Part shown: piece by piece, positions 1 to 20,382 of the stretch
Layout of the letters: each line of letters opens with the position of its first letter
Position numbering within the stretch: position 1 is the first letter of the stretch
Source: a virus
Length of the DNA stretch: 20,382 nucleotides
Reading direction: 5' to 3' (one strand)
IMG/VR virus record: IMGVR_UViG_3300017744_001653
Span: 1-20,382 of that record
Program-made: the position numbers and the translations under genes
The notes under the pieces: generated by a model
The model's input: only the letters and a program-made list of their open reading frames with translations
Databases searched by the model: none
What the model was told of the DNA's origin: nothing

Positions 1-93
1 AAAGCCTAAATCAAGAGTCACATCTATGGTGTCTCCATCTATTACCCTTTCCAGTATAGCGTTGTATACAAATGGCGTGACTGATTTAGACAT
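1..93 (-). CDS. Staphylococcal nuclease-like (thermonuclease) protein, N-terminal part only
   Basis: Only the first 31 codons lie in the window; the gene continues beyond position 1. The visible protein begins MSKSVTPFVYNAILERVIDG and continues with DTIDV and a leucine-glycine-phenylalanine segment. The pattern of a beta strand, then R-V-I-D-G-D-T, is the hallmark of the SNase fold (PF00565), where the aspartates of the DGDT loop take part in calcium binding. The ATG at 93 lies seven bases after the stop of the 54-codon membrane protein gene, so the two are probably co-transcribed. There is no signal peptide at the N-terminus, so a cytoplasmic nuclease, perhaps for host DNA degradation or recombination, is more likely than a secreted one. 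Its catalytic arginine and glutamate residues lie outside the window and cannot be checked. Confidence 0.8.
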   Translation of the reverse strand, partial: MSKSVTPFVYNAILERVIDGDTIDVTLDLGF

Positions 94-99
94 AGCTAA

Positions 100-264
100 T
101 TACTTCTTAGCTTTGCCAATATTCAATGCCAACATCTCTAATATTTTATAGAGCTTTCCGATCATGGCATCATCTTTTGGTGATGGCGTTAAGGCACATA
201 CTATTGATGCTGCACAAACAACACCAGTAACTATACCTAACCATTCTCCTATCATTCCCATCAT
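100..264 (-). CDS. Small membrane protein, 54 aa, holin-like candidate
   Basis: A short gene of 54 codons from ATG at 264 (two ATGs in tandem) to TAA at 100. The start is well supported by an AGGAG Shine-Dalgarno with eight bases of spacing. Residues about 9-26 form one hydrophobic segment (LGIVTGVVCAASIVCAL), followed by a polar, lysine-rich C-terminal region that could form an amphipathic helix (residues 33-54, ending GKAKK). It sits directly after the spanin pair and before a nuclease gene, so a membrane role in lysis is possible. Single-helix proteins of this size also serve other roles, and I do not recognise a named family with certainty. The reading frame, Shine-Dalgarno and tight fit between neighbours make the gene itself convincing; the function is inference. 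Confidence 0.75.
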   Translation of the reverse strand: MMGMIGEWLGIVTGVVCAASIVCALTPSPKDDAMIGKLYKILEMLALNIGKAKK

Positions 265-272
265 AATATTAT

Positions 273-277
273 CTCCT
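273..277 (-). promoter_or_regulatory. Shine-Dalgarno of the 54-aa membrane protein gene
   Basis: AGGAG on the minus strand, eight bases before the tandem ATG codons at 264. It is one of the clearest ribosome binding sites in the left part of the window and decides the start of this short gene. Confidence 0.75.
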
Positions 278-305
278 ATAATGAATGAATCTAAATGGTA
301 TCAAA

Positions 306-695
306 TTATTTAGTGTCTGACACCTTTTCTTCAGGATTATCTTTTTTGTCATAGTCTCTATAAAACTTCACGATTGATAATGTATCTCTTAAATATCGTT
401 TGATTTCTGCCATATTCATAGACAAGTTTTCATATTCTTTGCTAGTTAAAGAGTAGTATGCAACAGCAGGTGCAGAGCCATTTTCATAATCTACTAGATA
501 ATCTTTCATTAATTCAGGAGTTAATATTACCCAGTCTATATCTGTAAGTGCCACCTCATAGGGGAGAGGAGGATGGTACATTGGAACTGGCTCTGCAATC
601 GTTACTACCTCTACAGGTTTAGTTGTAGGTAGCATAGAACAATTAGCCAAGACTATTAGTATGATTGTGTTGCTTATTAATTTTAAACTATTCAT
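306..695 (-). CDS. Putative o-spanin (Rz1-like outer-membrane lipoprotein)
   Basis: A 129-residue protein from the ATG at 695; an in-frame TTG lies one codon earlier. The N-terminus is a lipoprotein signal: a lysine near the start, a hydrophobic stretch (IILIVL) and then L-A-N-C with the acceptor cysteine at residue 19. Asn just before the cysteine is less usual than Gly, Ala or Ser. A short proline-containing segment (HPPLPY) follows, then a mostly polar domain. The gene starts eight bases before the end of the coiled-coil membrane protein upstream, the arrangement of Rz/Rz1 spanin pairs, in which inner- and outer-membrane subunits together disrupt the outer membrane at lysis. It is longer than classical Rz1. 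The spanin call rests on context and topology rather than sequence identity. Confidence 0.65.
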   Translation of the reverse strand: MNSLKLISNTIILIVLANCSMLPTTKPVEVVTIAEPVPMYHPPLPYEVALTDIDWVILTPELMKDYLVDYENGSAPAVAYYSLTSKEYENLSMNMAEIKRYLRDTLSIVKFYRDYDKKDNPEEKVSDTK

Positions 696-1077
696 CAAAC
701 TGATTTGGGTCTGTTAAGGCTATTATTTCTTCTTTGACTTTTTTTGTACCCTTGTTCACAATGTTTTCTATTAACTTAGGTTTCTTCAATGCTAAATTAT
801 CTAAATCATGTTTTGCAAAGGTTGTTCTTAATTTGTTTACTTCTTTTACTGCTTCCTGTTTTTCTTTTTCTATTGCTTGTATTTGCTTTTGTGCCTGTTC
901 CTGATTCGCAAGGTAAGTTTTTATAGATGCATTTTGTTCTGCTATAGATTTTTCTAAGGCTATTTGATTGCCTTTGAGTGTTGATATGTTGTCTTGAAGT
1001 CTATCAATATACCAAGCACTACCTGATATTGAGACTAACAATAAACCACCTAGTATTATTGATAACTTGAATCCCAT
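688..1077 (-). CDS. Putative i-spanin (Rz-like inner-membrane coiled-coil protein)
   Basis: A 129-residue protein with an N-terminal transmembrane helix (residues about 4-23, LSIILGGLLLVSISGSAWY) and almost no cytoplasmic part. A long, charged coiled coil follows (about 25-95, rich in Glu, Lys and Gln). A conserved-looking C-terminal segment comes next, containing FAKHDLDNLALKKPKLIENI. Similar F-x-x-HDL...KP.LIE segments occur, as I recall, in Rz-like proteins of many marine phages. The topology is that of an i-spanin, anchored in the inner membrane with a periplasmic coil that binds the o-spanin. The downstream lipoprotein gene overlaps its 3' end by eight bases, supporting a spanin pair. 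No strong Shine-Dalgarno is seen before the ATG, so coupling to the cyclase gene ending 20 bases upstream is possible. Confidence 0.7.
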   Translation of the reverse strand: MGFKLSIILGGLLLVSISGSAWYIDRLQDNISTLKGNQIALEKSIAEQNASIKTYLANQEQAQKQIQAIEKEKQEAVKEVNKLRTTFAKHDLDNLALKKPKLIENIVNKGTKKVKEEIIALTDPNQFDE

Positions 1078-1097
1078 AGTAGGATTCTATATGGATA

Positions 1098-2915
1098 TTA
1101 CCTTTTATACAATTTTCTGATTTCTTCTTTTATAAAAGGAGCATATATTACTACAGGTTCTTCTTTACCTTTTACCTTAATTTCATCAATACGCTGACAA
1201 GCTGTGTTTGCTTCATTGTAAGTATATTCAGATATAAGTATTGGCGTGTCATAGGTTCTTGTTTGTACTTCTAATCTAGCACCAAGATTTACAGCATCTC
1301 CAACAACTGAATAATCAAACCTGAGTTCAGAACCCATATTACCTACAATACAAGTTCCTGTGTTTACCCCAGTTCCTATAACGACTGGTGGTAAATCATA
1401 ACCATCTTCTTTTAGTTGTAAATTAAGCTGTTCTGTAAGTAATTCTATTTCTATAGCAGTTTTTACACCCATTTCAGCATGATTATTACAAGGCAAGGGT
1501 GCGTTCCAAAAAGCCATAATACAATCGCCCATATACTTATCAATAGTTCCACCATTTTTAAGAATTACCTTAGTCATGCGATCTAAAAACAAATTAATCA
1601 ATTCTACTAAGCCTTCAGGGTCATCATTTTTCATGTAGGCTTCTGATATAGGCGTAAAACCTACAATATCTGCAAACATAAACGTCATTTCTTTTCTATC
1701 TCCACCTAACTTCATCAATGAAGGGTCTTTTACAATCATATCTACCATATCAGGCGATATATAAGTACCAAACTGTCCTTTTATTTGTTCTCTTAGCTTC
1801 CATTGTTCTCTAAAGCGTAAATAGAATGCTATTGCTCCAGTAATGAACTGTGCGATTAGTGTCCATGTAACATCTATTAATAAACCCCTGTGGATAAGTG
1901 CATATCCTGTATAAGCTGTTAATAACATCACAAATAAAGCTGTTATAAGTCCATAGGTTATGCCCAAAGCGTTTAATAGAATCCATATAAGGCTTACTGA
2001 GACTACAAATATTAGTATTTCTAAAGCTAATGCCCAATCAGGTATATAAGGACTGTCTTGTATTAAGATTGATTCTGATAGAGCTGCTTGTATCTTATGT
2101 GGTTCTAATAATCCTACAGGAGTAGCTATTTGTGGCATCACACCATTAGCAGTAACGCCAACAAAAACAAACTTTCCTGCAACATTCATTTCTTTTAAGT
2201 CTGTTTGAGGTGTATCTACCCAACTTATCCACTTACGCCCTAAACTATCTGTTTTAACTGGTGGTATTCCTCTAATTGATATTTCTTCTATACCATTATC
2301 ATTAGTTTTTATAATGTAAGTTTTTACACCAAACAATGCTTTATAGATTTGTGTTCCAAAAGCAGGAATCCAGTCGTTATCAGGTGTGCTTACAAGTAAT
2401 GGGATTCTGCGAACAAGTTGGTCAACTTCGGTGGGAGCAATGGCTAGACCCTGCAGTGTATTATCTTTTAGAGTGTTCAGGTTTTCCTTAACTCCCATAG
2501 AGACTATAGCACGAACATCATTACCTTTGACAACAGTTCCTGCAGGTTTTGGATAATTTCCACTATTATCTTCAAACATAGCTAAAACAGATGGTGCATA
2601 ACCTAATGTTGTAGCAAAAACTTCATCACCACCCATTCTGTCTGCTTGTGGAAAAGATATAACCCAACCTACTCCAATTGCACCTTCATTGATAAGGTCA
2701 ACTTGTATTTGAGCTAGTGTTCTTCTTGGAAATGGATAGCCACCCTGATCTTCTACATCTTCTTCTGTAATATTTAGAATTACAAAGTTACCTGATGGTT
2801 CTTGTTGTTTAACTAACCCATCAAAGGTTCTTAGTTTTAGTATTTCAGTTGGTGTGCTTTGAAATATAAGTGGGAGTGATAATAGTATTACTATCGGAAA
2901 CAGAAATCTTTTCAT
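1098..2915 (-). CDS. CHASE2-domain class III adenylate cyclase, membrane-bound
   Basis: A 605-residue protein from ATG at 2915. An upstream in-frame TTG at 2945 lies inside the terminator and is unlikely to be used. Domain order: an N-terminal membrane helix (about 3-20); an extracytoplasmic CHASE2-like sensor (about 25-290, with the typical FVFVG segment near its end); three transmembrane helices (about 295-316, 318-341, 345-367); a short linker; and a class III cyclase domain (about 405-590). The catalytic set is complete: metal-binding Asp416 (FADIVGF) and Asp464 (MGD), adenine-selecting Lys460 and Asp534 (RFDYSVVGDAVN), ribose-binding Asn543 and transition-state Arg547. This predicts conversion of ATP to cAMP under control of an extracytoplasmic signal. 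A cyclase of this bacterial type between phage tail and lysis genes is very unusual. No clear Shine-Dalgarno or promoter is seen; expression may depend on read-through of the terminator just upstream. Confidence 0.92.
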   Translation of the reverse strand: MKRFLFPIVILLSLPLIFQSTPTEILKLRTFDGLVKQQEPSGNFVILNITEEDVEDQGGYPFPRRTLAQIQVDLINEGAIGVGWVISFPQADRMGGDEVFATTLGYAPSVLAMFEDNSGNYPKPAGTVVKGNDVRAIVSMGVKENLNTLKDNTLQGLAIAPTEVDQLVRRIPLLVSTPDNDWIPAFGTQIYKALFGVKTYIIKTNDNGIEEISIRGIPPVKTDSLGRKWISWVDTPQTDLKEMNVAGKFVFVGVTANGVMPQIATPVGLLEPHKIQAALSESILIQDSPYIPDWALALEILIFVVSVSLIWILLNALGITYGLITALFVMLLTAYTGYALIHRGLLIDVTWTLIAQFITGAIAFYLRFREQWKLREQIKGQFGTYISPDMVDMIVKDPSLMKLGGDRKEMTFMFADIVGFTPISEAYMKNDDPEGLVELINLFLDRMTKVILKNGGTIDKYMGDCIMAFWNAPLPCNNHAEMGVKTAIEIELLTEQLNLQLKEDGYDLPPVVIGTGVNTGTCIVGNMGSELRFDYSVVGDAVNLGARLEVQTRTYDTPILISEYTYNEANTACQRIDEIKVKGKEEPVVIYAPFIKEEIRKLYKR

Positions 2916-2931
2916 CACAAAATAATAGCAT

Positions 2932-2955
2932 AAAAAAAGGGTCAATTAAGACCCT
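2932..2955 (-). terminator. Intrinsic (Rho-independent) terminator after the small moron-like gene
   Basis: On the minus strand a six-base-pair stem, AGGGTC with GACCCT around a six-base loop TTAATT (2955-2938), is followed directly by a run of T residues (2937-2932). The plus strand also has T residues after the stem (2959-2964), so it could act in both directions. It lies between the stop of the gene at 2995 and the cyclase ATG at 2915, so it should end the transcript of the former and limit read-through into the latter. The stem is short, so efficiency may be moderate. Confidence 0.72.
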
Positions 2956-2994
2956 GTGTTTTTTGTAAGATTTTATATCTTAATACTAAATTTT

Positions 2995-3354
2995 TTAACT
3001 AATAGTGTTTTCAAAAGTAGCCATAAGACTTCCATCTTGAAAATAAATTTTATGATCTCCATTGTACATAAATCCATTGATATCAAAGTTATTTATAACT
3101 TCTGTATCTCCCCAATTTTCATAAATTTTATTACCATTACGACCATTACCCATTGGCACTAAAAAGTAAGTGACATCATCATGAACTAAAACATCACCTT
3201 CTGATGTACTTCTGTGACCATCATCAGACCATGCTTCGTCTATATTTTGTGTTTTTCTGTATGCATATTGAAAAGACTCTGTATCAATAGTAGCTACAAG
3301 TTTGTAAGGCTTTTCGTTATTTGCGAATTCAGTTGCTTGGTATACTTTTATCAT
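2995..3354 (-). CDS. Hypothetical protein with GHRSTSEGDV motif, moron-like
   Basis: A 119-residue soluble protein without a signal peptide or membrane segment. It begins MIKVYQATEF and has a central motif D-G-H-R-S-T-S-E-G-D-V-L-V (residues about 45-57). An arginine-serine-rich motif followed by GDV recalls small phage and plasmid proteins of the YodL-like type, but I cannot assign a function. An AAGGAA Shine-Dalgarno lies about seven bases before the ATG. The gene is singular in this window in having its own sigma70-like promoter (3401-3429) and its own intrinsic terminator (2932-2955), so it can be expressed independently of the long late transcript. That arrangement is typical of morons, lysogenic-conversion genes or early-expressed inserts. 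Confidence 0.7.
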   Translation of the reverse strand: MIKVYQATEFANNEKPYKLVATIDTESFQYAYRKTQNIDEAWSDDGHRSTSEGDVLVHDDVTYFLVPMGNGRNGNKIYENWGDTEVINNFDINGFMYNGDHKIYFQDGSLMATFENTIS

Positions 3355-3400
3355 TTTATTTTTCCTTGCTTTTTAAAAGCGTTTTTCATTTTATACAACC

Positions 3401-3429
3401 ATTATCGTTTATTTTGATGAAGATGTAAA
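3401..3429 (-). promoter_or_regulatory. Sigma70-like promoter for the gene at 2995-3354
   Basis: Reading the minus strand, the -35 hexamer TTTACA (3429-3424) and the -10 hexamer GATAAT (3406-3401) each match five of six consensus bases and are separated by exactly 17 bases. Initiation is expected near 3394, giving a leader of about 40 nucleotides that contains the Shine-Dalgarno. It lies in a 103-base gap, the longest non-coding gap in the window. AT-rich DNA produces chance matches, but the spacing, both hexamers, the location in a gap and the terminator after the gene agree. Confidence 0.65.
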
Positions 3430-3457
3430 CCCATTTTGGAATAATAATTAAATTATT

Positions 3458-4576
3458 TTATTCGCTTTGCGTAATAGTTATCACAGAGTCTCCACCACCA
3501 TTTATCTTAACAACATTAGAAACACCATCTTGGATGATAATTAAAGTATAAGCATCATTGCCATCAAGGTCTAATCTCACAGAATCATTTACACTTCTTC
3601 TTATACTAATCACATCACCAGCTATTAAGGTTGTTATTTGTGTTTCTGTATCTTGACCTATTCTTGTACCTTTAATATCTATACCACCTGTATCAGCTAA
3701 AACGTCTTCATCTTTACTAATAGCTAATGAGTCTAATACATTTAGCAAATCTTCAAGAAAGTTTGTATCAAGGTAGTTAATATCTAATTCTGTAAACTCT
3801 AACTCATCTTCTCCAAGAAAGTCCTCATCAAGATAATCTATGTCTAGGTCATTAAAATCTAAAATGTTTTCTTTTGAGTTTTGTGAAACTTCTTCTGTGA
3901 TATCTATTTCTTTTTTTGGTGGTGTGACAATTAACATATTATCAATAATGTCTAATGTTAAATCTAATATGACTGGTTTACTTGGTTTAGATTCAAAAAC
4001 ACTTACTGTAGTTGCTTGATAAGGTTTATTTAATAAAACAGTACCCATAGCAGTAACAACTTCTATTTCACCACTAGACAAGCCTAGAGCATCAGGCAAA
4101 AGTATTATTAGTGATCTCCCCAACTCATCAACTGTAGCTGTAAAATCTGTTCCACGAATAGCAATATTTGCTGTTGGTGTCTTTAGCTTTATGTTTTGTT
4201 TATCTATTCTGTTTAAATTGCCTGTGATAAATCTTGCTGTTCCTAAACCAAATGTAAGAGCCATCTTTGATTTAGATGGGTCAGGGTCATAGATGTATTC
4301 ATCTATTAACAGTTGTGAATGTTCTGTAAGTTTTACAACAGAATCATCAAGAAATGTAATAGCCATTCTGCCATTAGATGTAATAGCTTCATCATTGCTT
4401 TGTATAGCAAATTCTAGGGTAGCATCTAGTGGCTTGTCTCTTACTATTTTTGCTGAACCATTAAGTTCAGATATCCCACCAATATCAGCAGCTAGTGCTT
4501 GTTCCTTGATCGTTTTGGATAATACAAACAGTGGAAGCAGCATTCCCACCAATACTAATAACTTTAAGCCAGTCAT
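3458..4576 (-). CDS. Secreted FecR-domain protein with acidic repeats and curlin-like C-terminus
   Basis: A 372-residue protein. Residues 1-30 look like a signal peptide (MTGLKLLVLVGMLLPLFVLS, then an alanine-containing cleavage region). Residues about 42-150 match a FecR domain (PF04773): I-V-R-D near 44, the 'SNGRMAITFLDDS' strand (67-79), a Y-x-Y-D-P segment, and the signature TPTANIAIRGTDF (133-145). An acidic region (about 236-280) contains two copies of LDI(D/N)YLDxxFL. The last 30 residues (IIIQDGVSNVV, then ITITQSE at the end) have the alternating Ile/Val, Q-x-G-x-x-N and terminal Q pattern of curlin repeats. The gene starts 92 bases inside the upstream curlin-like gene. FecR proteins act in the periplasm as sensors or binding partners; here a link to curli assembly or to the CHASE2 cyclase downstream is plausible but inferred. 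No Shine-Dalgarno is evident at the chosen ATG. Confidence 0.85.
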   Translation of the reverse strand: MTGLKLLVLVGMLLPLFVLSKTIKEQALAADIGGISELNGSAKIVRDKPLDATLEFAIQSNDEAITSNGRMAITFLDDSVVKLTEHSQLLIDEYIYDPDPSKSKMALTFGLGTARFITGNLNRIDKQNIKLKTPTANIAIRGTDFTATVDELGRSLIILLPDALGLSSGEIEVVTAMGTVLLNKPYQATTVSVFESKPSKPVILDLTLDIIDNMLIVTPPKKEIDITEEVSQNSKENILDFNDLDIDYLDEDFLGEDELEFTELDINYLDTNFLEDLLNVLDSLAISKDEDVLADTGGIDIKGTRIGQDTETQITTLIAGDVISIRRSVNDSVRLDLDGNDAYTLIIIQDGVSNVVKINGGGDSVITITQSE

Positions 4577-5216
4577 TGTCTTGTGTACTCAGTTGTTGAA
4601 TATTAAAAGTTCTTTGTCCACCTGTATGATCTAACCAAAAGTAACCTCCTGCTGAAGAAGTAACACCTGTACCTGTATAGTTTACTGTATTATCACTTCC
4701 GTCAATATCCATGTAGTTTGTTGCACCATCAATATTTATGTTAGATGTAATAGTGTTATTAGAACCTTGTATTATCCAGTCTAAATCTAGTGTAGCTGCT
4801 AATGCAGTAGTTCCTTGATTTAAAGTAAATGTATTACTAGAGCCTGTAACAGCTATGTTCTGATTTGAACTGTCAGCACCAAAAGTATTACTTGGGTCAA
4901 CTTGTATAGTAAAGACATTACTATTACCAGTGAAGTTGTATAAAGCAGTGAAGCTATCTGCCCATATATCACCTAGAAACTTGTTAGTGTTTCCAATCAT
5001 GTTAATGTCAATAGTCATGGTTGTGCCATCAATATCAAAAGGTGTAAGACTACCAGCAGTAGAATTAAGACCACCTATGATATTAGATATACCAAGTTGC
5101 TCTATATCAAGATTTAATGTTGTACCACTTTGGTCTAAATATATTTCGTTATCAGCCGCGAATATTGGCAATGCAATCAGCATCACACTCAGGCTTATTA
5201 ATTTTAGTTTCTTCAT
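4485..5216 (-). CDS. Curlin-like secreted protein (candidate CsgA/CsgB-type fibre subunit)
   Basis: From ATG at 5216 the protein has 243 residues. It opens with a classical Sec signal peptide (MKKLKLISLSVMLIALPIFA, cleavage predicted after FAA near residue 21). The rest is low-complexity, rich in Asn, Gly, Ser, Thr and Ile, with many G-x-x-N turns (GTTLN, GISN, GNTN, GNSN, GSSN, GSNN, GATN, GSDN) and Q-x-G units such as IYLDQSG and FTLNQG. Stacked strand-turn repeats with Gln and Asn in register are what curlin subunits show. The spacing is less regular than in CsgA, so a CsgB-like or divergent subunit is likely. The GGAG before 5216 supports this start over one ten codons upstream. It directly follows the CsgG gene, overlapping it by 65 bases, so it is the natural candidate cargo for the pore. 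Two Cys residues near the C-terminus are unusual for curlins. Confidence 0.68.
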   Translation of the reverse strand: MKKLKLISLSVMLIALPIFAADNEIYLDQSGTTLNLDIEQLGISNIIGGLNSTAGSLTPFDIDGTTMTIDINMIGNTNKFLGDIWADSFTALYNFTGNSNVFTIQVDPSNTFGADSSNQNIAVTGSSNTFTLNQGTTALAATLDLDWIIQGSNNTITSNINIDGATNYMDIDGSDNTVNYTGTGVTSSAGGYFWLDHTGGQRTFNIQQLSTQDNDWLKVISIGGNAASTVCIIQNDQGTSTSC

Positions 5217-6021
5217 GTTTCCAAAAACTCCTGTCGTAACCGACATTAATTAATTCTAAAACTGCACCCTCAATGGCTTTCATCAAGGCTATAGTTGTAG
5301 ACTCATTGCGAGAATTTCCTAATTCAATTTCAACAAGTTCTGTACCCATTTCTATGAATCTAAAAACATCTTCTGACTTACCATAACTAAATATGGTTTT
5401 TTGGCTTAATACTTCTATAAGTATTTCACCAGTTGCAACTGATACCATGCGAAGGGAAACAGTAATATTATCTTCTCTGTATTGAATACTAGTTCCTATT
5501 CCTAAATACCTAGCACCAACGCCACCAGTTGACAAGTTACTATCATAACTTATTACAGCACCTTCTAACAAGACACCTGCAAATAGCAGTGGTGGTACAT
5601 TCTTATCTTCACCTTCTTTTGCAAATTGTTCTCTTGCAGACCTTATCAACTGTCTTTCTTTAGTTAGATTATCTAAACCCACCCTTTCTACCACCCTAAA
5701 GAACTCACCATTACTTGCATGTTTTAATGCTCTAATTAATAAAGTGTGTGGTGCTTGGGTTACAGCAGTAGAAAACAAAGCAAACTCACTGTTGCTTTTA
5801 CGCTGTCCTGTTTGATCTGTAAACGCTGAAGGGTAAACTGCTACAACAGGTAGCACTGAAGGTTTTTTTACATTAGCAAGTTCTTCTGAATTTAACTCTG
5901 CAATATTTACTATATCCTTAGACTTGTATCTAAGTTCTACAGTATCTTCAAACTGGTTAAAAATTGAACAACTAGAAAGTAAAAGAACCGATAGGTATTG
6001 TAATTTCTGTAACTGTGCCAT
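5152..6021 (-). CDS. csgG: CsgG-like outer-membrane curli secretion channel (lipoprotein)
   Basis: A 289-residue lipoprotein with lipobox L-S-S-C (Cys18). The mature region aligns with E. coli CsgG from memory over nearly its full length: D-x-T-G-Q-x-K (69-75), FSTAV (83-87), ALK (98-100), ERVGLDNL (112-119), ERQLIRSA (122-129), the hallmark SNLSTGGVGARYLGIG (161-176), ATGEIL (196-201), VFRFIE (219-224), IALMKAIE (244-251) and LINVGYDRSFW (257-267). CsgG forms a nonameric pore in the outer membrane that exports unfolded curli subunits. The eyelet loop differs from E. coli: Phe56 is kept (F83), but Asn55 is Leu, and the Tyr51 area is changed with an extra residue. The length is similar to bacterial CsgG, and there is a short cysteine-containing C-terminal tail. 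It overlaps the CsgF-like gene upstream by 50 bases and the curlin-like gene downstream by 65. Confidence 0.96.
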   Translation of the reverse strand: MAQLQKLQYLSVLLLSSCSIFNQFEDTVELRYKSKDIVNIAELNSEELANVKKPSVLPVVAVYPSAFTDQTGQRKSNSEFALFSTAVTQAPHTLLIRALKHASNGEFFRVVERVGLDNLTKERQLIRSAREQFAKEGEDKNVPPLLFAGVLLEGAVISYDSNLSTGGVGARYLGIGTSIQYREDNITVSLRMVSVATGEILIEVLSQKTIFSYGKSEDVFRFIEMGTELVEIELGNSRNESTTIALMKAIEGAVLELINVGYDRSFWKHEETKINKPECDADCIANIRG

Positions 6022-6514
6022 CTGCTTCGGTTATTTTTAAAGTTAAATATGTTCCATCAGATGAATACTCTATAGTATTTCCTTCTAAGGATATAGTTCC
6101 ACTTGACTGTGGTGTTTCACCAAATAAATTAGCGATTAGCTGTCTGCTAAGTTCTGCATATACTCTACTTTCAAAATTTCTAATAAATCTTTGCACTGTA
6201 GAATTTTCTTTATCTCTTTCTGCTTCTTCTTTAGCAGCTTTAATCTCATCTTTTATTTTTTGTTTTCTATTAAATTCTTGGTTTTCAATGGTCAGATAAT
6301 GACTAGATGTATTAATCCCACTAAAACTAGGTGACTTAAACTTATGAACTATTTGGTCTGCTTTAAGATTTTGTACAAATATGCCTATAATTAAAGCCAA
6401 TCCAAAAGCCACTACAAACCATGTTATTCTAGTTTTTTCTAGTTCATCTTTCCTACGCTTTAGTTCAGCGTTACTAGGTCTACCTCTTTTCTTCTTAATC
6501 TTTTCTTTGGTCAT
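5972..6514 (-). CDS. csgF: CsgF-like curli assembly factor with basic, membrane-anchored N-terminus
   Basis: From ATG at 6514 the protein has 180 residues; an in-frame TTG six codons upstream is less likely. Residues 54-180 resemble CsgF. The segment HKFKSPSFSG (57-66) matches the N-terminal F-x-N-P-x-F-x-G motif with which CsgF binds inside the CsgG pore. The C-terminal part (LTLKITEADGTVTEITIPI) matches the CsgF strand pattern of a ligand-like domain ending in T-x-I-x-V. In CsgF the signal peptide precedes this motif directly. Here a hydrophobic helix (32-48) is preceded by about 30 charged residues with KKKRGRPSNAELKRRK, which resembles an AT-hook core. The helix may be an uncleaved anchor or an unusual signal. 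A long charged helical region (about 80-118) replaces the middle of E. coli CsgF. The gene overlaps its upstream neighbour by 20 bases and CsgG by 50. Confidence 0.8.
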   Translation of the reverse strand: MTKEKIKKKRGRPSNAELKRRKDELEKTRITWFVVAFGLALIIGIFVQNLKADQIVHKFKSPSFSGINTSSHYLTIENQEFNRKQKIKDEIKAAKEEAERDKENSTVQRFIRNFESRVYAELSRQLIANLFGETPQSSGTISLEGNTIEYSSDGTYLTLKITEADGTVTEITIPIGSFTF

Positions 6515-6845
6515 CTCTATCTGCCTTAGCAATTTTACTGCTATCTATAAGTTGAGGTACGCCAAGAATAGTTTTAATTAAAGTGTCTTGTCTTATAATT
6601 TCATTGTCTAAACTACGCACCCTATCAATTAATGCTACTAGTATTCCATGTTGTGAGTCAAGTTTTGTGCCTAGTCGTTCTTCTATAGCTGCTATTTGTG
6701 ATTCTACTTTTTCATCAACATTATCAAGTTTAGTTTCCATGCCATCTACAATACGCATAATTAGTTTGTATATAAACCAACCCAAGCCAACAGAAGCTGC
6801 TATTGGAAAACCAACCTCTTGAATTACTTTTATTGCCATATCCAT
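6495..6845 (-). CDS. Holin-like membrane protein with coiled coil
   Basis: A 116-residue protein with one transmembrane helix near the N-terminus (about 11-31, GFPIAASVGLGWFIYKLIM). A long charged coiled-coil region follows (about 34-100, with heptad-like EE, KV and DS spacing). This topology, short periplasmic N-terminus, helix, cytoplasmic coil, is seen in small phage membrane proteins annotated as holins or BhlA/UviB-like proteins, and the opening E-V-G-F-P-I is common among them as I recall. It stands at the junction of the tail-fibre genes and the curli cassette, with its stop overlapping the CsgF-like start. It could be the phage holin, or a membrane protein of the curli cassette. No Shine-Dalgarno is evident; the upstream gene ends two bases before it, suggesting translational coupling. 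Confidence 0.6.
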   Translation of the reverse strand: MDMAIKVIQEVGFPIAASVGLGWFIYKLIMRIVDGMETKLDNVDEKVESQIAAIEERLGTKLDSQHGILVALIDRVRSLDNEIIRQDTLIKTILGVPQLIDSSKIAKADRDDQRKD

Positions 6846-6847
6846 AA

Positions 6848-7042
6848 TTATTCAGAGTAAGACCTTATTTCATCAGACGTTATAATATGTTGCTCCATTT
6901 TGCTTTGTGTAGCATCAGTGTCAACATTGCCATCTGCATCTAAAACGCATGGCACTTCAAATATAGCTCCATCTGATGTTCTTGTAGCTATATAAAAATT
7001 AATAAAATTATCGCTTTCTCGTTGTACTGTTTCATATTCCAT
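6848..7042 (-). CDS. Small hypothetical protein, 64 aa
   Basis: A 64-residue acidic, soluble protein with no signal peptide or membrane segment (starts MEYETVQRE, ends DEIRSYSE). The ATG shares one base with the TAA of the adhesin-like gene upstream (TAATG), so translation is probably coupled. A DADGNVDTDAT segment in the middle resembles an exposed, possibly cation-binding loop, but it is too short to claim an EF-hand. Its position directly after the receptor-binding region suggests a fibre chaperone or small virion protein. I do not recognise the family. Confidence 0.6.
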   Translation of the reverse strand: MEYETVQRESDNFINFYIATRTSDGAIFEVPCVLDADGNVDTDATQSKMEQHIITSDEIRSYSE

Positions 7043-7629
7043 TATTTAAAACCTAAAGTAACAGGAGATGATGTCGGACTAGAAAAAACACCTGCTGCTG
7101 TTGAACTATCAGCCATAGTCCAAATTCTAGTGCTTCCTACCTGCTGAAAAGTTAGACTACTTCTTGTACGAGTTGCATTTGGTGTGCCACTTGTATTTGA
7201 CTGATTGTAATAAATATCAACTGTAGTCCACCCTGCGTTTCCTGTAGGTGTTCCAGTTGTATCAGAAATATAAAACTGGGTTGCATTATTATTTACAGCG
7301 TACCATTGCCAACTTGGATTAGTGCTATATAAATCACAAGTTGCATCTGACACAGAGCCAAAAGCTGTAGAGCCAACATTACCATAACCCTGAAATGATT
7401 GACCAAAAATTGTAGTTGCTGCATTAGTGACTGTAACAATCCAATCATAATAAGATGCACCATAAAAGTTAGACATAGATATTGCACCTGAAGATACACC
7501 TGCAAGACTTCTTAAATCTGTTTCACCCATAGATGATGTAGCAGTTGCTGATCTCCCTAATTCAACATTAATTGACCTGTCAGTTGTAGTGCCACCAATG
7601 GACATAGTTCCACTAGATGCTAGAGTCAT
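7042..7629 (-). CDS. Small tail-associated adhesin-like protein
   Basis: A 195-residue protein, rich in Ser, Thr, Gly and Asn and almost free of Lys. The first 60 residues contain the pattern GTMSIGG...INVELGRS...DLRSLAG...GAISMSNFYGAS. As I recall, this pattern (…ISLSDLYG) is common at the N-terminus of phage tail appendage or virion proteins from marine and other environments. The C-terminal part (about 65-195) looks like a beta-rich domain with aromatic residues (W, Y), as expected for a receptor- or glycan-binding module. It starts 17 bases inside the megaprotein gene, so it is translated from the same message. Likely a short fibre, tip or adhesin; the exact role is inference. Confidence 0.65.
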   Translation of the reverse strand: MTLASSGTMSIGGTTTDRSINVELGRSATATSSMGETDLRSLAGVSSGAISMSNFYGASYYDWIVTVTNAATTIFGQSFQGYGNVGSTAFGSVSDATCDLYSTNPSWQWYAVNNNATQFYISDTTGTPTGNAGWTTVDIYYNQSNTSGTPNATRTRSSLTFQQVGSTRIWTMADSSTAAGVFSSPTSSPVTLGFK

Positions 7630-10600
7630 TATCTAACCTAACCTTTAATGCATCTATTTGCTTTTGTTGGTCTTTAACAGTTTCAATTAAATATCCAACT
7701 AAGTTGCCATATGCTACTGACTTAGTACCCATTTCATCATCTGCAGTCATTACAAGTTCAGGTGCTATTTCTTCTATTTCTTGTGCAATAACACCACTAC
7801 TTTTAACACTATCTTTAATAAAGCTAACACCACGCATTTGTAATGCTTTTTTACTGTCTAGTGTTTGTATGTTTGTTTTTAATCTTTTGTCTGAAAAGGC
7901 TGTTACGTTGCCACTACTTGTTATTTCACCTGAAGATATAGTTCCTATGTTGCTCATATTACGAGAACTATCTATAACAGTCGTTCCTGCATTTACAGTT
8001 CCAATTTTTAATGATCTACATATTGGTGCAGCACTTTGTATAACAATTCCATAATCACCACTATCAGAACCATAATAATAAGCTGCACCATCAACTGCTG
8101 ATATAAGATTTTTACCATTATGACCTTTGTAATCTATTGATGCTGTTGTAGAACTTGAACCAAATTCAGTTCCTTTTACTGCACCTGAACTTGTTATTGC
8201 ACCTGATGATATAGTTCCAACTGTAATATTTGGACTACCTGATAACCCTGTTGCAGTAATACCAAGTGCGTTTATTTGTGCTTGTGTTTGGTCTGCTGTA
8301 GCACCACTTTCTATGCCATCTAATTTTGAACCATCTGCTGAAATATCTCTACCATCAACAGTTCCTGTTACTGTCATATTTCCTGATAAAGCTATGCTTG
8401 TTAAACCTGTTAGTGCAGTATCAAGATTAAGAGTGACAGCACCTGACGTGCCACCACCATTAAGGTTAGTACCTGCACCGACTGAAGTAATGTCTCCAGT
8501 TCCACCACCACCGACAGCAGAACCATTAAAGTATAAAGAACCACTTACGTTATATAGTTTGTTAGTTGTAGTGCTTGGTGTTTGTGATGGTAAGGCTAAA
8601 GCATCTGCTGTAACCTCTCCAGTGAAGGTTGCGTTCTGTGATGAGTCAAATGTTAGAGCTAAAGCACCATCTGCATTAATCTTGAATGTGCCACTTGCTC
8701 CACCATCTGCAGATAGGGTTGTGCCACCAACAGCATCATAAACCAAGCCAACAACTTGCGTATTTCCTGAACCTGCCTGTATTCTAAAACCACCACTACC
8801 TGTTGAACTTCTTAGTATTGCATCTGCTTGTGTAGTATCGCTTGATATTCCAGTAACTTTACCAATTATTAAATCAGGTTGAGTTCCTGTAGCTTCAAAA
8901 TTACCAGCTACAACAAAATCTCCATCAATAGCAGCTCCTTCATTAAGAGTTAGTAAACCAATACCACCAACTTCTGAATAAGTTAAAACATCATCTAAAG
9001 GCTCGTTATTTAATGTAATAACACTAGCATCTAAAGTACCTGTAACAGTGGCGTTAGTCACATTTAATGAAGTAGCTGTAACTGAGCCAGTTATTGTGGC
9101 ACTTGTTGCAGTTAATGCTCCACCACTTGTCACAATAAAAGCACCTGAACCTAAATTAATAGATGACGAAGAACCATTAATTGCAATACCTGAATTGTTA
9201 ATAGTTACATCACCACCACTAACAGTCACATTGGCTGCATTTAAAGTACCTGTATCTATATCATTAGCACTTATAGAACCAAAGACACCTGAATCTGAAG
9301 TTATAGTACCTGCTGTGATTCTGTCTGCATCTATACTACGTGCTATTACCTTTGCACCTGCTATCGTGCCATCTACAACTAAATCGCCTGTAGTGAAATT
9401 ACTGATCTCTACAAAAGAACCACCACTTCCTGATGTCCCTGAATATTTATAGGCTTTTGATACTTTTGGACTAGCACTGGTGTTGACCATAATTAAAACA
9501 TCATCATCAAAAGGTAATCTTCCATGTGCTGTGTTGAATGCTGAATCTGAAAGAGCAGTAGTTGTGTTACCCTCTACATGAAAATAACCTGAAAAATTAG
9601 GTATAACAATGTCTGTAGCTTCTACCTTTGTAAAAGAACCAGCAGCCTGACTAGATGCACTAGATACTTTATCAAAAAAAGACACAGCTTTAACTTTAAA
9701 ATAATATGTAGTTGAATCTGAAAGACCATCATCAATACCAAAAGATACCTTTTGTGTAGCACTTGGAACACCTGCTATCGTTCTTACAAGATTAGTACCA
9801 TCATTGGGTGTAAACCCTGAACTTGTAGCTCTATAAATCTTAATATCCCTTAAATCAGTGTTACTTGGATTTACCCAAGACAAACCTATAGATAATGGTT
9901 TACCTGTAGTAGCTGATAAAGAAGTAGGAGCAGATGGTGTTGCTATACCTGTTCCTGAACTAGTATTTATATTAACTTCACTTGTATTAGCACTAAAAAC
10001 ATTATTAGCTGAAAAATGTCTAGCTACTATGTAATAAACTGAATTAGCTTTTACATTAGGTATGATTTCTTTAGTTTTACCTTTACCTGCAATCAATGAA
10101 CCAATGTAAGTACCTGAAGATGTGCCATAAAGTATTTCAGTACCTTGTATTAAATCATCAGGGTTGTTTGTCCACTGAACTTGTAAATCATAACCAGTGT
10201 TAATTAAAGTTGCTGATACTGATAAACCTGTTGGTGCTGTTACGCTAAAACTACCTGTAGAAACGCTTGTGCCTTCGTCTATGGGACTGGTATAACTACT
10301 TGAAGCAAATGCATATACAGAAGAATCAATCTCTTTAAGGGCAAGTCTTGTAGCAAGAACTGGAACATCATCTGATTCTATAACTTCTAAATTTGTGCTT
10401 AAAACTTCAAATGTTTTGTTTGTATAACCCAGTCTTTCGTTTGTAAGGTAAACCCAATCAAATGGTTGTAGTTGCATATAAGCAATATTGCAAAGAACTG
10501 AAAGACTGACTTCTTTTCTAGTATGCAATAAAGCTGTTCTTTGTAACCTTTGTGCCATTGTAGTTGTATCTGTAAATGGCAACTGTATTTCTAAAGATTT

Positions 10601-12007
10601 TCTATAATTTGCTGAAGATTCTCCAGTTGGGGTGTCGTTACTTAAAAAAGTGCTATCTGTGTAAACAGGTGAATCGGTAGCTATATAATTATTATTAGCA
10701 TCTACATATACAGCTTTTACAGTATTAAAAGACTCTCCACTACTTTGTTTTGTAGCTATAGATATCGGTGCTAATAAATTATCGTCTGTGATTGTCATAT
10801 CAGGCGTAACAGAAGCACCTGCAAACATTACAAACTTACCATCTATATAAGATAACTTACCTGCACAAGAACTTAGCAATCCTTCTATGACATCACTACC
10901 ACTAGCAGACATATTTGTTATGCCATTTGCTGTATAGAGTTCTTCTGTGAATGTTAGAGTTACACCATCAGCTATAGTTTGTGCTGATGATAAAGTAATT
11001 ACTAAACCTCTTCTTCTAACAACCTTAACTGTTCCTGATATACCTGTACCTGTGACTGTTTGACCAACATCTATAAGTGTCAATGTTGATGATGTGTCTA
11101 CTGTTACAGTCGTTGAACTTGATATAGCACCATTGACTGTAGCTGTTCCGATGGTGTTACCACTATCACAAGTATTGGCTGCTGATGAAAAACCACCTAA
11201 AGCTGTTGTGTCTAAGACTTCGCTAGATGTCGCTTTTAATCCATAAGTAGTGTCAGTTATATAATCCCTTACACATAGAGCAGGATTATCAGACCATGCA
11301 GTAGATGATGTTCTAGGGTCATAAACTTTCTTACCTTTTACAACAAAAGCCATAGGTGGAATACCACCACCAAATGCTTCAGAATCTACAACCATTTCTA
11401 TCAACATATAAGACATGCCAATAAACTTGTCTGAAGATGTTAAAGATGTGTTATTTACTACAGTTGAATTAGCTGTTGTTTGTGAGCCATCTACAAAAAC
11501 ATATCTAAGCAAAGAACTTTGTACGCCAAATTTATTTTCATTATCAGCATTAACAAATTTACTATTTGTTGCATATTGGAATCCACCACTTGAAACAGTA
11601 GTTAAAATCTCATCATTAATAAGTACATCTTCAAGACCTTCTACTTCATGTCCTGCCAAAACAACTATCATAGATAGCTTGTAGTTATCAGTTCCTGAGG
11701 TTTCTATATGAGTTATTGTTCCACCGACTCTAGCTTTACCATATATTATCTGTCTTGGTGCAGTGGCTGTTCTTGATGCTATTTTATTACCGAAGTTTTC
11801 CGTAGCAGTAGCTTTGATGCCTTTTGACATCAATCCACCGACTAAAGTTGATATAGCTGATAAAGCAGCCATTTCCATTGCTGTTACACCAAATAAAGTG
11901 GCTGCTGCACCACCGACACCTGCTGTTCCGAACACAAAAATTGCACCTGACATAACAGCAAATGTCACTACAAATATTGTTACTGCTGCTTTTACTGCTT
12001 TAGCCAT
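7613..12007 (-). CDS. Tail-tip / central fibre megaprotein with fibronectin III repeats and S74 autoprocessing domain
   Basis: At 1464 residues this is the largest gene in the window. The N-terminus (about 1-60) is hydrophobic, Ala/Gly-rich and resembles lambda-J and GTA-g15-type tail tip proteins. Residues about 60-330 carry the tail-tip region (APRQIIYGKARVGG, DPRTSSTAWSDNPALCVRDY). Two fibronectin type III-like domains follow (about 590-690, starting TAPTGLSVSA; and 695-790, starting SAPTSLSATTG). A long region of Ile/Val-Thr-Gly strands (about 895-1350, e.g. ADRITAGTIT and DGRDISADGSKLDGIESGAT) is typical of triple beta-helix fibres. The C-terminus (1372-1464) is a peptidase S74 intramolecular chaperone with S-D-K-R-L-K at Ser1372, where autoproteolysis is expected after trimerisation, and a final coiled coil. 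It joins baseplate and receptor-binding roles in one chain. A GGAGAG lies before the ATG, which overlaps the DUF6950 gene by eight bases. Confidence 0.9.
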   Translation of the reverse strand: MAKAVKAAVTIFVVTFAVMSGAIFVFGTAGVGGAAATLFGVTAMEMAALSAISTLVGGLMSKGIKATATENFGNKIASRTATAPRQIIYGKARVGGTITHIETSGTDNYKLSMIVVLAGHEVEGLEDVLINDEILTTVSSGGFQYATNSKFVNADNENKFGVQSSLLRYVFVDGSQTTANSTVVNNTSLTSSDKFIGMSYMLIEMVVDSEAFGGGIPPMAFVVKGKKVYDPRTSSTAWSDNPALCVRDYITDTTYGLKATSSEVLDTTALGGFSSAANTCDSGNTIGTATVNGAISSSTTVTVDTSSTLTLIDVGQTVTGTGISGTVKVVRRRGLVITLSSAQTIADGVTLTFTEELYTANGITNMSASGSDVIEGLLSSCAGKLSYIDGKFVMFAGASVTPDMTITDDNLLAPISIATKQSSGESFNTVKAVYVDANNNYIATDSPVYTDSTFLSNDTPTGESSANYRKSLEIQLPFTDTTTMAQRLQRTALLHTRKEVSLSVLCNIAYMQLQPFDWVYLTNERLGYTNKTFEVLSTNLEVIESDDVPVLATRLALKEIDSSVYAFASSSYTSPIDEGTSVSTGSFSVTAPTGLSVSATLINTGYDLQVQWTNNPDDLIQGTEILYGTSSGTYIGSLIAGKGKTKEIIPNVKANSVYYIVARHFSANNVFSANTSEVNINTSSGTGIATPSAPTSLSATTGKPLSIGLSWVNPSNTDLRDIKIYRATSSGFTPNDGTNLVRTIAGVPSATQKVSFGIDDGLSDSTTYYFKVKAVSFFDKVSSASSQAAGSFTKVEATDIVIPNFSGYFHVEGNTTTALSDSAFNTAHGRLPFDDDVLIMVNTSASPKVSKAYKYSGTSGSGGSFVEISNFTTGDLVVDGTIAGAKVIARSIDADRITAGTITSDSGVFGSISANDIDTGTLNAANVTVSGGDVTINNSGIAINGSSSSINLGSGAFIVTSGGALTATSATITGSVTATSLNVTNATVTGTLDASVITLNNEPLDDVLTYSEVGGIGLLTLNEGAAIDGDFVVAGNFEATGTQPDLIIGKVTGISSDTTQADAILRSSTGSGGFRIQAGSGNTQVVGLVYDAVGGTTLSADGGASGTFKINADGALALTFDSSQNATFTGEVTADALALPSQTPSTTTNKLYNVSGSLYFNGSAVGGGGTGDITSVGAGTNLNGGGTSGAVTLNLDTALTGLTSIALSGNMTVTGTVDGRDISADGSKLDGIESGATADQTQAQINALGITATGLSGSPNITVGTISSGAITSSGAVKGTEFGSSSTTASIDYKGHNGKNLISAVDGAAYYYGSDSGDYGIVIQSAAPICRSLKIGTVNAGTTVIDSSRNMSNIGTISSGEITSSGNVTAFSDKRLKTNIQTLDSKKALQMRGVSFIKDSVKSSGVIAQEIEEIAPELVMTADDEMGTKSVAYGNLVGYLIETVKDQQKQIDALKVRLDNDSSI

Positions 12008-12422
12008 TAGACACTCTCCACACAGATATAATATTCACATTTTGTTTTGCTACTACCATATCATCTGATGGTGTTAATACTTTAAACCCATCTGATATAC
12101 CTACTAATTCTGATTCTTCTTTATAAACTACTAAATCGCCTTTTTGCATAAATGCTTTATCCACTTGCATTACATCTTTTTCTTTACAGGCTTTGGCAAT
12201 GCTTTTAGATAGCGTTTTTCCATATTCTTTGATTGATCGCATAGCTTCTGCTTCTGTTTTCCATTTTAATTGTTTAGGTATTAAATCTTTACCAGTCATA
12301 GCTTTAATACATGCATTAGCAAATTTACAACAATCCCAAGAACCCCATGCAAAACCTTTGAATCTATTTTTTGCTATAAATTCATCAAGCAAAATGTTCC
12401 AATCTGTTTTTTTAATTAGCAC
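12000..12422 (-). CDS. DUF6950-like tail assembly protein (degenerate NlpC/P60-type fold)
   Basis: A 140-residue protein from a GTG start (shared with the preceding TAG stop), with AGGAAG as Shine-Dalgarno. The motif F-A-W-G-S-W-D-C-C-K-F-A (about 24-35), then A-x-T-G-x-D, and GDLVVY near residue 94 fit the DUF6950 family, which occupies the place of the NlpC/P60 peptidase (GTA g14, lambda K) between hub and tail-tip genes. There is no histidine anywhere in the protein, so a standard Cys-His catalytic pair is impossible. It is more likely a structural or assembly protein at the tail tip than an active peptidoglycan peptidase. Confidence 0.75.
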   Translation of the reverse strand: MLIKKTDWNILLDEFIAKNRFKGFAWGSWDCCKFANACIKAMTGKDLIPKQLKWKTEAEAMRSIKEYGKTLSKSIAKACKEKDVMQVDKAFMQKGDLVVYKEESELVGISDGFKVLTPSDDMVVAKQNVNIISVWRVSNG

Positions 12423-13072
12423 TATCTTTCTTCCTGAACACCGACATTTCTACCATTATCTCTACCACCACCACCACTACCACCTGCACCTGCACCTGTG
12501 TTACTTGAAGAACGACCCCATATAATCTCTTTATCTTGTAAAGATTGAACTCTATCAAAACAGGTATCACCTGCACTTATGTATTGTTGTGATTCTTTGG
12601 TATATCTAAGATTAGATGGTCTTTGTAAGTCAATCAGTCTATTTTCAGCATCTACAGTAATTGTAGAGCCATTAGGGTCATCATTTATTACCATTGACTG
12701 CATACGACCTTTAAATAAAGTCATAGTGCCTACAGTGGTGTCTGTTCCACATGAAAGATATCCTAAGTAAACAGTTATAAATCTATTTTGATAGTTTTCT
12801 GTAAGTGCTAAATCTAGTACAGTTGCATCCATTCCTGCTAAAGCAACAGACAAACCACTAGATTTTAATTCTAGGGTGTCTTCTATATTAGATACAGACA
12901 ATAAAGTACCAACACCAGTATATGTGCCACCATCTATAGTAAGGTCATAATCACCTGACCATAATCTTACAGTTTCTGTGTCAAACTCTGCTTTGACTGC
13001 TAAGAATAATACTTGATGGTCTGCTTCAAGGTAGCTAGTAATAGAACTATCTATCCCACCTCTATTTGACAT
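12422..13072 (-). CDS. Tail hub / baseplate protein (DUF2163- or gpL-like position)
   Basis: A 216-residue protein. The N-terminal part (DSSITSYLEADHQVLFLAVK, then VRLWSGDYDLTIDGGTYTGVG) matches a family I recall from siphophages, where the first domain of the tail hub begins with a helix followed by a beta sandwich describing F-D...R-x-W-S-G. The segment LFKGRMQSMVINDDPNGSTI and DAENRLIDLQRP resemble the second half of hub proteins of the GTA g13 / DUF2163 type. The C-terminus is a glycine-rich, flexible tail (GAGAGGSGGGGRDNG). Its place after the distal tail gene and before the DUF6950 gene is the hub position. The ATG directly follows the TAA of the preceding gene. Confidence 0.72.
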   Translation of the reverse strand: MSNRGGIDSSITSYLEADHQVLFLAVKAEFDTETVRLWSGDYDLTIDGGTYTGVGTLLSVSNIEDTLELKSSGLSVALAGMDATVLDLALTENYQNRFITVYLGYLSCGTDTTVGTMTLFKGRMQSMVINDDPNGSTITVDAENRLIDLQRPSNLRYTKESQQYISAGDTCFDRVQSLQDKEIIWGRSSSNTGAGAGGSGGGGRDNGRNVGVQEER

Positions 13073-13963
13073 TTAAACTACCTCAATACAAGAGAAAGAT
13101 ATTCCATAGTTAGAGATATTATCAGCATCCCAGTCAACATCTTTTGTTGTCAATCTAAACAATCCTTTTGGAGTTGCGAATCTTACTAAATGATTTTGTG
13201 TAATAGCAGTTCTTAGTTTCGGTTGTATTTTTACCCCATAAGTATCTTCACCACCTATGACATTTAATGTTGCATCATCTGTAACCATTACATACTGAAC
13301 AGGATTTGCACCTGCTGTTGAACTTGATGTTATTTGTAAGTAATCGCCTTTTTTTATAGTTCCTGTTGCAGAGCTTGAACTTGCTGATAAATTAATTCCT
13401 GTAGCACCTTTCTGATTAGATTTGATTGTACAACCTGTTTTATCTGCTTCTGTTACTAAACCACCTGATTCAGATTCTACGACTACTGTATATGAATTAG
13501 TTTTTGTAGTTATTTTATCTGTTCCATTATTTTCAGGATTAGCTGAACCTGTAACTACTATAAAGTCTCCAACAACTGCATTAGCAAAAGGTGTTGTATT
13601 AGATGGTGCTGTTATTGTTTGTGTTGTAGATGAAAAGTCTAATTCTATGCTTCCCTGATTGATTCTATCTTTTGCCTTGAGATCATTAGCATTGTATGTA
13701 CCTTGATTAAGTAAAGCATCAGGGTCTGCAAATTTAAAATGATTTACAGGACCATTAAGTTCTAAAAGAAATGATTGCCAATTTTTAGCAACATTCCTAC
13801 GCATTGGTGGTAGATTAACTGTAGCTTCCCAAAAGACACCATCATATTCTTGTGTTCTTACTTTTCCTGTATATGGAGAAGCCACACTACCGACTGCCCT
13901 TCTTAAAACAAAGTTACTCCTAATAAAATTAGGTGTACTTGGCATTGTTACTATCTTAGCCAC
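13073..13963 (-). CDS. Distal tail protein-like (GTA g12 position)
   Basis: A 296-residue protein from a GTG start with an AGGAG nine bases or so upstream; an ATG six codons later is an alternative. The N-terminal half has R-x-V-G-S-x-x-S-P-Y-T, DGVFWEATVNLPPMRR and NWQSFLLELNGPVNHFKFADPD, a pattern I recall from distal tail proteins of many siphophages (W-x-A-x-V-x-L-P-P-M-R). The C-terminal part (DYLQIT, YVMVTDDA, IQPKLRTAI, PKGLFRLTTKDVDW) completes the family. A Ser/Thr/Asn-rich stretch of roughly 70-100 residues in the middle seems longer than usual and may be an inserted domain. The protein would form a ring between tail tube and hub. It overlaps the tape-measure gene by eight bases. 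Confidence 0.75.
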   Translation of the reverse strand: MAKIVTMPSTPNFIRSNFVLRRAVGSVASPYTGKVRTQEYDGVFWEATVNLPPMRRNVAKNWQSFLLELNGPVNHFKFADPDALLNQGTYNANDLKAKDRINQGSIELDFSSTTQTITAPSNTTPFANAVVGDFIVVTGSANPENNGTDKITTKTNSYTVVVESESGGLVTEADKTGCTIKSNQKGATGINLSASSSSATGTIKKGDYLQITSSSTAGANPVQYVMVTDDATLNVIGGEDTYGVKIQPKLRTAITQNHLVRFATPKGLFRLTTKDVDWDADNISNYGISFSCIEVV

Positions 13964-15809
13964 CTACTAGACTCCTTCTAAAGTTACCACCACGCATTGC
14001 TGATTCCTGTACTGCTGCTTTAGTTACATCAGCTATCTGTGGCATCATTTTTGTTACCTCTGCTCTTACAGTAGATACAACGCCTGTAGCAAAGTTTACA
14101 TTTTGATAAATGTTTATAGGTGTACCACCACCCATAGCGTTTTTGCTGTTCATGTTATTCATAATAGTACCACCAGTATTAGGTACAAATATTTCAGGAC
14201 CACGTTCTCCTACCATATAAGGTGAACCACCTTGTACTGTTCCACCACCTGCTTTTTTTCCGAGAGAAATTGTAGGTAAAGCATCAGTTCCTGTTAATCC
14301 AAATACACTATTTAGAATTTTATTAACAACAGCCATCTGTAAAAAAGTAGCTATGATTTGACTTACTATGTTTTTTGCAAAATCTTTAAAACTATCCAGT
14401 GCATTTTCTCCTGCTAGTAATGAATTTACAAAATCAGTGGTAAAGGCATTTGATGCACTAATAATAGTTTGTTGCATGGTATCTGTAAAACTAGTAGTTT
14501 CTGCTAACTCATCTTTTGTTTGCTGTAAAAAATCTAAAATTCTTTGTATCTCTTCATCTGTAGCTATTAGTTGACCTGTCTCACCAAGTTTACCTCTCAT
14601 TGCTTCAACTTTTTGCATCTGTGTGTCTATCTGTTCCAATTCAGGTATTGAATTTTTTAATAGACTATTAAATTCTGACATAAAATTAATATCGCCTTCT
14701 AACAAAGTGCTAAGACTAGTTTTTACTTGTTCAGAAGTTTTGTTACTTTTTGTAGTGAGTTCATCAAGCAAAAAATCTATTTCAATTATTGCAGCTATAG
14801 CATTTCTTCTATCGGCTATAGGTTGTCCACCTTTGCCTTTTTTAATTTTTGCTTCTGCTACGTTTTGTTTGTCTTGTTGTTCATTTCTCATTTCACGAAG
14901 TCTAGCTTCTTGCAATGCAGGGTCAGTTTGACCTGTAATATCTGCTAGAGTTTGTCTGCCTGTCACTTTTCTGATAACTTGCCCTATAGAATTAGCTAAA
15001 GCTGTTAATCTATCTGCTAATCCTTTTAAAAAATCTCCTAAACCACTTTTAAATATCTCATCAGCTAGTTGTTTAAAAGCAATAACCATGTTTGATGTTT
15101 TTGTTGACAAGTTATCCATCTTGTTTTCCATTGCACCACCAAACTTTACTTGTAATCCATCAGTTAATATCTTAACCATTTCTGCTGCACCTTCAGCAGT
15201 TTTACCGAACTGTGAAAGTTCTTCTCTACTTTTACCTAATGCTTCAGTCAAAATTTTAGTTGCAGGTATACCTCTATCGTCTAGTTGATTAATTTCTTCA
15301 AGACCCATACCACCTGCTGCTGATCTTTGTACTATTCTAATTAATGCTTCAAATGCACCAAGTTGGTCAATAGATGTTGATGCTGTATCAGCAAATGTCT
15401 GTAGCATATCCATGCTTGGCTCAATACCTGCTGACTTTAACTGTATAAATGCTTTTGTAGCATCTTCTATTTGAAATGGTGTATTTTGAGCAAACTTAAA
15501 AACTTTTTCCATTGCTTTATCACCTGCTTCAATACTTCCAAATACTTGGTCTAATGAATCTTTTAAATCTTCAAAACCTGCACCAACTCCTGCTATCACC
15601 TTCATTGGTATAACCACTGCTGCAATTGCAGCAGCAGCAGCAAGAGCAGGACCTTTGACTTTTGACAAACTACCTGCCATTGAACCAAATGCAGCACCAC
15701 CTGCTGCACCTGTGACTTTAATTTTACCTTCTATTTGTTTTAATTCTTTTTGAAGCTGTTTAGTATCAGCTTTGATTTGAATAATTAATTCATCAACTTT
15801 ATTAGCCAT
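13956..15809 (-). CDS. Tail tape measure protein
   Basis: A 617-residue protein. The N-terminal coil (1-30, MANKVDELIIQIKADTKQLQ) leads into a hydrophobic Ala/Ile stretch (about 52-72, a probable membrane-inserting helix). Then comes a region typical of tape measures (QVFGSI, FAQNTPFQIEDATKAF, LKSAGI, DRGIPATKIL). A long helical centre rich in Gln, Glu and Lys follows (about 290-480), then a second hydrophobic segment and the C-terminal signature GGSPYMVGERGPEIFVP (about 528-545). The protein sets tail length and may help DNA entry. At about 0.15 nm per residue it predicts a tail of roughly 90 nm, if it is not processed. It lies right after the tail assembly chaperones, as in nearly all siphophages. 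Confidence 0.93.
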   Translation of the reverse strand: MANKVDELIIQIKADTKQLQKELKQIEGKIKVTGAAGGAAFGSMAGSLSKVKGPALAAAAAIAAVVIPMKVIAGVGAGFEDLKDSLDQVFGSIEAGDKAMEKVFKFAQNTPFQIEDATKAFIQLKSAGIEPSMDMLQTFADTASTSIDQLGAFEALIRIVQRSAAGGMGLEEINQLDDRGIPATKILTEALGKSREELSQFGKTAEGAAEMVKILTDGLQVKFGGAMENKMDNLSTKTSNMVIAFKQLADEIFKSGLGDFLKGLADRLTALANSIGQVIRKVTGRQTLADITGQTDPALQEARLREMRNEQQDKQNVAEAKIKKGKGGQPIADRRNAIAAIIEIDFLLDELTTKSNKTSEQVKTSLSTLLEGDINFMSEFNSLLKNSIPELEQIDTQMQKVEAMRGKLGETGQLIATDEEIQRILDFLQQTKDELAETTSFTDTMQQTIISASNAFTTDFVNSLLAGENALDSFKDFAKNIVSQIIATFLQMAVVNKILNSVFGLTGTDALPTISLGKKAGGGTVQGGSPYMVGERGPEIFVPNTGGTIMNNMNSKNAMGGGTPINIYQNVNFATGVVSTVRAEVTKMMPQIADVTKAAVQESAMRGGNFRRSLVGG

Positions 15810-16014
15810 CAGGATATAACTCCATCATTTCTTGCAACCTATCTGAATCCATAGGTGCTTCTTTTTCTTCACCACTTGCATGAAAAGTCTTAAAACCTGA
15901 TATTGCTAAATACATCTCTCTAGGTGAAAGATTCCAAAAATCAGTAGGTCTCATATTCATCATGCCTATACAGATTTTTATATAATCTGCCCAGTTGATG
16001 CTTACAGAGTTCAC
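15802..16014 (-). CDS. Tail assembly chaperone, second part (Phage_TAC_6 / GTA g10.1-like)
   Basis: A 70-residue reading frame whose core, MRPTDFWNLSPREMYLAISG (about 21-40), matches the Rcc01693/Phage_TAC_6 family, found between the first chaperone and the tape measure in alphaproteobacterial phages and gene transfer agents. The only start available is a GTG at 16014 that overlaps the TGA of the preceding gene (GTGA) and has no Shine-Dalgarno. The frame is -1 relative to the upstream gene, and an A9 run precedes the junction. The peptide is therefore probably made mainly as the C-terminal part of a -1 frameshift fusion of about 185 residues, like GT of lambda, or by re-initiation. Confidence 0.8.
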   Translation of the reverse strand: MNSVSINWADYIKICIGMMNMRPTDFWNLSPREMYLAISGFKTFHASGEEKEAPMDSDRLQEMMELYPDG

Positions 16015-16358
16015 GCTACTACTTTTTTTTTATCTACTTCCTCTTCTGAGTCGTTATCGGTTAATGTTGCAACTAAGAGTTTAGCTACTTCGGTTGATGC
16101 TACTACTATTCCTACACTAGAAATGATTTCACCTACTTTCTTATCATCATAATCATTGCCACCACCTCTAAGGGCGTGTCTTAAAACAACTATTAGAGTA
16201 CGAATACGCACTTTAGCTTCAGCAATGGCAGTAGCTAATTCTAAAATGCCTTTATCTAATTCGTCTTCAATTCTTACTAATGCATCTATTGTAAGTCTGC
16301 ATTTATAAGTTTCACTACCTAATGTTAGAGGTATTTCACCCTTTAGTGGATTTGCCAT
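16011..16358 (-). CDS. Tail assembly chaperone, first part (GTA g10 / Phage_TAC_11-like)
   Basis: A 115-residue protein from ATG at 16358, chosen because AAAGGAG lies nine bases upstream; an upstream in-frame start 12 codons earlier lacks such a site. The region MANPLKGEIPLTLGSETYKC and LTIDALVRIEDEL match GTA-gp10-like chaperones, whose N-terminus resembles the tube protein and recruits it to the tape measure. The C-terminus is acidic, then DKKKVVA, and the three lysine codons form A9, a slippery sequence just before the stop. The start lies 23 bases inside the preceding small gene. The product would coat the tape measure before the tube polymerises. Confidence 0.85.
   Translation of the reverse strand: MANPLKGEIPLTLGSETYKCRLTIDALVRIEDELDKGILELATAIAEAKVRIRTLIVVLRHALRGGGNDYDDKKVGEIISSVGIVVASTEVAKLLVATLTDNDSEEEVDKKKVVA
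16023..16031 (-). promoter_or_regulatory. Candidate -1 programmed frameshift site (A9 run)
   Basis: The minus strand reads GAT AAA AAA AAA GTA GTA GCG TGA, ending the first chaperone frame. The run contains the heptamer A AAA AAA in the correct register. A -1 slip gives AGT AGT AGC GTG AAC..., which is open and continues exactly in frame into the 70-codon second chaperone. Frameshifts at this place in the genome, between tail tube and tape measure, are a conserved feature of siphophages. Direct evidence of slippage would need protein or ribosome-profiling data. Confidence 0.72.
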
Positions 16359-16572
16359 CTGACTTTTCTCCTTTTGATTCACTTGCTTTTGCAAGTTTTA
16401 TTTTTAATATATTATCTCTTGTATCAATGACTGATGACATAACTTGCATCATTTTGCCATTTACTTTGATAGTATCTTTAATATCACATACTGGTATATC
16501 TAATTGATCTCCATTAAACATACCATGTACATCTTGATTGTTAATTTTAAGTAATACTTTTTCCCAAGCCAT
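16336..16572 (-). CDS. Small hypothetical protein between tail tube and chaperones
   Basis: A 78-residue soluble protein (MAWEKVLLKINNQDVHGMFN at its start) with an excellent AAGGAG Shine-Dalgarno that overlaps the stop of the tail tube gene. The C-terminal 20 residues are lysine- and serine-rich (ASESKGEKSDGKSTKG), probably disordered. The N-terminal part seems to be a small beta-rich domain. I do not recognise a family; genes of this size here can encode tube-associated or assembly factors. The next gene's Shine-Dalgarno and start lie inside its 3' end, so it is part of the tail operon and coupled with it. Confidence 0.7.
   Translation of the reverse strand: MAWEKVLLKINNQDVHGMFNGDQLDIPVCDIKDTIKVNGKMMQVMSSVIDTRDNILKIKLAKASESKGEKSDGKSTKG
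16368..16372 (-). promoter_or_regulatory. Shine-Dalgarno deciding the start of the first tail chaperone
   Basis: AGGAG within AAAGGAGAAAAG on the minus strand, nine bases before ATG 16358 and inside the 3' end of the preceding gene. It excludes the longer frame starting at 16394 as the main product. Confidence 0.8.
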
Positions 16573-16582
16573 AAGTTACTCC

Positions 16583-17023
16583 TTATGCTGCTGCAAATGT
16601 AATGTATCCTGCTGATTCAAAAGACATTGAGTATGTTGCTTCACCATTATATTCACCTGAGTACTCTAAAGATGTAATTTGGAAATTACCTGTATAAGTA
16701 CCTAAGTTAGGTATTATAAATTGAAATGCTTCAAATGCTGCTGTTTGTGCTGATGAACCATTTGATGTATTTTGTTGTGCTTGAAATGCAGTTCTTACTG
16801 CAACTTCTGCTGCTGAATCTGTAAATACTCCTGAACCACTAATAGAAATACTATTAACTCCTGCTCCTGCTAATAAAGTTCTAGTACCAAGACTGTCTTT
16901 ATTAGTTATATCTACTGATTCTTCATTAAGTGTGATTGATGTAGACCTTAAACCACCAATAGTAGTTTTAGTTCCACTGATGTCAATTTTCATTAAAACA
17001 TCTAAACCTTTCTGTGCTGCCAT
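16583..17023 (-). CDS. Major tail (tube) protein
   Basis: A 146-residue protein of the Phage_tail_2 / TP901-1 major tail type. The features are MAAQKGLDVLMKID at the start, GGLRSTSITLNEESVDITNK (about 24-43), the 'SISGSGVF' strand (58-65), FQFIIPNLGTYTGNFQITSL, and the closing YSGEYNGEATYSMSFESAG, which is the usual C-terminal strand pair of tube proteins. It polymerises into stacked hexameric rings around the tape measure. A strong TATAGGAG six bases before the ATG fits a highly expressed structural gene. There is no Ig-like decoration domain, and the length is normal for the family. Confidence 0.92.
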   Translation of the reverse strand: MAAQKGLDVLMKIDISGTKTTIGGLRSTSITLNEESVDITNKDSLGTRTLLAGAGVNSISISGSGVFTDSAAEVAVRTAFQAQQNTSNGSSAQTAAFEAFQFIIPNLGTYTGNFQITSLEYSGEYNGEATYSMSFESAGYITFAAA

Positions 17024-17039
17024 TTTTTTCTCCTATAAA

Positions 17040-17444
17040 TTAGTTAGTTCCTAATATTATTGCTCGGAATCGCATGACTCCATGTCTAGTAACACCGTCT
17101 GGGTCTCTCATTATATCACTATATTCAAATCTGAGGTTAATCAAATTGAAACCAGTAACAGTTAAGTCTATATCATGCAATAAATCGTGTACCTTGTCCA
17201 TTATTTGTTTTGTCTCCTTACTACCTTTGTATTGTGACCAAATATGAATATTGATTGTGTATTCTCCACCTGTTAAATCTTTTGTACTGTAATCAATGGC
17301 TGTTTCTTCACCAAGAGTAATAAATGGATAGGTGTTGCCTTCTATAACTTCATCATAAACACCACAGGATAAAGTAGATGTGATCGCACTTACGTTTAAA
17401 GCAGAATAGATAGCACTCTGTAATTGAAACTGTCCAATACTCAT
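17040..17444 (-). CDS. Tail terminator / completion protein (DUF3168)
   Basis: A 134-residue protein. The opening FQLQSAIYSALN, then VYDEVIEGNTYPFITLGEET, IHIWSQYKG and the C-terminal RFEYSDIMRDPDGVTRHGVM match DUF3168 (PF11367), the tail terminator family (lambda gpU-like, GTA g8). It caps the tail tube and docks it to the head stopper. An AAGGAGTG precedes the ATG, and the start overlaps the stop of the HK97-gp10-like gene (ATGA). The gene order stopper, gp10-like, terminator, tube is the standard one. Confidence 0.9.
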   Translation of the reverse strand: MSIGQFQLQSAIYSALNVSAITSTLSCGVYDEVIEGNTYPFITLGEETAIDYSTKDLTGGEYTINIHIWSQYKGSKETKQIMDKVHDLLHDIDLTVTGFNLINLRFEYSDIMRDPDGVTRHGVMRFRAIILGTN

Positions 17445-17872
17445 TTAAGCACTCCTTTTTTAAACATGCTTTCTATCTTTCTTCTATTCTTTTCTAATGC
17501 AGGTTGCATAAAAGGTCTTTCAGTCATTTGTGTTGTTCCAAACTCTAATGCCTTTGAATAGGGTGCTGATGATATAATTTGACCTACAACAGTTCCATTG
17601 GACTTAACATCTACATCCATTGTAATTTGACTAGCTAAGAATCCTGTATCACTAGCAGGTGGTTGATTTGGTGCAGATGCTGTATGTGTTCTTCTTGGTT
17701 CATACTTTTCGTATGTTCTACCAGTACCACCTTTTAATATGCTTTCTTTAGCTGTGTTTTGCACCATCATAGTTCCACGAGTTACATATTCTTTAACTTT
17801 GTTATCTTTTAATCTTTTTTCTAACTTTTTGTTAAATGCTTTGAGATTGGTAATTTTTAAATCAATACTCAT
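17441..17872 (-). CDS. HK97 gp10-like head-tail completion protein
   Basis: A 143-residue basic protein of the HK97-gp10 family (PF04883). It has an N-terminal coil (LKAFNKKLEKRLKDNKVK), a V-Q-N-x-A-K helix (about 36-42), GRTYEKYEPRRTHTASAPNQ, then PPASDTGFLASQI, and near the end SAPYSKALEFGTTQMTERPF, where A-x-x-L-E-F-G-T...R-P-F is the family signature. Members act at the head-tail interface or in tail completion. Both ends are coupled with the neighbours by four-base ATGA overlaps. Confidence 0.93.
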   Translation of the reverse strand: MSIDLKITNLKAFNKKLEKRLKDNKVKEYVTRGTMMVQNTAKESILKGGTGRTYEKYEPRRTHTASAPNQPPASDTGFLASQITMDVDVKSNGTVVGQIISSAPYSKALEFGTTQMTERPFMQPALEKNRRKIESMFKKGVLK

Positions 17873-18198
17873 ATTGCTACGCCTTCTTCACATAACAATT
17901 TTAAGAATCTATCTCTTTCATCAACATTTACAATACCTTTAACATTAAAGTTACGAGTACCATAAGTAACCCTACTATTAGTAGATATATTGCTCATATA
18001 ACGAATTGTAACCTCGTGTGTTACCTTCTCTTGAACCATGCCTTGCCTATATGTGCTATTAGCATTAGTTGGCTTTATATTGGCGTATATAAATGTGACT
18101 GGAGAATAAGATTGTGAAAGACCACCACCTGCATCACGAGTATTAGTAGCATTTTCTACTTTGACCCTATATCGCATCTTGCCGATACTGTTAGCCAT
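17869..18198 (-). CDS. Head-tail joining protein (stopper / head closure)
   Basis: A 109-residue protein of the Phage_H_T_join family (PF05521; SPP1 gp16 / HK97 gp7-like). It has the opening IGKMRYRVKVENATNTRDAG, Y-A-N-I-K-P (38-43), a V-T-H-E-V-T-I-R-Y strand (61-69) and V-D-E-R-D-R-F-L (92-99). These beta-strand proteins close the portal channel after DNA packaging and bind the tail. A TTAGG precedes the ATG; the gene follows the connector gene by one base. Confidence 0.92.
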   Translation of the reverse strand: MANSIGKMRYRVKVENATNTRDAGGGLSQSYSPVTFIYANIKPTNANSTYRQGMVQEKVTHEVTIRYMSNISTNSRVTYGTRNFNVKGIVNVDERDRFLKLLCEEGVAI

Positions 18199-18199
18199 A

Positions 18200-18856
18200 T
18201 TAACCTAATGCCATTAATGAAGATGAGCCTAAACCTTTATGCACGACATATGGTGCATATAAAGACCTTAACATTGGTGGATAAGGCAATTTAGCATCAT
18301 ACATATCACCTCTATGCTCATAAAGGTAAGCTATGTGTTGTAGTATGCCTAGTCTTATTGGTTCAGGAATATTATATTGTGATGTGTAACCTGCTATATA
18401 TTTAACTTCTATAGCATTAGCTACTCTTAGTGCTGTAGGAAAAGATGAGCCTGTTCTTAAAACAATTCTTGCTGGTTCTCTAGCATTGTCTACATAGTAT
18501 TTAGTAGCATCCATAGTAGTAGCTGTATCTGAATCATCATAGGTCTTAACATGGGTTACAGAAGCTACTGGCGATCTTGGTAAAACTACATAGTTTTTAT
18601 AATAATTAAGGTAAGGACCAGTTCTTAATCCTTCCCATAAAGGGTCAAAAGAATCTTGGAAAGCATCTAAATAAAGTATTAATGTTTGAGTCATCAAAGC
18701 TCTACCTGTGTGTTCTTCACAGAACCTTCTAGCTGTTTCTATAAAAGGTCTAATAATCCTTTCGTCAGTAGAATCATCAACTCGTAAGTATTCTTTAACT
18801 TCTTGTAATGTTACTGGCTCTTGTGTTGGTTCTACGCTTACTGTTAATCCTGCCAT
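18200..18856 (-). CDS. Head-tail connector (gp6/gp8-like adaptor)
   Basis: A 218-residue protein from ATG at 18856, which shares a base with the upstream TAA (TAATG); the frame runs 18 codons further but without support. The opening VTLQEVKEYLRVD, then IRPFIETARRFCEEHTGRAL, is the classical helical start of phage head-tail connector proteins (phiE125 gp8 / HK97 gp6-like, GTA g6). The second half, SVTHVKTYDD, YYVDNAREPARIVLR, VKYIAGY and IPEPIRLGILQHIAYLYEHR, is also typical. It forms a ring under the portal. A GGAG lies ten bases upstream of the start. Confidence 0.92.
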   Translation of the reverse strand: MAGLTVSVEPTQEPVTLQEVKEYLRVDDSTDERIIRPFIETARRFCEEHTGRALMTQTLILYLDAFQDSFDPLWEGLRTGPYLNYYKNYVVLPRSPVASVTHVKTYDDSDTATTMDATKYYVDNAREPARIVLRTGSSFPTALRVANAIEVKYIAGYTSQYNIPEPIRLGILQHIAYLYEHRGDMYDAKLPYPPMLRSLYAPYVVHKGLGSSSLMALG

Positions 18857-19059
18857 TAGATAAATGCTCCTATGACTTGTGATGCAATGATTAATGCATA
18901 CAGACCCCAAATTTGATGTTCCATACGAACAAATCTTTTAGAACCTGATTCCATACGCCTTTCTATATTTTCATAGCGTAATGCACATATCTGTTCGTGC
19001 AATTCCAACTTAGTGAGATCAGTTGGGTTTGTTATTTCCACTTTCGGCATCTTCATCAT
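18856..19059 (-). CDS. Small C-terminally anchored membrane protein (XhlA-like topology)
   Basis: A 67-residue protein with a charged, probably coiled-coil N-terminal half (LHEQICALRYENIERRMESG) and a single C-terminal membrane helix (about 48-67, QIWGLYALIIASQVIGAFI). That layout resembles haemolysin XhlA and other small phage lysis-related membrane proteins, though placement among head-tail genes is unusual for a holin. Two ATGs in tandem start it; a third, three codons on, is an alternative. It overlaps the preceding gene by 41 bases. The function is uncertain; an inner-membrane role at assembly or entry is also possible. Confidence 0.65.
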   Translation of the reverse strand: MMKMPKVEITNPTDLTKLELHEQICALRYENIERRMESGSKRFVRMEHQIWGLYALIIASQVIGAFI

Positions 19060-19327
19060 TTACTTCCATTTCTTCAGGCAAATTCTCTTTGAGTTCTGCC
19101 ATGTAATGATTGATTAGTACATCTGCTTTTTCTATTTCAAACTGTGCATTTGCAACCAATTCATTCTTTTGTTTTTGAATGATGGCTAGTTTGTTATATA
19201 AAACTTTACCTTCATCAGACATGTCATCTATAAGATATTGTTTATTAACATCTTTGTCATCTACCTTTTCAGTAAGTGTTAAAACCTTTGGTTCTTCGTT
19301 TACTATATTTTCGTTAGCTTCTGCCAT
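19019..19327 (-). CDS. Small hypothetical protein, 102 aa, coiled-coil
   Basis: A 102-residue acidic protein with an AGGAG eight bases before its ATG. The first 30 residues are polar, the middle (about 36-82, GKVLYNKLAIIQKQKNELVA and on) is a predicted helix or coiled coil, and the C-terminus is highly acidic (LPEEMEVNDEDAESGNN). I recall similar small proteins downstream of fibre or capsid genes in marine phages (a DUF6447-like look), but the family name is not certain. It may be a virion accessory or assembly protein associated with the S74 fibre encoded just upstream. Confidence 0.65.
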   Translation of the reverse strand: MAEANENIVNEEPKVLTLTEKVDDKDVNKQYLIDDMSDEGKVLYNKLAIIQKQKNELVANAQFEIEKADVLINHYMAELKENLPEEMEVNDEDAESGNNKPN

Positions 19328-19362
19328 TATTAATTCTCCTAATTAAAAGTATTAGTCTATCA

Positions 19363-20382
19363 CTATCCTTCCAATGTTTCTATTCTAGTTTTTAAATCGT
19401 CTATTATTGTTTGTTGTTCTTGTATAGCTTTTACAAGCAATGGTGTGAGTTTTCCATAATCCATAGTTTGTATTTCTTCGCCATCTTTTTCACCTTTAAC
19501 TACATAAGGAACTATCTCTTGAACTTCATGTGCTATAAAACCTTCATCAGTTTCTTGTGATTTTTTCCAATCAAATTGAACTGGTTTTAATTTATTAACT
19601 CTATCTAAACCATCTTTTAGAGGTATCACATTTTCTTTTAATCTGTAGTCTGAACCAGCGTTGTAAGAAACTGCTGAACCATTAGTTGAAATATTACCAG
19701 TATTACCACCATCTGACCTAAATTGAACATGAGGACTACTTGAGCCATTACTCATATTTAAAATTAAATTTATATCATCATTAGTTGCGTTAACTTGTTG
19801 TCCACCACCAAAAGAATGACCATAATTAGTTGTGCCATTTGAAAGTCCTGAAGCTGTTGTGGTGCTTACTAACAATGTTCCACTACTATTTATTCTCATG
19901 CGTTCTGAACCTAATGTGTCAAAACGTAAATAATCTTGTGCATTATTAAAGGTTATTTCTTCTCCTGCACCATTACCTATAGTATTTGAAAGGTAGATGT
20001 CTTTGAATCTTTGACCTGATGCACCTAAATCAATCGCATTATCTCTACCACTATTACCTGAACCTGAAGATGTGAATGGTCTTATACAGTCTAATGAATC
20101 AGCAAATTGAACTGCTGTATCACCAGTACCAATAACTATATCACCACCTTCAGTACCAATACTTCCAACTACATTTCCTTGTTTGCGTAATACTAAGATA
20201 CTTCCATCATTAGAGTTGTTCTTGCCAATTTCCATAACAGCACCATTAGCATCTGTAGCAATTTCAACTTTACCTGTTGATGCTGCATAACCAAAACCTT
20301 TTTGAGAAGCAAATCCACTAGCAGGATTAACAACTGTATTACCCACCAACAAGTTACCTGATGAGTCTATTCTCATGCGTTC
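19363..20382 (-). CDS. Fibre/appendage protein with C-terminal peptidase S74 chaperone domain, 5' end outside window
   Basis: The frame is open to the window edge, so at least 339 residues are present and the true start is missing. The visible part has Gly/Ser/Asn-rich strand repeats, including E-R-M-R-I-(D/N)-S-S-G-x-L-L-V twice, and DIYLSN, all common in phage fibre shafts. The last 96 residues form an S74 intramolecular chaperone: S-D-Y-R-L-K with the expected cleavage Ser, GFIAHEVQEIVP, MDYGKLTPLLVKAIQEQ and a terminal coiled coil. The domain helps trimerise the fibre and is then normally cut off. Its location just before the head-tail connector genes, away from the tail-tip genes, suggests a head fibre or other separate appendage, but the upstream context is not visible. 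Confidence 0.85.
   Translation of the reverse strand, partial: ERMRIDSSGNLLVGNTVVNPASGFASQKGFGYAASTGKVEIATDANGAVMEIGKNNSNDGSILVLRKQGNVVGSIGTEGGDIVIGTGDTAVQFADSLDCIRPFTSSGSGNSGRDNAIDLGASGQRFKDIYLSNTIGNGAGEEITFNNAQDYLRFDTLGSERMRINSSGTLLVSTTTASGLSNGTTNYGHSFGGGQQVNATNDDINLILNMSNGSSSPHVQFRSDGGNTGNISTNGSAVSYNAGSDYRLKENVIPLKDGLDRVNKLKPVQFDWKKSQETDEGFIAHEVQEIVPYVVKGEKDGEEIQTMDYGKLTPLLVKAIQEQQTIIDDLKTRIETLEG
19891..19905. repeat. 15-base direct repeat, copy 1 (second copy 20368-20382)
   Basis: The 15 bases tattctcatgcgttc occur here and again at the right window edge, both within the S74 fibre gene. They encode the repeated shaft motif E-R-M-R-I. The copies reflect a repeated protein motif about 160 residues apart and may promote recombination between fibre segments. 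Confidence 0.8.
20368..20382. repeat. 15-base direct repeat, copy 2 (first copy 19891-19905)
   Basis: Same 15 bases as at 19891-19905, in the same frame of the fibre gene. The repeat may extend beyond the window. Confidence 0.75.

Follow-up and report, generated by a model that had tools for sequence, protein, structure and literature searches.

The gene at positions 1098–2915 on the minus strand of the IMG/VR virus record IMGVR_UViG_3300017744_001653 (the window; 20,382 bases, analysed at its full length) is a member of a known and widespread phage module. The gene is real and intact, and its product is probably an active receptor cyclase. We see about an even chance that the product is an inner-membrane receptor adenylate cyclase that, as part of a curli-type cassette, responds to the status of curli and FecR in the envelope by making cAMP.

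The curli cassette in the window and in other phages

On the minus strand of the window, head-tail connectors are followed by the genes of a siphovirus-type tail (major tail protein, tape measure, distal tail, lambda J-like fibre), and these by the lysis region. The cyclase ORF is part of a late operon, as a preliminary description of this DNA had said, and lies between tail and lysis genes. The interpretation given there was supported in part; it had missed what lies directly upstream of the cyclase, namely a 119-aa ORF, FecR, a curlin-like protein, CsgG, CsgF and a small transmembrane protein. Genes for Rz- and Rz1-like spanins lie directly downstream. The features around the cyclase are:

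6495–6845, minus strand: small protein with N-terminal transmembrane helix and coiled coil, heading the cassette (family HMM)
5972–6532, minus strand: CsgF (Pfam, 8.5e-17)
5152–6021, minus strand: CsgG, the curli outer-membrane pore (Pfam, 1.6e-47)
4485–5246, minus strand: curlin-like secreted repeat protein (alignment with curlin-associated proteins of HTVC008M and Melnitz)
3458–4576, minus strand: FecR-domain protein with N-terminal signal-like segment (Pfam FecR, 2.8e-9)
3461–3502, minus strand: curlin-like C-terminal tail of FecR, NGGGDSVITITQSE ([IV]x[IV]xQ ending; alignment)
2995–3354: 119-aa ORF between FecR and cyclase, without match (in the window and L002)
2938–2955, minus strand: intrinsic-terminator-like hairpin, 22 bases before the ATG of the cyclase (shared with L004)
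688–1077, minus strand: Rz-like spanin, downstream of the cyclase (phrog_739, 2.3e-13)
306–698, minus strand: Rz1-like spanin (phrog_812, 1.6e-12)

The cassette is a predicted gene set for the secretion of curli-like fibres, and CsgF, CsgG, the curlin-like protein and FecR (3458–6532) stand with the cyclase in the order of the phage T8SS module. This T8SS/curli module of pelagiphages was described in myo- and podoviruses, with metatranscriptomic evidence for its expression, and the cyclase is not in every viral curli region (Wittmers et al. 2022, PMC9599517). Pelagibacter phage HTVC008M has the genes of the window in unchanged order as gp011–gp019, namely small protein(s), CsgF, CsgG, curlin, FecR and adenylate cyclase, and the cyclases are 40% identical. 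The Methylophilales phage Melnitz (PMC9004378) has this order as well, including FecR and cyclase, but its cyclase is only 29% identical and its host is a different one. The authors consider that CsgGF might form a lysis pore; neither the cyclase nor FecR came up in a word search of that text. The window differs from the pelagiphage module in that the phage is of the siphovirus type, with a lambda-like tail tip and the cassette placed between tail and spanin genes, and in that a second curlin gene is missing between FecR and cyclase. The second curlin gene of HTVC008M (L082, 7637–8962) encodes a PA14 domain and curlin repeats. The carriage of the curli/cyclase cassette by a siphovirus-type phage is new here.

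Relatives of the cyclase are found on at least 595 IMG/VR stretches, and in GenBank the phages that give a long match are HTVC008M and four isolates of Melnitz. The family is already in PHROGs (phrog_35576, no function given there), and BFVD contains a phage protein that shares the overall fold, under the name 'COG4252 Predicted transmembrane sensor domain'. With so many viral relatives and a place in the published pelagiphage module, the gene can no longer be called highly unusual, as it was at first. Beyond PMC9599517, literature searches turned up nothing specific on phage CHASE2 cyclases or SAR11 cAMP receptors.

The linkage is constant. Among viral loci with room upstream of the cyclase, FecR is present in 36 of 36 and CsgG, CsgF and curlin in 35 of 36; the lone exception, L016, is a short contig. 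The FecR stop and the cyclase start overlap or lie at most 10 nt apart in 28 of 51 loci, and in 20 of the 51 the two genes are separated by an insertion longer than 200 bases, with a second curlin-type gene in several. This slot is variable, since it holds the 119-aa ORF in the window and L002, an unrelated 153-aa ORF in L004 and a second curlin gene in other phages. In the window's group one more gene and a terminator-like hairpin stand between FecR and cyclase, so that their coupling is not tight there.

The small transmembrane protein that opens the cassette occurs in one or two copies of 93–116 aa in relatives, and its family HMM matches gp011/gp012 of HTVC008M and 97/98 of Melnitz. A histidine kinase, 'sometimes two', is listed in the pelagiphage curli module (PMC9599517); from position and copy number, this is probably the same small protein. 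Pfam found no kinase domain in the copy of the window (6495–6845), which gave a weak holin-family match (phrog_1296, E = 0.003).

The relative L004, whose cyclase is 95% identical to that of the window, also encodes terminase, portal and major capsid proteins and, past the spanins, an endolysin. The head and tail genes of a relative are nearest to phages of varied hosts, Rhizobium and Roseobacter phages included. An integrase (PF00589) was absent from 16 virus records including the window, several of them fragments, so that the lysogenic state invoked in the preliminary description is without support. The loci scanned for tRNA genes contained none. Two fibre-type proteins of the window (7613–12007 and 19363–20382) have similar C-terminal RLKxN...IAQE/IAHE segments, typical of the self-cleaving chaperone ends of tail fibres; one of the two sits between head and tail genes.

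Architecture and active site of the predicted cyclase

The domains of the protein, as predicted, are:

1098–2915, minus strand: CHASE2 receptor class IIIb adenylate cyclase, 605 aa (Pfam; phrog_35576, 1.9e-146; AlphaFold2, mean pLDDT 87.5)
2001–2885, minus strand: extracytoplasmic CHASE2 sensor, residues about 11–305 (Pfam match, converted from 615-aa numbering)
1767–2033, minus strand: three membrane helices and linker helix, residues about 295–383 (AlphaFold2 helices 295–316, 318–342 and 350–383; hydropathy)
1155–1694, minus strand: class III cyclase catalytic domain, residues about 408–587 (Pfam, conservation, structural match to CyaB/CyaC)

The ORF starts with ATG at 2915 and stops at 1098. 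An alternative TTG start at 2945, 10 codons upstream, would give 615 aa, but lies inside the terminator-like hairpin. Between the T-run of this hairpin and the ATG there is a TATTAT; a clear ribosome-binding site was not seen, and a promoter scan gave a result no better than shuffled sequences.

The combination of a CHASE2 sensor with a class III cyclase, noticed at first from the letters alone, was confirmed by Pfam, in which CHASE2 (E = 2.7e-23) and Guanylate_cyc (E = 9e-17) both scored well over their gathering scores. The CHASE2 match spans profile positions 3–253 of 257 (83.3 bits) and is thus a full-length domain. Three membrane helices do lie between sensor and cyclase, as described before; the total is four, since the AlphaFold2 model and hydropathy place one more at the N terminus, so that CHASE2 is flanked by membrane helices as in a CHASE2 receptor. 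The modelled C-terminal domain superposes on CyaB of Pseudomonas aeruginosa (3r5g) and CyaC of Spirulina (1wc1) with Z about 26.7 and an rmsd of 1.7–1.9 over 188 residues. These class IIIb enzymes have the same catalytic fold and the same metal-binding, adenine-site and transition-state residues; their regulatory domains differ from those of the phage cyclase. The structure matches listed for the model were all on the cyclase domain, with no fold match to CHASE2 alone among them.

The catalytic residues are nearly invariant among 49 phage homologues. The metal-binding D416 and D464, the adenine-site K460 and the transition-state R547 are present in 49 of 49 and N543 in 48 of 49, all at the numbers first assigned to them. 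Asp534, which had been paired with Lys460 for adenine selection, is conserved; in the alignment with 3r5g and 1wc1 it is not the adenine-selecting residue. It is Ser536 that aligns with the adenine-selecting Thr of CyaB and CyaC, and this position is Ser in 37, Thr in 11 and Asp in one of the 49. Ser or Thr in this column is the pattern of class IIIb cyclases, and together with the metal Asp pair, the Lys and the Asn and Arg the protein has the residues of a class III (IIIb) adenylate cyclase. From the aligned Ser536 and the Ser/Thr in 48 of 49 homologues, ATP is the likely substrate, in line with the ATP-type pocket proposed earlier. The dN/dS of phage cyclases is 0.09–0.29 (ten pairs), which shows that the cyclase is under purifying selection and kept for function.

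FecR and the bacterial counterparts

Bacterial CHASE2 cyclases such as CyaD1, CyaD2 and CyaK of Sinorhizobium meliloti have the same CHASE2, three membrane helices and class III cyclase. The S. meliloti enzymes raise cAMP on a signal relayed via the outer-membrane protein NsrA, which is a precedent for a cyclase that responds to the envelope (PMC13001267). Phage and bacterial CHASE2 cyclases are 30–34% identical. In an unrooted, quick tree with 75 bacterial CHASE2 cyclases, the phage cyclases form one separate clade (100% SH-aLRT) rather than clustering with host enzymes. The sampled bacterial relatives are mostly 727–760 aa long and have a C-terminal extension of about 62 residues and a CHASE2 insert of about 24 residues; the phage form is without both. 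Two SAR86 single-cell genomes (L117 and L122) contain CHASE2 cyclases of the related bacterial type.

Many bacterial CHASE2 cyclases also adjoin FecR genes. FecR is found within 3 kb at 23 of 52 bacterial loci, against about 1.3 expected from the density of FecR further out (3 in 718 kb), and pairs of FecR and a CHASE2 histidine kinase are known in Burkholderia and Pseudomonas (PMC5192318). CsgG or CsgF was near the cyclase at 0 of 80 bacterial loci. In a small sample of five alphaproteobacterial CsgG loci curlins were present, and CsgF in most, and FecR and CHASE2 cyclase were absent within about 10 kb. Since bacterial cyclases adjoin FecR without CsgG/CsgF and curli loci are without FecR and cyclase, the phage cassette looks like two joined modules, curli secretion and an envelope-sensing pair of FecR and CHASE2 cyclase, that are separate in the bacteria sampled. 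A bacterial donor of the entire cassette was sought and not found among the 80 cyclase loci and the small sample of five CsgG loci.

The FecR model matches the FecR-type structures PupR and BDI_1681; outside the FecR domain, model confidence is low. The C terminus sets the phage proteins apart and would be where the two modules meet: an [IV]x[IV]xQ ending followed by at most 4 residues is present in 45 of 45 unique phage FecR proteins, those of HTVC008M and Melnitz included, versus 0 of 32 bacterial ones, and in 15 of 756 and 9 of 3221 background ORFs. Several bacterial curlins share such ends (ITITQH, VTVTQN, ITITQIKP), and from this likeness we infer that the FecR tail acts as a curlin-type repeat. 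One bacterial FecR partner bears cadherin, laminin-G and Ig-type domains, so that a tie between FecR and surface polymers may be more general.

The most likely mechanism is as follows. FecR, suited by its curlin-like tail to register curlin status, would respond to curlin subunits that are exported, nucleated or accumulating at the CsgG pore. CHASE2 would read the state of FecR in the periplasm, and the cyclase would turn this envelope state into intracellular cAMP, made from ATP. The constant linkage of the cyclase to CsgF, CsgG, curlin and FecR, often with overlapping FecR and cyclase frames, supports this reading. The FecR-domain protein SMc02177 of S. meliloti counts against sensing by FecR, since it was reported to be dispensable for the perception of the plant signal (PMC5498481). 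The loose coupling of FecR and cyclase in the window's group also counts against it.

cAMP receivers and alternative readings

Against cAMP signalling from the cassette speaks its output step, which in SAR11 is without a canonical effector among 58 genomes. These genomes belong to the same order as G226, in which the SAR11-441R 16S probe has an exact match, and we take this order to be SAR11. Class III cyclases, class I cyclases and HTH_Crp matches over cut-off were each found in 0 of 58. A cNMP-binding match was found in four of the 58; it is weak and lies in a CNB-acyltransferase protein. This protein (L164, 919–3264), with the order's only CNB matches, has two weak cNMP-binding domains and a weak GDSL-lipase-like match; no obvious phosphate-binding motif was seen in it. 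With cyclases absent and cyclic-nucleotide-binding domains nearly all absent, a canonical cAMP response is unlikely in SAR11. This result bears directly on HTVC008M; the host of the window phage may differ and may well have CRP-type proteins. A CRP-type receiver encoded by the phages themselves was also considered; 17 phage records, of which several are fragments, gave no match to PF00027. It is conceivable, though doubtful, that the cassette brings a full second-messenger input to SAR11, a lineage with no cAMP circuit of its own, in which FecR and cyclase would report fibre secretion as cAMP to an unrecognised receiver, perhaps the product of an uncharacterised gene of the phage's own.

The phage cyclase could instead raise host cAMP, as the preliminary description predicted, and so drive a CRP/Clr-type regulon of the host, with the curli genes as mere neighbours, which we regard as improbable. 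The intact active site would allow it, cNMP-binding domains over cut-off were found in 139 of 190 genomes of a class-wide alphaproteobacterial sample, and the phages nearest to the relative's head and tail genes infect varied hosts. The near absence of such domains from the host order of HTVC008M, the constancy of the FecR and CsgG linkage and the missing integrase do not fit host reprogramming. Somewhat less probable still is a cyclase that does not signal at all, be it as an ATP drain or as a passenger of a transferred curli/FecR module. A receiver was found neither in SAR11 nor in the 17 phage records, and the cyclase is sometimes missing from viral curli regions (PMC9599517), but a passenger would hardly be under purifying selection with catalytic residues invariant over deep phage divergence, and a CHASE2 domain, also retained, is needless for draining ATP.

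PADLOC models of PycC match the cyclase domain (best 9.3e-21), which would suit a Pycsar-like or counter-defence enzyme that makes or mimics an immune cyclic nucleotide. We consider this very unlikely, for the match is limited to the domain that cyclases have in common, the pair Lys460/Ser536 would by alignment suit a purine (ATP) pocket, and the relatives in bacteria are CHASE2 cyclases, which often adjoin FecR. Membership in a Pycsar system was rejected: a PycTM or PycTIR effector is missing among the neighbouring genes scanned, which are FecR, the 119-aa ORF without match and the spanins. That host DNA was joined to phage DNA at an assembly breakpoint, for which the bacterial-type domain content speaks and nothing further, is practically excluded by the single clade of phage copies, with identical cassette junctions in many independent contigs and an even base composition over the whole window.

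Taken as a curli-linked receptor, the cyclase of the window shows that a known module of marine phages also occurs with a further type of tail. It also sharpens the central puzzle, a strongly conserved and predicted-active cyclase with relatives in phages whose SAR11 hosts have almost no known cAMP responder. Since cAMP-responsive proteins are almost absent there, the published idea of an enterobacteria-like action via cAMP-CRP and CsgD looks unlikely in SAR11. The curlin-like tail of FecR provides a concrete link between fibre secretion and the receptor.

Follow-up and report, generated by a model that had tools for sequence, protein, structure and literature searches.

Organization of the locus

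The window, by which we mean the whole stretch of DNA analysed, is a 20,382-base IMG/VR record in which the minus strand holds nearly all genes. Its upstream end encodes head-tail connectors, a tail terminator, a major tail protein, a tape measure, a distal tail protein, an NlpC-like protein and a J-like fibre; the tape measure, major tail, tail terminator, distal tail and J-like genes, in order, identify the backbone as that of a siphophage. Two genes of 195 and 64 aa follow the J-like fibre, then a membrane/coiled-coil gene of 116 aa (hereafter the small gene) and the genes for CsgF, CsgG, a curlin-like protein and a FecR protein. Beyond FecR come a 119-aa gene, a CHASE2-cyclase gene and the Rz and Rz1 genes, then a gene of 54 aa and, last, the start of a staphylococcal-nuclease gene. 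The main features are as follows.

7613–12007, minus strand: J-like central tail fibre with an S74-type C-terminus, siphophage flank (phrog_5616, E = 3.8e-58; phrog_31, E = 2.2e-32)
6495–6845, minus strand: small membrane/coiled-coil protein, 116 aa (cassette-specific distribution)
5972–6514, minus strand: CsgF, 180 aa from the ATG at 6514 (PF10614, E = 8.5e-17)
5152–6021, minus strand: CsgG outer-membrane pore lipoprotein, 289 aa (PF03783, E = 1.6e-47)
4485–5216, minus strand: curlin-like cargo, 243 aa from a conserved ATG (PF07012 in 6 of 16 aligned sequences; G-x-x-N repeats; AlphaFold model)
3458–4576, minus strand: FecR-domain protein, 372 aa (PF04773, E = 2.8e-9; fold match to PupR, 6ovk)
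2995–3354, minus strand: 119-aa protein between FecR and the cyclase, optional (few homologues)
1098–2915, minus strand: CHASE2-domain adenylate/guanylate cyclase (PF05226, E = 2.7e-23; PF00211, E = 9e-17)
688–1077, minus strand: Rz-like inner-membrane spanin, a neighbour outside the cassette (phrog_739, E = 2.3e-13)
306–698, minus strand: Rz1-like outer-membrane spanin, a neighbour outside the cassette (phrog_812, E = 1.6e-12)

Overlaps between neighbouring cassette genes measure 20, 50, 65 and 92 nt; those joining the four genes from CsgF through CsgG and curlin to FecR are 50 to 92 nt long. A first-pass annotation, made from the sequence alone, had described these four genes as consecutive and overlapping, with tail genes on one side and spanin and nuclease genes on the other, and the coordinates, the phrog matches and the start of the nuclease gene all agree. 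The extent that it gave the cassette, 3458–6514, holds for the four genes but is too small, since the small gene (6495–6845) and the cyclase gene (1098–2915) also belong. Its wider reading, a curli (type VIII) secretion cassette, cargo included, within a siphophage late region, is borne out by profiles and gene order. That the block is phage DNA, as claimed, is upheld, and multiple contigs have the same junctions. An assembly chimera is ruled out because the order of tail, cassette and lysis genes recurs in independent contigs, one of which (L016) has the identical order and continues into a GH24 lysozyme gene; flanking bacterial DNA was likewise dropped as an explanation. For the 119-aa protein, the first 80 loci yielded a single close homologue (L007/L204, 90%). 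An Rfam search had no matches at all, hence no riboswitch like that of phage Melnitz, and a scan for sigma-70 promoters gave matches at chance level only, so that "late" expression rests on gene order. No sign of CsgE was seen in any cassette gene scanned by profiles.

The proteins of the cassette

The CsgG protein matches the E. coli CsgG structures 4uv2, 4uv3 and 3x2r (E = 2.8e-43, residues 47–270), and its lipobox, LLSSC, includes a C18 that is invariant in the alignment; with the PF03783 match, this upholds the strong CsgG identity seen at first reading. For CsgF, the PF10614 profile scores 62 bits, where the cut-off is 25.8; the CsgG, FecR, CHASE2 and cyclase profiles likewise clear their Pfam cut-offs. 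CsgF has a long basic n-region, then a signal sequence, then the CsgF domain, and the frame is likewise open from a TTG at 6532, upstream of the ATG. For CsgF alone, phmmer found no solved structure.

The cargo is a more difficult case. Of the profile searches proposed in the first-pass annotation, those with CsgG and CsgF gave matches; Curlin_rpt (PF07012) gave no match up to E = 1 with the window's own cargo protein, and it was matched by six of the 16 aligned cargo sequences (best E = 8.6e-6). The identification as curlin-like is carried by the matches of relatives, the repeats and the predicted solenoid. All 16 aligned sequences have in common an N-terminal repeat region, NEIYLDQ-SGTT-LNLDIEQ-LGIS, and at the start of the alignment the N, Q and G of a curlin repeat are invariant. 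G-x-x-N occurs eight times, versus 2.8 in shuffled sequences. Using the canonical repeat definition N-x-Psi-x-Psi-x-Q (PMC10192328), the strict motif is found twice (shuffle fraction 0.059) and a relaxed form four times (shuffle fraction 0.006). The protein also has a signal peptide and a conserved C-terminal Cys pair. The AlphaFold model is all-β, with 17 strands in one continuous β-solenoid (pLDDT 84). A structure aligner placed residues 24–238 on several β-solenoids with Z of 13–17, which is evidence of architecture only; Foldseek with the model returned nothing below 1e-3, and a profile search against solved structures gave nothing significant. Curlins in general are β-solenoids, and a class with degenerate repeats is recognised (PMC10192328). 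At best, the cargo fits this class, the β-solenoid fold being common to many non-amyloid proteins as well.

With few canonical N-Psi-Psi-Q repeats and no Curlin_rpt match, the window's cargo may be non-polymerising. It could then be a solenoid that leaves the cell as a monomer and serves at the surface as an adhesin or shield, e.g., against superinfection, instead of an amyloid fibre. The degeneracy of the repeats and the conserved C-terminal Cys pair speak for such a protein, as does the fact that the closest solved folds are adhesin-like or other non-polymerising solenoids. These folds, however, are common to β-solenoids generally, relatives of the cargo do match Curlin_rpt, and the tail of the FecR protein offers a complementary solenoid edge; we regard a monomeric adhesin as somewhat unlikely.

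The FecR protein with this tail starts with a signal-type hydrophobic stretch (residues 1–24) followed directly by a FecR/PupR-like domain (fold match to PupR 6ovk: Z 14.9, 135 residues, rmsd 2.4). After this domain come an acidic linker, modelled with low confidence, and a seven-strand C-terminal β-solenoid part. All 184 homologues have Psi-x-Psi-x-Q as the final strand of this part; a FecR protein with a curlin-like tail, as noticed at first reading, is therefore well founded. The cytoplasmic anti-sigma part that would precede a transmembrane helix is absent, so a reading as an iron-citrate regulator is unsupported. Podophage contig L314 has FecR and no cyclase, from which it follows that FecR must also act without the cyclase.

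The CHASE2 cyclase is part of the cassette. Its metal-binding D426 and D474, purine-binding K470 and transition-state R557 are invariant in 109 sequences, and the asparagine is present in 108. In the Burkholderia BiofilmReg operon, which affects biofilm, a FecR protein is encoded beside a CHASE2 sensor (PMC5192318), and by analogy the phage FecR may feed CHASE2, reporting on curlin.

In 50,697 phage records, the small gene was present in curli-bearing phages alone. Csg genes adjoin it in 78 of 79 IMG/VR loci, the remaining contig ending 405 bases downstream, and in 10 myophage loci it lies between CsgF and CsgG. The myophage placement, the absence from curli-free phages and the 78 loci together show that it belongs to the cassette. 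Among 190 alphaproteobacterial genomes it was found in one, on two phage-like contigs. It is probably the "HK" (histidine kinase) of PMC9599517, judging from position and size; the published HK always precedes CsgF, sometimes in two copies. No kinase domain (HisKA/HATPase) is among the 25 Pfam families listed for 30 small-gene members of 87–122 aa. A holin role was dropped, since in these phage records the gene occurs solely with curli genes; the one match to holin families was weak (phrog_1296, E = 0.003). By sequence, then, it is a cassette-specific membrane/coiled-coil protein that is recognisable neither as a kinase nor as a holin.

Distribution, exchange and selection

A scan of viral contigs gave 478 CsgG relatives. 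In the best 80 of the 478, the order small gene, CsgF, CsgG, curlin, FecR, cyclase is kept wherever the sequence reaches. Among all fetched loci, 221 keep the order, a recurrence of the block of the kind that the first-pass annotation had proposed to look for in marine phages, and 10 myophage exceptions move the small gene only. Siphophage contigs of the same backbone, found by a scan with the NlpC-like gene, numbered 73. All 18 that reach beyond the tail fibre have cassette genes; of the remaining 55, 51 stop inside the open tail-fibre frame or less than 1.5 kb from the NlpC-like gene, and in the other four the contig stops no more than 0.3 kb past the last tail frame. Thus, no siphophage of this backbone skipping the cassette was seen among the 73 contigs, 18 of them informative, a small sample from which unsampled relatives may differ.

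The host of the siphophage is probably SAR11. The best cultured match of the tape measure is Pelagibacter phage HTVC202P, and a related contig lies inside a Pelagibacter MAG. CsgG was present in two of 197 Pelagibacteraceae genomes, both times on phage-like contigs with the same cassette. The matches in the bacterial genome scan, which bear on a bacterial origin of the cassette, were mostly phage contigs sitting in MAGs. Podophages of the HTVC023P type infect SAR11 (PMC9599517), and the DNA recently shared with podophages implies shared or overlapping hosts, which makes SAR11 likely. A link of CsgG/CsgF to SAR11 phages, mentioned in the first-pass annotation, is correct (PMC9599517, PMC7029224, PMC9004378).

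The window and siphophage L165 are 92–98% identical in J, NlpC, DUF2163, distal tail, the small gene and the start of the cyclase gene, versus 73–77% in CsgF-CsgG-FecR, and just 36% of the curlin gene is alignable. Compared with podophage L025, CsgF-CsgG-curlin-FecR is 80–86% identical in nucleotides, with almost no other DNA in common. A tree of CsgG and FecR calls for four or more supported changes of backbone between siphophage and podophage, and the myophages form one clade. These identities and switches indicate that the four genes move as a unit between unrelated siphophages and podophages; the long overlaps agree with this.

Pairwise dN/dS values against close relatives are 0.095 for curlin, 0.093 for FecR, 0.115 for CsgG, 0.19 for CsgF, 0.17 for the small gene and 0.30 for the cyclase, all rough values, since synonymous divergence is high (0.75–1.1) and overlaps constrain some sites. 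They indicate that the cargo is under strong purifying selection and is plainly no relic. A cargo dN/dS of about 0.1 disfavours a bare pore for lysis or uptake and favours fibre export.

A pore that times lysis, proposed for Melnitz (PMC9004378), would have CsgG-CsgF help to depolarise or release, with curlin left over. The podophage and siphophage cassettes do lie just upstream of Rz/Rz1, with the GH24 lysozyme further on. Yet selection constrains the cargo no less than the pore, a full ordinary lysis set is present, spanins and lysozyme among it, and the HTVC008M and Melnitz cassettes adjoin tape measure and baseplate genes, not lysis genes. Moreover, CsgG is a pore of the outer membrane, whereas a holin acts at the inner. 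The outer-membrane lysis pore, an option in the first-pass annotation, is thus disfavoured by cargo constraint, existing lysis genes and myophage placement, and we consider it quite improbable. Very improbable, in our view, is an ungated CsgG channel that admits nutrients or cofactors (suggested in PMC7029224 and PMC9599517, the latter citing FecR as a link to iron). No CsgE plug was found and the hosts are oligotrophic, as such a channel would have it; however, cargo and FecR tail would be unneeded, although cargo and FecR are the most constrained, and the FecR protein, which starts with a signal peptide, is without the cytoplasmic anti-sigma part on which iron signalling relies.

Proposed function and relation to known systems

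We propose that the locus is probably a mobile, phage-adapted type VIII secretion cassette that exports a curlin-type fibre. The cassette would be expressed late; Sec would take the curlin to the periplasm, and CsgG-CsgF would carry it out to the infected cell's surface. The tail of the periplasmic FecR protein, as a CsgB-like anchor, would dock on the fibre or seed it by strand stacking, and FecR may signal assembly to the cyclase via CHASE2. The fibre would coat or tether infected cells, siblings and debris, leading to more local host encounter or to hindrance of rival phages. Gluing of cells or debris by the putative fibre is possible; no clumping was seen with Melnitz by Buchholz et al. 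(PMC9004378), which counts against fibre export. It is tempting to go further and suggest, as an unlikely conjecture, that FecR and the CHASE2 cyclase are a sensor of fibre assembly, in which the tail docks on curlin at the pore and CHASE2 leads to cAMP in the dying cell; the small membrane protein would be a novel component of type VIII secretion. If so, the phage would both make the surface fibre and use its completion as a cue for the timing of late events.

The cassette as such is no discovery, FecR and cyclase included: the order CsgF-CsgG-CsgA/B-FecR-cyclase has been published for HTVC023P-type podophages and pelagimyophages of SAR11 (PMC9599517), and curli cassettes of SAR11 phages also appear in PMC7029224 and PMC9004378. 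The HTVC023P-type cassette resembles the window's in this order and in having one or two short genes ahead, and the cassette proteins of podophage contigs such as L025 and L027 are up to ~94% identical to those of the window. The differences are a second curlin between FecR and cyclase, lacking in the window, and a podophage instead of a siphophage backbone. The "histidine kinase" of that cassette corresponds, in position and size, to a short protein without a kinase domain.

The pelagimyophage and methylophage cassettes (HTVC008M, Melnitz; PMC7029224, PMC9004378) have the same gene set, including the small gene (in two places in each), with CsgG 44% and 37% identical to the window's, respectively. 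Unlike the window, HTVC008M has in gp018 a second, longer curlin with canonical repeats (seven strict motifs). These cassettes adjoin tape measure and baseplate genes, whereas the window's adjoins lysis genes, and the myophages are a separate clade. Bacterial curli operons also keep CsgF, CsgG and curlin together, but three alphaproteobacterial curli loci encode canonical multi-repeat curlins, and near CsgFG neither FecR nor a cyclase nor the small gene was detectable. Like the window, the Burkholderia BiofilmReg operon (PMC5192318) pairs a signal-peptide FecR with a neighbouring CHASE2 sensor; that sensor is a histidine kinase and its FecR carries LysM, in contrast to the cyclase and the curlin tail of the phage.

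Beside these systems, several points are new as far as the literature shows. One is a marine siphophage lineage with the cassette in 18 of 18 informative contigs, where it looks like a standard gene set, hardly an occasional passenger; phage-borne curli export thus spans siphophages, podophages and myophages and is not limited to one or two lineages. Also new are the movement of the block between unrelated siphophages and podophages, and the constraint on the cargo, which marks cargo rather than pore as the selected part. Two published labels that have shaped ideas of function are corrected: the "histidine kinase" is a small gene that is recognisable as neither kinase nor holin, and the iron-dependent "FecR" regulator has no anti-sigma part, while its C-terminal end is a conserved curlin-like solenoid. 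With small, compact siphophages added to the known carriers, the role of viral curli becomes testable.

Curli-bearing phage contigs in bacterial bins

The curli-bearing phage contigs L314, L315, L316, L317, L333 and L337 were binned with MAGs, which carry the names Maricaulis, Neomarinimicrobiota, Flavobacteriaceae and Pelagibacter. When MAGs are searched for curli genes of bacteria, such contigs could mislead the survey. The GC content of L333 is 43%, above that of the remaining cassette-bearing contigs, and hints at a host other than SAR11. The window's CsgG is matched at 41% by OR851715.1. This record is 1.5 kb long and bears the name Salmonella phage S.Kent 1-2-1, but may be host DNA wrongly labelled as phage.

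The CsgF N-terminus and cassette neighbours

In many CsgF copies of siphophages and podophages, a long basic stretch precedes the signal sequence; it is absent from others. Within this stretch, KRGRPS forms an AT-hook-like motif (Pfam AT_hook, E=0.09).

5972-6532, window: CsgF with the basic N-terminal stretch, also found in L016, L019 and L333
2938-2955, both strands, window: terminator-like hairpin in the gap that separates the 119-aa gene from the cyclase gene
L061:10408-10887: 159-aa protein, weak GTA_holin_3TM match (E=0.006)
L315:6677-7156: 159-aa protein; the GTA_holin_3TM match is in the L061 copy only

The hairpin may set the cyclase apart. The gene for the 159-aa protein lies close to the cassette in some podophages, and its product may be their true holin.

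Overlap of the curlin and FecR genes

4485-4576: 92-nt overlap of the curlin gene 3′ end with the FecR start

The conserved C-terminal Cys pair of the window's curlin (VCIIQNDQGTSTSC) is encoded within this overlap. The myophage curlin copies lack the pair.

Follow-up and report, generated by a model that had tools for sequence, protein, structure and literature searches.

The FecR-domain protein in the curli module of a marine phage carries a C-terminal tail whose sequence resembles the C-termini of curlins beyond chance, a specific resemblance that may reflect homology and whose firm part, in comparison with canonical curlins, is limited to about the last ten residues. It was found in IMG/VR virus record IMGVR_UViG_3300017744_001653, of which we analysed the whole stretch of 20,382 bases (hereafter "the window"), which also holds siphovirus-like tail genes. 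The module itself is already known: the set CsgF-CsgG-curlin-FecR-CHASE2 cyclase appears in Wittmers et al. 2022 (PMC9599517), where the FecR protein was read as an iron regulator, in part already in Zaragoza-Solas et al. 2020 (PMC7029224) and, for Melnitz, in Buchholz et al. 2022 (PMC9004378). The curlin-type tail is a new feature of one of its components; the text of Wittmers et al. 2022 mentions neither "C-terminal" nor nucleation nor CsgB and leaves the tail undescribed, and no description of it was found in the literature searched. The reading that we favour, at a probability of about 0.4, is a periplasmic adaptor, exported by Sec, that couples curlin to the CHASE2 cyclase.

Protein architecture and gene neighbourhood

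The initial annotation had placed the open reading frame (ORF) exactly (Table 1). The encoded protein is a member of the FecR domain family PF04773: the profile search proposed with that annotation matched residues 66–151 above the curated cut-off (E 2.8e-9, 37.7 bits versus 24), and the model of the folded domain has the periplasmic fold of the FecR/PupR anti-sigma proteins of cell-surface signalling, matching the periplasmic domain of PupR (6ovk, Z 14.8 over 135 residues) and the anti-sigma regulator 4m0n (Z 13.6 over 137 residues). The sole strongly hydrophobic segment of the 372-residue protein begins at residue 1 (19-residue mean 2.24, and at most 1.48 past residue 30), and the signal peptides of its relatives have PALA, HSLA or PAHA at the matching place; the sequence supports an export signal, and a dedication to curli is supported as well. 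Within the linker, acidic residues (D/E, n = 29) far outnumber basic ones (K/R, n = 4). The duplicated acidic motif LDI(D/N)YLDxxFL that had been reported between the FecR domain and the tail is present beyond shuffles, its two copies aligning locally with a score of 53 where 2,000 shuffles peak at 43, and the key L and D positions of the second copy are kept as far as HTVC008M and Melnitz.

Table 1. Features of the window, with the evidence for each
Feature	Position	Strand	Evidence or remark
FecR-domain protein with curlin-type tail	3458..4576	-	ORF, 372 aa, ATG start, ~600 IMG/VR relatives
Putative signal peptide, residues 1-29	4490..4576	-	sequence inference, cleavage likely after ALA
Folded FecR domain, residues 30-206	3959..4489	-	AlphaFold pLDDT mostly 84-92
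Acidic, mostly disordered linker, residues 207-300	3677..3958	-	pLDDT mostly 37-55
Acidic motif copy 1, LDIDYLDEDFL, residues 240-259	3800..3859	-	internal alignment
Acidic motif copy 2, LDINYLDTNFL, residues 260-278	3743..3799	-	internal alignment
C-terminal tail, residues 301-372 (72 residues)	3461..3676	-	conservation in curli-locus FecRs only; curlin profile similarity
QDGVSN, minimal curlin repeat core QxGxxN	3515..3532	-	direct sequence
Terminal curlin-type half repeat GGDSVITITQ	3467..3496	-	profile and matrix scores; Q370 invariant
Curlin-like fibre subunit	4485..5246	-	BLASTP; ATG likelier at 5216
CsgG, outer-membrane curli pore	5152..6021	-	PF03783 1.6e-47
CsgF-like protein	5972..6532	-	PF10614 8.5e-17
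CHASE2-adenylate cyclase	1098..2945	-	PF05226 2.7e-23, PF00211 9e-17
Small 119-aa ORF, at second-curlin place of other phages	2995..3354	-	no Pfam family; 3 sequences only

On the same strand, the genes for the CsgF-like protein, CsgG and the curlin-like subunit lie upstream of the FecR gene, and the small ORF and the CHASE2 cyclase lie downstream. The window thus holds adjacent CsgG, CsgF and curlin genes, as a curli/T8SS module should, the curlin being assigned by homology: itself without a Pfam match, the curlin-like protein aligns by BLASTP with a Melnitz protein that passes Curlin_rpt (E 1e-17) and with a bacterial curlin (E 5e-13). The cyclase has the catalytic motifs FADIVGFT, DKYMGD and GDAVNLGAR. 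The curlin ORF and the FecR ORF share 92 bases (4485–4576) in different frames, and translational coupling is possible. Just downstream of the cyclase is an overlapping spanin pair (306–698 and 688–1077, minus strand; phrog_812 1.6e-12 and phrog_739 2.3e-13), which puts the curli module beside lysis genes in this type of phage; the inner spanin is present in 52 of 79 window-type loci. Upstream of csgF, a small membrane and coiled-coil protein (6495–6845, minus strand) has relatives in 131 loci, including 91 of the 111 other curli-FecR loci, and is perhaps the gene known elsewhere as a histidine kinase; it showed no kinase domain.

Similarity of the tail to curlin C-termini

The protein terminates in ...YTLIIIQDGVSNVVKINGGGDSVITITQSE, with a tail of the form QDGVSN...SVITITQSE, and E. 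coli CsgB in ...VVQRQSQMAIRVTQR; the Q-D-G-V-S-N and terminal I-T-I-T-Q previously read in the last residues are indeed there, and the end of CsgB is alike. CsgB, the minor curlin and nucleator, closes on a degenerate half repeat I-x-V-T-Q-x and is reported to meet CsgF and nucleate fibres, but it is made of curlin repeats throughout, whereas the window protein has about 1.5 repeats after its FecR domain and acidic linker, namely one QxGxxN and one terminal half repeat in place of the several tandem repeats of a PF07012 curlin. Across 66 tails, with identity to the window down to 23%, Q370 is unchanged, and Y343, Q349, I366 and I368 are also conserved. The QxGxxN-type motif taken alone says little, because it is confined to the window-type clade of FecR tails and because the published curlin-repeat expression, which matches the protein once (at 343), also matches 591 of 2,834 unrelated ORFs and by chance gives about 0.24 matches per protein of such length.

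Pfam Curlin_rpt (PF07012) gave no match in the whole protein or in the isolated tail at E up to 10, so that the curlin-profile search suggested for the isolated C-terminus came back empty, and none of the curlin families of Pfam and NCBIfam matches the FecR protein. Profiles of the tail itself gave a different picture. Against the first curlins of phages the tail profile scored 25.8, where 100 column shuffles gave 11.0 ± 2.1 (maximum 18.0) and 44 control windows at most 18.6, and the alignment runs over 44 columns in a C-terminus-to-C-terminus register. Second curlins scored 24.6 (shuffles 10.6 ± 2.2, maximum 20.1), and the only controls near that score (up to 23.9) were windows from the N-terminus of CsgF, aligned to the N-terminus of the curlin in the way expected of two signal peptides. 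With 19 independent canonical bacterial curlin ends, E. coli CsgA and CsgB included, the score was 14.9 (shuffles 6.0 ± 1.1, maximum 9.2; controls at most 9.4), the match sitting at the very C-terminus, in the last ten columns. When a matrix was built from canonical curlin C-termini alone, the window end scored 4.9, which was equalled by one of 1,104 unrelated ORF ends with Gln at most four residues from the stop. The terminal pattern was defined as two hydrophobic alternations followed by Gln no more than two residues from the stop. It marks most distinct FecR ends (65 of 70) and second curlins (23 of 26) and over half of the first curlins (23 of 37), compared with 20 of 1,685 other bacterial ORF ends, and, with one extra residue permitted, it is present in 11 of 18 repeat-bearing proteins from canonical loci; as the phage sequences are mutually related, sequence counts are not independent events. 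The proposal of a curlin-type C-terminus, to be abandoned if alignments lacked curlin similarity, is borne out by alignments that beat shuffles and controls.

Searched alone among unrelated ORFs, the tail profile recovered second curlins weakly (best E 0.0023). Two other signals were set aside: a kernel-chain pattern, whose chain was 3 long in the window and at least 3 in 3 of 2,834 unrelated ORFs, was designed post hoc and misses most true curlins, and a match of the tail profile to designed Pizza beta-propellers (E 2.3e-8) comes from adding up identical repeats, with no single stretch that passes.

Structure models of the tail

The AlphaFold model of the isolated tail (pLDDT 81.5, pTM 0.66) has strands every ~10–11 residues, as in half a curlin repeat; its last strand is unassigned, and residues 364–370 are a strand in the full-length model. 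The nearest solved structures of the isolated tail are generic beta sheets, including retinol-binding halves, OspA and LptA, with Z at most 6.1, and no curlin-type solenoid was recognised among these structural matches. Foldseek of the tail against the PDB and viral models gave no match at E ≤0.001, and no curlin structure stood among the matches listed. The models thus bear in both directions on the initial annotation, which would have been contradicted by a fold unrelated to a beta solenoid: the regular spacing of the strands speaks for it, and the generic beta sheets that are nearest to the tail speak against it.

Distribution and phylogeny

Relatives of the FecR protein were confirmed in 594, 21 and 305 IMG/VR stretches in three scans, possibly overlapping, and include those of HTVC008M and Melnitz. 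The order csgF-csgG-curlin-FecR-(curlin)-cyclase is near-fixed over 263 loci, and a cyclase is present in all 87 curli-FecR loci whose sequence extends 4 kb or more downstream. Inspection of the FecR proteins of other csgG-containing phages, as had been recommended, found the tail in curli-locus FecRs, and it is kept only there; because their alignment to the model stops at about residue 215, FecRs outside curli loci lack it. The T8SS/curli FecRs of pelagiphages (HTVC008M AGE60351, Melnitz QZI95052) are the same gene in the same operon order, at ~35% identity over 92% of the length, but unlike those phages the window is siphovirus-like, has no second curlin and has QxGxxN in its tail. The second curlin of HTVC008M (L083:8025-9347) has a PA14 domain (PF07691, 2.7e-6) ahead of its curlin repeats (PF07012, 5.2e-8), which might give the fibre a carbohydrate-binding head.

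The same operon, flanked by ordinary bacterial sequence, occurs on two MAG contigs of freshwater Alphaproteobacteria (loci L107 and L108, at 5000–11100 of each), where it is a chromosomal curli-FecR-CHASE2 operon of Caulobacteraceae with a curlin-tailed FecR. Among 385 alphaproteobacterial genomes, the tail was found in the L107 genome only and CsgF above cut-off in six; the five other csgF loci have neither this FecR type nor a cyclase by the models used. FecRs outside curli loci also adjoin cyclases (within 6 kb in 26 of 71 loci), and because of this, and because those five canonical csgF loci have neither, the cyclase appears to go with FecR and the tail with curli. FecR-CHASE2 clusters have been described in Campylobacterota (PMC9239204) and Burkholderia (PMC5192318); there and in SAR11 a FecR-domain gene adjoins a CHASE2 cyclase or kinase as in the window, but without curli genes or a curlin-type tail. 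In Pelagibacteraceae genomes (L120, L124, L140 and similar), a short FecR-domain protein of ~191 aa lies at most ~1.3 kb from an adenylate cyclase ORF recognised by the phage cyclase model. The 1.5-kb record OR851715.1, which bears the label of a Salmonella phage, has a CsgG gene and is likely host DNA.

In the FecR tree, the curli FecRs form one clade (100/98) that is not nested among the cyclase-linked FecRs, and the window type groups with L107 and L108 (99/92), apart from HTVC008M and Melnitz. This sister position hints at a viral acquisition separate from that of the pelagimyophage type. The second curlin is absent in 72 of 72 loci of the window-type lineage whose FecR has QxGxxN, and nearly all pelagimyophage-type loci, without QxGxxN, carry one, in some cases a short one that the first model overlooked; L105, L107 and L108 are exceptions. 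The most curlin-like tail is that of the window type, a lineage without a second curlin, but the correlation comes close to one split in the phylogeny and is no more than suggestive.

Possible roles of the protein

As a periplasmic adaptor, the protein would have its FecR domain partner the periplasmic CHASE2 domain, and its tail would pair edge-to-edge with the curlin subunit or fill the curlin-end site on CsgF/CsgG; the cyclase would thereby receive a signal of curlin amount or secretion state, which would appear as cAMP in the infected cell. In the window clade, which has no second curlin gene, the tail may also replace the minor subunit. We infer an adaptor that reports the state of curlin as the simplest joint reading of the tail and its neighbours, and the presence of a CHASE2 cyclase beside FecR in nearly every locus speaks for sensing no less than for nucleation. 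The adaptor is weakened because the tree keeps the curli FecRs outside the cyclase-linked ones, because about ten columns of the tail match are firm and because no solenoid was recognised in the tail; moreover, gene adjacency can arise from co-transcription. The initial annotation had instead proposed a periplasmic or surface nucleator or tether for the curlin-like subunit. In such a role, the tail would be exposed at the surface, dock to CsgF as the last repeat of CsgB may do, and template or anchor the fibre, with the FecR domain as periplasmic anchor. We consider this possible though on the unlikely side: the protein end resembles CsgB R5, which is implicated in binding CsgF (PMC10192328), the QxGxxN lineages lack a second curlin, which almost all pelagimyophage-type loci have, and the FecR domain is like the cell-surface anchoring domain of an antifreeze/adhesin protein (5ix9, Z 7.3, 22% identity, 72 residues), but the tail would have to cross CsgG while a folded domain stays behind, its model is without a solenoid, and lineages that do have a second curlin still keep the tail.

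Convergence, with the tail as a beta module of other origin and only a superficial likeness of its last strand to curlin ends, is rather improbable; the shortness of the similarity, the generic nearest folds and the want of a curlin family match would all suit it, but the tail is exclusive to curli loci, its terminal Gln is invariant and the C-terminal register is specific against two separate curlin sets. Still less likely is a periplasmic gate or client mimic, in which the curlin-like end fills the CsgG vestibule and controls an otherwise ungated pore: phage modules lack CsgE (PMC9599517) and the exported domain has a long flexible linker, yet alphaproteobacterial curli generally lack CsgE too (PMC3521004) and the canonical loci examined have no tailed FecR. 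The classical iron-citrate regulator of the module annotation by Wittmers et al. 2022 has the FecR domain alone in its favour and is highly improbable. Unlike in FecR/PupR proteins, a signal peptide stands in place of the cytoplasmic anti-sigma domain and transmembrane helix, and neither an anti-sigma Pfam domain nor a helix-grade hydrophobic stretch was found in the protein after it; no sigma factor or TonB receptor lies within the 20-kb fragment, the neighbours being curli genes, the CHASE2 cyclase, spanins and tail genes. We rejected it on this architecture, in agreement with the earlier view that this is no classical iron-signalling FecR.

Significance for phage curli

Phage curli modules are widespread in the ocean and unexplained, and their FecR has been taken for an iron regulator. 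A curlin-type end that is exclusive to curli loci places the FecR protein in the fibre pathway; its probable contact is with the fibre machinery, not with iron. Pairing with CHASE2 would suggest a route by which ligands reach a sensor domain that has few known signals. More speculatively, and with considerable doubt on our part, phages and some freshwater Alphaproteobacteria may have a self-monitoring curli system, in which the tail senses or seeds the fibre and its state is passed to the CHASE2 adenylate cyclase; if true, this would give CHASE2 a specific ligand path and tie a phage-made amyloid to the cAMP of the infected cell.
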